NCBI RefSeq assembly: GCF_030376605.1
Contig: NZ_JARRAE010000019.1
Location: 1 to 53,980, forward strand
Reading direction: 5' to 3'
Length of the DNA stretch: 53,980 bases
Source: Pseudochrobactrum sp. sp1633
GTDB taxonomy: Bacteria; Pseudomonadota; Alphaproteobacteria; Rhizobiales; Rhizobiaceae
Part shown: piece by piece, positions 1-53,980 of the stretch
How the letters are laid out: each line of letters starts with the position of its first letter
How positions within the stretch are numbered: position 1 is the stretch's first letter
Made by a program: the position numbers and the translations under genes
The notes under the pieces: generated by a model
The model's input: only the letters and a program-made list of their open reading frames with translations
The model's database searches: none
Told to the model about the DNA's origin: nothing

Positions 1-1
1 C

Positions 2-346
2 TCGCTGGAAGTACCATTAACCTGCGCCCGCGTTGTACTCTATGGCAAGCCGGACATGGTGCCGCTGGACAAGCCAACAGCTGAAGTTGCAGCTGTTGCC
101 AAGAAGGACATGGCGATTGGTGAGACACTCGATGCAATTGGTGAATATTGCTACCGCGCATGGATCATGACTGCCGGTGAAGCCCGCGCTGCCAAGGCTA
201 TTCCGTGCGGCTTGTTGCAGGGTGGCACAGTGACCGCCCCGATCAAAAAGGGTGAGCTGATCACCTATGCCAATGCTGCTGTTGCCGCAGGTTCCAAGAT
301 CGCAGAACTGCGCGCCCGTCAGGACAAGCTGGTCTACGGCGTTTGA
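2..346 (+). CDS. SAF-domain oxidoreductase, DRL/DXR-II-like (5' end outside window)
   Basis: Only the last 114 codons are in the window; the frame is open to the left edge and ends with TGA at 344-346. The visible part matches the C-terminal SAF domain of the 'predicted homoserine dehydrogenase with SAF domain' family (COG4091): a conserved stretch around LDAIGEYCYRAWI, then GLLQGGTVTAPIKKGELITY. In Brucella a member of this family (DRL, also called DXR-II) interconverts 1-deoxyxylulose 5-phosphate and 2-C-methylerythritol 4-phosphate with NADP(H). The N-terminal Rossmann domain is not visible, so the substrate cannot be read here. The next gene starts 71 bases downstream on the same strand, so cotranscription with the acetoin-dehydrogenase-like genes is likely. 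Family is fairly sure; the DRL function is inferred. Confidence 0.7.
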   Translation, partial: SLEVPLTCARVVLYGKPDMVPLDKPTAEVAAVAKKDMAIGETLDAIGEYCYRAWIMTAGEARAAKAIPCGLLQGGTVTAPIKKGELITYANAAVAAGSKIAELRARQDKLVYGV

Positions 347-369
347 TATTTTGAATTTGATAATACGGC

Positions 370-396
370 CTCATCAGGCTCCCCCGATCTGATGAG
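370..396 (+). other. Intercistronic hairpin before the E1 alpha gene
   Basis: Arms CTCATCAG (370-377) and CTGATGAG (389-396) are a perfect 8-bp inverted repeat around an 11-base loop. No T-run follows, so it is not a convincing intrinsic terminator. It could adjust expression or mRNA stability between the oxidoreductase and the E1 alpha gene. Confidence 0.45.
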
Positions 397-417
397 TGCC
401 TTGAGGAGTAAACTTTG

Positions 418-1455
418 ATGGCTCAGGTCAAGAAGTCTCAGACGGAAGATGGCGTAAAGGGTGACCTGCGCAATCTGCCTTTTGCTTTCCGTGAATATTC
501 ACCGGAAAAGCTGAAAGAAGCGCTGCATAAAATGTATCTCATCCGCCGCTTTGAAGAAGGCGCGGAAGAAAGCTACACCCGTGGTCTTATCCACGGCACG
601 ATGCATTTGTCTATCGGTCAGGAAGCCAGCGCTATGGGCATCTGCCTGCCGCTGGAAGAGAATGACATGATCGGCTCGACCCATCGCGGTCACGGGCATT
701 GCATTGCCAAAGGCGCGGATATCGGCCGTATGTTTGCTGAGTTCTTCGGCAAGGAAACCGGTTATTGCAAAGGCCGTGGCGGCTCAATGCATATTGCGGA
801 CGTCTCCAAGGGCAATCTCGGCGCCAATGGTATCGTCGGCGGCGGTATTCCGATTGCTGTCGGTGCTGCGCTCTCAGCCAAGAAACAGAAAAACGGCAAG
901 GTCGTTATTTCCTTCTTCGGTGATGGTGCCAACAATGAAGGCGCATTCCACGAGGCGCTGAATATGGCTTCGATCTGGAAGCTGCCGGTGGTTTTCGTTT
1001 GTGAAAACAATGGCTACGGCATGTCCACTTCTACCAAGCGCTCGACAGCGGTTGAAAATATTGCTGACCGTGCTGTCGCTTATAATATGCCGGGTGTGAT
1101 CGTTGACGGTAACAATCTCTCTGATGTGGCTGAAGCCGCTCATGAGGCGATTGAACGTGCACGTCGCGGTGAGGGGCCAACCCTGATCGAAAACAAGACC
1201 TATCGTTTGCGCGGCCATTCCAAGAGTGACCGCAATCGTTACCGTACCAAGGAAGAGATCGAGGATTGGGCGACCAATCGTGATCCGATTGCCCGTTTCG
1301 AGGCAGATCTTAAGGAATACGGCTTCATCACCGATGCCGAAGTTGAAACAATCCGCGCCAATGTCGAGAAAGAGATTGCTGAGGCTATCGAGTTCGCCAA
1401 GAACAGCCCTTCGCCTGATCTCTCCAATCTGACACGCGACGTATACACGGACTGA
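418..1455 (+). CDS. acoA: TPP-dependent dehydrogenase E1 alpha (acetoin/pyruvate dehydrogenase type)
   Basis: This is the alpha subunit of a thiamine-diphosphate dehydrogenase E1. With the beta subunit it cleaves or decarboxylates a 2-oxo compound or methyl ketol and passes the acyl group to lipoyl-E2. The TPP/Mg motif is present: GDG near residue 168 and ENN about 27 residues later. The HRGHGH active-site loop is near residue 90. Length (345 aa) is normal for PdhA/AcoA. ATG at 418 is preferred over the in-frame TTG at 415 because GAGGAG at 403-408 is well spaced. The beta gene follows after 7 bases and the E2 has the acetoin-dehydrogenase architecture, so AcoA is a better name than PdhA. The true substrate is open; 1-deoxyxylulose 5-phosphate is considered in the findings. 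Confidence 0.85.
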
Positions 1456-1462
1456 TAGAAAA

Positions 1463-2461
1463 ATGGACACGACAATCCGTGAGTTGAGTTATTCGCAGGC
1501 TATTCAGGAAGCTATGGCAATCGCTATGGAGCGCGATGACCGCGTATTCCTGATGGGTGAAGATATTGGTGTTTACGGCGGTGCCTTTCAGGTCACCGGC
1601 GATCTGGTGCATCGTTTCGGTGAAGACCGCGTGATGGATACGCCGATCTCCGAACTTGGTGGTGCCGGTGTGGCCGTCGGTGCGGCACTGACCGGTATGC
1701 GCCCGATTTTTGAATTTCAGTTCTCTGATTTTGCGGCGCTCGCTATGGAGCAGATCGTTAATCAGGCGGCAAAAATCCGCTATATGCTCGGCGGCGCGGT
1801 TTCCGTGCCTCTGGTGATGCGTTTTCCTGCGGGTTCCGGCACCGGTGCTGCGGCGCAGCACAGCCAGAGCATTGAAGCATGGCTTGGTCATGTGCCGGGT
1901 TTGAAGGTTATTCAGCCTGCAACCCCGCATGATGTTAAAGGCATGTTGCTGGCAGCGGTTGAAGATCCGGATCCGGTGATGATCTTTGAGCACAAGCTGC
2001 TCTACAAGATGAAAGGACCTGTTCCTGAGGGCTATTATACTGTGCCGATCGGCAAGGCCGAAGTGGTGCGTGAAGGAACAGACCTGACAATCGTCGCAAC
2101 GGCAATCATGGTGCATAAAGCGCTTGATGCAGCGGCTGAGCTGGCCAAAGAAGGCATCAATGTTGAGGTGATTGATCTGCGCACCGTACGCCCGATTGAT
2201 CGCGATACCATCATTGCCAGCGTTAAAAAGACCTCGAAACTGATGTGTGTTTATGAGGCAGTGAAGACGCTGGGTATCGGCGCGGAAATCAGTGCGCTTG
2301 TCGCTGAAAGCGATGCATTTGATTATCTCGATGCTCCGATTATCCGTCTTGGCGGCGCGGAAACACCAATTCCTTATAATCCTGATCTTGAACGGGCAAC
2401 GGTACCGCAGGTGCCGGATATTCTGAAAAGCGCCCGTGATCTCGTGAAGGGAGTGCGCTAG
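1463..2461 (+). CDS. acoB: TPP-dependent dehydrogenase E1 beta (acetoin/pyruvate dehydrogenase type)
   Basis: This is the beta subunit of the heterotetrameric E1, forming the TPP site together with the alpha chain. The whole 332-residue protein is colinear with PdhB/AcoB: an N-terminal transketolase pyrimidine-binding domain ([32 protein letters not shown]) and a C-terminal transketolase domain ([12 protein letters not shown]). The start lies 7 bases after the alpha stop and the stop lies 2 bases before the E2 ATG, so the three genes are almost certainly translated from one message. No dihydrolipoamide dehydrogenase (E3) gene is in the window, so E3 must be encoded elsewhere. Confidence 0.88.
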
Positions 2462-2463
2462 TC

Positions 2464-3798
2464 ATGGCTGTCGAAGTCATCCTGCCTAAAGTTGATATGG
2501 ATATGGAGACCGGCCAGATCTCGCGCTGGTACGCCAAGGATGGCGATACGGTCACCAAAGGGCAGTTGCTGTTCGAAATTGAAACAGACAAAGCCGCTAT
2601 GGAAGTGGATGCGCCTGCCTCCGGTATTCTCGGCGATGTGTCTGCTGAGGAAGGTGCAGTTGTGCCTGTCGGGCAGGCCGTTGCATGGATTTATGCTGAA
2701 GGCGAAGAGCGCAAGGCTGTTAGCAAACCGGTTGCTGAACCGGTTGTTGAGCCACAAGCAACGCAACCTTTGGTCTCTGAAGCCCCCGCTGTGCAGCCGG
2801 TAGTTACCCCCGCTCCGGTTGCACAGACTGATATTGCAGGCGTCCGCGCAACACCGCTGGCACGCAGACTTGCGAAAGATGCCGGCCTTGATTTGAGTGC
2901 GGTGCATGGTTCCGGCCCTAAAGGTCGTATCCAGAAGAAGGACGTTGAGGCCAATCTGGCATCAGCAGCCCCTGCTGCTCTGCCTGTCAGTGTTGCGGCA
3001 CCTCGTCCTGTTGTCACGTCACAGGCACAAGGCGCGCTCAATGCAGTTTGGTTGCGCCAAGGTGAAAGCGGGCAGTTGCCGCTTGTGCTGATCCACGGTT
3101 TTGCATCAGATCTGAATAGCTGGCGCATGCTGCTGGCAGGCGCAAGTCTTGGCAATCCGGTTTTGGCTGTTGATCTGCCGGCACATGGCGGTTCACCGCG
3201 ATATGTGCCTGAGAGTATTGATGCTATTGCCGCAAGTGTGGAAGCAACTCTGGTCACGCATGGTGTTGAGGCCTGTATTCTGGTCGGCCATTCGATGGGC
3301 GGTGCGGTTGCAGCGGTGACTGCGGCGCGCGGCTTTATCGATGTGCGCTCGCTGGTGCTGATTTCCTCTGCCGGTCTCGGCCCGCAGATTAATGGTGCCT
3401 TCCTGAACGGATTGGTCGGAGCAAAAAGCGAAGCAAGCATTGTGCCGTGGCTGAAGGAACTGTTCGCTGATGAAACGTTGCTTTCAAGAGCCTTCATCAA
3501 TGCAACCGTTGCGCAGGCGCAGGACGTTGAATTGCGTGCGGCGCAGGCCGGTCTTGCTGCGCAGTTGTGTGCTGACAGCACACAGACGTTTGAAATCCGC
3601 TCAAGTCTTGGCAACCTGAATATTCCGGTGCGACTGATTTTCGGTGCGCAGGATCGTATCATTCCTGTAGCCCATGCACATGGGTTGTCAGGTGCCGTCG
3701 GCGTACATGTGTTCCAGAATTGCGGACATATGCCTCAGCTGGAACAGCGTGATGCTGTGCTTCGTATTATCGGCGAGGTCAGCAGGGCTGCACGATAA
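2464..3798 (+). CDS. acoC: E2 subunit with lipoyl domain and alpha/beta-hydrolase domain (AcoC type)
   Basis: E2 core of the complex, 444 aa. Domains in order: a lipoyl domain at about 1-78 with the lipoylated Lys43 in ETDKAAME; a Pro/Ala/Val-rich linker; an E3-binding domain at about 127-165 (RATPLARRLAKDAGLDL, GSGPKGRIQKKDV); and an alpha/beta hydrolase fold from about 200 with HG at 211-212, nucleophile Ser277 in GHSMGG, Asp397 and His422. A real acetyltransferase domain (HXXXDG) is absent. This arrangement is typical of acetoin dehydrogenase E2 (AcoC), not of pyruvate dehydrogenase. It is the third gene of the operon and is followed by a terminator. It is the strongest evidence that the complex acts on a methyl ketol. 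Confidence 0.88.
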   Translation: MAVEVILPKVDMDMETGQISRWYAKDGDTVTKGQLLFEIETDKAAMEVDAPASGILGDVSAEEGAVVPVGQAVAWIYAEGEERKAVSKPVAEPVVEPQATQPLVSEAPAVQPVVTPAPVAQTDIAGVRATPLARRLAKDAGLDLSAVHGSGPKGRIQKKDVEANLASAAPAALPVSVAAPRPVVTSQAQGALNAVWLRQGESGQLPLVLIHGFASDLNSWRMLLAGASLGNPVLAVDLPAHGGSPRYVPESIDAIAASVEATLVTHGVEACILVGHSMGGAVAAVTAARGFIDVRSLVLISSAGLGPQINGAFLNGLVGAKSEASIVPWLKELFADETLLSRAFINATVAQAQDVELRAAQAGLAAQLCADSTQTFEIRSSLGNLNIPVRLIFGAQDRIIPVAHAHGLSGAVGVHVFQNCGHMPQLEQRDAVLRIIGEVSRAAR

Positions 3799-3852
3799 GA
3801 TTGCAGAGAGCAGGTCGCATACCGTTCCCTCTGTATGGCCTGTTATTCTGAT

Positions 3853-3907
3853 CACGCCCCCGCAAGCCGTTTGGTTATCCTTACGTGCTTCGGGGGTGTG
3901 TCTTTTT
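3853..3907 (+). terminator. Intrinsic terminator of the aco-like operon
   Basis: A long GC-rich stem pairs CACGCCCCCG (3853-3862) with CGGGGGTGTG (3891-3900), extended inward by AAGC/GCTT, and is followed by TCTTTTT. It closes the E1-E2 operon before the convergent gene at 3915. Confidence 0.75.
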
Positions 3908-3914
3908 GCTGAGT

Positions 3915-4562
3915 TTAATTGTGTGCGGGGCGGGTCAGTGCAGCGGAAGGATTATCCGCGCCGAGCGCTCTCTGGACAGCGGCGCGTGCGGAGGCAAAAT
4001 CAGGCATGACCCAATTGGGTTCCTGACCCAGAAACTTGTCGAGAAAAGCAATGGCAAAGCCCGGCATTTCTGACGCATTCTCACGATACGTCCACCATGT
4101 GCGTAGGTCATTGGCGCTCTGGTCGATGTCGGGGCTTGTGCCGAGTTCCTGCTCCAGCACAGCGGCAATCGCGCAAATGCAATAATTGGTATAGAGAAAG
4201 CCTTCCGGCCAGAAGCGGATGATGCCGGTGAGGTTTTCATGCTCGCCGGTGAGTGTTTTATCCGGTGCCGACACAGCTTTTGCAGGCGCAAGGCGGATCA
4301 ATTCTTTGAGAACCAGACCAGCCGCGAAGATGATGAAGTCCTTACGGTCGACAGCGGCATAATGCTTGTTCTGATTAACCAGCTCAATCCAGTTGAGAAA
4401 GGCTTCCGTCAGGCGCTTTTCATCAATGTCATAGCGTACCCCTGTCATCTCGGTGATGAGGTTGGCATGTTTGCGCAATGTCGCCCGAAACCAGCGCAAC
4501 TGCCGCAATCTGTGGCGCAGATCAGGCACATTTGTCATCTGGTTTTTAAACAGCAGATCCAT
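3915..4562 (-). CDS. Conserved-looking hypothetical protein, unknown function
   Basis: I do not recognise this 215-aa protein. It is predicted soluble, largely helical and charged, with aromatic-rich segments (RFWPEGFLYTNYCICAIAAV; LRTWWTYRENASEMPG) and no signal peptide. The ATG at 4562 is chosen because GAGGAG lies at 4575-4580. A longer frame to 4751 has no better signal and would run through the gutM promoter. It lies between the aco-like operon (convergent) and gutM (divergent), so it may be co-regulated with the PTS operon by the palindrome at 4686-4705. A role in polyol use or in sensing PTS state is only a guess from position. Confidence 0.6.
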   Translation of the reverse strand: MDLLFKNQMTNVPDLRHRLRQLRWFRATLRKHANLITEMTGVRYDIDEKRLTEAFLNWIELVNQNKHYAAVDRKDFIIFAAGLVLKELIRLAPAKAVSAPDKTLTGEHENLTGIIRFWPEGFLYTNYCICAIAAVLEQELGTSPDIDQSANDLRTWWTYRENASEMPGFAIAFLDKFLGQEPNWVMPDFASARAAVQRALGADNPSAALTRPAHN

Positions 4563-4682
4563 GATTTGCTCTTTCTCCTCACCGTGTTTTAATGCGGGCC
4601 CTTTATTGACAGCAATCATAAGCGATGACAGGAGAAATGTCATGATACATTCGCTTTGATCTGCGCGCTTTAAATATACATA

Positions 4683-4713
4683 TTGACATTTGAAAAAACA
4701 AATGTTCTCTAAT
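4683..4713 (+). promoter_or_regulatory. Putative gutM-PTS promoter with overlapping palindromic operator
   Basis: TTGACA (4683-4688) and TCTAAT (4708-4713), 19 bases apart, form a plausible sigma70 promoter for the PTS operon. A perfect palindrome, ACATTTG - six A - CAAATGT (4686-4705), covers the -35 and spacer. A further CATTTG half site lies at about 4728. A SorC-family regulator is encoded at 10563, so this is a candidate operator for it; no binding evidence is available. Confidence 0.5.
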
Positions 4714-4767
4714 TTAATAGGGAGAATGCATTTGTGACAGGTGTCGGGCAACGGGAGAAGATATCGT

Positions 4768-5202
4768 ATGGCGATATGGCAATGGGCACTACTTGCTTTG
4801 GCATTGCTCTGGGGATTCCAGTCTCTGGGCGTCTGGTTTCAAATGCGGCATTATACCGATGTCATGAAGGGCATCAGCAATAAATACAAAGACGGCTATG
4901 TTGGTGCAGGGCATATACGCGGCCGTTTTGGCAAGGGCGTTATTGTTTTGATTGTGGTGGATCGGGATTTGGTTGTGCGCAGAATGCTTGAAATGAGCGG
5001 GCGCACGGTCTTCGCTAAATTTGCCCGCCGCGATGCATATGAAGGCCTGACACTGGCACAGCTCCGCGAAAAGCTTGAACAGGGAGCGTTTGATGCCGGA
5101 GTTGCGCATGCTGTCCGTTCAGCCATTGAGCAGGCGGAGCGCCTTGCGGACCAGTCCGAAGAACAGTCAGGCCTGTCAGGCTTGAAAACAGTCGCAGTAT
5201 AA
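4768..5202 (+). CDS. gutM: Glucitol operon activator protein GutM
   Basis: GutM/SrlM family protein, 144 aa (the E. coli protein has about 119). It has one N-terminal membrane segment (residues 2-22, IWQWALLALALLWGFQSLGV). The family core follows: GYVGAGHIRGRFGKGVIVLIVVD and GRTVFAKF. In E. coli GutM activates the glucitol operon. Here it is the first gene of the PTS operon, 53 bases before the IIC gene. ATG at 4768 follows GGGAG at 4753-4757. A GTG at 4741 would only add nine residues before the membrane helix. The C-terminus after residue 115 is polar and poorly conserved. Confidence 0.85.
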   Translation: MAIWQWALLALALLWGFQSLGVWFQMRHYTDVMKGISNKYKDGYVGAGHIRGRFGKGVIVLIVVDRDLVVRRMLEMSGRTVFAKFARRDAYEGLTLAQLREKLEQGAFDAGVAHAVRSAIEQAERLADQSEEQSGLSGLKTVAV

Positions 5203-5255
5203 AAAGTTTTGAAGGGGAGGGCCGGACCGGCAGGTGCGGCAATCAGGGAGGTAAT

Positions 5256-6056
5256 ATGTCAATTACAGCAATGTTGGCACAACATGCTGACGTCACCATG
5301 CAATCCCTGCATCATGCGGGCGGGCTGGTGTCTGATGCAGTATTAAACGCAGGGCTGCACAGCAAAATGGCGATGCAGCAAAGCGGCAATGATCTCGTGG
5401 TTCTGGCGCAGGCCAGTACCGATACGGGAACTGCTGCTGCAACCGGCGGCAATATCACTGTCGACCAGTTTCGTGAGCGCCTGCAGAATGTGCAGCAGGA
5501 AGAGCAGCTCGGCTGGCTGACCGCTTTGGGCAAGCACTTTATCGGTGTTTTCCAGAAGGGCGGCGAAGTTCTGACCGGTTTTGTCACCGGTATCATTCCG
5601 ACGCTGATCGTGCTGATGACCGCTTTTTATGCGATCACCGAATTGGTGGGGGAAAAGCGTGTGCATGGTCTGGCGCGCGGTGCCGGACGTATTGCGCTGA
5701 CACGCTACACAGTCTTGCCACTGCTTTCGGTCTTCTTTCTCACAAACCCGATGGCCTATACATTCGGCTCATTTCTTGAAGAAAAGCATAAGCCTGCATT
5801 CTACGATGCCGCGGTTTCCTATGTGCACCCGCCGCTTGGCCTGTTTCCGCATATCAATCCGGGCGAATATTTCGTCTGGGGTGGCATTCTTGTTGCCCTG
5901 CTGGAACTGGAAAAGAAAGGCGCTGTTCCGGGTGGTTATCATATCACCGTTGCGATCTGGTACGCGCTGGTCGGTCTCGTGGTTATCCTGCTTAAAGGCA
6001 TGCTGACAGAACGTATTACCGCCATTATGGCGCGCCGTCAGGGCATTGAGCTCTAA
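5256..6056 (+). CDS. srlA: PTS glucitol/sorbitol-type EIIC subunit with N-terminal extension
   Basis: Membrane subunit IIC of a glucitol-family PTS transporter. The family part begins at about residue 88 (LGKHFIGVFQKGGEVLTGFVTGI) and keeps the signatures FLTNPMAYTFGSFLEEKHKP and GLFPHINPGEYFVWGG. It has several membrane helices. At 266 aa it is about 80 residues longer than E. coli SrlA (187); the extra N-terminal segment is low in complexity and rich in Ala, Gln and His. The start is supported by a strong AGGGAGGT eight bases upstream, so the extension appears real. IIB follows 19 bases after the stop. Substrate specificity within the family (glucitol or another polyol) cannot be read directly. 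Confidence 0.9.
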   Translation: MSITAMLAQHADVTMQSLHHAGGLVSDAVLNAGLHSKMAMQQSGNDLVVLAQASTDTGTAAATGGNITVDQFRERLQNVQQEEQLGWLTALGKHFIGVFQKGGEVLTGFVTGIIPTLIVLMTAFYAITELVGEKRVHGLARGAGRIALTRYTVLPLLSVFFLTNPMAYTFGSFLEEKHKPAFYDAAVSYVHPPLGLFPHINPGEYFVWGGILVALLELEKKGAVPGGYHITVAIWYALVGLVVILLKGMLTERITAIMARRQGIEL

Positions 6057-6075
6057 GACGGGCGGGAGGGGAAAA

Positions 6076-7068
6076 ATGGCAAAAACCTATAAATCCGTAA
6101 CGATTAATCCGGGCTCCGGCGGTTGGGGCGGCCCGCTGACCATTCAGCCGACCGATCAGCGTAACAAGGTTGTTTCTGTCACCGGTGGCGGTATTCATCC
6201 GATTGCCCGCCAGATTGCAGACCTGACCGGCGCTGAAGCGGTGGACGGCTTTAAAGCGCCGCCGATTGAAAGCGAAATGGCCGTTGTGGTCGTGGATTGC
6301 GGCGGTACAGCGCGTTGTGGTGTTTATCCGCGCAAACGTATTCCGACCGTTAATGTCATGCCGGTTGGTCAGTCAGGGCCATTGGCACAGTATATTACCG
6401 AAGACATTTATGTGTCCGGTGTGAAGTCTGAGAATATTGTGGCCGCAGACGGTTCCGCACCGGCAGCAGCTGCTGCTTCTCATGCCAAAACAGAGGCTCC
6501 TGCCGCTGCACCGGTTGAACAGCCTTCTGAAGGCGGTATTATCGGCTTTATCAGCAGTGTCGGCCGTGTAATGGGCGGGATTGTCGGCGTGTTCTTCAAT
6601 GCCGGTCGCCGTACCATTGATCAGGTTATCCGTAACGTATTGCCGTTTATGGCCTTCGTTACCATGCTGATCGGTTTCATCCTCTACACCGGTATCGGCG
6701 ATATTCTTGCGCAGCCACTGGGGCCGCTTGCCAATAATATTATTGGTTTGCTGATCCTGTCTGCAATTTGTGGTCTGCCGTTCCTGTCACCGGTGCTAGG
6801 ACCCGGCGCGGTTATTGCGCAGGTGGTTGGTGTGGCCATTATCGGCCCGCAAATTGCCAATGGCACAATCGCACCGGCAATGGCTCTGCCAGCGCTGTTT
6901 GCCTATAATACACAGGTCGGTTGTGACTTTGTGCCGGTTGGTCTGGCGCTGGGTGAAGCCAAGCCTAAAACCATCGAAATCGGTGTTCCTGCGGTTCTGA
7001 TCAGCCGTCAGATCATGGGGCCGGTTTCTGTGCTGATTGCATGGGCTGTGAGCCTGATGGTTCTTTAA
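6076..7068 (+). CDS. srlE: PTS glucitol/sorbitol-type EIIB(C) subunit
   Basis: IIB domain fused to the second membrane part of the glucitol PTS, as in E. coli SrlE (330 aa here, about 319 there). The phosphocysteine region is DCGGTARCGVYPRKRIPT, about residues 76-93, followed by GQSGPLAQYITEDIYVSGV. An Ala/Pro-rich linker at about 130-155 joins the membrane domain (GIIGFISSVGRVMGGI onward, with FLSPVLGPGAVIAQVVGVAI). It takes phosphate from IIA and passes it to the imported polyol. ATG at 6076 is chosen because GGGAGGGG at 6064-6071 precedes it; a TTG at 6046 would overlap srlA. Confidence 0.9.
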   Translation: MAKTYKSVTINPGSGGWGGPLTIQPTDQRNKVVSVTGGGIHPIARQIADLTGAEAVDGFKAPPIESEMAVVVVDCGGTARCGVYPRKRIPTVNVMPVGQSGPLAQYITEDIYVSGVKSENIVAADGSAPAAAAASHAKTEAPAAAPVEQPSEGGIIGFISSVGRVMGGIVGVFFNAGRRTIDQVIRNVLPFMAFVTMLIGFILYTGIGDILAQPLGPLANNIIGLLILSAICGLPFLSPVLGPGAVIAQVVGVAIIGPQIANGTIAPAMALPALFAYNTQVGCDFVPVGLALGEAKPKTIEIGVPAVLISRQIMGPVSVLIAWAVSLMVL

Positions 7069-7080
7069 AATACACAATAC

Positions 7081-7117
7081 AAAGAGCGGTCTGGTCGCTA
7101 ATGACTGACCGCTCTTT
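7081..7117 (+). other. Intercistronic hairpin between srlE and srlB
   Basis: AAAGAGCGGTC (7081-7091) and GACCGCTCTTT (7107-7117) are a perfect 11-bp inverted repeat with a 15-base loop, in the only sizeable gap (89 bases) inside the PTS genes. It resembles a leaky terminator or an mRNA-stabilising element that would make IIA and HPr-EI levels differ from the membrane subunits. Confidence 0.7.
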
Positions 7118-7157
7118 CAATACAGACTTGAATGACAGATTGAAAGGTTCCGCCATT

Positions 7158-7538
7158 ATGACAATTTCTCTGAAAACGCGGGTGACCGCTGTGGGTCCTG
7201 AAGTGGCGGATCTGGCTGAGGGCGGTGTTGTTATCCTGTTCGCGGACGGCTCGCCATCAGAACTGGCTGAGGTTTCCGTTTTGCACGCTATTGAGTCTGA
7301 ACCGGCAGCGGATGCACCTGCGGTCGGCGCTACGATTAGCATTGGCACGCTCGATGCGACGATTACATCAGTTGGTTCCAGCGCTTGGCAGAAAGTGCTC
7401 GACATTGGCCATGTGGTGATTTCGTTCAACGGTGCTGGCAGTACTGACCGGCCGGGAGAAATTTGCGCTTCTGAAGTGGATACGCAGACACTGGTTGCAC
7501 AATTGCAGACCGGCACCAGCATTATCATTCGCGCATAA
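7158..7538 (+). CDS. srlB: PTS glucitol/sorbitol-type EIIA subunit
   Basis: Soluble IIA of the glucitol family, 126 aa (E. coli SrlB about 123). The likely phosphorylated residue is His43 in SELAEVSVLHAI. The conserved middle part GSSAWQKVLDIGHVVISFNG is present. ATG at 7158 is chosen because GAAAGG precedes it at 7142-7147 and family homology starts there; the frame upstream would run back into the srlE end and through the hairpin at 7081-7117. It receives phosphate from the HPr domain of the next gene, which starts 32 bases later. Confidence 0.9.
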   Translation: MTISLKTRVTAVGPEVADLAEGGVVILFADGSPSELAEVSVLHAIESEPAADAPAVGATISIGTLDATITSVGSSAWQKVLDIGHVVISFNGAGSTDRPGEICASEVDTQTLVAQLQTGTSIIIRA

Positions 7539-7570
7539 TTATTTTTATAACAGACTGAAACAGGTACAGC

Positions 7571-9541
7571 ATGGAACGCTCGACAATCGTACGGGTGCAT
7601 GAAGGACTGCATGCACGTCCGGCAACCCGCTTTGTAAAGCTGGCAAAAAGCTTTGAATCGGAAATCGAGATTGCAAAAGCGGGCAAAGGCGTCAGCGCAA
7701 AAAGCTCTGTAAAATTGATGCTGCTCGGCGTTAAAGAAAACGACACCGTGACTGTTCGCGCAGAAGGTGCGGACGCGATTGAAGCACTTGAAGCACTTAT
7801 CGGCTATCTGGAAAATCCGCATTCCGGCCTTGAGGACACTGCAGTTGCACCTGCTGTTGTCACTGAACCTGCACCTGTTGAGGTCAAAGCGCCGGTTGCC
7901 GGGTCAAACGAGCTGGATGATGCCGGTTTCATCAAGGGGATTGCGGCGAGTGAGGGCGTTGCTATCGGCACGGCCTATCCGTTTTTTCCGCCTGAGATCA
8001 CTGCCGGAAATAGAAATCTGAAACCGGATGAAATACCGGCAGAACTTATCCGTTTTCATGAGGCCGTGGCGCGCGTTCAGCAGCGCATGGATGCAGAACT
8101 GAAGACAGATAATCTGGCTGAAAGTGACCGCGGGATCATCGTCGCGCTCAAAGATATTGCTGCGGATGATACATTGCTGGAAGAGGCAACCGGTCTGATC
8201 AAAGGCGGCATGGATGCGCTCTCTGCTATGCTTGGCGCCAGTGCCGCCGTTGCCCGTCAGTTTTCGGAAATTGACGACCCTTATTTGAATGCCCGTGCGG
8301 ATGACGTGCAGGCGGTTGGCCGTCAAATCTGTCTGGCGCTGCTGGGGCAGGAGGATATCAGCCTTGAGAGCCTGCCGGATGGTGCAATTTTGATTGCTGA
8401 AGATATCGGCGCATGGGATTTTGCCCGCGCGCCTTTGAAAAAAATCGGTGCGATTGTGTGCGGTCATGGCGGCGCAACCTCTCATGTGGCGATTATTGCC
8501 CGTACACACGGTATTCCTGCGGTGCTGGGACTGGGCAAGGCTGTGCATGATCTCAGAGATGTGAAGCAGATTGCCGTTGATGGCAGCAAAGGTCGCGTTG
8601 TACCGGAGCCGGATGAAGCTGTTTGCGCAGATTTCAAAAATCGTATTGCGGCGGCACAGGCTGAAAAACAAGCGCTGGAAGCCTATCGCACGATGATTCC
8701 GCAGCGGGCAGACGGCACTGTGATTGAGGTCGCAGCCAATCTTGGTGCGCTTGAAGAGTTTGAAGTGGCGCAGGCTGCCGGTGCGATGGGCGTGGGGCTG
8801 TTTCGCACTGAACTGCTGTTCATGAAACATATGCATCTGCCGTCGGAAGATATGCAGACGGAAACTTATACGGCTTTGCTGAAAGCCTTTGCACCGCATT
8901 CTGTGATTGTCCGCACCCTTGATATCGGCGGCGATAAACCGATCGCCGGTATTGAGTTCCCGCAGGAAGAGAACCCGTTTCTCGGCTGGCGTGGCATTCG
9001 TATGTGCCTTGACCGACCGGATATTTTCAAGCCGCAACTGCGTGCCCTGCTGCGTTCAGCCGTTCATGGCAACCTCAAGGTGATGCTGCCGATGATTTCG
9101 GACGTGGAGGAAATCCGTGCAACCAAAGCGCTGATTGAAACATGCCGACAAGAGCTGGTCAGTGAAGGCAAGCCTTGTGGGAATTTCGATCTCGGCGTGA
9201 TGATTGAAACACCGGCAGCCGTTTTCGCAGCGCATCAGCTGGCGCAGGAAGCCGCTTTTTTCTCCATCGGCACCAATGATCTCACTCAATATGTGATGGC
9301 GGCTGACCGGTTGAACCCGACTGTTGCCAGACTGAATGACGTGTCTCATCCGGCTGTGATGGCTGCCATTGAGATGACAGCAAAAGCAGCGGTGCAAGCT
9401 GGTATTATGGTTGGTATGTGCGGTGAGGCGGCAGCACGACCGGACCTTATTTCGGAGTTCATCCGCATGGGGCTGACAGAGCTGAGTATGAGCCCCGCCT
9501 CAATCCCGCGCGCGAAGAAGCTGATTTCAGAGCTGAAATAA
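7571..9541 (+). CDS. HPr-Enzyme I fusion phosphotransferase dedicated to the PTS operon
   Basis: A 656-aa phosphoenolpyruvate-protein phosphotransferase with its own HPr. HPr is at residues 1-85, with His14 in EGLHARPA and a Ser45/46 region (SAKSSVKLMLLG). A Pro/Val/Ala linker runs to about 110. Enzyme I follows (FIKGIAASEGVAIGTAY), with phosphohistidine His305 in GGATSHVAIIART and PEP-binding motifs DIGGDKPI, GTNDLTQY and MCGEAAARPD with the catalytic Cys. No GAF domain is present, so it is not nitrogen-PTS PtsP. No IIA(Fru) domain is present, so it is not FruB. It probably gives the locus a self-contained phosphate chain from PEP to HPr to IIA. Alphaproteobacteria usually have only regulatory PTS proteins, so a sugar-transporting set is notable. 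Confidence 0.9.
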   Translation: MERSTIVRVHEGLHARPATRFVKLAKSFESEIEIAKAGKGVSAKSSVKLMLLGVKENDTVTVRAEGADAIEALEALIGYLENPHSGLEDTAVAPAVVTEPAPVEVKAPVAGSNELDDAGFIKGIAASEGVAIGTAYPFFPPEITAGNRNLKPDEIPAELIRFHEAVARVQQRMDAELKTDNLAESDRGIIVALKDIAADDTLLEEATGLIKGGMDALSAMLGASAAVARQFSEIDDPYLNARADDVQAVGRQICLALLGQEDISLESLPDGAILIAEDIGAWDFARAPLKKIGAIVCGHGGATSHVAIIARTHGIPAVLGLGKAVHDLRDVKQIAVDGSKGRVVPEPDEAVCADFKNRIAAAQAEKQALEAYRTMIPQRADGTVIEVAANLGALEEFEVAQAAGAMGVGLFRTELLFMKHMHLPSEDMQTETYTALLKAFAPHSVIVRTLDIGGDKPIAGIEFPQEENPFLGWRGIRMCLDRPDIFKPQLRALLRSAVHGNLKVMLPMISDVEEIRATKALIETCRQELVSEGKPCGNFDLGVMIETPAAVFAAHQLAQEAAFFSIGTNDLTQYVMAADRLNPTVARLNDVSHPAVMAAIEMTAKAAVQAGIMVGMCGEAAARPDLISEFIRMGLTELSMSPASIPRAKKLISELK

Positions 9542-9546
9542 AAAAC

Positions 9547-9577
9547 AACGCCGCGCATGCAAAATGTGCGGCGTTTA
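9547..9577 (+). terminator. Probable terminator after the HPr-EI gene
   Basis: ACGCCGCGCA (9548-9557) pairs with TGTGCGGCGT (9565-9574), with one G-U pair and a 7-base loop. Only a short TTT follows, so termination may be partial. It ends the PTS operon. Confidence 0.6.
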
Positions 9578-9579
9578 AA

Positions 9580-9624
9580 GCATCTCCAGTAAAAGTGGGA
9601 GCCGGTTTTGCGTCAGGAAATGCG
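9580..9624. repeat. RIME/Bru-RS-like palindromic intergenic element A
   Basis: GCATCTCC (9580-9587) and GGAAATGC (9616-9623) are near-perfect inverted arms. The inside AAAAGTGGGA...CGGTTTTGCG is the familiar core of short palindromic repeats scattered in Rhizobium and Brucella intergenic regions (RIME and Bru-RS types). A second half element, GAGCATTTCC, follows at about 9634. It lies in the 108-base gap between two convergent genes. Confidence 0.65.
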
Positions 9625-9649
9625 TAAAAAACAGAGCATTTCCTCTGGT

Positions 9650-10399
9650 TTATGGCAGATGAAAAATCAGCGTTGCGAATAATTTTTGCAACGCTGCATC
9701 GTCATTCTTCTCAAGGGCGGCCAGAATATGCGCGTTGCGTGCTTCCACCGCCAGCATTGCACTTTCCAGATTGTCGATATTTTCCATATCGACCGGTTTG
9801 GCCGTTGCTAAACCGCAAGCCAGACTGATCGCGGCAAAACCTGAGATCAGCGCGTTTTTAGGCAGGCTGTTTGTCTGGCGCACGGGTTGCTGGCGCAGTA
9901 TTTCCTGAAACAACGCTGCACAAAGCTTGGCACTTTCCTGAATGATATCGGTCGCAGGGGCATTCAACCTTGCAATATCAGCTCCGTATCGCTGGTTCAT
10001 GCTGTTGAAAATGCTGATGAAAACAGTTTCCTGAATGAGCGCGTTTTCAGCTTTATTGCGGCGCAGAACCTCTTTGGTCAGATAATACATATCGCGGTGA
10101 AAGGCGCGCTGTCCCTCACTGCCGGTTGTAAAATAGCTGTTCAGGCTTTGCACATCCGGTGCAGTTTCATGAATTGCAGGATTATTCGACACCAGAGAAA
10201 TCGAAATAGCCTCAGCCGTGCTAAAGGCTTTATCCATCACGGTTGCAGCCACATTGGCCGCACGGTTCAGCACCATTTCAGGAAGAACAGGCGTTTGTTC
10301 TGCCGTGTCAGCATTACGGGTGCGGCGCAGGGCATGGCGCAAGCCACGCAGCTTGTCCTTAATGTTAACGGCGATATCGTTCGGAAGGTCCTGTTTCAT
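9650..10399 (-). CDS. Hypothetical helical protein, unknown function
   Basis: I do not recognise this 249-aa protein. The N-terminus is basic (KDKLRGLRHALRRTRNAD) and the rest is predicted helical. A weakly hydrophobic stretch near residues 185-202 (LISGFAAISLACGLATAKP) is too weak to call a membrane helix. There is no signal peptide and no HTH. The start follows AGGA at a spacing of 9. It converges with the PTS operon and diverges from the SorC regulator gene at 10563, which suggests co-regulation. It has no sequence likeness to the other unknown at 3915-4562. Confidence 0.55.
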   Translation of the reverse strand: MKQDLPNDIAVNIKDKLRGLRHALRRTRNADTAEQTPVLPEMVLNRAANVAATVMDKAFSTAEAISISLVSNNPAIHETAPDVQSLNSYFTTGSEGQRAFHRDMYYLTKEVLRRNKAENALIQETVFISIFNSMNQRYGADIARLNAPATDIIQESAKLCAALFQEILRQQPVRQTNSLPKNALISGFAAISLACGLATAKPVDMENIDNLESAMLAVEARNAHILAALEKNDDAALQKLFATLIFHLP

Positions 10400-10562
10400 A
10401 GTCGTTCATCCTGCGCGCATGATGCGGGTATAACCCGAAATGATGACGGGATTATTGTTTCTTCAGCGCTCAAAAAGCAATAAGCTGGGCTAAGAAAAAC
10501 CTGTATCTCTTATCCTTTAGCACGGTGTAAAAGGCAGGCATCAAGAAATTCGGGGAATTGGG

Positions 10563-11597
10563 TTGAAAAGCACAAAGCGCAAGACGGGTCATTCCCAGGA
10601 AGCCATTGAACTGATTGTCGGATCAGAAAGCGTCGCCAGCGAGAATAAAACCAATCGTCTGCGTACCCGCGCGGCATGGATGTATTATGTCGAGCAGATG
10701 ACCCAGAATGATATTGCGGATGTGCTCGGTGTCGGCCGTGTTACGATTGTGCGCCTTCTGGCGGAAGCACGTGCCCGCAATGAAGTGAAAATCACGATTG
10801 AGGGCAAGCTGGCTGGTTTGACCGCGCTGGAGCGGATGCTGGAGCAGAGTTTCGGGCTGGAACGGGCAATTGTTGCGCCGCTGTCCACACCGGAGACAGA
10901 CCCGATTGTGCCGATCGCCGCTGCCACAGGGGCTTATCTTTCTGAAAAAGTGCAGCATGGTATGCGTATCGGTGTGGGCTGGGGGCGCACGCTGTCCGGC
11001 ACTTTGCAGCATATCGGTGCGCGCAGTCTCAATGATCTTAAAGTCATTTCACTTCTCGGCGGTATTGCGCAGCCACGCCGCTTCAATCCGCCGGAATTTG
11101 CCTGGCAGTTTGCGCAGATTTTTCAGGGTGAAGGCTATCTGATTCCTGCGCCTGCACTGGTCGACAGTCAGGAAACCCGCGAGGCGCTGATTGAGCGTTG
11201 CGGGCTAAAAGATGTTTTTGAAATGGCTGACGATCTGGACATGGTTTTGCTCAGCATCGGTGGTATTGAAACCGCCAGCAGCACATCCTATCGCGTGGGT
11301 CTGATTGATGAAGCGCAGAAGCGCTCCCTGATCGAGAACGGTGCGGTCGGCGATATGCTGTTTCACTTCTACGACCGCAATGGTGAAATTGTTTCTGATC
11401 CTGTGCATGAGCGTGTCATGTCGGTCAGTATGGATAAGCTGCAAAAAGCACCGGTGCGTATTCTCACTTCCGGCGGGCCGGAAAAGGTTGAGGCGCTTCT
11501 GGGGGCGATGAAACTGCTGCAACCAACCGTTTTCATTACGGATGAAGTGAGTGCGGCGGCCATGCTGAAGAAGCTGCAGGCGGAAAACGCTGCCTGA
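10563..11597 (+). CDS. SorC-family sugar-binding transcriptional regulator
   Basis: Regulator of the SorC/DeoR-like group, 344 aa. An N-terminal HTH lies at about residues 44-66 (MTQNDIADVLGVGRVTIVRLL). The effector domain has the NagB-like fold typical of SorC proteins and probably binds a phosphorylated sugar (GVGWGRTLSGTLQHI; VLLSIGGIE). The start is TTG at 10563, chosen for GGGGA at 10552-10556; the next Met (codon 40) would cut into the HTH region. It is transcribed alone, downstream of the PTS locus. It is the natural candidate to control the palindrome at 4686-4705, sensing the PTS product. The link is inferred from position. Confidence 0.85.
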   Translation: MKSTKRKTGHSQEAIELIVGSESVASENKTNRLRTRAAWMYYVEQMTQNDIADVLGVGRVTIVRLLAEARARNEVKITIEGKLAGLTALERMLEQSFGLERAIVAPLSTPETDPIVPIAAATGAYLSEKVQHGMRIGVGWGRTLSGTLQHIGARSLNDLKVISLLGGIAQPRRFNPPEFAWQFAQIFQGEGYLIPAPALVDSQETREALIERCGLKDVFEMADDLDMVLLSIGGIETASSTSYRVGLIDEAQKRSLIENGAVGDMLFHFYDRNGEIVSDPVHERVMSVSMDKLQKAPVRILTSGGPEKVEALLGAMKLLQPTVFITDEVSAAAMLKKLQAENAA

Positions 11598-11652
11598 TAA
11601 AGCCTCAAAGCTTTATAAGTGCAGGTACTCAGTAAGTTGACAGTTTAAAATA

Positions 11653-11692
11653 CTTCAGGGCAGCAGTGACTTATCTCACCGCTGCCCTGAAG
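11653..11692. terminator. Shared terminator between sorC-type gene and eutH-like gene
   Basis: CTTCAGGGCAGC...GTGA (11653-11669) pairs with TCAC...GCTGCCCTGAAG (11676-11692) with one mismatch. It sits between convergent genes. The T-rich side (TATTTTAAA) lies after the stem on the minus strand, so it mainly serves the eutH-like operon. Confidence 0.65.
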
Positions 11693-11714
11693 CGCTCTCG
11701 GGGGTGGAAGCTAT

Positions 11715-12947
11715 TTAAAGGGCATAGGCATTGCCGGTTTTGAGATGTTCCGTCTCAGCCGTTCTCTCCAGTTCTACGGCTTTAGGAACAGACAGCCAGA
11801 GCGCAATGGCAAAGCCGAAGGCACCGCCGCCAATCTTGCCCAGCAGCAGAGGCAGAATAATACTTGGCTGAAAATTGGCAGCAAAAGCCAGATGGTCGCC
11901 GAACATGAACGCCGCACAGACGGCAAAGGCAATCACCAGCACTTTATCCTTCGGGCGCATATCCCGCACCAGCCGGAACATTGCCAGAATATTGGCCGAG
12001 GCTGCCAATAGTCCGGCTGCGCCAACCGGTGTCAGGCCGATCTTGCTGCCGAGTTTCTCCATCGGCACTGCCAGAAATTTGTTGATCAGGTAAACCATCG
12101 GGAAAGCGCCGCTGAGCATAATGCCGATATAACCGGCGATCTCCAGCGCACGGAACTGATCTTCCTCATCGGCAATGATCGGTGCGAAAGACCACTTTCC
12201 GAACAGCGTGGTGAATATGGATGTGAAATATTCAACAATGGAGAAGACCAGTACCAGAGTGATCGCCGCATACATGAGGCGTCCGAACCACAAGAAGCCG
12301 GTAATCATCTGATTAGGGAAGAATTTAAGTCCGCCTGCGATGGCCAGACAAAAGATAATGAGCGGAGACATATTCTGCAAAATAACCGGCAGAGATAATG
12401 TTGTTTGCTGTATGGCATCGCCACTCGCGGCCACATCCGGACGGATGCTCACATCAAACAGCATGATGCTGATCGAGGCGATAAACACACCAACCGGTAT
12501 GCTCAATATGCCGGACATGATGCCCAGAGCCATATATTTATGGTCTTTCTTCTCCAGCATGGCGAGGCCTACCGGTATGGAGAAGATGATAGTTGCCCCC
12601 GCCATAAAGCCGGTGATTGTTGCCATGATCCAGCCATCCGGTGACTGGGCAAGCGCTTTGGCCAGTTGATAGCCGCCCATATCGGCAGCAATAATCGTGG
12701 TTGCGGCGAGTGCCGGATCTGCACCAAGCGCATTAAATAACGGCCCCACCATTGTGCTGATAAAAGACGACAGAAAAGGAATAGAGGCCATAATGCCTGC
12801 AACGGGAATGAAGATCGGGCCGATACTGTGCAGGCCTTCGATGAATTCTTTCCCTAACCCTTTTTCACTATCACGAATGGAAGCGATGGCTCCGGCAATT
12901 GCACAGGCCATGATGATGTAAATTACGATTGTACCAATATGTGCCAT
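11715..12947 (-). CDS. eutH: EutH-family permease
   Basis: Integral membrane protein of the EutH family (410 aa; E. coli EutH about 408) with about ten hydrophobic segments and recognisable stretches AADMGGYQLAKALAQSPDGW, MLSGAFPMVYLI and MFGDHLAFAA. EutH is known as an ethanolamine permease in gut bacteria. No other eut gene (ammonia lyase, microcompartment, EutR) is nearby. Instead it is the last gene of an operon with a flavin oxidase and an SDR, so it may carry another small hydroxylated substrate. The start is supported by GGGAA five bases upstream. The family call is firm; the substrate is not. Confidence 0.85.
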   Translation of the reverse strand: MAHIGTIVIYIIMACAIAGAIASIRDSEKGLGKEFIEGLHSIGPIFIPVAGIMASIPFLSSFISTMVGPLFNALGADPALAATTIIAADMGGYQLAKALAQSPDGWIMATITGFMAGATIIFSIPVGLAMLEKKDHKYMALGIMSGILSIPVGVFIASISIMLFDVSIRPDVAASGDAIQQTTLSLPVILQNMSPLIIFCLAIAGGLKFFPNQMITGFLWFGRLMYAAITLVLVFSIVEYFTSIFTTLFGKWSFAPIIADEEDQFRALEIAGYIGIMLSGAFPMVYLINKFLAVPMEKLGSKIGLTPVGAAGLLAASANILAMFRLVRDMRPKDKVLVIAFAVCAAFMFGDHLAFAANFQPSIILPLLLGKIGGGAFGFAIALWLSVPKAVELERTAETEHLKTGNAYAL

Positions 12948-12989
12948 TTTCGTTCCCGCTTATGGTTATCATTGATTGGCAGGTGTGAT

Positions 12990-14261
12990 TTATCTGAACA
13001 GCTGAGTCAGATGATCATTCAGGAAATACCCCTCAGGGTCGAGTTTGCGGCGCAGAGCGCGAAACTCTTCGGCTTTCGGATAAAGGGACGTCACATCATC
13101 GCCCGTGAGAAAGTGCAGTTTTCCCCAATGCGGGCGGGATTTATAGCCGCGCAGGATCGCATCTACATCACGCAGATATTGCCAATAGTCTTTGCCTGGT
13201 TCACCGGAAACGGAAATAGTCACGCTGTCCTGTTCAAAGAACGGGCTCATCCATGCACCGTCACCGGCAGTAAAGCGGTACTCAATCGGGTAGATGGCGT
13301 CGGGGTGTTTTTCCAGCATCAGACGGCGGACTTCTTTCACCGCTTCTTTGGCGTGGGCAACCGGAACTGCATATTCCAGCTCATGGAAATTCGGAACATA
13401 TTCAATCGGATAGATTTCCGAACTATAGGCGATTTTCTCAAATTCGCGTTCCATCGGCGCTTCTTCGGTAATATCCATAATTTTCATTTCACAGACATCC
13501 GTGGTGCGGCCGGATTTGGAAGTCGCAGCCGTATCGGGCAGGCAGTAGCAATGACGGCTGCGCTCGGTCGGGCACCAGAAAAAGCTGAAATGACGATGTT
13601 TGGTAGCCAGATCATCATGCATTTCCATGCAGGCGTCGAAATCTTCCCGCCACAATTTCTCGTGCAGATTATAGCTGTCCATCAGTTGCAGGGTTATTTC
13701 TGAAATAACGCCGAGCGTGCCGATGGAAACGCGGGACGCACGCAGCAGGTCCGGTGTTGTCTCATCGACATTCAGCACACTGCCGTCTGGCTGCACCATT
13801 TTCATGCCGACAATCGAGGAGGCAAGATTGCCGAGTGTGGCGCCGGTACCGTGGGTACCGGTGGTAAAGGCACCAGCCAGTGCCTGACTGTCGATGTCGC
13901 CCTGATTGACCATCGAGAGGCCGTTTTCTTTCAGTACTCTTCCCAGCTCATTAATGGTTGTGCCTGCGGCTGCTGTGACCCGTTTTTTCTCACGGTCAAT
14001 CGTTTTGACACCTTTCATCTGCGAGAGCGACAACAACAGTCCGCTGGTTCCGACGACGGGCGTAAAGGAGTGGCCGGAGCCCGCGCACCGCACATTCAAT
14101 CCTTCTGAGGTGGCAGAGCGTACCATGTCGGAGAGCTGGTCGTCGCTTGTGGGCGCGCCGGTATAGCGCGTGATGCAGGACTGGTTGCCAACCCAGTTTC
14201 TCCAGTGGCCGCCTTCGGAAAACTGTACCGACGGATTCATAGCGTGTTTGGTATTTGGCAT
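12990..14261 (-). CDS. FAD-linked alditol / aldonolactone oxidase
   Basis: VAO-type flavoprotein, 423 aa. The N-terminal FAD domain (about 25-200) has GSGHSFTP with His64, the position that is covalently flavinylated in alditol oxidase and gulonolactone oxidase, plus AGAFTTGTHGTG. The C-terminal half is the arabinonolactone-oxidase domain ending with HWGKLHFL and LDPEGYFLN. Known relatives oxidise alditols or sugar lactones with O2, giving H2O2. It lies between an SDR (74 bases upstream) and EutH (42 bases downstream) on one strand. A polyol is a reasonable substrate given the neighbouring polyol PTS, but this is inference. No signal peptide, so cytoplasmic. Confidence 0.85.
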   Translation of the reverse strand: MPNTKHAMNPSVQFSEGGHWRNWVGNQSCITRYTGAPTSDDQLSDMVRSATSEGLNVRCAGSGHSFTPVVGTSGLLLSLSQMKGVKTIDREKKRVTAAAGTTINELGRVLKENGLSMVNQGDIDSQALAGAFTTGTHGTGATLGNLASSIVGMKMVQPDGSVLNVDETTPDLLRASRVSIGTLGVISEITLQLMDSYNLHEKLWREDFDACMEMHDDLATKHRHFSFFWCPTERSRHCYCLPDTAATSKSGRTTDVCEMKIMDITEEAPMEREFEKIAYSSEIYPIEYVPNFHELEYAVPVAHAKEAVKEVRRLMLEKHPDAIYPIEYRFTAGDGAWMSPFFEQDSVTISVSGEPGKDYWQYLRDVDAILRGYKSRPHWGKLHFLTGDDVTSLYPKAEEFRALRRKLDPEGYFLNDHLTQLFR

Positions 14262-14335
14262 GTTTGAGTTCCCATTTTTTGCTTCCGGCCGTTGTTTTTT
14301 ATTTCGGTACGCGAAAGCTTATTGTTCGGTTCTTG

Positions 14336-15103
14336 TCATATGGCTGTGTAGGCATTATCGGCGAATAAATGTGTGCCGTTGACAAAACTGGCATCATCGC
14401 TGGCGAGAAACAGGGCGGCAGAAGCCACTTCTTCCGGTGAGCAGAGACGACCTTGTGCCGCTTTGATCACATCCTCAGAAACATCAACGCCGAATTTGCT
14501 TAAATCTCGGACCTCGCGCTGTCCGTGTGCTGTGGCAATAAAGCCGGGGCATATGGCATTGGAGCGGATATTCCTGTCCCGAAACTCAACAGCAATGGCA
14601 CGCGCAAACATATGGCAGGCACCTTTGCTGGTGCAGTAGAGCACTTCCATTGGCGTGCCGACTACGCCGGAGATCGACGATGTCGAGACGATGCTGCCGT
14701 GACCTGCGGCGATCATGCCTGGCAAAACGGCTTTGGTTACGAGAAACATGCTTTTGACATTGACCGCCATGATGCGATCCCATTCCGTCTCGCTCGTCTC
14801 AAGAAACGGCCCCACGGAAAGAATACCGGCATGGTTCATCAATACGGTGATGGTACCAAGCTCACGGGTGACAGCTTGAACAGCATTTTGTACCTGTGCA
14901 CTGTCTGAAACATCGCAGGCCGTAAAATAAGCGGAACCGCCATTGCTGTTGATGTCCTCAGCGACTTTGGCGCCATTGCTGGAAGGCAGATCGAGTATCC
15001 CGACCTTTGCGCCTTCACGGGCAAAGAGCTGTGAAGCAGCAAGTCCGCACCCGCCGGCGCCTCCGGTAATCAATGCAGTTTTTCCGGCTAATCGTCCTGT
15101 CAT
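14336..15103 (-). CDS. Short-chain dehydrogenase/reductase (SDR)
   Basis: Classical SDR, 255 aa. The NAD(P) motif TGGAGGCG is at 13-20, NHAG at 90-93, catalytic Ser142/143, and Tyr156/Lys160 in YCTSK. The C-terminus FVNGTHLFADNAYTAI is typical. Asp38 in ILDLP after the second beta strand suggests preference for NAD. It is the first gene of the SDR - flavin oxidase - EutH operon; GGGAG lies 10-14 bases before the ATG. It probably oxidises a polyol or hydroxy intermediate. It could be a sorbitol-6-phosphate dehydrogenase analogue for the PTS, but it lies in a separate operon, so I do not name it so. Confidence 0.85.
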   Translation of the reverse strand: MTGRLAGKTALITGGAGGCGLAASQLFAREGAKVGILDLPSSNGAKVAEDINSNGGSAYFTACDVSDSAQVQNAVQAVTRELGTITVLMNHAGILSVGPFLETSETEWDRIMAVNVKSMFLVTKAVLPGMIAAGHGSIVSTSSISGVVGTPMEVLYCTSKGACHMFARAIAVEFRDRNIRSNAICPGFIATAHGQREVRDLSKFGVDVSEDVIKAAQGRLCSPEEVASAALFLASDDASFVNGTHLFADNAYTAI

Positions 15104-15149
15104 GGATATGCTCTCCCGTCAGGCAAAATCATGCGATTTGCCTTTGTCA

Positions 15150-15161
15150 TTTCATATGAAA
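15150..15161. promoter_or_regulatory. 12-bp perfect palindrome in the SDR/LuxR divergent region
   Basis: TTTCATATGAAA is a perfect palindrome in the 214-base gap between the SDR (minus) and the LuxR-type gene (plus), about 47 bases before the SDR start. It is a candidate operator for the adjacent regulator. A TATACT at 15257-15262 is a plausible -10 for the LuxR-type gene. Confidence 0.35.
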
Positions 15162-15317
15162 ATTATCACTGCTGCCCGTTGTTTTGACGTTCCCGCTGTT
15201 TTTCATGGGGCTATGCATTGAGGAGAGAGGCTAAATGCAATAGCTTTTGCCGTCGATATACTAAAAGTTATATGCGGGTATGAACGCAGACAGAGGCAGA
15301 AACAGTAGGGGGCTGTG

Positions 15318-16118
15318 ATGAACAATCAGGATGTTGCTACTGTTGCAGCCATTATAAATGCTTTCGGCGAGAGTCACTTTGGCAAGCAGCTTGATCACCT
15401 GATTGTCGGTATCGTTGATTTTGATATGAGCTGCATTTTTGCATTCCGCTTTAACGGCGAGCCGCAGTTGATCCATGACGGTTACAGCGCCACTGTTTCC
15501 CGTAAAGCACTGAGTTCCTATATGCGCGGCGGCTATCTGCTCGACCCGTTTTACGTCGCATGCATCAGCGGCCATGAGGCGGGGCTATGGCGCATGGATG
15601 AGCTGGCACCGGATAGTTTCTTCAGTTCCGAATTTGTTATATCGCATGATATTCACCCCTGCGTTTCATCTGAGGCCGGAGTGCTGATAGAAGAGATCGG
15701 TTTTGTGGTGCCGTTGGAAGAGGGGGTTAGCGCTACTTATTCTCTGATGCGTAATCAGGGCAAACTGCCCTTCAGTAATGCGGAGATTTTGGCACTGCAA
15801 ATGACTGAGCCACTGGTGCAGGCGGCATTGCAAACCCATTGGAAACAGGTGAAACCAGCCGGATTTGTGCCGGTGATAGCCGGTGATGATGATGTTGAAA
15901 CTATGTTTCTGAGTGTATTTACCGATCAGCTGACCGGTACGCAGCGTAATGTTGCACGCATGATTTTACGCGGGCACAGCAATATTTCTATTGCCAATAT
16001 TCTGGGCATAACCGAGGGAACGGCCAAGCTGCATCGCTCGAATATTTATAAGCGCCTGTCGATCACCAGCCAGACCGAACTGTTTCAGCTATTTATCAAT
16101 TATCTCTCACATCAATGA
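15318..16118 (+). CDS. LuxR-type HTH transcriptional regulator
   Basis: Regulator of 266 aa with a C-terminal LuxR HTH (about residues 198-255: LTGTQRNVARMILRGHSNISIANILGITEGTAKLHRSNIYKRLSI). The N-terminal 180 residues do not match a receiver domain (no phospho-Asp pocket) or an acyl-homoserine-lactone domain that I can recognise. It is therefore a solo regulator with an unknown sensor domain. ATG at 15318 is preferred over GTG at 15315 because AGGGGG at 15307-15312 fits. It is divergent from the SDR - oxidase - EutH operon and convergent with the TRAP gene, so control of the former is most likely. Confidence 0.8.
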   Translation: MNNQDVATVAAIINAFGESHFGKQLDHLIVGIVDFDMSCIFAFRFNGEPQLIHDGYSATVSRKALSSYMRGGYLLDPFYVACISGHEAGLWRMDELAPDSFFSSEFVISHDIHPCVSSEAGVLIEEIGFVVPLEEGVSATYSLMRNQGKLPFSNAEILALQMTEPLVQAALQTHWKQVKPAGFVPVIAGDDDVETMFLSVFTDQLTGTQRNVARMILRGHSNISIANILGITEGTAKLHRSNIYKRLSITSQTELFQLFINYLSHQ

Positions 16119-16122
16119 GAAC

Positions 16123-16150
16123 CATCGCTCCGGATGTCTGCGGAGCGATG
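16123..16150. terminator. Hairpin between convergent LuxR-type and dctP genes
   Basis: CATCGCTCCG (16123-16132) and CGGAGCGATG (16141-16150) are a perfect 10-bp stem with an 8-base loop in a 49-base convergent gap. T-runs are weak on both sides. Confidence 0.6.
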
Positions 16151-16167
16151 ATCTGCTCATCTCCGGA

Positions 16168-17166
16168 TCAGAGGTCTTTAATGGCATTGATACGGTCAAT
16201 GCCGCCGACAACCGGTGCAAACTCTTCCCAGACAACCTTCGCTCCCGACTGCCATTTGTCATAGTCTTCCGGCTGGAGCACCTGCGCGCCATGCTCTTTG
16301 GCCTTAGCTATCGCTGCGCTTTCATCATCAACAATCAGCTGGTTGAAATAGCTTGTGGCCTCAACGGATGCTTCCTGCAGAACCTGTTGCTGCTCGGCGT
16401 TCAAACCGTTCCAGAACGGTGCAGAGAAGTAGACGACACCTGATGCCCAGATATGGCTGGTTTCAGTCACAAACGGCACCACCTCATAGAGCTTGAAACT
16501 TGCATAGGCGGATTTTGTCAGATCCATCGCATCAGCAACGCCGGTTTCCAGCGCATTATAGGTTTCCGTAATCGGAATGCCCACCGGTGTTGCACCGAAA
16601 TTACCCCATAATTTGGTGTGCAGCGGGCTTTGAATAACGCGGATGCGCTTGCCTTTTAGCTGCTCAGGCTTGGTTACGGCTTCTTTGGTCAGGAGATGAC
16701 GGGCACCATAATTGATAAAGCCGGTGGCAATGAAGTTCTGTGCTTTCAGCTTTTCTTTCAGATCATTGCCGGTGTCACCTTGCACCGCTTTCAGCACATG
16801 CTGCGCATCTCTGAACAGGAACGGAAGATCGAGGATTTGCACCTCCGGCACCCAGCCGGACAAAGCGGAGACGGTGGAAAGACTGGCCTGAACCGAGCCA
16901 AGGCGAATACCTTCTGCCACTTCTTTCTCACCGCCCAAAGCGCTGTCTTTGACGATGTTGAAACGGAATTGCCCCGGCAGTTTTGCTTCCACCAAATCAC
17001 GGATTTTCAACCAGATTTTGGTTTCCGGCTTATCATCGCCAAACAGCGAGGCCACGGTGATAGATGTTTTGGCCTGTGCGGTGCGGATGAGGGCTGGCAT
17101 GGCAAGGGCAGTAGCGGTGCCGAGCGTGGCAGTACGCAGAAAATGACGGCGGTTAAGCGTAATCAT
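16168..17166 (-). CDS. dctP: TRAP transporter substrate-binding protein DctP, Tat-exported
   Basis: Periplasmic solute-binding protein of a TRAP transporter (DctP/SBP_bac_7), 332 aa. The N-terminus has a twin-arginine signal, RRHFLRTATLGTATALAMPA, with likely cleavage after AQA near residue 32. Family signatures include LDLPFLFRDAQHVLKAVQG, GARHLLTKEAVTKPEQLKGKR and TETYNALETGVADAMD. ATG at 17166 is chosen because AAGGA stands 10 bases upstream and it places the RR motif at the N-terminus. It follows the fused permease by 26 bases in one operon with SsuD, so an organosulfonate ligand is a fair inference, although TRAP ligands are usually organic acids. Confidence 0.88.
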   Translation of the reverse strand: MITLNRRHFLRTATLGTATALAMPALIRTAQAKTSITVASLFGDDKPETKIWLKIRDLVEAKLPGQFRFNIVKDSALGGEKEVAEGIRLGSVQASLSTVSALSGWVPEVQILDLPFLFRDAQHVLKAVQGDTGNDLKEKLKAQNFIATGFINYGARHLLTKEAVTKPEQLKGKRIRVIQSPLHTKLWGNFGATPVGIPITETYNALETGVADAMDLTKSAYASFKLYEVVPFVTETSHIWASGVVYFSAPFWNGLNAEQQQVLQEASVEATSYFNQLIVDDESAAIAKAKEHGAQVLQPEDYDKWQSGAKVVWEEFAPVVGGIDRINAIKDL

Positions 17167-17192
17167 AGCGGGAAAATCCTTATGAGAGCAGG

Positions 17193-19022
17193 TCAGATGA
17201 GCAGTGCCCATGCGCCGAGAATGACGAGAGAAAACAGAAGAGCGATGAAATAGGGTGTCATGGCTTTGAAGAGAGCGGTGGCGGGAAGACGGGTCACACC
17301 ACTGACCACAAAGACCAGCATGCCGACAGGCGGGGTCAGTCCTCCGATCATCAGATTGACGACCAGAATGACGCCGAACATTACCGGATCAATACCTGCT
17401 GCCACTGCAATCGGCAGAAAGATCGGGCCGAACAGCAAAATGGCAGCGCCAATATCAAGCACGAGGCCGACAACCAGCAGCACGAGATTGATGATCAGCA
17501 AAATGACAATCGGATTGGCACCGAAGCTGCTGACCAGATCGGAAATTGTGCCGGAAATATCATCCACCGCCAACAGGAAGGCAAACGGGCTGGCCGTGCC
17601 GATCAGTAAGCCGATGGCGGAGGCTTCTTTGCCGGATTGTTTGAAGATATCATAGAGCGAAGCAGCTCCGACTTTGCCGATAACGGCCATAATCAGCGTG
17701 TAGAGCGCAGCAATGGCTGCGGCTTCTGTGGTGGTGACAACGCCCATACGGATGCCGACGACCACGATAATACCAAGACCAAAGGCCGGTATTGCTCCGA
17801 TAGCCGATTGCAAACGTTCCTGCCTGCTGGCACGCGGTTGAGCCACCTGCTCACGCACGGTCAGGTGAATGGCAACCGCAAGGCAGATTGCCATAATAGC
17901 ACCGGCGAAAAACCCACCGACAAGTAGAGCGCCGACCGAAAGATTGGTTGCTGCCGCCAGAATAAGAAAGGCGATAGACGGCGGAATAACATTATCCAGC
18001 ACGGATGAGGCCGCGATGATTGCTCCTGCCTGTGCAGGCGGATAGCCACGCTTGACGAGTTCCGGCTGAAAGGTTGCAGCGCCAAAAGCGGCATTGGCAA
18101 CGGAGGAACCGGAAGCACCGGAAAACAGCACACTGGTCAGCAATGTGGTTTGCGCCAAACCTGCACGGCGATGCCCGACCAGTGACGAGGCAAATTGCAC
18201 GATTTTCTGAGCAATGCCAGCAGCTGTGAGCAGGCTTCCCGCCAGCAGAAAGAACGGAATAGCCAGCAGCAGAAATTTGGAAACACCGGTCACAGTAGAG
18301 GAGACAACTGCCGGTTCCGGCAAGGTGCTGCCAAAAGCAATGGCAATATAGGCCGCGGCCAGAAATGCATGGGGCAAGGGGGCTGCAACCAGCAGTCCAG
18401 CCAGCGCAATCAGACCCAGCACAATGCTCGGGCTCAGACTAATGTCAAAATGAACATGACTGACGCTGATATAAAGGATGGTGGCCAGCGCACCGGCAAT
18501 CAGCAGATCAGGCCATTTATTTTCAGTGATACGTTGCAGCCCCAGCACCACTATAATGAAAAAGCCGCCAAGTCCGAGAAAACCGAAGCGTATCCATTCC
18601 GGCAGACCGAGCGTTGGCGAAATACCGCCAAGCAGTGCAGCAATCCGTGCACTGCCGAAGCTGAGGATAAGCCCGCTTATCAGTGTGAAAATATCAGCAA
18701 TGATAGCCGCCGCACGCTGGCCGGATGGCGAGAGCCGCGACGTGACAAGGTCAAGCCGCATGGCCAGCGCAGAATTGATTGCCAATGGCGCACCAAATGC
18801 AATCAGAGCGACATAGAGCCATGTCGCCAGCTCTTCAGAGCCGAGAAGACCGGTATTGAAGCCGTAGCGCAGCACAACCGTTGTCAGCACAATCAATAGC
18901 AGTGCAGCCAGCAATGTGGCGCAGATTGCCCCCAGCATGGCCTCAATACCTGCCAGCAATGCTCTGGCAAGTGACTGAGCCGGTGTGGCTGCAACTGCGG
19001 GATAGGTCTTCACTGTGCTCAT
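17193..19022 (-). CDS. TRAP transporter fused permease DctQM
   Basis: Fusion of the small (DctQ, about residues 1-165, four helices) and large (DctM, about 195-609, ten or more helices) TRAP permease subunits, 609 aa. The large subunit carries signatures FFLLAGSLLTAAGIAQKIV, FSGASGSSVANAAFG, ASSVLDNVIPPSIAFLILA and GGLTPPVGMLVFVVSGVT. It uses a sodium or proton gradient to import the ligand delivered by DctP. The start lies 2 bases after the SsuD stop, which indicates translational coupling, so transporter and monooxygenase are made together. Confidence 0.9.
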   Translation of the reverse strand: MSTVKTYPAVAATPAQSLARALLAGIEAMLGAICATLLAALLLIVLTTVVLRYGFNTGLLGSEELATWLYVALIAFGAPLAINSALAMRLDLVTSRLSPSGQRAAAIIADIFTLISGLILSFGSARIAALLGGISPTLGLPEWIRFGFLGLGGFFIIVVLGLQRITENKWPDLLIAGALATILYISVSHVHFDISLSPSIVLGLIALAGLLVAAPLPHAFLAAAYIAIAFGSTLPEPAVVSSTVTGVSKFLLLAIPFFLLAGSLLTAAGIAQKIVQFASSLVGHRRAGLAQTTLLTSVLFSGASGSSVANAAFGAATFQPELVKRGYPPAQAGAIIAASSVLDNVIPPSIAFLILAAATNLSVGALLVGGFFAGAIMAICLAVAIHLTVREQVAQPRASRQERLQSAIGAIPAFGLGIIVVVGIRMGVVTTTEAAAIAALYTLIMAVIGKVGAASLYDIFKQSGKEASAIGLLIGTASPFAFLLAVDDISGTISDLVSSFGANPIVILLIINLVLLVVGLVLDIGAAILLFGPIFLPIAVAAGIDPVMFGVILVVNLMIGGLTPPVGMLVFVVSGVTRLPATALFKAMTPYFIALLFSLVILGAWALLI

Positions 19023-19024
19023 CG

Positions 19025-20155
19025 TCAGGCCGTGGTCAGCTTGGAGAGGTCGCGGTCAAACAGCGTTGACCATGTGTAGTTCTTTGCTTGCTTCACTTCG
19101 GTCGAAACATCAAGACGTGGCAGCACAGTTTCTCCGAAACGATAGGCTTCTTCCAGCAATGGCATGCCTGAGAGGATGAAAGTTTCCACACCCGCTTCAC
19201 GATAAGCTTCCAGCGTGCGGATCACCGTATCCGGTGAGCCGACGATAGCGGTGCCAGGCCCCGGACGCACAAGGCCGATGCCTGCCCAGAGGTTCGGAGC
19301 TACTTCCAGATCACGTAAGTTTTCAGGTTTAACACCGCCATGCAACGCACTCATGCGTTTTTGACCAACGGAATCCGTGTTGGAAACAAAACGCTGATTG
19401 GCTGCAATGGATGCGGCATCCATCTGGGCATAGAGGTCATTCGCGGCCTCCCATGCTTTGGCGTCGGTATCACGCACAATCACATAAAGCCGGATACCAT
19501 ATTGCATGGTACGACCGAACTGCTTGGCGCGTTCTTTGACCTTGGCGATCTTCGCACCGATCTGCTCCGGTGTTTCGCCCCATGACAGGTAGGTGTCGGT
19601 ATGTTTGGCGGAAACATCGAGCGCTTTATCGGAAGAACCACCGAACCAGAGCGGCGGCGGAGCAATCGTGTCCCCCACCGGCAATGCCAGTTTGGCACCG
19701 GTTGTGGTGAAATATTTGCCCTGATAATCCACACTCTCACCAGCAAACAGCTTGTGCCAGATGGTCAGATATTCATCGGCCATGTCATAGCGTTCATCAT
19801 GGGGAATATTCATGCCATAGGCGCCGAGCATTTTGGCATCGCCTGATACCACATTGACCAGCAAACGGCCTTTGGAAAACTCCTGAAAGCTCGCAGCCAT
19901 TTTGGCAAGCAGAGTTGGTGCAACCAGACCCGGATGGATGGCCACGAGAAATTTCAGGCGCTCCGTATAGGGCAGCAGCGAATTGGCAAGCCCCCACACA
20001 TCATGTGCGCCGGTGGCAAAAAGTGCGCCTGTATAGCCCAGTTGGTCATAGGCCATTGCCAGTTGTTTGTAATAGCCAAGATCAACAGTGCGGGAGCCTT
20101 CCGGCTTCCACGGATAGGCACCATCAGGCGCGCACATATACCAAAAAATATTCAT
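19025..20155 (-). CDS. ssuD: FMNH2-dependent alkanesulfonate monooxygenase
   Basis: SsuD/MsuD-type flavin monooxygenase of the bacterial luciferase superfamily, 376 aa (E. coli SsuD 381). Signatures: TGAHDVWGLANSLLPYTERLKFLVAIHPG near the N-terminus, FSKGRLLVNVVSGD, and IVGSPDTVIRTLEAYREAGVETFILSG. The enzyme uses FMNH2 and O2 to release sulfite from a sulfonate, giving an aldehyde. The FMN reductase needed is encoded divergently at 22331. It is followed directly by the TRAP permease and preceded by the SsuA-like gene. The exact sulfonate cannot be read from the sequence. Confidence 0.88.
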   Translation of the reverse strand: MNIFWYMCAPDGAYPWKPEGSRTVDLGYYKQLAMAYDQLGYTGALFATGAHDVWGLANSLLPYTERLKFLVAIHPGLVAPTLLAKMAASFQEFSKGRLLVNVVSGDAKMLGAYGMNIPHDERYDMADEYLTIWHKLFAGESVDYQGKYFTTTGAKLALPVGDTIAPPPLWFGGSSDKALDVSAKHTDTYLSWGETPEQIGAKIAKVKERAKQFGRTMQYGIRLYVIVRDTDAKAWEAANDLYAQMDAASIAANQRFVSNTDSVGQKRMSALHGGVKPENLRDLEVAPNLWAGIGLVRPGPGTAIVGSPDTVIRTLEAYREAGVETFILSGMPLLEEAYRFGETVLPRLDVSTEVKQAKNYTWSTLFDRDLSKLTTA

Positions 20156-20184
20156 GTCATTGTCCGTATTCAGAATGCGGTTGT

Positions 20185-21027
20185 TTAAAAGGAAGCAGCT
20201 TGCGGATAAATGCGCGCAAGGTGCTCAAAATGTCCGTGACGATGCAGAACCTCTGCTTCGGTCTGTTGTTCGGTGAGAATGATTTCATCCGCGGGGATCA
20301 CGGTAAAATCGCGAGAGGCGATAACCTTCTCCCAGCCTTGCAGATTGGTTTCCGTTGCGCCGCTCTCGACCAGCCTGCGCGCCGCTTGATGCGGATCAGC
20401 GGTGATTTCACGGCCGATACGTGCCAGTTCCTGTGCAATTTTCAGACGCGTATCTGCGCTCAGGCTTGCCGTTTCAACGGTCCAGAACAGAGAGCGGTTG
20501 GGAATAGTGGAGCCGCAGCGCGAGAGCAGGCGGATATCATCGCGCTCAAGTGCATTTTCCAGCCGTGGCGCCATAGCAATCCACGCATCCACACGACCGT
20601 CGAGCAAGGCGGGCAAAGCATCATTGACCTCAGGTTCTATGCGCTCAATATCGGTGAGGCTGAGTTGTGCATCTTCAAGATTGCGTGCGAGATAATAGGT
20701 TTGGAAAGAACCGTCCACCAGTCCGATACGGCGACCCTTAAGATCAGACGTGGATTTGATCGGGCTGTCGGTGCGCACCAGAATTGCGCCATTGGCAGGG
20801 CGTGGGGCGGAGGCGGCGATATAATTGACAGGCAGCCCGTCCAGAGCAGCGGTGATCGGTGGTGTTGAGCCGGTGCCGCCAAAATCGATCTTGCCCTCGG
20901 TGATCAGTCTGCCGGTGTCGCGCCCTTCGCGATAGGCAACAAACTCACCATCCAGAGCGGCAAAAGCATCAGGCCAGACCTGTGCGATGCGCAGATGCAG
21001 ATTGCTGGGATGAACACCGATTTTCAT
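20185..21027 (-). CDS. SsuA-like (NMT1/SBP-fold) protein without signal peptide
   Basis: SsuA-like substrate-binding fold, 280 aa: MKIGVHPSN at the N-terminus, GKIDFGGTGSTPPITAAL near 47-64 (compare the GTGDAPP-like motif of sulfonate binders), SPIKSTSDLKGRRIGL, and DALPALLDGRVDAWIA. No signal peptide is present: the mature-like fold starts at residue 1, the start follows AAAGGG with 7 spacing, and the frame upstream meets a stop at 21067-21069. There is no ABC permease or ATPase in the operon. It may be a cytoplasmic ligand binder or an SBP-fold enzyme (the desulfinase DszB has this fold, but its catalytic Cys is not seen here). Confidence 0.75.
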   Translation of the reverse strand: MKIGVHPSNLHLRIAQVWPDAFAALDGEFVAYREGRDTGRLITEGKIDFGGTGSTPPITAALDGLPVNYIAASAPRPANGAILVRTDSPIKSTSDLKGRRIGLVDGSFQTYYLARNLEDAQLSLTDIERIEPEVNDALPALLDGRVDAWIAMAPRLENALERDDIRLLSRCGSTIPNRSLFWTVETASLSADTRLKIAQELARIGREITADPHQAARRLVESGATETNLQGWEKVIASRDFTVIPADEIILTEQQTEAEVLHRHGHFEHLARIYPQAASF

Positions 21028-21211
21028 AAACTGCCCTTTCAGATGACAAGCAGACACCGATACGTTTCAGCCTGTTAAACTCAGGAACAATTTACTTTTT
21101 TATAAAATGAAAGCCAAAGTGACCTGTTCTAATTTTAGGAGGTTTTTTAATGGATTATTCTAGTTTTTAGTGCGGGTGCAGGTCATAATTTTTAACGCAT
21201 GATTTTATAAC

Positions 21212-21253
21212 ATATTGATTAATATCAATTATCAATATATTTTTTTATATAAT
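21212..21253 (+). promoter_or_regulatory. AT-rich divergent promoter with ArsR-type operator repeats
   Basis: ATATTGAT (21212-21219) and ATCAATAT (21231-21238) are perfect 8-bp inverted arms. A further ATCAAT at 21224-21229 pairs with the first ATTGAT. A TATAAT -10 for the ArsR gene lies at 21248-21253, so a protein on the repeats would cover the -35. The region also serves the divergent sulfonate operon, fitting joint control by the ArsR-type repressor encoded next door. Confidence 0.55.
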
Positions 21254-21283
21254 GATTGTGCATTGGCTATATGGGGAGTTTTG

Positions 21284-21658
21284 ATGACCAAGCCGGTTGC
21301 ATCCAGATTATGTCGCTCTGTGACGACTGCGAGTGAATTGCTGAAGCTGATTGCCAATGCAAACCGGCTGGCGCTGGTCTGCTATCTGATGGAGCAGGAA
21401 GCGCAGGTGGGCGAGCTTGAAGCGGAACTGCGTATTCCCCAGCCCAGCTTGTCGCAGCAGTTGAGTATTCTGCGCGAGGCGGGTGCTATTGCCTGCAGGC
21501 GGGAAGGCAAGAACATGATCTATAGTGTGGCGGATCCGCGTATTGAGCAGATTGTTTTGCGCCTGCGGGAGATTTTTAGCGGGCTGGAGGATGTGACCGG
21601 CCGCAATGTTGCAAACCGTGTGAAGTCCGATTTGATGCCCGATTTGATGTTTGACTGA
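21284..21658 (+). CDS. ArsR-family HTH regulator
   Basis: Small winged-helix regulator, 124 aa: ASELLKLIANANRLALVCYLM, VGELEAELRIPQPSLSQQLSILREAGAI (recognition helix) and CRREGKNMIYSVADPRIEQIV (wing). No cysteine pair of the arsenic or metal-sensing type is visible in the recognition helix; Cys12, Cys43 and Cys76 are scattered. ATG at 21284 follows GGGGAG with 5 spacing. It is first in an operon with GST and FMN reductase, and divergent from the SsuA-like/SsuD/TRAP operon. It resembles ArsR proteins that control sulfur oxidation or organosulfur genes; the inducer is unknown. Confidence 0.85.
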   Translation: MTKPVASRLCRSVTTASELLKLIANANRLALVCYLMEQEAQVGELEAELRIPQPSLSQQLSILREAGAIACRREGKNMIYSVADPRIEQIVLRLREIFSGLEDVTGRNVANRVKSDLMPDLMFD

Positions 21659-21659
21659 T

Positions 21660-22334
21660 ATGATTGACCTTTACACATGGATAACACCGAACGGTCTGAA
21701 AGCCTCTATCGCGCTGGAGGAATTCGGTTTGCCCTATCAGGCACATGCGATCGACCTGACGAAAGGCGAGCAGTTCTCGGAAGGTTTTCGCAAGATCAGT
21801 GCCGGTTCCAAAATCCCAGCGATTGTCGATCATTCAAATGGGCTGACACTGCTGGAATCCGGTGCGATCCTGACCTATCTCGCGGAGAAGACCGGAAGGT
21901 TTCTGCCAGCCTCAGGCGCTGAGCGCTATGCGGTGCTGGAGTGGGTGTTCTGGCAGGTTGGCGGACTGGGGCCAACTCTGGGGCATGCGCATTATTTTCT
22001 GACCTATCATCCGGACGCGGCACCGGCAGCCTCCGCGCTGTTTGCCCATGAAACCAAGCGGCTTTACGAGAAGCTGGAGCAGCATCTCAACGGCAAAGAC
22101 TATCTGGCAGGAGATTATTCCATCGCCGATATGTCTGTCTGGCCGTGGGTATCGCGTTTTGAACGGCATAAAATCAATCTCAATGATTATCCCTCCGTCC
22201 GGCGCTGGTATCTGCAAATCGCGCAGCGTGAAGCCGTGCAGCGTGGCTATCGCGTGCCGGTTTTTACGGGGGAGATTCCTTTGCCGCCCCCGCTGACACA
22301 TGAAAATTCTGAAAGTTTTGAGGAAAGACTATGA
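21660..22334 (+). CDS. Glutathione S-transferase family protein (YfcG/YghU-like)
   Basis: GST of 224 aa with an N-terminal thioredoxin fold (IDLYTWITPNGLKASIALEEFGLPY; cis-Pro in SKIPAIVD; glutathione-binding ESGAILTYL) and a C-terminal helical domain (LAGDYSIADMSVWPWV). The TPNG motif with Thr/Asn as the first catalytic residues is typical of YfcG/YghU disulfide-bond reductases. The ATG is one base after the arsR stop and the stop overlaps the next start by 4 bases (ATGA), so the three genes are coupled. In this setting it may cleave or protect a thiol- or glutathione-linked sulfur compound; that is inference. Confidence 0.85.
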   Translation: MIDLYTWITPNGLKASIALEEFGLPYQAHAIDLTKGEQFSEGFRKISAGSKIPAIVDHSNGLTLLESGAILTYLAEKTGRFLPASGAERYAVLEWVFWQVGGLGPTLGHAHYFLTYHPDAAPAASALFAHETKRLYEKLEQHLNGKDYLAGDYSIADMSVWPWVSRFERHKINLNDYPSVRRWYLQIAQREAVQRGYRVPVFTGEIPLPPPLTHENSESFEERL

Positions 22335-22903
22335 CTGCGCCCCGCATAACCGGATTTTCCGGCAACCTGACCAGCCCGTCCAAAACCCGCGGCTTTGTTG
22401 AACATATTGCCGGACAGGCGGCTTTGTCACTTGGCGGTGTTTCATCCGTCTATGATATTGCCGATCTGGGCGCGTCGTTCCCTGCTGCACGCTGGCCGTC
22501 ACAACTCGACAAGCAGGCCTCAGATATTGTTGATGAAATTGCAGCGGCCGATCTGCTGGTTGTCGGAACACCGACCTATAAAGGCAGCTATACAGGGTTG
22601 TTTAAACATTTCTTCGATCTGCTTGATCCGAAATTACTGCGTGGCAAACCGGTCATTCTGGCTGCAACCGGCGGCGGTGACCGTCATTCGCTGATCGTTG
22701 AGCATCAGCTGCGCCCGCTCTTCGGTTTCTTCGAAGCTTTCGCACTGCCAACGGCGATTTATGTTTCAGACCGTGATTTTACAGATGGAAAACTGAACAA
22801 TCCGCTGATTGAGAGCCGTATCGCACAGGCTGTTTCTGAAGCGGTGCGCACTGTATCCGGCCATAGTTTTAGCCGGAGAACAGGGCAAATGGCTGCTGAG
22901 TAA
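22331..22903 (+). CDS. msuE: NAD(P)H-dependent FMN reductase (SsuE/MsuE type)
   Basis: Flavodoxin-like FMN reductase, 190 aa, matching SsuE/MsuE: GFSGNLTSPSKTRGFVEHIA (phosphate loop), LVVGTPTYKGSYTGLFKHFFDLLD, and LRGKPVILAATGGGDRHSLIVEHQLRPLFGFF. It supplies FMNH2 to SsuD encoded at 19025-20155 on the divergent operon. It is the last gene of the ArsR - GST - reductase operon. The MsuE name reflects the best family resemblance; msuE versus ssuE cannot be settled by eye. Confidence 0.85.
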   Translation: MTAPRITGFSGNLTSPSKTRGFVEHIAGQAALSLGGVSSVYDIADLGASFPAARWPSQLDKQASDIVDEIAAADLLVVGTPTYKGSYTGLFKHFFDLLDPKLLRGKPVILAATGGGDRHSLIVEHQLRPLFGFFEAFALPTAIYVSDRDFTDGKLNNPLIESRIAQAVSEAVRTVSGHSFSRRTGQMAAE

Positions 22904-22928
22904 TTTTTTGTTATTATGATTTTCCTTG

Positions 22929-24650
22929 TCAGGCTGCTGCACTGGCTGGGACGGGCAAAATATCAAGGTTGATGACACGCGGATTGAGTGTGCTCTGCAT
23001 GTCCGCGTGAGCAATGATAATAATCGCACTTTGAGGCAGGTGCTCACGCAGCAGGTGCAGCAAATGGTTTTCCGTCTGTTTATCAAGAGAGCAGGTTGCC
23101 TCGTCCAGAAACAACCAGTCGGGTTTTTGCACGAATGCCCGGGCAAGCGACAAGCGTTGCAACTCGCCGCCTGACAGATTGGCAACCATGTGCGGTGGGG
23201 CCTGTGTGTCTGGCTCGGGTGACTTAGTGTGACCGTTACCAAGCCCGACAGCCGCCAGTGCCTCATCAAGATCAGTTTGTGCAAAATCAGTCACCGGATG
23301 CGGATAGCTGATTGCCGTATAAAGATCAGTCTGGGGGAAATAAGGTTTCTGCGGCAGGAAGAGTGCATTTTTTAAACCGGCATTGATGGTGCCGGAGCCA
23401 TGTGGCCAGAACCCTGCGAGGGCACGATAAAAAGTCGATTTCCCGAAGCCTGACGGTGCCCGTAGCCAGATGGTCTCTCCTTTTTTGATAGAGAGCTTAC
23501 CGAGCTGCAACAATAACTGTCCGTTGGGGGTCGTCAGCTGTAAATCTTCAATATGTAATGTTTCATCTGAATTGGCTGAATGATTTATCCCGGAACGATA
23601 TTGTGCTGCATGTTGTGCGGCATTGAGAAATACATCAAGACGACCTGCTGTTGCTGCCAGATCGGCGAGGCGTTTATAGTAGAAAACAAACCATGAGAGG
23701 GTGGTGGCCACACTGCTGAATGCACCTGCAACCTGCATTAAACCACCCAGCGTTACACTTTTAGCCAGATAAGCGGGCAGTGCTACAAACATCGGAATGC
23801 GCAAAATTGTGAACTGATAGGGCGTGGTAAAGCAGCCCAACCAGAATTCACGGATAATCAGGTTCCGCCAGTTGGCGCGCACATTGTCAAAGCGGCGGTC
23901 GAGCAAATCGCGCTCCGCATTCTCACCGCGCAGCAAGGCGACTTCTTCTGTTGATTGGCGCAAGCGTGCCAGTGAAAAACGAAAATCCGCTTCACGTTTT
24001 TGCTGGGCTTCAAACAGCTTTTTCATTGGCTTGCCAAGGCTGTAGGTTAGTATTGTTGAGAGACCAACATAGATGAAAACTGCCCACACCATGTAGCGCG
24101 GAATAGTGATGTCGAAGCCGAACAGTGAGAAACTCAAGGCAAAAGTTGAGAGACCCCACAATAAAACGAGATAGGAAAACAGGCCGGCAACACGGCCGAT
24201 CAAATCAATCCCCTCGCTTAAAAAGCCACGTACAAATAACTTGCAATCATCTGCAATGCGCTGGTCGGGGTTATCAACCTCGCGGAGATATTCGCCTTGC
24301 GTCAGATGCCAATAGGCTTTGTTGGTAAACCACAGATCGAGGGCTTTACCGGTGAGCACCTCGCGCCAGCGGATTTCCAGCACTTTCTGGTAATAGCTGC
24401 CGATCAGGCTGCGGGCTGAGTTGCAGCTGACGATGAGTGCAAAAATACCGATCTGGCTGATAACGGCCGCACTGTCGATTTTTTCCAGAGCATTATAAAA
24501 ATCAGCTGTCCAGCTTATCATGCGGATGCTGAAATAAATGCCAGCCAGATCCAGTGCGATGATCAGTGCCAGCAGAAAGCCACTCAATTTGGCACCTTCA
24601 CCTGAAAGACAAAGACGGGAAAGCCGGTAAATCTGCCTGAAAATATGCAT
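22929..24650 (-). CDS. ABC transporter, fused membrane and ATPase domains (YddA/SbmA-related)
   Basis: Half-size ABC transporter, 573 aa. The membrane domain (about 1-345) is of the ABC_membrane_2/SbmA-BacA type: DNPDQRIADDCKLFV, IPRYMVWAVFIYVGLSTILTY, EADFRFSLARLRQSTEEVALLRGE. The ATPase domain is complete: Walker A APSGFGKST, signature LSGGELQRLSLAR, Walker B WLFLDEAT. The E. coli relative is YddA; the substrate is unknown. A palindrome of the rhizobial iron-box form (24758-24784) lies upstream, so an iron-linked role is possible. A second, ATPase-less relative is at 36766-37866. The gene is convergent with the FMN reductase. Confidence 0.85.
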   Translation of the reverse strand: MHIFRQIYRLSRLCLSGEGAKLSGFLLALIIALDLAGIYFSIRMISWTADFYNALEKIDSAAVISQIGIFALIVSCNSARSLIGSYYQKVLEIRWREVLTGKALDLWFTNKAYWHLTQGEYLREVDNPDQRIADDCKLFVRGFLSEGIDLIGRVAGLFSYLVLLWGLSTFALSFSLFGFDITIPRYMVWAVFIYVGLSTILTYSLGKPMKKLFEAQQKREADFRFSLARLRQSTEEVALLRGENAERDLLDRRFDNVRANWRNLIIREFWLGCFTTPYQFTILRIPMFVALPAYLAKSVTLGGLMQVAGAFSSVATTLSWFVFYYKRLADLAATAGRLDVFLNAAQHAAQYRSGINHSANSDETLHIEDLQLTTPNGQLLLQLGKLSIKKGETIWLRAPSGFGKSTFYRALAGFWPHGSGTINAGLKNALFLPQKPYFPQTDLYTAISYPHPVTDFAQTDLDEALAAVGLGNGHTKSPEPDTQAPPHMVANLSGGELQRLSLARAFVQKPDWLFLDEATCSLDKQTENHLLHLLREHLPQSAIIIIAHADMQSTLNPRVINLDILPVPASAAA

Positions 24651-24757
24651 TCGGATGCGCCTGAATAATGGTCATATATGTCAATTACTGCCAGCGGTAA
24701 AAGCTCTGGCGGTAGCCGGAAGACGCGCTTCATGGTTCGCAACCAGTCTGCACAACA

Positions 24758-24784
24758 TAAATATGATTAAAATACTCATATTTA
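24758..24784 (-). promoter_or_regulatory. Candidate iron-responsive (IRO/RirA-like) box
   Basis: TAAATATGA (24758-24766) and TCATATTTA (24776-24784) are perfect 9-bp arms around 9 bases, which fits the TGA-N9-TCA form of the RirA IRO box known in rhizobia. It lies about 108 bases upstream of the ABC transporter start at 24650. No binding data; the arms are AT-rich. Confidence 0.4.
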
Positions 24785-24864
24785 ATCTGGCGATAATCCA
24801 CATGTGACATTCTGTCAAGCGGGAATGCTTGAGGTTACAGCACGCTCCGGTTTTTAAAGGACAT

Positions 24865-24898
24865 AAAAAAATGTGGCCGCGAAAATCGCAGCCACATT
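24865..24898 (-). terminator. Intrinsic terminator of the amidohydrolase/amino acid ABC operon
   Basis: AATGTGGC (24870-24877) and GCCACATT (24891-24898), with an inner GCG/CGC, form a stem. On the minus strand it is followed by a T-run (six A at 24865-24870). It stands 26 bases after the stop of the binding-protein gene. Confidence 0.85.
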
Positions 24899-24923
24899 CA
24901 TGATTTCAAATTGTATCCGTAAC

Positions 24924-25787
24924 TTACGGAGTTACGTCAAAACCAAACCATTTTTCAGACAGCTTTTTGATTGTGCCGTCTGCTTTTGCAGCTTCAATCG
25001 CTTCGCTGAACTTCTTCTGCAGCTCTGGTTCGTTCTTGCGCAGGCCAACGGCAACGCCGCGACCCAGAACGCCGCCTTTGAAGTAAGGGCCGGTCAGAAC
25101 CATATCTTCATTGCCCGGCTTTTTCGCAGCATCGGCCAGATAGGCCAGTGACGCTACAACCATATCAACGCGGCCGGACTTCAGATCCAGATCGTGCTGT
25201 TCAGTTGTCTTATATTCGCGGATATCTGCTGACTCTTTGAAATAGGTGTTGAGCAGGGTCAGGCCGAGCGAAGCGGTCTGTACGCCAACAGTGCGGCCTT
25301 CGATTGAAGTCGAAAATTCGCCGATGGCTTTCTTCGTAGCTTCATCTTCATTGGCAAGGAACAGAGTTTCGCCGGTATGTGGTAGTTTCGCATACGGGCT
25401 GTCTTTCAGCGTAGCGAAAGTCTGTGGTGTCAGGCCGTAGGAAACCGAGAAATCAATGGTTTCTTCACGCTTTGCAGTGGCGGTCAGACCAGCCATGATC
25501 GCATCGAATTTACCGGCGTTGAGAGCAGGGATCATGCTGTCAAATGGTGTTGCAACAAGCGTGCATTCCACTTTCATATGATCGCAGAGATACTTGCTCA
25601 GCTCGATTTCGTAGCCATCGAGTGTGCCGTCCGGCTTGGTGAAGTTATATGGACGGTAAGCACCTTCAGTTGCGATGGTTACTTTTGTCCATTTCTTTTC
25701 TTCAGCCTGTGCAGTGACGCTGGCCGATACGGCGCCGAGCAGCATTGCAGAAGCAAGAAGCGATTTGGTGATAAGGCTGATTTTCAT
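24924..25787 (-). CDS. Polar amino acid ABC transporter substrate-binding protein (octopine/nopaline/Lys-Arg-Orn type)
   Basis: Periplasmic binding protein, 287 aa, with a Sec signal (MKISLITKSLLASAMLLGAVSASVTAQA, cleavage after residue 28). Signatures: TEGAYRPYNFTKPDGTLDGYEIEL, FDSMIPALNAGKFDAIMAGLTATAKREETIDFS, and GRTVGVQTASLG. It belongs to the SBP_bac_3 family and most resembles the OccT/NocT/ArgT group for basic amino acids and opines. It is last in a five-gene operon, preceded by ATPase, two permeases and an M20 hydrolase. The hydrolase hints that the ligand is an acylated or amide-linked amino acid, but the binding pocket has not been modelled. Confidence 0.88.
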   Translation of the reverse strand: MKISLITKSLLASAMLLGAVSASVTAQAEEKKWTKVTIATEGAYRPYNFTKPDGTLDGYEIELSKYLCDHMKVECTLVATPFDSMIPALNAGKFDAIMAGLTATAKREETIDFSVSYGLTPQTFATLKDSPYAKLPHTGETLFLANEDEATKKAIGEFSTSIEGRTVGVQTASLGLTLLNTYFKESADIREYKTTEQHDLDLKSGRVDMVVASLAYLADAAKKPGNEDMVLTGPYFKGGVLGRGVAVGLRKNEPELQKKFSEAIEAAKADGTIKKLSEKWFGFDVTP

Positions 25788-25821
25788 AGAAGCACCCTGT
25801 TAGATGATTGTTTTAGTTCGA

Positions 25822-26616
25822 TCAGGCCGCATTTTCGTGGCTGATGAATTTGCGGAAACGCTCGGATTTGGAATTGGTGAAGACATCGGCTGGTGCGCCG
25901 TCTTCCTCAACCTGACCCTGATGCACAAAGATAACGCGGTTGGATACGTCACGGGCAAAACCCATTTCGTGGGTCACGACCAGCATTGTACGGCCTTCTT
26001 CAGCAAGTCCGCGCATCACGCGCAGAACTTCACCTACCAACTCCGGATCAAGCGCGGAAGTCGGTTCGTCAAACAGCATCACTTTCGGCTTCATCGCCAG
26101 CGCGCGGGCAATCGCTGCACGCTGCTGCTGACCACCTGACAGATGCGACGGATAGTAATTGCGCTTATCGGCAATACCAACTTTTGCCAGCAATGCTTCG
26201 GCCTCTTCTGTGGCTTCAGCGCGGTTACGCCCCTGCACATAGATAGGCGCTTCGATCACATTTTCCAGAATGGTTTTGTGTGACCAAAGATTGAAGCTCT
26301 GGAATACCATGCCGAGTTCCGAGCGGATGCGCGAGACCTGTTTCTTGTCGGTCGGGTAGCTTTCGCCTTTGGAATTCTGCGCCATCTTGATGGTTTCACC
26401 GGAAATGGTGACCGTACCGGATGTCGGCGTTTCCAGAAGGTTGATACAGCGCAGCAGTGTGGATTTACCCGAGCCGGAAGAGCCGAGAATGGAGATCACT
26501 TCGCCTTCGCGGGCTTCGAGTGAAATACCTTTGAGCACTTCGACCTGACCGAAATTCTTGCGCAGGTTTTCGACTTTCAGCGCGACCGGTGCGGATGCGG
26601 ATACTGTGTTGCTCAC
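25822..26616 (-). CDS. Polar amino acid ABC transporter ATP-binding protein
   Basis: ATPase subunit, 264 aa (HisP/OccP type). Walker [10 protein letters not shown], signature [16 protein letters not shown], Walker [13 protein letters not shown] and switch His in VVTHEMGFA are all present. It overlaps the permease gene upstream by 4 bases and is followed by the binding-protein gene after 34 bases. Confidence 0.92.
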
Positions 26617-27347
26617 GATGCTTTTCCTTCCGTAGGAATATTGGCCGGTACGCTGACAGGAACAGGCTGGCGCAGATAAGGCGTCAGGCGGTATTCAGCT
26701 AGCAGCAGAAGACGGGTCAGAATGAAGTTGATGGCCAGATAAATCGCACCGGCGACAATGAAAACTTCAATGGCGCGGTAGCTCTCGGCAATCAGCTTGG
26801 CAGCAATACCGGTGACTTCCATCAGCGTAATGATCGAGGCCAGCGAGGTGGCTTTGACCATAGAGATCATTTCATTGCCGTAAGCCGGCAATGCCTGACG
26901 AATAGCCAATGGCATTGTAATGCGGCGGAAGGTGGTGAAACGTGACATGCCGGAAGCTTTGGCAGCTTCAATCTGGCCATGAGGCACGGATAGCAGGCCG
27001 CCACGAATAATCTCACCGGCATAGGCGGCAGTATTCATGGTCAGCGCGATAACCGCACACCAGTATGGCTCACGCAGGATCGGCCACAGGAAAGAGTGGC
27101 GGACTGCTGGAAACTGGCTGAGGCCGTAATAGATGATGAAAATCTGTACCAGCAGCGGTGTGCCGCGGAAGACAAACACATAAATACGCGCAATCCAGTC
27201 CAACACAAAATTGCCGGACAGGCGCATCATGGCGATGACCAGAGCAAGACAGGCGCCCAATGCAATGGCAGTCGCTGCCAGTTTCAGGGTCAGCGGCAGA
27301 CCCGCCAGCATGGCGACGAAAGATTCAGCGAAGAATTCAAAACTCAT
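26613..27347 (-). CDS. Polar amino acid ABC transporter permease (OccM/HisM type)
   Basis: Membrane subunit, 244 aa, of the His/Glu/Gln/Arg/opine permease family with about five helices. The cytoplasmic EAA loop is [25 protein letters not shown]; the N-terminal region has [15 protein letters not shown]. It overlaps the ATPase gene and the second permease gene by 4 bases each. Together with the gene at 27344 it forms a heterodimeric channel. Confidence 0.92.
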
Positions 27348-28066
27348 TGTGCTCTCCTCACACCGCGGGAGAAATAGCGCTCAGCGGACTGCAGAATGCC
27401 GCCTGAAACAGACGAAATCAGCAGATAGAGAGCACCGGCGATCAGGAAGAAGTTGAATGGTAGACCGGTTGAACCGGCACCGATCTGAGCCTGACGCAGC
27501 AGTTCCACAACGCCGGTCACGGAAACCAGAGCGGATTCTTTCAACGATACCTGCCACACATTGCCAAGTCCCGGCAGCGCATGACGCAGCGACAGAGGCG
27601 CAATGATACGGCGGAACTTCATCCAGCGGCCCATGCCGCAAGCGGTTGCCGCTTCCAACTCACCTTTAGCAACGGCTTTGAACGCACCACGAAAAACTTC
27701 CGTGTGATGCGCGCCGCAGGAAATGGCGATGGCCAGCATACCGGCGAGGAAACCCGGAAAGCCGAGAAAACCTTCAGCGCCGAACAGTTTGCCGATTGCA
27801 GTGATTGCCGCGCTGCCGCCGAAATAAAACAGATAGATGATCAGCAGGTCAGGAATGCCGCGGATGATGGTTGTATAGCCGTCCGCGATGGTACGGGTAA
27901 CCCGTCCGCCTGAGATTTTAGCCCAGGCACCGAATACGCCGATAACAGCGCCGAGCAGAAAGCCGGTCACAGCAAGGGCAACACTCATCAATGCGCCGGT
28001 GAGCAGAACGTGCCCCCAGCCATCTGGCCCGAAGCTGAGGATTTCAAAAAAGCTGAGTTGCTTCAT
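27344..28066 (-). CDS. Polar amino acid ABC transporter permease (OccQ/HisQ type)
   Basis: Partner membrane subunit, 240 aa, with RGIPDLLIIYLFYFGG and the EAA loop GELEAATACGMGRWMKFRRIIAPLSLRHALPG. In E. coli-like systems this is the HisQ/ArtQ position. It is the first transporter gene of the operon, 63 bases after the M20 hydrolase, and overlaps the next permease by 4 bases. Confidence 0.92.
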   Translation of the reverse strand: MKQLSFFEILSFGPDGWGHVLLTGALMSVALAVTGFLLGAVIGVFGAWAKISGGRVTRTIADGYTTIIRGIPDLLIIYLFYFGGSAAITAIGKLFGAEGFLGFPGFLAGMLAIAISCGAHHTEVFRGAFKAVAKGELEAATACGMGRWMKFRRIIAPLSLRHALPGLGNVWQVSLKESALVSVTGVVELLRQAQIGAGSTGLPFNFFLIAGALYLLISSVSGGILQSAERYFSRGVRRAQ

Positions 28067-28129
28067 AATGCCCTTGGCCGGTTAGAGATAAAGAAGAAAG
28101 TCATAGTCATATTCCTGTGGCCGATCCTG

Positions 28130-29551
28130 TTACGCCTTTTGCTCAGGCAAGGCAGGCTGAACATCATCCGGTATCGGATTGATGAAAACCGTATTGCCGA
28201 GGCGTTTTTTATGATCGGCTTTGGCTGCTGTAATATGCTCCGGATTGCGGAACAGTTCAGCGGCCGTACTGCTCATGATTTTCGCTGCATGTGCCATGCC
28301 TTTATGGGCGGCAGGCAGTTTACCCTGTGCTACCATCTGCCAGGAGTGCAGCGGTGTGCCGATGGCACAGGTGGCACCGCGCATTTGCACTGTCGGAACA
28401 ACCCAGCTCACGCTGCCCACATCAGTGGAGCCGACGAGAGAATTGTCACCGTTATACGGCTTATAGACCTCTTCGCATAGAGCGAGGCCGTCTTTTGGTT
28501 CTACACCAAAACGGCGGAAGGCATCCGAGATATCTTCTTTGCTCAAAGTATCCTGAAACTCGCGGGCGGTTTTTCTGTCCTGCTCGTCAAAAACAGGGGC
28601 GCCCAGCCGCTCTAACTGCACATGCATCAGCTGTTCCAGCGGCGCGTTGCCGATCAGATTGGCATCGCCGCTGATGATTTCATCGCGCACCGACGTTTCC
28701 GTCATCAGGGCTGCACCCTGAGCAATTTTGCGAACACGTTCCAGCAGGGACTGCATTTCCGGCAGGCTGAGAGCGCGGATCAGATAGCGCACTGTGGCTT
28801 TGGCCTGCACAACATTCGGCGCAATGCCACCGGTATCTGTCACAGCATAATGAATGCGCGCGCTGGAAGGCATATGCTCGCGCATATAATTGACGCCGAC
28901 ATTCATCAGTTCCACGGCATCCAGCGCACTGCGGCCAAGATGCGGCGCGGATGCGGCATGGGCTGCGCGGCCGGTAAAGTGAAAGCTGATCTCGTTACAG
29001 GCCAGCGAAACCGGATCATTCACACCGGCAAACGGGGCAGGGTGCCAGCAAAATGCGACATCCACATCATCAAACAGGCCTTCACGCACCATAAAGCCTT
29101 TGGCCGAACCACCTTCTTCAGCCGGGCAGCCATAATAGCGCACGCGGCCTTTGATGCCGTTTTCAGCCAGATAGGTTTTGAGGGCGGAGGCGGCAAGCAG
29201 AGAACCGGAGCCAAGCAGGTTGTGGCCGCAGCCATGACCGTGGCCGCCACGCTCAATTTCTTGCGGCTCTGCCAGACCTGCAATTTGGCTCAGACCCGGC
29301 AGAGCATCAAACTCACCGAGGATGGCGATGACAGGGCCGTCTTCACCGGCTTCGCCCATGACTGCGGTTGGCAGTCCGGCAATGCCGCGCTCTACGCGAA
29401 AACCTTCGTCACACAGCATTTGTGCATGGGCATCGCTGGCTTTGTATTCTTCATAATTGGTTTCGGGATTGTCCCAGATCGTATCGCTCAGGTCAAAATA
29501 AGCGGGGCTTTTCTCTTCAACGATATCCCAGATATCAGAATGGTTTTTCAT
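28130..29551 (-). CDS. M20-family amidohydrolase (AbgB-like)
   Basis: Metal-dependent amidohydrolase, 473 aa, close in length and layout to AbgB (p-aminobenzoyl-glutamate hydrolase subunit B, 481 aa). Metal-site motifs: LGEFDALPG, GGHGHGCGHNLLG and CPAEEGGSAKG. The lid/dimerisation domain contains GRAAHAASAPHLGRSALDAVELM. ATG at 29551 is chosen because GGAG is 6 bases upstream of it and a TATAAT at 29598-29603 lies inside the longer frame. No AbgA partner is present. It heads the operon with a basic/opine-type amino acid importer, suggesting intracellular cleavage of an imported N-acyl or conjugated amino acid. Confidence 0.85.
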   Translation of the reverse strand: MKNHSDIWDIVEEKSPAYFDLSDTIWDNPETNYEEYKASDAHAQMLCDEGFRVERGIAGLPTAVMGEAGEDGPVIAILGEFDALPGLSQIAGLAEPQEIERGGHGHGCGHNLLGSGSLLAASALKTYLAENGIKGRVRYYGCPAEEGGSAKGFMVREGLFDDVDVAFCWHPAPFAGVNDPVSLACNEISFHFTGRAAHAASAPHLGRSALDAVELMNVGVNYMREHMPSSARIHYAVTDTGGIAPNVVQAKATVRYLIRALSLPEMQSLLERVRKIAQGAALMTETSVRDEIISGDANLIGNAPLEQLMHVQLERLGAPVFDEQDRKTAREFQDTLSKEDISDAFRRFGVEPKDGLALCEEVYKPYNGDNSLVGSTDVGSVSWVVPTVQMRGATCAIGTPLHSWQMVAQGKLPAAHKGMAHAAKIMSSTAAELFRNPEHITAAKADHKKRLGNTVFINPIPDDVQPALPEQKA

Positions 29552-29597
29552 TGCCTGCTCCGTTTGATCCTGACGCGCGCTACATCGTCTGCGGATA

Positions 29598-29603
29598 ATT
29601 ATA
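29598..29603 (-). promoter_or_regulatory. Probable -10 box of the amidohydrolase/ABC operon
   Basis: ATTATA on the plus strand reads TATAAT on the minus strand, 46 bases before the ATG at 29551. No good -35 was found 17 bases upstream, so an activator may be needed. Confidence 0.4.
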
Positions 29604-30011
29604 GTGTTATGCTCGTTCATCCGCCGGGCTGGGAACCCTGAGAGGTATTACAAGTTTATGATGTGCTGATAAAATCCCTTGGCTCTGCATACAAGAGTTG
29701 TTTTGCATCATTAGCGCTCATTCAACATAGTTTGATGTCAAATGACGCGGTAAAATACCATTGAGCCGCTTAAGGGTCGTCCTCCGCGCAGAAAACCTCC
29801 TATTTCTGACCGGCAGATAACTACAGTGACGAAATGGCAGAGTACAGGCGCAATATTGTTCAAAAAGATATGGTATTTTTCCAAACTGGATAAAATTTAT
29901 GCCAAATTGAGCAAAAGTCAGCCATTTCGCATATGTGAATTTATCCCCTTGAGGGCAAAGTAATTCTGCCCGTGGAGGTTATGCACAGGGATGGTGATGA
30001 ACGTGTTGTTT
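29604..30011. other. 408-base gene-free stretch
   Basis: I see no credible gene. The stretch is AT-rich in its right half. It holds widely spaced 9-bp inverted arms CGAAATGGC (29830-29838) and GCCATTTCG (29921-29929), and two similar motifs TTGTTCAAAAAG (29856-29867) and TTGAGCAAAAG (29907-29917), possibly regulator half-sites. It separates the stop of the DUF922 gene from the promoter of the amidohydrolase operon, both on the minus strand. Confidence 0.5.
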
Positions 30012-30611
30012 TTACTGACCGTTGATCAGCGCCAGAATAAGCTGATGAATATTGCCGCCCTGTGCCATTTCTGACCGGTCAAAATCGCGGCCTCTTTGCC
30101 GCTGTTCCTGAAACAATTCAGAGAGCTTCTTGTTTAATTCAGTTTTGAATTTGCTGCATTTCGGGTCATTGGCAACAGACATGCCGACAGTTGCAGTCTC
30201 AATTTTCTGAACCATCTCTTTGATATAGTCACCATGAATATGCTCATGTTTTTCAATGCCTGCGTAGAATGTCGCCCAGCGCGCAGCCGTTTCCGGCGAT
30301 AGTTTTTGCGCAGGTTTAGGCAGGGTATATGTAATCGTCAGTTTCGGCTTTGCGGAAACCAGTGTGCAATTGCCGTCATCTGTCTTGTATTTTCTCGACC
30401 AGAGCAAGGTGAAATTGGTGTGGGCGATGGTGCGGATATTTTTGCCGATCTGCGGGCCTTTTTGCCCGATTGAGGCATATAGCTCAGCGGGTGACGTGCC
30501 GGAGACAGAATAGGTCTCCACTTTCTCAACCGGCTGCCATTCGGCCTGCGCATTGCTTGCCCAGAGACTGCTGCCCGCGAGCAGTGTGCAGAAAATGTTT
30601 TTAAGTGTCAT
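30012..30611 (-). CDS. Secreted DUF922-family protein (putative Zn-dependent protease)
   Basis: Exported protein, 199 aa, with a Sec signal (LKNIFCTLLAGSSLWASNAQA, cleavage near residue 23). The body matches DUF922, described as predicted secreted Zn-dependent protease. The HExxH-type motif is HEHIHGD near residue 129, followed by helical segments. Cys83 and Cys152 may form a disulfide. Activity has, to my knowledge, rarely been shown for this family, so 'protease' is a family label. It is 123 bases downstream of the cyclase gene, separated from it by a RIME-like hairpin, so it may be transcribed from its own promoter. Confidence 0.8.
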   Translation of the reverse strand: MTLKNIFCTLLAGSSLWASNAQAEWQPVEKVETYSVSGTSPAELYASIGQKGPQIGKNIRTIAHTNFTLLWSRKYKTDDGNCTLVSAKPKLTITYTLPKPAQKLSPETAARWATFYAGIEKHEHIHGDYIKEMVQKIETATVGMSVANDPKCSKFKTELNKKLSELFQEQRQRGRDFDRSEMAQGGNIHQLILALINGQ

Positions 30612-30674
30612 CGATAACTTCCGGTCTGACCGACATTGCGTATGATTGCCGGAACCGGCCAGTTATCTCTAGAG

Positions 30675-30711
30675 CGCATCCCGAAAACTGTGAAGTGTTT
30701 TTCGGGATGCG
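30675..30711. repeat. RIME/Bru-RS-like palindromic element B
   Basis: CGCATCCCGAAAA (30675-30687) and TTTTCGGGATGCG (30699-30711) are a perfect 13-bp inverted repeat with an 11-base loop containing TGTGAAG. It shares the CCCGAAAA-STGNGAAG core with element C at 40904-40946. It lies between the cyclase and DUF922 genes and could act as a transcript-end hairpin. Confidence 0.7.
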
Positions 30712-30734
30712 TAGTCATTTAAAGAATGGAGACT

Positions 30735-31766
30735 TTACCGGAGAGGGATGGCAACGGGACGCAATGGCGCCGCATCACCACCACGGATCTTCAGCGGGCC
30801 GCCGATAAAGGCAAATTCATAGACTTTGTCTTTGGAGAGCTCATCCAGAGCAATCAGCTCGATAATCGGAGCACCCTGTTGCGCCAGCAGATAAGTATGC
30901 AGCGGCACATAATCGTCAGCCACTTCGGACGGGAAGGTTTCAAAACTCAGATTATCCGCGCCGACAATCATTGCTCCGCCTTCTTCTACCAGATAGCGCG
31001 CTGCATCCAGACCCATTCCCGGAGGTGCAGCCATATAGGCTTTCGGGTCGTTGAACAGCTTCATCCGGCCGGTGCGGATCAGCACAATGTCGCCTTCCTG
31101 CAGCGTGGTTTTCTGTTTGGCCAATGCATCTTTGAGATCCTGACGGGTGACACGATATTGATCCGGCAGCATATCCACACCTTTGGCCGCGGCCACGTCG
31201 ATCAACACGCCACGAGCAATCAATGGCGGAAATTTTTCAATGCCGGTACGGTTCCAGCCGCGATCACCCAGATGGTCATCGGCCTTGAAGCCGTTCCAGA
31301 TTTTGCCGTGAATGCCGAAATGGTTCAGCGCATCAATATGCGTGCCGGTATGGCTGTACATGGAAAATGCCGTTCCGGTATAGCTACGCGTGGTGTTCAT
31401 ATTTTTGCCCACACCCATCGGATCATCAATCTCGGTGCCACGCGGTGTATGGGTCATCCAGAACTGATAATGCGGGTCACCGGCATCCTGCCAGCCTGGC
31501 ATGCCCAGATAATAATCGGTTGCCAGATCATAGACTTTGCTGCCGTCAACACGGGAGAGAATGGCTGCGCGCGAAGCCGGCGTGATGAGGTTCAGACGAC
31601 CGATTTCATCATCAGGCCCCCACGGACTGATGCCGACTTCCTGTCCGCTGACGGCAATAGCAGGTTTGGCTGGTGTTTCAGCAAGGGCGGGTAACAGGGA
31701 TGCAGAGAGGCTGGCAGTGCCGAGCATCAGCAGACCGAGAAGACGGTTGGTGCGTTTGAGTGACAT
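30735..31766 (-). CDS. Exported cyclase-family (kynurenine formamidase-like) hydrolase
   Basis: Cyclase-family protein (COG1878), 343 aa. The metal-binding signature HTGTHIDALNHFG is near residue 139. Further conserved parts are GDIVLIRTGR and MIVGADNLSFE. Relatives include kynurenine formamidase and isatin hydrolase; the substrate here is unknown. It carries a Sec signal (RLLGLLMLGTASLSASLLPALA, cleavage near residue 30), unusual for kynurenine formamidase, so it probably acts in the periplasm. The start at 31766 is chosen over 31772 because AAAAGGA is 7 bases from the former and touches the latter. It follows the FrnE-like gene by 67 bases. Confidence 0.82.
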   Translation of the reverse strand: MSLKRTNRLLGLLMLGTASLSASLLPALAETPAKPAIAVSGQEVGISPWGPDDEIGRLNLITPASRAAILSRVDGSKVYDLATDYYLGMPGWQDAGDPHYQFWMTHTPRGTEIDDPMGVGKNMNTTRSYTGTAFSMYSHTGTHIDALNHFGIHGKIWNGFKADDHLGDRGWNRTGIEKFPPLIARGVLIDVAAAKGVDMLPDQYRVTRQDLKDALAKQKTTLQEGDIVLIRTGRMKLFNDPKAYMAAPPGMGLDAARYLVEEGGAMIVGADNLSFETFPSEVADDYVPLHTYLLAQQGAPIIELIALDELSKDKVYEFAFIGGPLKIRGGDAAPLRPVAIPLR

Positions 31767-31774
31767 AGTCATTC

Positions 31775-31819
31775 CTTTTGAAGTGTTTTTGTTTGGTCTT
31801 TTGAGGTGTTTTGTTTGGG
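31775..31819. repeat. Tandem 23/22-base duplication at the ribosome-binding site of the cyclase gene
   Basis: Copy 1 (31775-31797) and copy 2 (31798-31819) share TTTTGARGTGTTTT(T)GTTTGG and differ by one substitution, one T and the last base. Copy 1 overlaps the AAAAGGA ribosome-binding site read on the minus strand; copy 2 carries a decoy CTCAAAAGA. Confidence 0.7.
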
Positions 31820-31833
31820 GGAGGAGGAGAAAG

Positions 31834-32505
31834 TCAGGCGGCTTGCATCATGTCCTGCAAACGGCTTTTGAGCAGTTCGGCAGGTGTGGTCTGTAAGCGC
31901 AGAGGAGGAATATTGGTGTCAGGAGAGCTGACAAGCAGGGTCGGAATGGAGCGGATACCAAGCTGCATGGCCTGTATGCGGTCTGCCTGCACGCGTTGAG
32001 CGGCACTTTCGCCGGTCATGGCTTGTGTGAAAGCATCACGGTCACAACCTTGAGATACAGCAATTTCTGTGAGGGTTTCGGCATCGCCGATATTGCGGCT
32101 TTCTGTGAGATGGGCGCGTTGGACAGCGTCGAAGTAATTCCAATGAGCAATATCACCGCCAAGCATATGTGCCGCCTGACAGGCAAGTGCTGCTGCCAGC
32201 CCGTTCGGGTATTCAAAGCTCTGCGCCCGCATACCTTCAATATTAATGCGCTGTGCATCATCCTGTTTGGCACAGGCTTTCCAGTGACCAAGTATTTCGC
32301 TCTTGGCGCGTTCCATAGAGCCGAAAACCTGCACCATCTGCTCACGGGAATCCTGCAGAACAAATGTGTGGTGGCGCACCTGAATACCGAGTTCACCGGT
32401 AACCTGACGCAGGCGGGGTGACATGACATAGCACCAGCCGCATACGACATCGTGATAGAAGTCGATGACCAGAGGGGAGGCGCTCTTGTTTATCTGAAGT
32501 GTCAT
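31834..32505 (-). CDS. DsbA-family thiol oxidoreductase, FrnE-like
   Basis: Thioredoxin-fold protein of the DsbA/FrnE group, 223 aa, without signal peptide. The active site is CGWC at about residues 22-25 (VVCGWCYVMSP). A helical insertion follows, then the cis-Pro loop GIRSIPTLLV. FrnE-like proteins act as disulfide isomerases or oxidoreductases in the cytoplasm, often linked to oxidative stress. Its start codon abuts a 10-bp hairpin that holds the ribosome-binding site (32506-32532). The cyclase gene follows on the same strand; a LysR gene lies upstream on the same strand. Confidence 0.82.
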   Translation of the reverse strand: MTLQINKSASPLVIDFYHDVVCGWCYVMSPRLRQVTGELGIQVRHHTFVLQDSREQMVQVFGSMERAKSEILGHWKACAKQDDAQRINIEGMRAQSFEYPNGLAAALACQAAHMLGGDIAHWNYFDAVQRAHLTESRNIGDAETLTEIAVSQGCDRDAFTQAMTGESAAQRVQADRIQAMQLGIRSIPTLLVSSPDTNIPPLRLQTTPAELLKSRLQDMMQAA

Positions 32506-32532
32506 TGTGATGTCCTTTCGTTGGACATCACA
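32506..32532 (-). promoter_or_regulatory. 10-bp palindrome covering the frnE-like ribosome-binding site
   Basis: TGTGATGTCC (32506-32515) and GGACATCACA (32523-32532) are perfect arms with a 7-base loop. In the mRNA the SD AAAGGA spans the loop end and the 3' arm, and the 3' arm ends exactly before the ATG. It is either an RNA switch that hides the ribosome-binding site or an operator for a dimeric regulator. Confidence 0.65.
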
Positions 32533-32606
32533 TTACTGATCCCGCGATAGCGGAATAAGCACTTGGCGGTGCAAACAGTTTTTACTGCAGGTTAAGAATG
32601 GAACAG

Positions 32607-33524
32607 TCAGCTCGCCTGCAAAGCCGGCGGCAGACGGCTGGCGAGGAAATCCACAAAGGCTTTGACCTTGGGCTGCAAATGTCTGCTGGTCGGGTAAACC
32701 GCATAAATATGACGGGGTTCATTCACGAGTGCAGGCAGAATACGCTGTAATCTTCCGTCGTGAAGCGCGGGGTCTGCAAGAAAAGACGGTAAAGCCCCGA
32801 TTCCCAGTCCTGCAATCAGCAGATCACGCAGCATCAGACTATTATTGACCTGACTGTGCTCTGCACCGGATAACAGGGCAATGTTTCCCGTTTCCTGCTT
32901 GTCACGGTCATCATCTGCCGTGATGCCCTGCGTATGTGCCAGACTGTAACTCAGCATTTTATGGCGTTGCAGATCGGCGGCACTGGCCGGTATTCCGTAT
33001 TTTTCCAGATAAGACGGTGCGGCACAGAGCTTCTGCTCAAGGGACGCAAGACGACGGGCAATCAGTGAAGAATCTTCCAGCGTGTTACGCAGCCGGATGG
33101 AGACATCAAAGCCATGTGCAACGGCATCAACCAGCCGGTCTTCCATCACCAGATCCAGTTGCAGGTCCGGATATTGTTGCAGAAACTCTGCCAGTAACGG
33201 CGAGAGAACGCTGATCGCAAACGACAATGGCGCATTGACGCGCAATTTGCCGGTGACCCGCTGGGATTGCTGCTTGATAGAGCGCTCAAGCACGTCCAGC
33301 TCGTCTAACAAGCGGCAGCAATCGGCATAATAGGTGCGGCCGGTATCGGTCAGGCTCATGCTGCGGGTTGTGCGCTGAATGAGCACCGTATCGAGATGCG
33401 CTTCCAGTGCGCGTAGCTGCTTGCTGAGACCGGCAGGCGAAATCCCCAGATCTTCCGCAGCTTTAGCCAGTCCGCCAAGTTCGACAATGCGTCTGAAAGT
33501 GCGCATAGTGTTGAATGTATCCAT
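32607..33524 (-). CDS. LysR-family transcriptional regulator
   Basis: LysR-type regulator, 305 aa. An N-terminal winged HTH (FRRIVELGGLAKAAEDLGISPAGLSKQLRALEAHLDTVLIQRTTRSM) is followed by the linker helix and a periplasmic-binding-like effector domain. It resembles the large group of LysR proteins often found next to stress or redox genes. It is followed by the FrnE-like and cyclase genes on the same strand and is divergent from the DppA gene at 33750. Its own upstream region contains a 15-base direct repeat with a 19-base period (33583-33616). Confidence 0.88.
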   Translation of the reverse strand: MDTFNTMRTFRRIVELGGLAKAAEDLGISPAGLSKQLRALEAHLDTVLIQRTTRSMSLTDTGRTYYADCCRLLDELDVLERSIKQQSQRVTGKLRVNAPLSFAISVLSPLLAEFLQQYPDLQLDLVMEDRLVDAVAHGFDVSIRLRNTLEDSSLIARRLASLEQKLCAAPSYLEKYGIPASAADLQRHKMLSYSLAHTQGITADDDRDKQETGNIALLSGAEHSQVNNSLMLRDLLIAGLGIGALPSFLADPALHDGRLQRILPALVNEPRHIYAVYPTSRHLQPKVKAFVDFLASRLPPALQAS

Positions 33525-33582
33525 GACGGGCGGAGCCTCCGGTTTTTCGCTTCGGCCTGTTTGATTTTTAGACGGTAAGCCT

Positions 33583-33616
33583 GTTCTTAATCGGGATACC
33601 CGTTCTTAGTTGGGAT
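33583..33616. repeat. Direct repeat in the LysR/DppA divergent region
   Basis: GTTCTTAATCGGGAT (33583-33597) and GTTCTTAGTTGGGAT (33602-33616) match at 13 of 15 positions with a 19-base period. An imperfect TCACT...AGTGA pair follows at 33686-33713. These are candidate regulator sites, possibly LysR autoregulation; nothing else was seen in this 225-base gap. Confidence 0.4.
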
Positions 33617-33749
33617 CATCGTGATTTTCTATAAAATTATCAATGGAACTCAGGCCGAGATCGTTCCAGTATCCTCATCACGGAATCACTTATCCTGATC
33701 ATGAGCTTAGTGACTGAGATGAGTGCCGGATGGAATGGGGAATACCAGT

Positions 33750-35348
33750 ATGAATATCTATAAAAAGGCTCTTTCAGCGACCGCGCTTGCATTGGTGGTT
33801 GGTGGATTGGCCTCTGCTCAGGCTTCGGCAAAAACACTGATCTATTGCTCGGAAGCAGCACCGGATAATTTTGATGCGGCGACAACCACATCAGGTGCCA
33901 CTTATGATGCTTCTGCGCGTAACGTGTCGAACGGCCTGATCAAAATCAAACGCGGCTCGACTGAGCTGGAGCCAGGTCTTGCCGAGAGCTGGGAAATTTC
34001 GGAAGACGGTAAGGAATATACCTTCCATTTGCGCAAAGGCGTAAAATTCCACACGACAAGCTATTTCACACCGACCCGCGAATTTAATGCTGACGATGTG
34101 ATTTTCACTTTTGCGCGTCAGGGCGATAAAGAAAATCCTTTCTACGGTAAGGGCACATGGCCGCAATATGGCGCATATTCCTTCCCGACCCTGCTGAAAG
34201 AAATTCAGAAGATTGATGATCATACGGTCAAGTTTGTTCTGAACCGTCCTGAAGCAACGATGATTGCCTCGCTTTCACTGACTTTTGCGGTTATCCAGTC
34301 CAAAGAATACGGCGACAAGCTGATCGCTGAAGGTAATACTGATCAGATGAGCCAGATGCCAATCGGCACAGGCCCTTACCAATATGTAGCGTATCAGGCT
34401 AACAGCGCGATCCGTTATCAGGCCAATCCTGATTATTGGGGCGGCAAGCAGAAAATCGACAATCTGATTTTCGCGATCACACCGGACGCGTCGGTGCGCT
34501 ATCAGAAGATGAAAGCGGGCGAATGCCACATCATCGCTTATCCTAATCCGGCAGATGTTGCTGAGATGAAGGCGGATACGTCGCTTGAAGTGCTGCGTAA
34601 AGAAGGTCTGAATATTGCATTCATGGCCTATAATACGACCGTTGCACCATTTGATGACGTCCGCGTGCGTAAAGCTCTGAACATGGCAATCAATAAGCCT
34701 GCGATCATTGAAGCGGTTTATGAATCCACCGGTATGGTTGCGATCAATGCAATGCCTCCGGGCGTTTGGGGTTATAACAAAGACGTTAAGGACGATGCTT
34801 ATGATATTGAAGCATCGCGCAAACTGCTGGAAGAGGCCGGTGTCAAAGATCTTTCCATGAAGATCTGGGCAATGCCTGTTCAGCGTCCTTATATGCCGAA
34901 TGCCCGCCGCGCTGCTGAAATGATGCAGGCTGATCTGGCTAAAGTCGGCGTTAAAGTTGAGGTCGTTTCCTATGACTGGAGCGAATATCTGAAGCGCTCG
35001 CTGGAAAAAGACCGTGACGGAGCGGTTATGCTCGGCTGGACCGGTGGTATTGCTGATCCGGATAACTTCCTTGCAGCTCTTCTGGGTTGTGAAGCTGTGG
35101 GCAGCAGTAACCGTGCAAACTGGTGTAATGCTGACTTTGAAAAGCTGATTCAGGCAGCCAAGCTGACGACAGATCAGGCCGAGCGCACCAAGCTCTACGA
35201 GCAGGCGCAGGTTGTCTTTAAAGAGCAGGCTCCTTGGCTGACAATCGCCCATCAGGTGATGGAACAGCCGGTCAGCAGCAAGGTTAAGGATTTCCGCGTT
35301 GATCCTTTCGGTGGCTATCTCTTTGAAGATGTGGACATTGAAGAATAA
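33750..35348 (+). CDS. dppA: Dipeptide ABC transporter substrate-binding protein (DppA type)
   Basis: Periplasmic binding protein of the SBP_bac_5 family, 532 aa (E. coli DppA 535). It has a Sec signal (MNIYKKALSATALALVVGGLASAQASA, cleavage near residue 27). Signatures: LIYCSEAAPDNFDAATTTSG, LAESWEISEDGKEYTFHLRKGVKFH, and GWTGGIADPDNF. ATG at 33750 follows GGGGAA with 7 spacing. It stands alone with its own terminator and no permease or ATPase beside it, so it must dock to a transporter encoded elsewhere. Peptidase T follows after 123 bases on the same strand. Confidence 0.88.
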   Translation: MNIYKKALSATALALVVGGLASAQASAKTLIYCSEAAPDNFDAATTTSGATYDASARNVSNGLIKIKRGSTELEPGLAESWEISEDGKEYTFHLRKGVKFHTTSYFTPTREFNADDVIFTFARQGDKENPFYGKGTWPQYGAYSFPTLLKEIQKIDDHTVKFVLNRPEATMIASLSLTFAVIQSKEYGDKLIAEGNTDQMSQMPIGTGPYQYVAYQANSAIRYQANPDYWGGKQKIDNLIFAITPDASVRYQKMKAGECHIIAYPNPADVAEMKADTSLEVLRKEGLNIAFMAYNTTVAPFDDVRVRKALNMAINKPAIIEAVYESTGMVAINAMPPGVWGYNKDVKDDAYDIEASRKLLEEAGVKDLSMKIWAMPVQRPYMPNARRAAEMMQADLAKVGVKVEVVSYDWSEYLKRSLEKDRDGAVMLGWTGGIADPDNFLAALLGCEAVGSSNRANWCNADFEKLIQAAKLTTDQAERTKLYEQAQVVFKEQAPWLTIAHQVMEQPVSSKVKDFRVDPFGGYLFEDVDIEE

Positions 35349-35397
35349 TTCTTCCGGAAATTGCCTGTCTTGCAGGTGATGACCTGTTTCAAACTGA

Positions 35398-35423
35398 ATG
35401 GCGCCTTTCAGGCGCCATTTTTG
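35398..35423 (+). terminator. Intrinsic terminator after dppA
   Basis: AATGGCGCCT (35398-35407) and AGGCGCCATT (35411-35420) form a perfect 10-bp stem with a 3-base loop, followed by TTT. It separates dppA from pepT. Confidence 0.85.
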
Positions 35424-35471
35424 CACGGCCTCCAAGATTATAATTTTATGAGCTGATCTGAAAGAAGTCCG

Positions 35472-36707
35472 ATGGATATTGTTGAACGCTTCCTGAACTA
35501 CACACGTATCAATACCACAGCCGTTTCCGACGCGGGAAAACTGCCTTCCAGCAGTGGCCAGACCGAACTTGCACAATTGCTGGCGGGAGAATTGCGTGAA
35601 CTGGGTCTGACAGTGGAAATGAGAGATCATTCCATTGTGGTTGGTACATTGCCGTCCAATATCAAAGATGCAGACCGTCAGGCACCGGTAATCGCCTGGG
35701 TGGCGCATATGGATACCAGCGGTGAATATGATACTGACACCAAAGCGCAGGTGGTGGAGTATCAGGGCGGCGATATCGTGCTCAATAAAGCGCTTGATAT
35801 TGTAATGCGTGTTGAAGAGTTTCCTGAACTGAAGCGCTATGAAGGCGACCGCATTATCGTGACAGACGGCACAAGTCTTTTGGGTGCGGATAACAAATCA
35901 GCCATTGCTGAAGTGATGCATGCCATGCAGGTGCTGCGCGATAATCCGCAGATCGAACATGGCGAGGTTAAAGTCGTGTTCGTGCCGGATGAGGAAATTG
36001 GCCTGCTCGGTGCCAAGGCGCTTGATGTGCCAAGCCTCAATGCGGATTTTGCCTATACGCTTGATTGTTGTGCTGTGGGTGAAATTGTCTATGAGAACTG
36101 GAATGCGGGCGAGTTCCATATTTCATTCCGTGGTCAGCCGGCGCATCCGATGTCCGCCAAGGGCAAGTTGCGCAATGCCATTCTCTATGCGCAGCAATTT
36201 GTCGGTATGTTGCCAGCCGGTGAGCGGCCGGAACATACGGAAAAGCGCGAAGGCTATTACTGGGTTAAAGGCATTCAGGGCAGTGTTGCTGCTGCAAAAA
36301 TCGTGGTCGATATCCGTGACTTCACAGAAACAGGCTATGACACGCGCCGCAATTTCATCGATACGCTGGCAGCCACATTTAATCAGCTGCATGGCGAGGG
36401 TACGGTCTCGGTTGAGTATCGCCCGATGTATCGCAATGCTGCTGAAGGGCTGAAAAGGGATAATTTTTATCCGGTTGAACTGGCTCTGGAAGCGATGAAA
36501 GCTATCGGCGTTGAGCCTTATTCTATCCCTATGCGCGGTGGTTATGACGGTGCAGTCTTGTCAGAAAAAGGTCTGCCTTGCCCGAACCTGTTCTGCGGTG
36601 CGCATAACTTCCACTCGATCTACGAGTTCCTGCCGGTTGCCTCATTGAATAAGGCATCGGAAATGGTGATTGAGATTTTGAAGCGCGCTGCGGCGGCTAA
36701 ACGCTGA
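35472..36707 (+). CDS. pepT: Peptidase T (tripeptide aminopeptidase)
   Basis: M20B metallopeptidase, 411 aa, the normal length for PepT. Motifs: AHMDTSGEY (first zinc ligand His79), GTSLLGADNKSAIAE, VPDEEIGLLGAK (catalytic Glu and zinc Glu), and DCCAVGEIVYENWNAGEF. The C-terminal half has RGGYDGAVLSEKGLPCPNLFCGAHNFHSIYEF with the last metal His. It removes the N-terminal residue from tripeptides in the cytoplasm. It follows the orphan dipeptide-binding protein and is closed by its own terminator. Confidence 0.93.
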   Translation: MDIVERFLNYTRINTTAVSDAGKLPSSSGQTELAQLLAGELRELGLTVEMRDHSIVVGTLPSNIKDADRQAPVIAWVAHMDTSGEYDTDTKAQVVEYQGGDIVLNKALDIVMRVEEFPELKRYEGDRIIVTDGTSLLGADNKSAIAEVMHAMQVLRDNPQIEHGEVKVVFVPDEEIGLLGAKALDVPSLNADFAYTLDCCAVGEIVYENWNAGEFHISFRGQPAHPMSAKGKLRNAILYAQQFVGMLPAGERPEHTEKREGYYWVKGIQGSVAAAKIVVDIRDFTETGYDTRRNFIDTLAATFNQLHGEGTVSVEYRPMYRNAAEGLKRDNFYPVELALEAMKAIGVEPYSIPMRGGYDGAVLSEKGLPCPNLFCGAHNFHSIYEFLPVASLNKASEMVIEILKRAAAAKR

Positions 36708-36736
36708 TCAGGTGCATGAGCACGGTATGAATACAG

Positions 36737-36767
36737 CAGGCGCGGTTCTATTCCGCGCCTGTTTTTT
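36737..36767 (+). terminator. Intrinsic terminator after pepT
   Basis: CAGGCGCGG (36737-36745) and CCGCGCCTG (36753-36761) form a perfect 9-bp stem followed by six T. The T-run overlaps the stop codon of the convergent gene. Confidence 0.88.
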
Positions 36768-37866
36768 ACTCTGTGAGCAGCAATGTGTGAAAGCCGGTGA
36801 TGCGCAGCAGATGGGCGCGCCACTCTGCAATGGCCTGATAATTATTCACATACCAGCGTAGTGCTGAATAGACCTGATTGAATGCGCCGACAGTCATCAT
36901 CAGACCGCCGAAATTCAGTCCGCCCGAAAAATAAATCGGTGCAGCGGCCAGAATTGGCACAACAATCGCCATCCAGCCAAAACCGGATGAAATCCATGTG
37001 AGATTTGTCTCCATGAATATGAGCTTTTTGATGCTGAAATACAGGCCCTGAAACTTACTGCGCAGAAAACCGATCTTTCTTTCGCTTTCATTGGCCATCG
37101 GATAATTGTCGTTCTCGCTGATGATCGTCACGAGAGCGGCTCTGAACTCAGCTTCCTGCGCTTCACGGGCGGCATTTAGTCTGACCAGCCCGCGCCCCAC
37201 CAGACGACTGAGCGCGGAGGCAATCCCGACATAGAGAATAGCCGCCCACACCATGTAACCGGGCAGCGAGAACGCATAGCCATTATAGTGGAAGACAAAG
37301 CCTTCCGACACATTCCACAAGATACCGATAAAACTGAATAATAATATGGAGGACTGGATGAAGCCGATTGTCAGTCCTGTGGTTGAATCTGCCAGCTGTC
37401 TTGTGTCCTGATGGATGCGCTGGTCGGGGTTTTGTGCATAGAAGCCGGATTTGTCGAGCTTGGATGCCTTATTTCCATGCAGCCAGCAATTAATCAGGTT
37501 TTTGACAATTGCTTTGCGCATCATGACTGAAAGGGTTTGCTGAAACCAGTTTTGCGCAACATTGAGGATCAGCAGTCCGGCGGCAATAAACACAAAGATT
37601 TTCAGCTGCCTGATGAATTCAGGCACATCCCGCTGTTCAATGGCGTTGTAAAAAGGAACATTCCATTGATTGAGTGTGACCTGTCCATAGGCGGTTGCCA
37701 GCAGGATAAACAGCAATACGGCGGACAAAGCCGCAAGTTTCAAAAATTCTTCCGAGGAGTTCAGTAGTCTGCGCAGAATGCCGAGCTGCGTGAAAAAGGG
37801 AATGTCCGGTAAATGGCCGTCATGCTGAGGGGCTTGTTGATTTTGCACCGAAACGATTTCTTCCAA
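36766..37866 (-). CDS. ABC transporter membrane domain without ATPase (SbmA/BacA- or YddA-related)
   Basis: Membrane protein, 366 aa, homologous along its length to the membrane half of the YddA-like protein at 22929-24650: compare NPDQRIHQDTRQLADS, LPGYMVWAAILYVGIASALS, EAEFRAALVTIISEND, and FGGLMMTVGAFNQVYSALRWYVNNY. It stops at RITGFHTLLLTE, just past the membrane domain, so Walker A, signature and Walker B are all missing. The start is TTG at 37866 with AGGG upstream. It is either a natural ATPase-less importer, as SbmA/BacA are, or a truncated transporter. Lying between pepT and the peptide-uptake operon, a peptide substrate is possible. Confidence 0.75.
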   Translation of the reverse strand: MEEIVSVQNQQAPQHDGHLPDIPFFTQLGILRRLLNSSEEFLKLAALSAVLLFILLATAYGQVTLNQWNVPFYNAIEQRDVPEFIRQLKIFVFIAAGLLILNVAQNWFQQTLSVMMRKAIVKNLINCWLHGNKASKLDKSGFYAQNPDQRIHQDTRQLADSTTGLTIGFIQSSILLFSFIGILWNVSEGFVFHYNGYAFSLPGYMVWAAILYVGIASALSRLVGRGLVRLNAAREAQEAEFRAALVTIISENDNYPMANESERKIGFLRSKFQGLYFSIKKLIFMETNLTWISSGFGWMAIVVPILAAAPIYFSGGLNFGGLMMTVGAFNQVYSALRWYVNNYQAIAEWRAHLLRITGFHTLLLTE

Positions 37867-37994
37867 CTGTTGACCCTGTCATTCTGACTACAGATTCAAA
37901 CTAGTGGAATTTACAGCACTGATCCAGTGGCAATCTTTGCTGTGTTGCAACAAGCCGGTGAAAATGACAGCCTGATAATGCTGACAAGATACAT

Positions 37995-38030
37995 AAAAAA
38001 ATCCCCCGATCAGTGGCTGATCGGGGGATT
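37995..38030 (-). terminator. Strong intrinsic terminator of the gsi-iaaA operon
   Basis: AATCCCCCGATCAG (38000-38013) and CTGATCGGGGGATT (38017-38030) form a perfect 14-bp stem with a 3-base loop. On the minus strand a T-run follows (A-run 37995-38001 on plus). Confidence 0.95.
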
Positions 38031-38056
38031 TGATCATGTGCTTCTGCAGAAGAGGA

Positions 38057-38998
38057 TCAGTCTTCTTTGCCGTAAATGCCGGTGTGGATTACACCATCTG
38101 CACCACACCATGCGCGGTACATACCCGGACTGTTGAATGGCAGCTCGATATTGCCTTTGGCATCAATAGCGATCAGACCGCCTGAGCCGCCGAGTTCACC
38201 GAGTTCCTGCACCACATCACCGGCAGCCTTTGCAAGGCTCTGGCCTGCCCAGCGCATACGGGCATCAATTTCATGGCCGACTGCCCAGCGGATGAAATAC
38301 TCGCCGTGACCGGTAGCAGAAATCGCGGCGGTTTTATCATCTGCCCATGTACCGGCACCGATCACAGGGCTGTCACCCACGCGACCTGGCGTTTTTGCCG
38401 TCATGCCGCCGGTTGAGGTGGCCGCAGCAATATGACCGTTTTTGTCGAGCGCCACAGCGCCGACAGTGCCGTGCTTGCGTGCCGGATCACCGTCATCAGC
38501 CAGACCGAGACGGCGGCGTTCCATTTCCGCTTTCAGCGCATCCAGACGCTGCTGAGTGCCGAACCATTCCGGTTCCATCATTTCCAGACCGGCATTCTCA
38601 CAGAAACGCTTGGCACCGTTACCGGCAAGGAAAACATGCTCCGTCTGTTCCATCACCGCACGCGCTGCCAGCACCGGATGACGCGGGCCGCAGATGCCGG
38701 TAATCGCACCGCAACGGCGGGTTGCACCGTCCATCACGGCTGCGTCCATTTCATGGGTCGCATCAGTGGTATAAACCGCGCCGCGACCGGCATTGAATAA
38801 CGGATTTTCTTCCAGCGCCATCACGGCTGCAGTTGCGGCATCCAGCGCAGTGCCGCCTTCATTCAGAACAGTCAGGCCTGCTTCGAGACAGGCTTTCAGG
38901 CCCGCGTGATAGGCCGCTTCCCGTTCAGGGGTCATGTTGGATTTCAGGATTGTGCCTGCACCGCCGTGGAGTGCAATAACAGGAGTAGTTTCAGACAT
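38057..38998 (-). CDS. iaaA: Isoaspartyl peptidase / L-asparaginase
   Basis: Ntn-hydrolase of the plant-type asparaginase family, 313 aa (E. coli IaaA 321). The precursor is cleaved before Thr178 in HGTVGAVALD, the new N-terminal nucleophile of the beta chain. ALHGGAGT near the N-terminus and TSTGGMTAKTPGRVGDSPVIGAGTWAD are typical. It cleaves isoaspartyl dipeptides and, weakly, asparagine. It is the last gene of the gsi operon, after a 10-bp hairpin. In E. coli iaaA is the first gene before gsiABCD, so the same set is kept in a different order. Confidence 0.92.
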   Translation of the reverse strand: MSETTPVIALHGGAGTILKSNMTPEREAAYHAGLKACLEAGLTVLNEGGTALDAATAAVMALEENPLFNAGRGAVYTTDATHEMDAAVMDGATRRCGAITGICGPRHPVLAARAVMEQTEHVFLAGNGAKRFCENAGLEMMEPEWFGTQQRLDALKAEMERRRLGLADDGDPARKHGTVGAVALDKNGHIAAATSTGGMTAKTPGRVGDSPVIGAGTWADDKTAAISATGHGEYFIRWAVGHEIDARMRWAGQSLAKAAGDVVQELGELGGSGGLIAIDAKGNIELPFNSPGMYRAWCGADGVIHTGIYGKED

Positions 38999-39033
38999 GG
39001 TATTCCTCAGATTTTTAAAACGCAGTCATGAGA

Positions 39034-39057
39034 ACGCCGTCTCAATGGAGACGGCGT
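39034..39057 (-). other. Intercistronic hairpin between gsiD and iaaA
   Basis: ACGCCGTCTC (39034-39043) and GAGACGGCGT (39048-39057) are a perfect 10-bp stem with a 4-base loop. No T-run follows on the minus strand, so it probably limits read-through or protects the upstream mRNA rather than ending transcription. Confidence 0.75.
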
Positions 39058-39064
39058 AACTTCA

Positions 39065-39949
39065 TCAGTCAGAGCGTAGTTTCGGATCAAGAGCATCGCG
39101 CAGACCGTCGCCGAACAGGTTAAAGCCCAGAACGGTCAGGAAAATCGCAATACCCGGAAACAGTGTCAGGTGATCGGCAACGCCCATATAGGAACGGCCG
39201 TCAGCCAGCATGGCACCCCACTCAGGGCTTGGCGGCTGTGCGCCGAGACCGATGAAGGAGAGGGAGGCGGCTGTCAGAATGGACGTGCCGATACGCATGG
39301 AGAAATAGACGATCACATTCGGCAGTGTACCCGGCAGAATATGGCGCAGCATAATCACGCGGTCTTTCACGCCGATGGCGCGGGATGCATCCACATAGAC
39401 AGTGCGCTTGAGCTGCAAAGTCGTACCGCGGGCAAGGCGGGCAAAAACCGGAATAGAGAAGATTGCAACCGCATAGATCACATTGGTGATGCCAGGTCCC
39501 AAAATCGCGATAACCGCAATCGCCAGCAAAATGCCCGGAAAGGCCAGCAGCAGATCGCACAAACGCATCACGGCGGAGTCAATCCAGCGACCGTAATAGC
39601 CGGAGACAATACCGAGCGAGACACCAACCAGAGCGCCAAGCGTCACGGACAGGAAGCCGACAGACAGCGAAATCCGCGCACCCCAGATGATACGGCTGAA
39701 AATATCGCGGCCATAGGTATCTGTGCCAGCCCAATGGGCGATACTCGGGCCTTGCAGCACGGCATTATAATCCGGAATAGTCGGATCATAAGGGGCAACA
39801 AATGGCGCGAAGATGGCCATCAGCACCAGTGTGATGATGAAGCCAAGCGCAATCATTGCCACTTTTTGTTTTTTAAAGCGGCGCCAGAATTCGGCCAAAG
39901 GCTTGCGCATTTTTTCGGTGGGTTCCACCACAGCAGTCGTCGCACTCAT
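39065..39949 (-). CDS. gsiD: Glutathione/dipeptide ABC transporter permease GsiD
   Basis: DppC/GsiD-type inner-membrane permease, 294 aa, with an N-terminal OppC domain ([26 protein letters not shown]), the segment [21 protein letters not shown], and the EAA-like loop [22 protein letters not shown]. It overlaps gsiC by 4 bases (ATGA). With GsiC it forms the channel of the importer. Confidence 0.88.
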
Positions 39950-40866
39950 TTGTAGCGGATCTCCGGATTTGCGAAGGCATAAAGCACATCAACCAGCATA
40001 TTGATGAAGATGAATTGCAGCGAGAACAGCAGGATCAGCGCCTGAATGACCGGATAGTCACGATAGGAAACTGAATCGACCAGCAGACGGCCAAGACCCG
40101 GCCACGAGAACACGCTCTCAACCACAATAGATCCGCCGAGCAGGAAGCCGAATTGCAGACCGACCATCGTGATAATCGGGATCAGCGCATTGCGCAGCGA
40201 ATGTTTCCAGATCACACGGCGCTCCGGCACACCTTTGGCGCGCGCAGTGCGGACATAATCTTCACGGGCAATTTCAATAAAGGAGGAGCGAGTGAAACGT
40301 GCCATTACCGCAGCAACACCAACGCCGAGCGTAAAAGACGGCATGACAAAATGCTGCCATGTGCCGTAGCCACCGGTCGGGAACCAGCCGAGATGTACGG
40401 AGAACAGGTTGATGAGCAGCAGACCGAGCCAGAAAGGCGGAAAGGAAATCCCGGAAACCGCAATAATCATACCCGCATAATCAGGCCATTTGCCGCGTTT
40501 GACAGCGGAGACAACCCCGATCAGCAGGCCGAGAGCCGTTGACCAGAGCATGGCGAACAGGGTCAGCCAGACGGTCGGCATCAGGCGGGCGCCGATTTCT
40601 TCCGCAACAGTGCGGCGGGTTTTCAGCGAAACGCCAAAGTCGCCCTGCACAGCACGGGTAAAATAGCGGACGAACTGTTCAGGCAGCGGTTTATCAAGCC
40701 CGAGCGAGGAGCGCACAACGGCGACATCTTCAGCGCTGGCTTCAGGGCCGGCAACCAGACGGGCAGGATCACCGGGCAACATATGCACGAAGGCAAAAAC
40801 GCAGACCATCACCATCGCAATGACAGGGACAGTGGCCAACAGCCGTTTGATCAGATAGGCAAACAT
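39946..40866 (-). CDS. gsiC: Glutathione/dipeptide ABC transporter permease GsiC
   Basis: DppB/GsiC-type permease, 306 aa (E. coli GsiC 306). Signatures: [13 protein letters not shown] near the N-terminus, [33 protein letters not shown] (EAA loop), and [24 protein letters not shown]. It starts 115 bases after gsiB; the gap is filled by a nested palindrome (40888-40965). Confidence 0.9.
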
Positions 40867-40887
40867 GGATTTCCTTTCTGAAAAACT

Positions 40888-40965
40888 GTGCTGACCGTAT
40901 TAAGCGTATCCCGAAAAGTGCGAAGCGGGTTTCGGAAAAGATACGCGTCAAATAGCGGTCAGCAC
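40888..40965 (-). repeat. Nested palindrome with RIME-like element C between gsiB and gsiC
   Basis: Outer arms GTGCTGACCG (40888-40897) and CGGTCAGCAC (40956-40965) are a perfect 10 bp. Inside, GCGTATC (40904-40910) pairs with GATACGC (40940-40946) and CCGAAA with TTTCGG (40911-40916/40930-40935), leaving a 4-base bulge. The inner part shares the CCCGAAAAGTGCGAAGCG core with element B. Folded in RNA it would shield the 3' end of gsiB mRNA. Confidence 0.75.
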
Positions 40966-40981
40966 TCGCTTTCAGATGCGA

Positions 40982-42511
40982 TTATTCAGCAAAAGCGGCA
41001 TCTTCGAGCAGGAAGCCGCGGTCAGGCAGCATATAAACGCCTGAGAGGGTCTTGCTTTTAGCTGCAATATTCTGGCCTACACCAAGGAAAATCCACGGTG
41101 CATCCTGCCATGCAAGCTTCTGCACTTCCGCATAGGCTTCAGCACGTTTCGCCGGATCTGCGGTTGCAATACCTGCTTCAATCGCAGCATCAACCTTCGG
41201 GTTTTTATAGTATGCAACGTTGAACATTGCAGGCGGGAAGCTCTGGCCGTAAAGCAGAGGACGGATACCCCAGTCAGCATCACCTGTGGAAGCTGACCAG
41301 CCACCGTAATACAGCTGCACAGTTGCATCTTCAGGCTTATCAACGCCCCAGACTTTCTGCGCTGCAACACCGGCTTCAAGCGGCACGACATTGACCTTCA
41401 CATTGATCTGCGCCAGCTGCTGCTGGATGAACTGCGCTGCACGCAGGGATCCGGTATTGGAGGCAGCCCAGACTTCAGTTTCAAAACCGGCTTCGAGACC
41501 TGCTTCTTTCATCAGCTCTTTGGCTTTGTCGAGATTGAAAGTGTAGTCACCGGCTTTCACATGGAATGCCAGAGCCGAAGGAATGATGGAATCTGCCGGT
41601 GAGCAGTAACCATTGGAGACAACTTTACAGAAAGCATCTTTATCAACGGCATAGTTCAGAGCCTGACGCACACGCAGATCGTCAAACGGCTTTTTCAGAT
41701 TGTTCATGGCAACGTAGGTTTCAACGATCGACGGTGTCGCTTCGACCTGAACATTCGGGTTATTCTCGACTGCCTTTATCAGCTCAGTCGGGAATGTCGG
41801 TACATATTGTGCTTCACCGGTCTGCAGCATGGCGAAACGCGCACCGGATTCCGGCACAGAACGGATGGTCACACCATCAACTTTCGGCAGGCCTTCTTTC
41901 CAATAGTTGTCGTTCTTCACGACTTCCAATGTATCAGCAGCCCAATGTTTGAACGTGAACGGGCCGGTACCAACCGGATTGCGGTCAATATTCTTGCCGT
42001 GCTTTTCCAATGCAGCAGGCGAAATCATCATCGCACCCGGATGGGCGAGGGAGGCAACCATCGCACCGAAAGGCTCTTTAAGGATCAGTTTGATTGTTGA
42101 ATCATCAACGGCCTGTACTTCTTTGACCATAGAAACAAGGCTGCGGCGGGACAGCTTGTTATCCGGATTGGCAAGACGGTCGATGTTGAATTTGGCAGCG
42201 GCGGCATTGAAATCTGTGCCGTCGTGGAACTTGATGCCCTTGCGCAGTTTGATTGTAAACTCGGTGGCATTTTCATTGGCTTCATAGCTTTCAGCGAGAA
42301 GCGGGATAAGTTTCATATCCTTGTCGAAGCCGAACAGGCCCTGATAAATCAGGCGCAGCGAGGTCTGGGACAGGGTGTCATTGACCACAGCAGGGTCAAG
42401 GCCGGTCAGGTTGTCCTGTACGGCGACTGTGAGCGGTTTTGCCCAGACAGTGCCCGGAAGCATGACAGCGGCAGCCAGTGCCGATGACAGCAGAATTGAT
42501 TTCAGTTTCAT
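40982..42511 (-). CDS. gsiB: Glutathione-binding periplasmic protein GsiB
   Basis: SBP_bac_5 binding protein, 509 aa (E. coli GsiB 512), with a Sec signal (MKLKSILLSSALAAAVMLPGTVWA, cleavage after residue 24). Signatures: DNLTGLDPAVVNDTLSQTSLR, ATEFTIKLRKGIKFHDGTDFNA, and RNPVGTGPFTFKHW. It captures glutathione or small peptides for the GsiACD importer. It lies 19 bases after gsiA. The following palindrome could keep its mRNA at higher level than the permeases. Confidence 0.88.
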   Translation of the reverse strand: MKLKSILLSSALAAAVMLPGTVWAKPLTVAVQDNLTGLDPAVVNDTLSQTSLRLIYQGLFGFDKDMKLIPLLAESYEANENATEFTIKLRKGIKFHDGTDFNAAAAKFNIDRLANPDNKLSRRSLVSMVKEVQAVDDSTIKLILKEPFGAMVASLAHPGAMMISPAALEKHGKNIDRNPVGTGPFTFKHWAADTLEVVKNDNYWKEGLPKVDGVTIRSVPESGARFAMLQTGEAQYVPTFPTELIKAVENNPNVQVEATPSIVETYVAMNNLKKPFDDLRVRQALNYAVDKDAFCKVVSNGYCSPADSIIPSALAFHVKAGDYTFNLDKAKELMKEAGLEAGFETEVWAASNTGSLRAAQFIQQQLAQINVKVNVVPLEAGVAAQKVWGVDKPEDATVQLYYGGWSASTGDADWGIRPLLYGQSFPPAMFNVAYYKNPKVDAAIEAGIATADPAKRAEAYAEVQKLAWQDAPWIFLGVGQNIAAKSKTLSGVYMLPDRGFLLEDAAFAE

Positions 42512-42530
42512 TAGTCTCTCCTTCCACGTA

Positions 42531-44423
42531 TTATTTAAAATCGCCGATCGGGTGGCGGGCTACAAAGTGCCCCGGTTCCACCTCAACCAATGGTTTGACA
42601 ACGGGCATATCGTCGGGCTTGCGCACCGGACTTGGAATTTCGCCTTCAATCAGCGGTCTGTTGCGGTCGCGCCGTGCCGGATCGGCAATCGGCACCGCAG
42701 AGAGCAGACGACGGGTATAGGCATGCTGCGGATTTTCAAAAATCTGACGGCGTGGGCCGATTTCAACGATTTGTCCGAGATACATCACGGCCACGCGGTG
42801 TGAGACGCGTTCAACCACGGCCATGTCATGGCTGATGAAAATATAGGACAGGCCACGCTTTTCCTGCAATTCCATCAGCAGGTTAATCACCTGTGCCTGA
42901 ATGGAAACATCGAGCGCTGCCACAGCTTCGTCGGTAATCAGAATATCAGGATCACCGGCAAGCGCGCGGGCAATGCAGATACGTTGACGCTGGCCGCCGG
43001 AGAACTGGTGCGGATAGCGACGCGCATGTTCCGGCTGCATGCCGACGTCGCGCAGCAATTGCATCACGCGCTCTTCAATCTCATTGCCCTTGGCAAGGCC
43101 ATGCGTGATCAGCGGTTCAGCAATGGAGAAGCCGACAGTCAGGCGCGGATCGAGCGATGCAAACGGATCCTGAAACACATATTGGATCTTGCGGCGTACA
43201 GCGAGCTTCTCAGCACCGTTCAGCTTGAAAATATCCTTGCCACGATAGTGTACCGAGCCGGAAGTTGCTTCCTGCAACATCATCAGCGTGCGGCCGGTGG
43301 TGGATTTACCGCAACCGGATTCACCGACAAGCGCCAGTGTCTCACCCTGCCGCAGTTCAAAATTCACCTGCTCGACCGCGTGAACACGACCGGACAGTTT
43401 GGAGAAAAAGCCTCGGCGGATATCAAAGCGCGTGACAAGATCCTGCACCTTCAGCACAGGTTCATCGGATTTGATGGTATCCTGCGGTGGTGAGATTTCA
43501 AACTCGGCCGGCTTGCCATCTGCTGTAAGTTCAGCCTTGAGCATCGGAAAACGACGCGGCAGATCTTCACCATTGAGTGCGCCGAGACGCGGGACGGCTG
43601 CCTGCAAAGCACGGGTATAAGGATGCTGCGGGGATTTAAACACGTCTTCCACAGTGCCTTCTTCCACTTTTTCACCGTGGCGCATCACGAGCACACGGTC
43701 GGCAACCTCTGCCACAACGCCCATATCATGGGTGATGAACAGTACAGCCATACCCATCTCTTCCTGCAACAGGCGGATGAGGCGCAAAATCTGTGCCTGA
43801 ATGGTCACATCAAGCGCTGTGGTCGGCTCGTCTGCGATCAGCAGTTTCGGCTTGCAAGACAGTGCCATCGCAATCATCACGCGCTGGCGCATGCCGCCTG
43901 AAAGCTGATGCGGGTGACGGTCAAGCAGACGGGCAGCATCAGGAATACGCACTTTTTCCAGCATGCGCAGCGCTTCCGCACGCGCCTCCGCAGCGGAACA
44001 GTTTTGGTGCAGGCGTACGGCCTCGGCAATCTGATCTCCGACGGTGAAAACCGGATTAAGCGAGGTCATCGGCTCCTGAAAGATCATGGCAATGTCATTG
44101 CCGCGGATCTTTTCCATCGCTTTCAGGGAATATTTGGTGAGATCGGTGGTCACACCATCATTGCCGGTGAAATGAATACCGCCTTCGGTGATCTTACCGC
44201 CGCCGCTCTCCACCAGACGCATGATCGCCAGCGAGGTCACGGATTTACCCGAGCCGGATTCACCGACAACAGCCAACGTTTCTCCGGCCTTGATCTCGAA
44301 GGAGAGGTTTTTAACCGCACGGAATGTGCTTTCATCACCTTTGAAATCAACGCTGATATTATCAACGCGGATGACAGGGTGGGTGACTGGCACTGCTTGC
44401 GGGTTACTCGGCTTCACTGACAT
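42531..44423 (-). CDS. gsiA: Glutathione/dipeptide ABC transporter ATP-binding protein GsiA (two NBDs)
   Basis: Duplicated ATPase, 630 aa (E. coli GsiA 623). NBD1: Walker A GESGSGKS, signature LSGGMRQR, Walker [16 protein letters not shown]2: Walker [10 protein letters not shown], signature FSGGQRQR, Walker [13 protein letters not shown]. Each NBD ends with an oligopeptide-type C-terminal extension ([24 protein letters not shown]). In the second Walker B the usual PT pair is AV. ATG at 44423 is chosen for GAGGA 6 bases upstream; it lies inside the end of the rpiR-type gene (20-base overlap), so the regulator and transporter are cotranscribed. Confidence 0.92.
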
Positions 44424-45297
44424 CCGTGGTCCTCGTCTTGGACTGCGGATGATCTTTATCGTCCGCATAGAAATAAGGCATGAGAAAGCGTGTGCGTGTT
44501 ACGGCATCGGAAACGCTTTGATGATGAGCCGCCAGAACGGCGAGAATAGTTTCAAACGCAGCAAGCGCTGCGATGCCGGAACTGTGCAGAACCGGATGAT
44601 CGGCCGGAATAAAAACCTGTTCTTGGCTGAGCGCACAAAGCGGAGAATGCGCGCCGTCAGTAACAGCGATGCAATAGGTGCCTCGACCACGGGCGAGCTT
44701 CATAAAGTCGACTGTGTGTTGTGAATAGCGCGGCAGTGCCATCGCAATCAGCAGATCTTCAGGTCCGAGCCCTGCAATTTTAAGGGCGACCCGCTCCATC
44801 CCGTTCTCGCCGGTCAGCATGATCTGCGCGCGGCTGAAAGGCAGCAGCCTGTCGGCAAAAAGCTGGAGAAGATTACCACTGACACCAAAGCCTAAAAAAG
44901 CAATGCGCTGGGCGCTCTGAATGCGCATGGCGGCGCTTTCCCAAACCGGATTGTCCGCCTGCTGCGCAACAGTCTGTACCTGCGAAAGAGCATTTTTGAA
45001 GGAGTCTTTAATTACACGCCGTGGCGGGATGTGACGGGCGCGGTCAATATTCTCTACCGGTTTCAGCAAGGACTGATAGCCCTGCACCGCATGCGCACGA
45101 AATTCGGTATAACCGTTCAGGCCGAGCGCTTTGACAAATCGTGTAATAGTGGCAGTTGAGGTTTCGGTCGCGGAGGCGAGCTCTTCAATGCCCATTGTCG
45201 CAACAGGAAAAGGGTTCGTCAGCACATAATCAGCAATTTTTTGCTGATTTGCTGTCAGGCGTGACCACTGTGCTTCTATGAGCGCTGGTAGATTCAC
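44404..45297 (-). CDS. MurR/RpiR-family transcriptional regulator
   Basis: RpiR-type regulator, 297 aa. An N-terminal HTH_6 ([34 protein letters not shown]) is followed by a SIS domain ([43 protein letters not shown]). The start GTG at 45297 is chosen because GGGGGGA stands 5 bases upstream; a TTG at 45312 would place that site inside the gene. It is the first gene of the gsi-iaaA operon. SIS domains bind phosphosugars, so the effector for a peptide-transport operon is an open question; muropeptide-like ligands are a possibility. Confidence 0.87.
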
Positions 45298-45337
45298 TGA
45301 TTCCCCCCTCAATTATCTCCCGAAAAAAATCCTATCA

Positions 45338-45370
45338 AAAAAGATTCAATATGAAAATCTTTTTCATATT
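45338..45370. promoter_or_regulatory. Overlapping palindromes upstream of the RpiR-gsi operon
   Basis: AATATGAAA (45348-45356) and TTTCATATT (45362-45370) form a perfect 9-bp inverted repeat around 5 bases. A second perfect pair, AAAAAGATT (45338-45346) and AATCTTTTT (45356-45364), overlaps it. They lie 41-73 bases before the GTG start and are a good candidate for the autoregulatory RpiR operator. Confidence 0.55.
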
Positions 45371-45466
45371 ATGTGACAAAATATCTTTTCTCATTGGTAT
45401 AGAAAAACTTAGCCGCGGCTCCGGTCGGAGCGCACGGCTTTCAGCAGTGAAAAAGTCCTTGTCTGT

Positions 45467-45475
45467 GGGGGGGGG
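45467..45475. repeat. Nine-G homopolymer tract
   Basis: A run of nine G lies in the 201-base gap between the mocR-type stop and the rpiR-type promoter. It is not inside a credible gene. Length could vary by slippage; it is also a common place for sequencing error. Confidence 0.8.
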
Positions 45476-45498
45476 CGGGAGTATCGTCGAACTGTATT

Positions 45499-46932
45499 TT
45501 ACTGTTGTGACTTTATCAGTAACTGGACAGCGCGCGTGAGTTCAGCCTCATTCAGAGTGGCGAAGCCGAGACGGAAAGCTTCTGCGGGGCGCGTTTTATC
45601 CAGTTCAAAATGACTGCCAGGCAAAACAGAAAGCCCTGAGCGGGCAGCACACTCTGCCCAACCTTTTGCATCGCCCTGATTGAGTTTGAACCAAATGGCC
45701 AGACCACCGGCCGGAAGGGAAAACTGACCATATTCCTTCAAAGAATTGTCTAACAACTCAGCCAGAAAATCACGTCTCGCATGATAGATCCGGCGCGCTT
45801 TGCGGGCATGGCGTTTAATGGTGCCGTCCGCGAGCAGGTCACTCAGAGCCAGTTCCAGCGGCAGATCGCCCTGCCTGTCAATTGCTTCGCGGTGCAGGGT
45901 CATTTTTCTCAGAATATCCGGCGGAGCCACGGCATAACCAATGCGGATGCCGGGTGCTAGCAGTTTGGAAAACGAGCCGAGATAAATGATTGGCAGTTCT
46001 GTGCCGGAGCGTGCCATGAGCGGCAAAACGGGTCTGCCATCGTAGCGATATTCATTATCATAATCGTCTTCGATGATCACCAGATTGTAGCGTTTTGCCA
46101 GTTCCAGCAGGCGCAAGCGTCTAGCAGCCCCCAATGTGACAGTCGTCGGATATTGATGATGCGGCGTCAGATAAACGGCTTTGAGCTGCCTGTCACGTTT
46201 GACAAGCGTCTCCAGTGCATCAACGTCAATGCCGCCTTCATCAACCGGAACACCGACAACTTGTGCACCGGCTGCACGAAAAGCCGACCATGCCAGCGGA
46301 TAACCGGGTTGTTCAACCGCTATTTTCGTGTCCGGCTCGATCACTGCTTTCGCAGCCAGAAACAATGCCATCTGGCTGCCTCTGGTGATGAGAATGTCTT
46401 TCGCCGAGGCAATCAGCCCGCGCTCAACATTTAAATAAGCGGACAGGTTTTCCCGCAGAGATTTGTTACCGGCGGGGTCACTATAGGAACCGCCATGTGT
46501 AAAATTGGTGCTGGTGAGTGCTCGCCGGAAGGCTTGCGCGAAAGCTGCTGTCGGTAGCAGACGGGCATCCGGTGCACCATCGGAAAACTTGAGCAATATA
46601 CGGGGTACATTGCTGTTGACCGGCGCCTGAAGATGAAGGCCATGTGCCGCTGCGTCAGACTTGACGACTTCCGGCAAGTCGCGCGCAACAAATGTGCCGC
46701 GCGAAGGCTCGGTTGCCAGCCAGCCCTGCATCGTCAACTCATGATAGGCGGCATCTACAGTGTTGCGGTTGAGTTTGAGCGTCTGCGCCAGCGAGCGTGT
46801 TCCGGGTAAAGCTGCCCCGGGTTTGAGACGACCGCGCTCAATTTCACTGATGATCGAGCGTGCCAGCGCGAGAAAGATCGGCTCCCGTTCTCTGGCTGAA
46901 ATTTCGATTGCGAGTGCGGTACTTTTTCTCAT
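45499..46932 (-). CDS. MocR/PdxR-type GntR regulator with aminotransferase domain
   Basis: Chimeric regulator, 477 aa. The GntR winged HTH at about 15-80 (LARSIISEIERGRLKPGAALPGTRSLAQTLKLNRNTVDAAYHELTMQGWLATEPSRGTF is shown here only by its span) is followed by a fold-type I aminotransferase-like domain with ITRGSQMALFLAAKAV, IIEDDYDNEYRYDG, and the PLP lysine in GSFSKLLAPGIRIGYAV. It probably senses PLP or an amino-compound adduct. No pdxST, gab or taurine genes lie beside it; the nearest same-strand gene is the MOSC gene upstream. The target is unknown. Confidence 0.87.
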   Translation of the reverse strand: MRKSTALAIEISAREREPIFLALARSIISEIERGRLKPGAALPGTRSLAQTLKLNRNTVDAAYHELTMQGWLATEPSRGTFVARDLPEVVKSDAAAHGLHLQAPVNSNVPRILLKFSDGAPDARLLPTAAFAQAFRRALTSTNFTHGGSYSDPAGNKSLRENLSAYLNVERGLIASAKDILITRGSQMALFLAAKAVIEPDTKIAVEQPGYPLAWSAFRAAGAQVVGVPVDEGGIDVDALETLVKRDRQLKAVYLTPHHQYPTTVTLGAARRLRLLELAKRYNLVIIEDDYDNEYRYDGRPVLPLMARSGTELPIIYLGSFSKLLAPGIRIGYAVAPPDILRKMTLHREAIDRQGDLPLELALSDLLADGTIKRHARKARRIYHARRDFLAELLDNSLKEYGQFSLPAGGLAIWFKLNQGDAKGWAECAARSGLSVLPGSHFELDKTRPAEAFRLGFATLNEAELTRAVQLLIKSQQ

Positions 46933-47004
46933 CGCTTACCTGAATTGATATGCGCCGTTGCTATATGGTGAATTAACATCACAAAACACCGGCGTCTTGA
47001 AGTC

Positions 47005-47682
47005 TCAGCCTTGCAAACGGCGGGACCAGTCCTCAACTTTGCGCGAAGCCAGACGTTTGATGGCATAGTCGCGCCAGTTTTGCGCAAGATGCTCAAGCTC
47101 TGCCATGACGGATAATTCAGCGAAATTCAGCGTGTCGACATATAAAATATGCCATGCTTTATGGATCGTCCAGTCGGGTGAGGGGCGGTCAATCAACCGT
47201 AGTTCATCCCCGGCTTCAACCGTGCCCTCCTGCAAGACACGATAATACCAGCCTGTGCGGCCGCTGCGCTGAACCCGCAGCGACATATCGGTGGTGTCAA
47301 ACCGGATATTCAGTTTCCAGCAAGGCTGCCGCCCCTGACTAACCTGAATAATGGCATCACCGGCCTGAAAAGTGTCGCCGATTGCAACCGTGTTTTCTGT
47401 CAGGCCGGTTGTCGAAAGATTTTCTCCGAAGGCACCGGCTTGTTTTAAGATATCGCGCTCGCCAATTTCCTGCTGCCAGATTGCATAGTGATCATAAGGG
47501 TAATGATGGACTGCTTTTTCAGGGCCGCCGTGATTTTTCCGGTCTCCCTGTGCGTCCTTGATAAAACCCTCAATGCCAAGTCGGTTCTTACCCGAAGACG
47601 GCAATTTATGAATGGCGCTGGGCGCATCGCGGGGACCAAGCGGGGCAACGGAGCCGGTCAGAACTGTATCAATCGAAATCAT
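47005..47682 (-). CDS. yiiM: MOSC-domain protein, YiiM-like
   Basis: MOSC protein, 225 aa (E. coli YiiM 224). It has AIHKLPSSGKNRLGIEGFIKDAQGDRKNHGGPEKAVHHYP at the N-terminus (partial span: conserved HGGPEKAVHHYP near 51-62), GAFGENLSTTGL, and GRQPCWKLNIRF with Cys123-like MOSC cysteine. The C-terminal 3-alpha domain follows. YiiM reduces N-hydroxylated compounds such as 6-hydroxylaminopurine using a molybdenum cofactor. ATG at 47682 is chosen because the longer frame to 47811 would run through the tRNA-Cys gene. It is followed by the MocR-type gene after 72 bases. Confidence 0.85.
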   Translation of the reverse strand: MISIDTVLTGSVAPLGPRDAPSAIHKLPSSGKNRLGIEGFIKDAQGDRKNHGGPEKAVHHYPYDHYAIWQQEIGERDILKQAGAFGENLSTTGLTENTVAIGDTFQAGDAIIQVSQGRQPCWKLNIRFDTTDMSLRVQRSGRTGWYYRVLQEGTVEAGDELRLIDRPSPDWTIHKAWHILYVDTLNFAELSVMAELEHLAQNWRDYAIKRLASRKVEDWSRRLQG

Positions 47683-47712
47683 ATCTGTGTTCTCTGTGGC
47701 GTAAGAATAGAA

Positions 47713-47754
47713 CCATTTCTGACCAATATGGATTTTGATATTGGTCAGAAATGG
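47713..47754. repeat. Perfect 17-bp palindrome joined to the 3' end of tRNA-Cys
   Basis: CCATTTCTGACCAATAT (47713-47729) and ATATTGGTCAGAAATGG (47738-47754) are perfect inverted arms with an 8-base loop. The second arm includes the three bases that encode the tRNA CCA end (47752-47754). No T-run follows on either strand. Confidence 0.85.
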
Positions 47755-47825
47755 AGGCCGACTCTGGATTTGAACCAGACTGAACGGATTTGCAATCCGT
47801 TGCGTAACCACTCCGCCATTCGGCC
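47752..47825 (-). tRNA. tRNA-Cys (GCA)
   Basis: Read on the minus strand, a 74-base cloverleaf starts GGCCGAATGGCGG and ends GTCGGCCTCCA. The anticodon stem is ACGGA/TCCGT with loop TTGCAAA (anticodon GCA); the T arm is TCTGG/CCAGA with loop TTCAAAT. The CCA end is encoded. The acceptor stem has an A-G mismatch at position 7-66, the other six pairs being perfect. tRNA-Cys of related bacteria normally has G-C there as far as I recall. Confidence 0.93.
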
Positions 47826-48126
47826 TGATGATGAGAGTTGGACAGGTTGGTTTTTAAAAAGTCTTGGGAGGACATTTATATAAAACCGTCTCCTGAATAC
47901 AGATGATCAGAGCAGAACGGATGGTCCGGAATTTAAATGAAAGACAGGCCGGTCAGTTAAGAGAAGCACTATCGAATCGTGCGTCCGGCAGCTCTGAATT
48001 TGTCTTTTCTGCAGTGCATCGTTGATTGGAAATATGCGGCGCATTATTGGGATGAGACGCTGAGAACAGTTTTTTGTACCATTCTGAGACGCACGCTAAA
48101 CTCATTGAAAATATTATGTTTTTTTG
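47826..48126. other. Gene-free stretch between tRNA-Cys and the autotransporter promoter
   Basis: About 300 bases that must hold the tRNA-Cys promoter (minus strand; AT-rich TTTATATAAAA near 47875-47886) and the upstream region of the autotransporter. No credible gene, repeat or further tRNA was seen. Small reading frames here lack ribosome-binding sites. Confidence 0.5.
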
Positions 48127-48157
48127 TTGACGTGTGTGCATATGGCTATCATATAAA
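48127..48157 (+). promoter_or_regulatory. Putative autotransporter promoter
   Basis: TTGACG (48127-48132) is followed after 17 bases by CATATA (48150-48155) or after 19 bases by TATAAA (48152-48157). This gives a leader of about 130 bases before the ATG at 48294. Confidence 0.45.
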
Positions 48158-48293
48158 TTAGACGCCCTGTGGATAGGCAGGGGAGGAAATTTATCCGTTG
48201 CCTTATATGTCTTCGTGCCGGTTCTGCGTGAGCGTGCGGCTGTTTTGAGGGTTTCCGGTCAACAGAATAATGATTGGGAAGAAAGAACTCAGT

Positions 48294-51200
48294 ATGCGTT
48301 TGCCAATAATTTACGTATCTGCCCGCGCGGCTTTGCTGAGTTCATGTTCGCTGATCGTATTTGGTCTGAGTTTTTCTGCTCAGAGTGCTTTGGCTTGCAG
48401 CAACACTGATCCCACTTGTTCCGGAAATGCCACTTTCGTTGTGGCGGCACCTCGCTATTTCACTGCCTTATCACCGACATGGCGGTTTTTTGATAATAGT
48501 ATGCTCAGCTTGACGGGGGGCAATGTCGTTGATGGTGGCAGGATAGAATTTTATCAGAACAGCATTTTGAATGTTGGCATGGAAAATGCGCTTGGAACCT
48601 CCGGCACTATTGTCTTCAATAATATGTCAGGCGGCACCGGCGGTATTTTCCGGTTAAACGGTTATAATACAACGGTCGGAACCATCAGTAGTGTTGCTCA
48701 GGGCAGCGGGGTCATCACGAATGACGGCGCGGACAACAAAAGTCTGACTGTGCACGGAGATGCAGCCGGATCTGTTTTTTCCGGTAAAATCCAAAACGGC
48801 AGCGGCACCGGCACGCTGGGTCTGACACTGGCTGCCGGAGATCTGACACTGAGCGGGGCGAATACCTATACAGGCGGCACAAAGGTGCTGTCGGGTGTGC
48901 TGCGTGCAGGCAGTGCCGGAGCCTTTGTTGCCAATACGGCCTATGTTTTAAATGGCGGCACGCTTGATCTCGGCGGTTATGATCTTGTTATGTCTTCGTT
49001 GGCCGGAACAGGTGGTACATTGCAGGCGGGGACGGCCAGTCTCACCGTTAATCAGAATGTAAATACAAGTTTCGCCGGAAGCATAACCGGTAGCGGCCAG
49101 TTTATCAAAGGCGGCTCCGGTGAGCTTGTATTGTCCGGCAATAGCTCGGATTTCGCCGGATCGACAACTGTGACGCATGGCAACCTGAAGATCACAGGGG
49201 CATTGGGGAGTTCTGAAGGAGCAATCAATGCCGGTTCAGCATCCGGTGCTGCGGTGAATGTGGCCGGACAAAATGCGCAATGGATAATTGAGAACAATCT
49301 GACAATCGGCGGCACCGGTTCCGGAACGCTTGTCATTGAGAATGGCGGTACCGTCTCCAGTCAGTTCGCTACGATCAGCAGCGGGAGCGGTACAGCGTCG
49401 GCTATTGTTCGTGACAGCGGCTCGGTCTGGTCAAATGCGAAAGCCCTCTTGGTCGGAACAGCAGGGACAGGCAAGCTCTCAATTCTGAACGGGGGCAGCG
49501 TTTCCAGCGAAGACGGTTATATCGGCCAATACCAGAATAATAGTGGTGAGATTGTCGTTTCCGGCGCAGGGTCAACTTGGTCAAACAGCGGGTTTCTTAG
49601 GGTCGGAGATATGGGGGGCAGTGGTTCTCTGACGATTGATCAGGGCGCTGTTGTTTATAACAAGGACAGTTTTATTGGCAGCATGGGCGGAAGCACAGGT
49701 GCTGTAACCGTTAGCGGCGCCGGTTCAGTCTGGCATAATACCGGCGAGCTGAATGTCGGCTTTGGTATGTTGTTCAACTATGGTGCCGGTACTTTGACGA
49801 TTGCAGATCGTGGCGAAGTCATCGTTGGTGCCGCTGGTTCCGGTGCAGTTTTCCTTGGCAAGGAAGGGATGTTCCCCGGATTTGGAACCAGTGGCACGCT
49901 TAATATTGGTGCATCCACGGGCAATGCCTCAGATGCCGTTGCTGCGGGAGCACTCAATGCGTCGGCAGTTGAGTTCGGTAAGGGCAGCGGCACACTGAAT
50001 TTCAATCACACCGATGCAAATTATAATTTCTCATCGGTTCTGAAAAGTACCGGCCAGGGTATTCACAGTCTGAACCAAATTGCCGGAACCACAATTTTAA
50101 CCGCTGATAATTCCGCTTTCAGAGGGAACACCACCGTTTCAGGCGGCAAACTTATTGTCGGAAACACCTTGGGTGGTGCGGCTTCAGTAACGGGCGGTAC
50201 ATTGCAGATTGGCAATGGCGGCACTTCAGGAACGATTGCCGGCAATATTAATAATGACGGCATTCTTGCTTTCAACCGAACAGATGTTGCTACTTTTGCT
50301 GGCAATATTTCAGGCGGGGGCCTTGTTCAACATATCGGCAGTGGCACAACCATTCTGTCCGGTGTGAATAACTATAGTGGTGGCACCACCATGCGTCAGG
50401 GGATTTTACAAGTCTCGCAGGATGCTAATCTGGGTGCTGCGACCGGCGGGTTAAATTTTGACGGCGGTGCGCTCTCGACCACAGCAAGTTTCAATACTCT
50501 GCGTTCAGTTGTGCTTTCGCAGGCAGGGCAGGTCGTAGTTGCAGACGGTGCAGAGCTTGGGTTTAACGGTCAGGTGACGGGCAGCGCCGTTCTGTACAAG
50601 CAGGGCAATGGTACTTTGCTGCTGGATAATGCAGCAAATGACTATGGTGGTACTGTCGTTGAAGCGGGAACTCTAATCGGTAATGCCGGTTCGGTTTCCG
50701 GCAATATAGGCAATGCCGGAACTGTCATTTTTGATCAGTCTGCGGATGCCGGTTTCAACGGTTCAATCGCAGGTTTTAACGGCACAAAAGGGTCAATGGT
50801 TAAGCGGGGGCTTGGCATGCTGTCACTTGACAGCACGTCATCGCTTAATTGGCTGGTAGAGGCAGGCGGGCTGACAACGGCAGCCGAGCGCTTCGGCGGA
50901 GATGTCGCGATCAGTAAGGACGCTGACTTCACGTTCCGCCAGCTGGCAGGCGCGGGCTATGGCGGTGCGGTTTCCGGTGCCGGTCATTTTGTTAAGGCAG
51001 ACGCGGGGCAGCTTCTGCTGACCGGTGACAGTAGTGCTTTTACCGGTACGACGACCATTGCTGAGGGCTTGTTGACTGTAAACGGCAAGCTCGGCGGGAC
51101 AGCTTTGGTTGGCGCGGGCGGTAAACTCGGCGGCAGCGGCACCGTTGGCTCGGGGGCAGGTTCGGTTGTTACTGTGGCGTCCGGCGGCGTGTTTTCTCCG

Positions 51201-52628
51201 GGGAACTCGATCGGCACGCTGAGTGTTGATGGTGATCTGGTGTTTGAAGCGGGATCGCGCTTTGAAGTTGAGGTCAATCCGCAAGGCACAGAGTCCGATC
51301 TGGTGCATGTTACCGGCACGGCCTATCTGAATGGCGGAGCGGTGGCGCATATCGGTGCAGGTGGCCATTACAATCTGCGCTCTGATTATACAATTCTCGC
51401 AGCAGATGTCGGTCTCAATGGGACGTTCGACGCTGTCACCTCTGACTTTGCATTTCTGACGCCTGAGCTGTCCTATGACTATGCTGCTCATAAAGTTGAT
51501 CTGAAACTGAACCGGAATGACACAAAATTTGCGGATAAAGCAGACACGCATAACCGGACTGCCGTGGCTGCGGCTTTGGACGGCATCGGCATGGCTGCTG
51601 CAAATCCGGTATATGATGCCGTAGCACTTTTGCCGGATGACAGAGCCATTATCGGAGCAAGTCTGGATCAGCTCTCCGGCGAAGTTCATGCTTCCGCTAA
51701 AACAGCTTTGATTGATGATAGTTTCTTTGTTCGTGAAGCTGCCAATACCCGTGTCCGCACCGCTTTCAGCGCAGGTTCCGGCAATGCTGTAGCGGATACA
51801 AGCGGGCGCTTTGAGATCTGGGGGCAGGGCTTCGGCAGTTGGGGCAAGAATAAAGCAGACGGAAACGCTGCAAAGCTTACCCACTCAGTTGATGGTTTTC
51901 TTGCAGGTGCTGATACTCAGGTTTTTGATAATTGGCGGCTGGGTATGCTGACAGGCTACAGTCAGAGCCGCTTTGATATGCATGATCGCAATTCATCCGG
52001 CTCAAGTGATAATTATCACCTCGGTATTTATGGCGGTTCGCAATTTGACAATCTGGGCTTGCGCACAGGTCTTGCCTATAGCTGGCATAGTCTTGAAACC
52101 AGCCGTAATGTGATATTCGGCAACTTCTCCGATAAGCTAAGCGCTGATTACAATGCCGGCACGTTTCAGGCTTTTGGTGAGTTAGGCTATCGCATTGATA
52201 CCGGCATTGCCGCGTTCGAACCATTCGTCAATCTTGCGCATGTCAATTTGCAGACACGCGGTTTCAGCGAGCAGGGCGGTTCTGCGGGTTTGCATGCGGG
52301 CAGCCAGACAACAAATACGACATTCACGACATTGGGTGTTCGGGCTTCAACACAGTTTGAACTTGGGCGTATCAGTGCGGCAGCACACGGGACGTTTGGT
52401 TGGAAGCATGGTCTGGGCGATCTTACACCTCTGTCCGTTCAGGCGTTTTCTGCGGGAGATGCATTCACAATTTCGGGTGCGCCACTTGCAAAAAATGCGG
52501 CAGTCTTAGAAGCCGGTTTCGACATGAAGCTGACACCTGGTGCAGTGCTTGGCGTCTCATATCAGGGGCAGATTGCGTCAGATGCACGCCAGCATGGTTT
52601 TAAGGCAAATCTTGCTGTCAGGTTTTAA
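48294..52628 (+). CDS. Large autotransporter adhesin-like protein (type Va secretion)
   Basis: Autotransporter of 1444 aa. Sec signal at 1-34 (SCSLIVFGLSFSAQSALA), then a Cys pair (Cys35, Cys42). The passenger (about 45-1150) is a predicted beta helix with many autotransporter-associated strand repeats of the form LSGxNxYxGGTxVxxGxL (for example near residues 184, 279, 686 and 908) and a block of about four 45-55-residue repeats (about 344-512) with IxNGGxVSS and VSGAGSxWxNxGxLxVG. The beta-barrel is about 1171-1444, starting RFEIWGQGFGSWGK and ending in the terminal Phe of LAVRF. ATG at 48294 places the signal at the N-terminus; an ATG at 48270 has no ribosome site. Probable adhesin; no protease or lipase motif seen. 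Confidence 0.9.
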   Translation: MRLPIIYVSARAALLSSCSLIVFGLSFSAQSALACSNTDPTCSGNATFVVAAPRYFTALSPTWRFFDNSMLSLTGGNVVDGGRIEFYQNSILNVGMENALGTSGTIVFNNMSGGTGGIFRLNGYNTTVGTISSVAQGSGVITNDGADNKSLTVHGDAAGSVFSGKIQNGSGTGTLGLTLAAGDLTLSGANTYTGGTKVLSGVLRAGSAGAFVANTAYVLNGGTLDLGGYDLVMSSLAGTGGTLQAGTASLTVNQNVNTSFAGSITGSGQFIKGGSGELVLSGNSSDFAGSTTVTHGNLKITGALGSSEGAINAGSASGAAVNVAGQNAQWIIENNLTIGGTGSGTLVIENGGTVSSQFATISSGSGTASAIVRDSGSVWSNAKALLVGTAGTGKLSILNGGSVSSEDGYIGQYQNNSGEIVVSGAGSTWSNSGFLRVGDMGGSGSLTIDQGAVVYNKDSFIGSMGGSTGAVTVSGAGSVWHNTGELNVGFGMLFNYGAGTLTIADRGEVIVGAAGSGAVFLGKEGMFPGFGTSGTLNIGASTGNASDAVAAGALNASAVEFGKGSGTLNFNHTDANYNFSSVLKSTGQGIHSLNQIAGTTILTADNSAFRGNTTVSGGKLIVGNTLGGAASVTGGTLQIGNGGTSGTIAGNINNDGILAFNRTDVATFAGNISGGGLVQHIGSGTTILSGVNNYSGGTTMRQGILQVSQDANLGAATGGLNFDGGALSTTASFNTLRSVVLSQAGQVVVADGAELGFNGQVTGSAVLYKQGNGTLLLDNAANDYGGTVVEAGTLIGNAGSVSGNIGNAGTVIFDQSADAGFNGSIAGFNGTKGSMVKRGLGMLSLDSTSSLNWLVEAGGLTTAAERFGGDVAISKDADFTFRQLAGAGYGGAVSGAGHFVKADAGQLLLTGDSSAFTGTTTIAEGLLTVNGKLGGTALVGAGGKLGGSGTVGSGAGSVVTVASGGVFSPGNSIGTLSVDGDLVFEAGSRFEVEVNPQGTESDLVHVTGTAYLNGGAVAHIGAGGHYNLRSDYTILAADVGLNGTFDAVTSDFAFLTPELSYDYAAHKVDLKLNRNDTKFADKADTHNRTAVAAALDGIGMAAANPVYDAVALLPDDRAIIGASLDQLSGEVHASAKTALIDDSFFVREAANTRVRTAFSAGSGNAVADTSGRFEIWGQGFGSWGKNKADGNAAKLTHSVDGFLAGADTQVFDNWRLGMLTGYSQSRFDMHDRNSSGSSDNYHLGIYGGSQFDNLGLRTGLAYSWHSLETSRNVIFGNFSDKLSADYNAGTFQAFGELGYRIDTGIAAFEPFVNLAHVNLQTRGFSEQGGSAGLHAGSQTTNTTFTTLGVRASTQFELGRISAAAHGTFGWKHGLGDLTPLSVQAFSAGDAFTISGAPLAKNAAVLEAGFDMKLTPGAVLGVSYQGQIASDARQHGFKANLAVRF

Positions 52629-52657
52629 TTTGCCGCTCCTGAGTTCATTGAAGCTTG

Positions 52658-53827
52658 TCACAAATCCAGATTTCTGAGCCAGCTTTCAAAGCTCCTTGCG
52701 GTGTCATTTTTGGGCGCTGCATCTGTGATTTCGGGATGTGACGGGATTAGGCTCTTTCGTACTTCGCTCGGACTAATTCCGAATTCATTGGTGAAGGCGC
52801 GGGTGAAGTTGGCGGCCACATCAAAACCGGCCGTTTGCGCTATATCCAGAATTCTGTCGTGATTGGTCGGGTTTTGCAGTGTTTCATAGGCAGCCTGCAA
52901 GCGTTGTTTACGAATATAGTTCAGCACGCCGCCATTGGGCTCAAAGAGCTGATAAAGGCGCGTGCGGGATATCCCGACGGCACGGCATATTCTGTCCGGA
53001 TTTAAGTGCTGCTCATAAAGATTGTGATGTATATAGTGATGGATGCGCTCCATCGTGCCGGAATTGACTTGCACTGATGCGTTTTGCTCGGTTTTAACAT
53101 ATGGCTCAATTCCATTGATGATCATGTTGCGGATCGTCTGCACAATTCTTGGCAGATCATCGGCGGTGAGTGCAGGCAAATGCGCTTCAACCTGTCCTAA
53201 ATAGCTGGCCAAAAGGGCTGCCAGATTGCCTGACAGAATTGAGTTGTTCGCTGTTTTAAAACTGCCTGCCTCATCGGCAAACAGGCTGTAGGGCATATAG
53301 AGCAGAACGATTTCAGATTTCGTGCAGCGCCCGCGATAAGCATGGCCAAGTGTGCGGAAGGCAACCTTGCCGTCATTGGTTTTAATCACCCTGCCGTCAA
53401 CCTCTGTCCATGCCTGCCCGCTGCGCCGCAAACCGAGATACCAGTGATCAATCGGGCTGTAGCGCAATTGCGCGGGAGTGCGAGCATAGCTATAGGCGTC
53501 ACTTTTCTGCTGGACGAACAGCATTTTGCCCAGATGCCAGACCGTATGGGTCGCGAAAAATCCGTCTTTCGGGGAAATACCATCCGGCAGATGTACATCA
53601 ATCACCGGTTGCATATAGGCGCGCCACGCCTCGAATTGTTCATCCAAAGGTAAGTTCTGAGTAGAGAAATGCAAAGGGCTTAAAGCCGGAACCGCAGGAG
53701 GCGTAGCAACCGGATCGGGTGCGCCTTCATCCGGGCGCGGATACCTGCGGCGTTCTACATGAGGCCAGGTTGCAGGCGTATCAGAGATGGGGTCGTTTTC
53801 TTTAGAGCTTTCTGAATGATCATGCAT
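52658..53827 (-). CDS. AraC-family transcriptional regulator
   Basis: Regulator of 389 aa with an N-terminal AraC-binding-like domain (about 70-250: HFSTQNLPLDEQFEAWRAYM) and a C-terminal double HTH (about 280-380: HLNPDRICRAVGISRTRLYQLF and ILDIAQTAGFDVAANFTRAFTNEFGISPSEVR). The first 60 residues are polar and Pro-rich and have no known role. ATG at 53827 is chosen for GGGAG 7 bases upstream; further ATGs up to 53908 lack a good site. It converges with the autotransporter gene, 29 bases apart, and may or may not control it. Confidence 0.87.
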   Translation of the reverse strand: MHDHSESSKENDPISDTPATWPHVERRRYPRPDEGAPDPVATPPAVPALSPLHFSTQNLPLDEQFEAWRAYMQPVIDVHLPDGISPKDGFFATHTVWHLGKMLFVQQKSDAYSYARTPAQLRYSPIDHWYLGLRRSGQAWTEVDGRVIKTNDGKVAFRTLGHAYRGRCTKSEIVLLYMPYSLFADEAGSFKTANNSILSGNLAALLASYLGQVEAHLPALTADDLPRIVQTIRNMIINGIEPYVKTEQNASVQVNSGTMERIHHYIHHNLYEQHLNPDRICRAVGISRTRLYQLFEPNGGVLNYIRKQRLQAAYETLQNPTNHDRILDIAQTAGFDVAANFTRAFTNEFGISPSEVRKSLIPSHPEITDAAPKNDTARSFESWLRNLDL

Positions 53828-53980
53828 ACGGTTTCTCCCGTTCACCGCACTATATTTGCCGTGAAAGCCTGTGAAATTTGTCTGCATCGTATCGTTGGTG
53901 CCCACCATAGCACATCTACATTAGAAATGTACTAATTGATAAGTTCCGGGATGGAGGGATAACGACAATCATTTAAGATA

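Follow-up and report, generated by a model that had tools for sequence, protein, structure and literature searches.

What might an oxidoreductase of the DRL/DXR-II family be doing beside a lipoyl dehydrogenase complex and a complete sugar phosphotransferase system? This question is raised by the window, i.e. the whole stretch of 53,980 nucleotides from Pseudochrobactrum sp. sp1633 (contig NZ_JARRAE010000019.1) analysed here, for which a preliminary description had proposed a catabolic route that reverses the opening steps of the MEP pathway.

Gene content of the locus

All the parts named in that description, namely a SAF-domain DRL-type gene, an E1-alpha/E1-beta/E2 set and a glucitol-type PTS with its own HPr-Enzyme I, were found in place by profile matches:

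2-346, forward strand: DRL/DXR-II oxidoreductase, C-terminal 114 codons (SAF region; PF08666, 23.7 bits)
415-1455, forward strand: E1-alpha of a thiamine-diphosphate/lipoyl dehydrogenase complex (PF00676, 318 bits)
1463-2461, forward strand: E1-beta, partner of the preceding E1-alpha (PF02779, PF02780)
2464-3798, forward strand: E2 combining a lipoyl domain, an E3-binding domain and an alpha/beta-hydrolase domain of AcoC type (PF00364, PF02817, PF12697)
3915-4562, reverse strand: hypA, conserved protein of no named family (no Pfam match)
4741-5202, forward strand: GutM family protein (PF06923, 87 bits)
5256-6056, forward strand: glucitol-type PTS IIC (PF03608; over the cut-off of NF049923, under that of TIGR00821)
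about 6076-7068, forward strand: glucitol-type PTS IIB(C) (PF03612, PF07663; over the cut-off of NF049924, under that of TIGR00825)
about 7158-7538, forward strand: glucitol-type PTS IIA (PF03829)
7571-9541, forward strand: HPr-Enzyme I fusion, dedicated phosphoryl donor (PF00381, PF05524, PF00391, PF02896)
9650-10399, reverse strand: hypB, conserved protein of no named family (no NCBIfam or Pfam match)
10563-11597, forward strand: SorC/DeoR-type sugar-binding transcriptional regulator (PF04198, 193 bits)

The window begins at base 1 of the contig, where the DRL gene is open at its 5' end, and the starts of IIB(C) and IIA were picked from the translation. Besides the genes described earlier, hypA, hypB and the SorC-type regulator are further members of the set. 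Homologues of hypA are found at sets of Pseudochrobactrum, Mesorhizobium, Sinorhizobium and Rhizobium, and the gene is kept in both the PTS and the ABC transporter/kinase versions of the set. hypB is homologous to a gene paired with hypA in Sinorhizobium and has homologues at sets as well, while look-alikes of the SorC regulator lie at sets in Brucella/Ochrobactrum, Terrarubrum and Rhizobium. The predicted structure of hypA (pLDDT 80) gave no match below an E value of 1 in the PDB, and that of hypB reached a pLDDT of 51 only.

A sorbitol-6-phosphate dehydrogenase, already noted as missing from these operons, was found neither in the window operon by reading frames with Pfam and NCBIfam profiles nor by product name in six annotated sets of relatives. 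A generic SDR protein on the opposite strand (14336-15103) falls under the cut-offs of the best 25 of its 172 matching models.

Identity of the DRL gene

Five genomes of the same genus contain longer DRL frames, whose C-terminus the window's DRL fragment matches at 95-96% identity. Both DRL copies of this assembly are cut at contig ends (the window start and C55:164081-164419) and the DRL catalytic domain PF21135 matches no contig of the assembly, hence the catalytic part was read in relatives only. The full same-genus DRL carries PF21135 (224 bits), shares 75% identity with the Brucella DRL of known structure (PDB 3upl) over residues 1-435 (E 3e-216) and matches it at all 12 active-site and family positions compared. 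Since the window's fragment starts near residue 326, the ligand, dimer and divergence residues were scored in the rows of relatives, with their roles taken from PMC3847144. K191, K193, T229, H250, F291, R320 and P330 are kept in 87/87 set-linked and 46/46 solo DRLs. At T229, H250, F291, R320 and P330 of this list, 6 or 7 of the 7 outgroup rows have another residue, and K191 and mostly K193 are also present in the outgroup. E174, F178 and H250, together with K191, K193, T229 and R320, occur in every one of the 87 set-linked rows; altogether 17 of the 25 positions inspected are invariant among these rows and the others vary in some.

A tree of 142 rows, in which same-genus rows stand in for the window's own fragment, gathers the 87 set-linked DRLs, the 46 solo DRLs and 3upl, 134 rows in total, into a single starred group, with Listeria and every one of the 7 outgroup rows outside it (midpoint root). 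Left out were duplicates over the last 300 residues, rows shorter than 380 residues and, the named outgroups apart, anything below 45% identity. Judged from this tree, the gene at the window start belongs to the DXR-II clade and not to the DLO-type oxidoreductases, and the family assignment of the preliminary description holds: the full same-genus gene groups with Brucella DRL and away from the DLO-like proteins. Class-level PF21135 matches were at first taken as DRL; the 58 fetched proved 27-35% identical and DLO-like, and became a negative control. A further candidate at C1:296500-299000 was dropped, its 336-residue frame looking by eye like a Gfo/Idh-type oxidoreductase.

Conservation and linkage of the set

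DRL, E1-alpha and E1-beta lie together at 72 of the 80 loci fetched from relatives, which bears out the expectation that the set is conserved; one locus is cut and 7 are solo, i.e. show no same-strand E1 above 55% identity inside a distance of 4.5 kb, a call that for eleven loci of 3.3 kb covers only about 1.5 kb downstream. These E1 genes are found at 0/58 of the DLO-like control loci. Across 198 genomes of the order, DRL occurs in 15/15 of those with a set-type E1-beta against 20/183 of the others (Fisher 2.6e-13), and the E1-beta gene is directly beside DRL in 13 of the 15. The exceptions are G415, with an E1-E2-PTS set without adjoining DRL, and G464, where E1-beta is 1 Mb from DRL. The DRL-E1-alpha-E1-beta-E2 quartet is thus a conserved unit.

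In a draw of 397 genomes of the phylum, the set E1-beta was found at E 1e-125 in 11, the window's own genome included, all of them of the window's family. Sets are also present in other families of the order, plus Acetobacteraceae and Paracoccus plasmids. The gene set occurs in many soil and plant bacteria. Loci of Listeria and Ligilactobacillus combine DRL with a PTS and lack E1-E2 in the stretch seen, and the splitting step proposed below would therefore not be universal; an aldolase was noted in Ligilactobacillus.

The E1-E2 complex

The resemblance to acetoin dehydrogenase put forward earlier stands for E2, which exceeds the cut-off of the NCBIfam acetoin-dehydrogenase E2 model NF011457 (422 bits against 307), and does not extend to the E1 subunits. 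Set-linked E1-alpha proteins form a group of their own apart from 8 acetoin dehydrogenase reference rows, with support of 97/94 in a first tree that had dropped the window's row as a duplicate and 94/94 in the rebuilt tree including it. Set-linked E1-beta is likewise separated from the references (95/93, or 89/87 with Priestia added, which falls outside); in all these trees the set-linked rows were reduced to a chosen list. Moreover, the window E1-alpha groups with the other set-linked E1-alpha proteins, apart from two other E1 proteins of its own genome. Identity to four acetoin-type reference systems is 46-48% for E1-alpha and 44-45% for E1-beta. According to these trees, the E1 subunits of the set are not acetoin dehydrogenase orthologues and make up a distinct clade. 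The E2 type varies across sets, with an AcoC-type hydrolase in 33, an acyltransferase in 46 and an undecided form in 26 of 105 rows, a count in which some loci were entered twice and one row (L202) is a spurious 26% match. In S. meliloti, of which strain Rm41 has its set on pRM41A, genes for E3 and lipoyl synthase come after the set.

Exchange of uptake modules

Three versions of the uptake module were observed: the glucitol-type PTS with Enzyme I in the window and relatives including a Mesorhizobium, an ABC transporter with a PfkB kinase, and a pentitol-type MFS carrier with an FGGY kinase on a plasmid of Priestia (Bacillota) that also carries DRL and E1-E2-E3. The uptake module thus changes while DRL and E1-E2 stay, which points to a phosphorylated polyol. 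Among the observations that speak against the reverse MEP reading, E1-alpha of Priestia carries the annotation pdhA and the E1-beta beside it groups apart from the set-linked proteins, and IIC and IIB pass the NCBI glucitol equivalog cut-offs while failing two older subfamily models. A galactitol-type PTS adjoins many sets, and some sets show none in the stretch shown.

DXR-I, second DRL and isoprenoid supply

A search of the genome for an anabolic enzyme distinct from the set gave no DXR-I but a second DRL, on the contig bearing pntAA-pntAB. DXR-I is absent from 29 of the 35 DRL genomes of the order, and of the 10 genomes that have a linked set but no DXR-I, 7 retain a second DRL away from the set; we infer that isoprenoids are often made by that second copy in genomes lacking DXR-I. 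In three linked-set genomes (G035, G380 and G430) DXR-I is present as well, and because of this an isoprenoid role of the set is not needed there. IspF is present in three DXR-I-less genomes having linked DRLs only, and in G024; given this combination, the linked DRL should be capable of MEP synthesis, and one enzyme probably serves both directions in such genomes. A guess that linked sets accompany DXR-I was not borne out: among DRL genomes, the set E1-beta occurs in 4/6 DXR-I-positive and 11/29 DXR-I-negative ones, with no clear difference (Fisher 0.37).

Proposed pathway and its alternatives

We consider it likely that the set is a catabolic reverse MEP route, predicted from its genes to lead from 2-C-methyl-D-erythritol through MEP and DXP to acetyl-CoA and glyceraldehyde 3-phosphate. 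The glucitol-type PTS would import 2-C-methyl-D-erythritol and phosphorylate a terminal hydroxyl, giving MEP. DRL working in reverse would then convert MEP and NADP+ into DXP by oxidation and rearrangement, its activity class being taken from the 75%-identical enzyme of known activity. DXP is a 1-deoxyketose sharing the CH3-CO-CHOH- head of acetoin, and E1-E2, with an E3 encoded elsewhere in the genome, may split it into glyceraldehyde 3-phosphate and acetyl-CoA with formation of NADH. The DXR equilibrium favours MEP, and the irreversible last step would pull that of DRL. The SorC regulator probably senses a phosphorylated polyol. According to PMC3424233, pyruvate and glyceraldehyde are joined to deoxyxylulose by PDH, and the title of a 1986 paper cited there indicates similar deoxyxylulose formation by acetoin dehydrogenase; this is the proposed split in the opposite direction. 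Among the papers listed by searches of an open-access library, none gave an account of methylerythritol catabolism.

That the set degrades another branched polyol such as apiitol or 2-methylthreitol, DRL yielding a ketose phosphate split by E1-E2, appears unlikely. The substrate is not readable from sequence and the galactitol-type PTS beside many sets may serve a second one, but DRL keeps the DXR-II-specific T229, H250, F291, R320 and P330, it should supply MEP where only linked copies exist without DXR-I, and apiitol phosphate would presumably yield a pentulose phosphate requiring no lipoyl complex. It seems quite improbable that the set serves isoprenoid synthesis, either by salvaging methylerythritol as MEP or through a DXS-like E1 making DXP for DRL. 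The frequent absence of DXR-I would suit such a role, as would the DXP made by E. coli aceE mutants according to PMC3424233; however, a DXS-like reaction has no use for E2, E3 and lipoyl synthase, and 3 linked-set genomes also hold DXR-I and 7 a second DRL.

The galactitol-type PTS also bears on a very improbable scheme, where free 1-deoxy-D-xylulose is imported, phosphorylated to DXP and split, the set DRL merely draining DXP to MEP. E. coli xylulokinase does phosphorylate deoxyxylulose (PMC3424233), yet DRL heads the quartet and persists through exchanges of the uptake module, Priestia has a pentitol-type carrier and sets occur with no galactitol PTS in the stretch shown. Family names alone would suggest that the neighbours belong to different systems, with a housekeeping DRL next to a glucitol PTS and to a dehydrogenase for acetoin or pyruvate; this is hardly credible in view of a linkage kept across several families, of exchanged uptake modules with a related arrangement on a Bacillota plasmid, and of E1 proteins grouping apart both from the acetoin dehydrogenase references and from the other two E1 proteins of the genome. 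Taken as a whole, the gene comparisons support the reverse MEP idea of the preliminary description.

Methylerythritol is a plant compound, and the reverse MEP route, if true, would be a way to use it as food. It could also touch the carbon of isoprene-derived 2-methyltetrols on leaves; according to PMC11082906, wet leaves are a proposed site of their formation. The route would also allow a test of why DXR-II occurs in some bacteria in addition to the other MEP genes, or in their absence. Two bacteria have DXR-II as their sole MEP gene, and its redundancy was put down to gene dosage or fosmidomycin tolerance in a 2013 survey (PMC3847144). A wider reading, for and against which we would argue with equal conviction, is that a reverse MEP entrance and a new DXP-cleaving, acetyl-CoA-forming lipoyl complex are widespread in Rhizobiales and reassembled in Bacillota with another carrier and kinase, and that catabolism may have been the original or the retained role of DXR-II, with recruitment for isoprenoids where DXR-I was lost. 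Such a history would account for the scattered distribution of DXR-II and for its occurrence in bacteria that lack the MEP pathway. With a catabolic role, the presence of a DXR-II gene would not imply isoprenoid making, which matters for its use as a drug target.

Comparison with known systems

The closest known relative of the first gene is Brucella DRL/DXR-II (PDB 3upl, 3upy; PF21135), to which the same-genus full gene is 75% identical over 435 residues. Brucella DRL is known for MEP synthesis, whereas here DRL is the first gene of an operon that looks catabolic and includes an uptake system and a lipoyl complex. With acetoin dehydrogenase (AcoABC/AcoL) the set shares the subunit plan, the AcoC-type E2 and, as predicted here, the conversion of a methyl ketol into acetyl-CoA and an aldehyde, but its E1 proteins belong to a different group; product names in the six annotated sets that were read show no butanediol dehydrogenase, acetoin reductase or sigma-54 regulator. 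The glucitol (sorbitol) PTS operon has the same PTS family and GutM, while in the present set no sorbitol-6-phosphate dehydrogenase was found, and its PTS has its own HPr-Enzyme I and sits with DRL and E1-E2. Finally, DXP and MEP, the predicted intermediates, are those of steps 1-2 of the MEP pathway (DXS, DXR), whose course would here be the opposite, with acetyl-CoA and NADH produced and pyruvate not consumed.

Gene content of the operon

The preliminary description had named the parts of this gene set, and they are indeed present in the window. After a fragment of a Brucella-type DXR-II oxidoreductase (DRL), the genes E1-alpha, E1-beta, E2, GutM, IIC, IIBC, IIA, an HPr-Enzyme I fusion and a SorC-type regulator follow in this order. 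The PTS (IIC, IIBC, IIA) is of the glucitol type, and E2 contains lipoyl, E3-binding and AcoC-type hydrolase domains. The translations carry the motifs expected of these families: GDG...NN of E1-alpha for thiamine diphosphate, ETDKA of E2 with the lipoyl lysine, GHSMGG in the E2 hydrolase domain and LHARPA in HPr. The set also includes two conserved unknown proteins, hypA and hypB.

2-346, SAF-domain oxidoreductase, final 114 codons, truncated by the contig end
3915-4562, minus strand, hypA, without Pfam match
9650-10399, minus strand, hypB, without Pfam or NCBIfam match

The predicted structure of hypA is mainly helical and found no match below E 1 in a PDB search. Both proteins accompany the PTS as well as the ABC/kinase versions of the set described below, and S. 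meliloti Rm41 has two hypA/hypB-type pairs. Directly after the SorC regulator lies an EutH-type ethanolamine transporter (11715-12947, minus strand; 653 bits, over the cut-off).

Identity of the oxidoreductase

The window fragment is readable from about residue 326 on; upstream residues were read in relatives. Its closest named relatives belong to Pseudochrobactrum. P. saccharolyticum has a complete DRL gene (439 aa) preceding E1-alpha in the same gene order, whose product aligns over nearly the full length with the Brucella structures 3upl and 3upy (E about 3e-216), with 75% identity to Brucella DRL, 224 bits for the DRL catalytic domain PF21135 and agreement with 3upl at all 12 active-site/family positions compared. 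The assignment to DRL/DXR-II thus holds within the genus. Among 25 alignment positions examined, with residue roles after sections of PMC3847144, 17 are invariant across all 87 set-linked rows. T229, H250, F291, R320 and P330 are invariant in set-linked DRLs and different in 6 or 7 of 7 outgroup rows, and the outgroup also has the DRL residues K191 (7/7 rows) and K193 (5/7 rows).

In the window's own genome both DRL copies are broken at contig ends (start of C11, the window contig, and end of C55), and PF21135 has no match on any of its contigs. It is as if a near-identical stretch common to both copies had been lost in assembly.

Conservation of the set and exchange of its uptake module

The DRL-E1-E2 set is a conserved unit. 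Among the best 80 of 294 relatives of the window DRL fragment in genome_contigs, 72 have DRL, E1-alpha and E1-beta together, E2 being present in 66 of these 72 loci; the rest are one locus truncated by a contig end and seven solo DRL copies. In a survey of 198 other genomes of the order (cut-offs E 1e-80 for DRL, E 1e-130 for set E1-beta), DRL was found in 35 and set-type E1-beta in 15, all 15 of which have DRL (Fisher 2.6e-13), within about 3 kb of E1-beta in 13. The exceptions are G415, with a whole E1-E2-PTS set and DRL on a different contig, and G464, where the two genes lie 1 Mb apart. Set E1 genes were found at none of the 58 fetched loci of DLO-like oxidoreductases.

The uptake module is swapped between sets and the core retained. 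PTS and HPr-EI occur in the window, Terrarubrum, Pseudoroseomonas, Rhizobium K15/93 and Paracoccus versutus, and an ABC sugar transporter with a PfkB kinase in S. meliloti Rm41, Rhizobium sophoriradicis and others. A plasmid of Priestia aryabhattai (Bacillota) carries E1-alpha (annotated pdhA), E1-beta, E2 and E3 together with a SorC regulator, an MFS carrier (RbtT/DalT/CsbX family; 534 bits against a cut-off of 375), another SorC regulator, DRL and an FGGY kinase. The E1-beta there shares 61% identity with that of the window, yet falls outside the set-linked group. That DRL is supplied by three unrelated routes, each yielding a phosphorylated polyol, points to a substrate in phosphorylated form, such as MEP. 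Cofactor genes occur as well: the S. meliloti set has added its own E3 and lipoyl synthase, and a thiamine operon adjoins the set in Rhizobium K15/93.

DRL has a galactitol-type PTS as its neighbour in many Brucellaceae sets; such a PTS also occurs near the set in Rhizobium K15/93 and next to a solo DRL in two Mesorhizobium genomes, and may import a second related substrate.

L025 (same-genus locus with the full DRL gene), 6692-8634, minus strand, galactitol-type PTS
L228, 1352-3612, minus strand, galactitol-type PTS
L194 and L195, galactitol-type PTS

Proposed catabolic role of the set DRL and biosynthetic DRLs

The preliminary description left open whether the genome has a separate anabolic enzyme. 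A second, unlinked type of DRL does exist in this genome and in five of six other same-genus genomes, and DXR-I, the other DXR type, was not found in any of the seven (G002 only 61% complete). G003-G006 have the unlinked DRL in addition to the set copy, G001 the unlinked one only and G002 the set copy only. Where flanking sequence is available, the unlinked DRL lies near pntA, without E1 genes. A record titled Bacillus subtilis SK6B4 (JAHREI010000007.1) has a Pseudochrobactrum-like DRL near pntA; its length and the position of the match are those of G001 contig C7, so its name looks wrong.

In the order survey DXR-I occurs in 6/35 DRL genomes versus 159/163 others (Fisher 1e-24), so DRL takes the place of DXR-I. 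DXR-I is present in 3 of the 13 linked-set genomes; 7 more are without it and carry an additional, unlinked DRL. G354, G444 and G439 (91% complete) are without DXR-I and have linked DRLs only, and a C-terminal search added G024 as a further such case. Since IspF is present in these four, as in all 12 genomes checked, the linked DRL there probably makes MEP too, an argument for DXP and MEP as its substrates. E1-beta is found in 4/6 DXR-I-positive and 11/29 DXR-I-negative DRL genomes, with no clear difference (Fisher 0.37), and these shares speak against a simple rule.

The 142 DRL rows were placed in a quick, midpoint-rooted tree, with SH-aLRT support only and 50 of 139 inner forks open. On it the label "in a set" changes 8 times versus a shuffled mean of 43.8, and the Brucella enzyme 3upl clusters with solo DRLs. 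The Pseudochrobactrum solo DRLs are nested within the set-linked group, suggesting that a catabolic gene copy assumed the biosynthetic place there.

The E1-E2 complex and the proposed pathway

The preliminary description had called the complex acetoin-dehydrogenase-like; its E1 subunits are not acetoin-dehydrogenase orthologues. Set-linked E1-alpha (window row included) and E1-beta both cluster as a group of their own (94/94 and 95/93), separate from four acetoin-type dehydrogenases, from two Bacillota complexes and from the other two E1 proteins of the genome, so the complex should not be called acetoin dehydrogenase. According to PMC3424233, PDH can form deoxyxylulose from pyruvate and glyceraldehyde, and a 1986 paper of Yokota and Sasajima, cited there, reports by its title that 1-deoxyketoses are formed by PDH and acetoin dehydrogenase. 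E1-E2 would run this formation in reverse, the acetyl group being drawn off to CoA. The DXR equilibrium lies toward MEP. The reverse-MEP interpretation, in which methylerythritol enters as MEP, is turned into DXP by DRL and is split into acetyl-CoA and glyceraldehyde 3-phosphate, is supported, with the name of E1 corrected. Computation establishes the DRL identity within the genus, the conservation of the set, the swapping of its uptake modules and the existence of a separate second DRL; reaction direction, substrate and DXP cleavage are what we infer.

A Clostridioides difficile plasmid (L222:6013-11933) has a SorC-type regulator with E1-alpha, E1-beta, E2 and E3, and no DRL within this stretch; its E1-beta is 56% identical to that of the window.

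Comparison with other lineages

Listeria and Ligilactobacillus combine DRL with a glucitol-type PTS, without E1-E2 in the stretches examined around DRL. Ligilactobacillus salivarius plasmids (L242:9001-16572; L247:9001-16575) hold DRL, glucitol-type PTS, GutM, a regulator, fructose-6-phosphate aldolase and transketolase. The latter two enzymes suggest an alternative DXP-splitting route, and the locus is possibly a fermentative version of the pathway. No published account of such a reverse-MEP pathway was found when an open-access library was searched, and the words "catabol", "acetoin" and "PTS" are absent from the main text of PMC3847144. Sections of that paper report DXR-II in Finegoldia and Anaerococcus without other MEP or MVA genes, with activity confirmed for the Finegoldia enzyme, and a catabolic role agrees with these findings.
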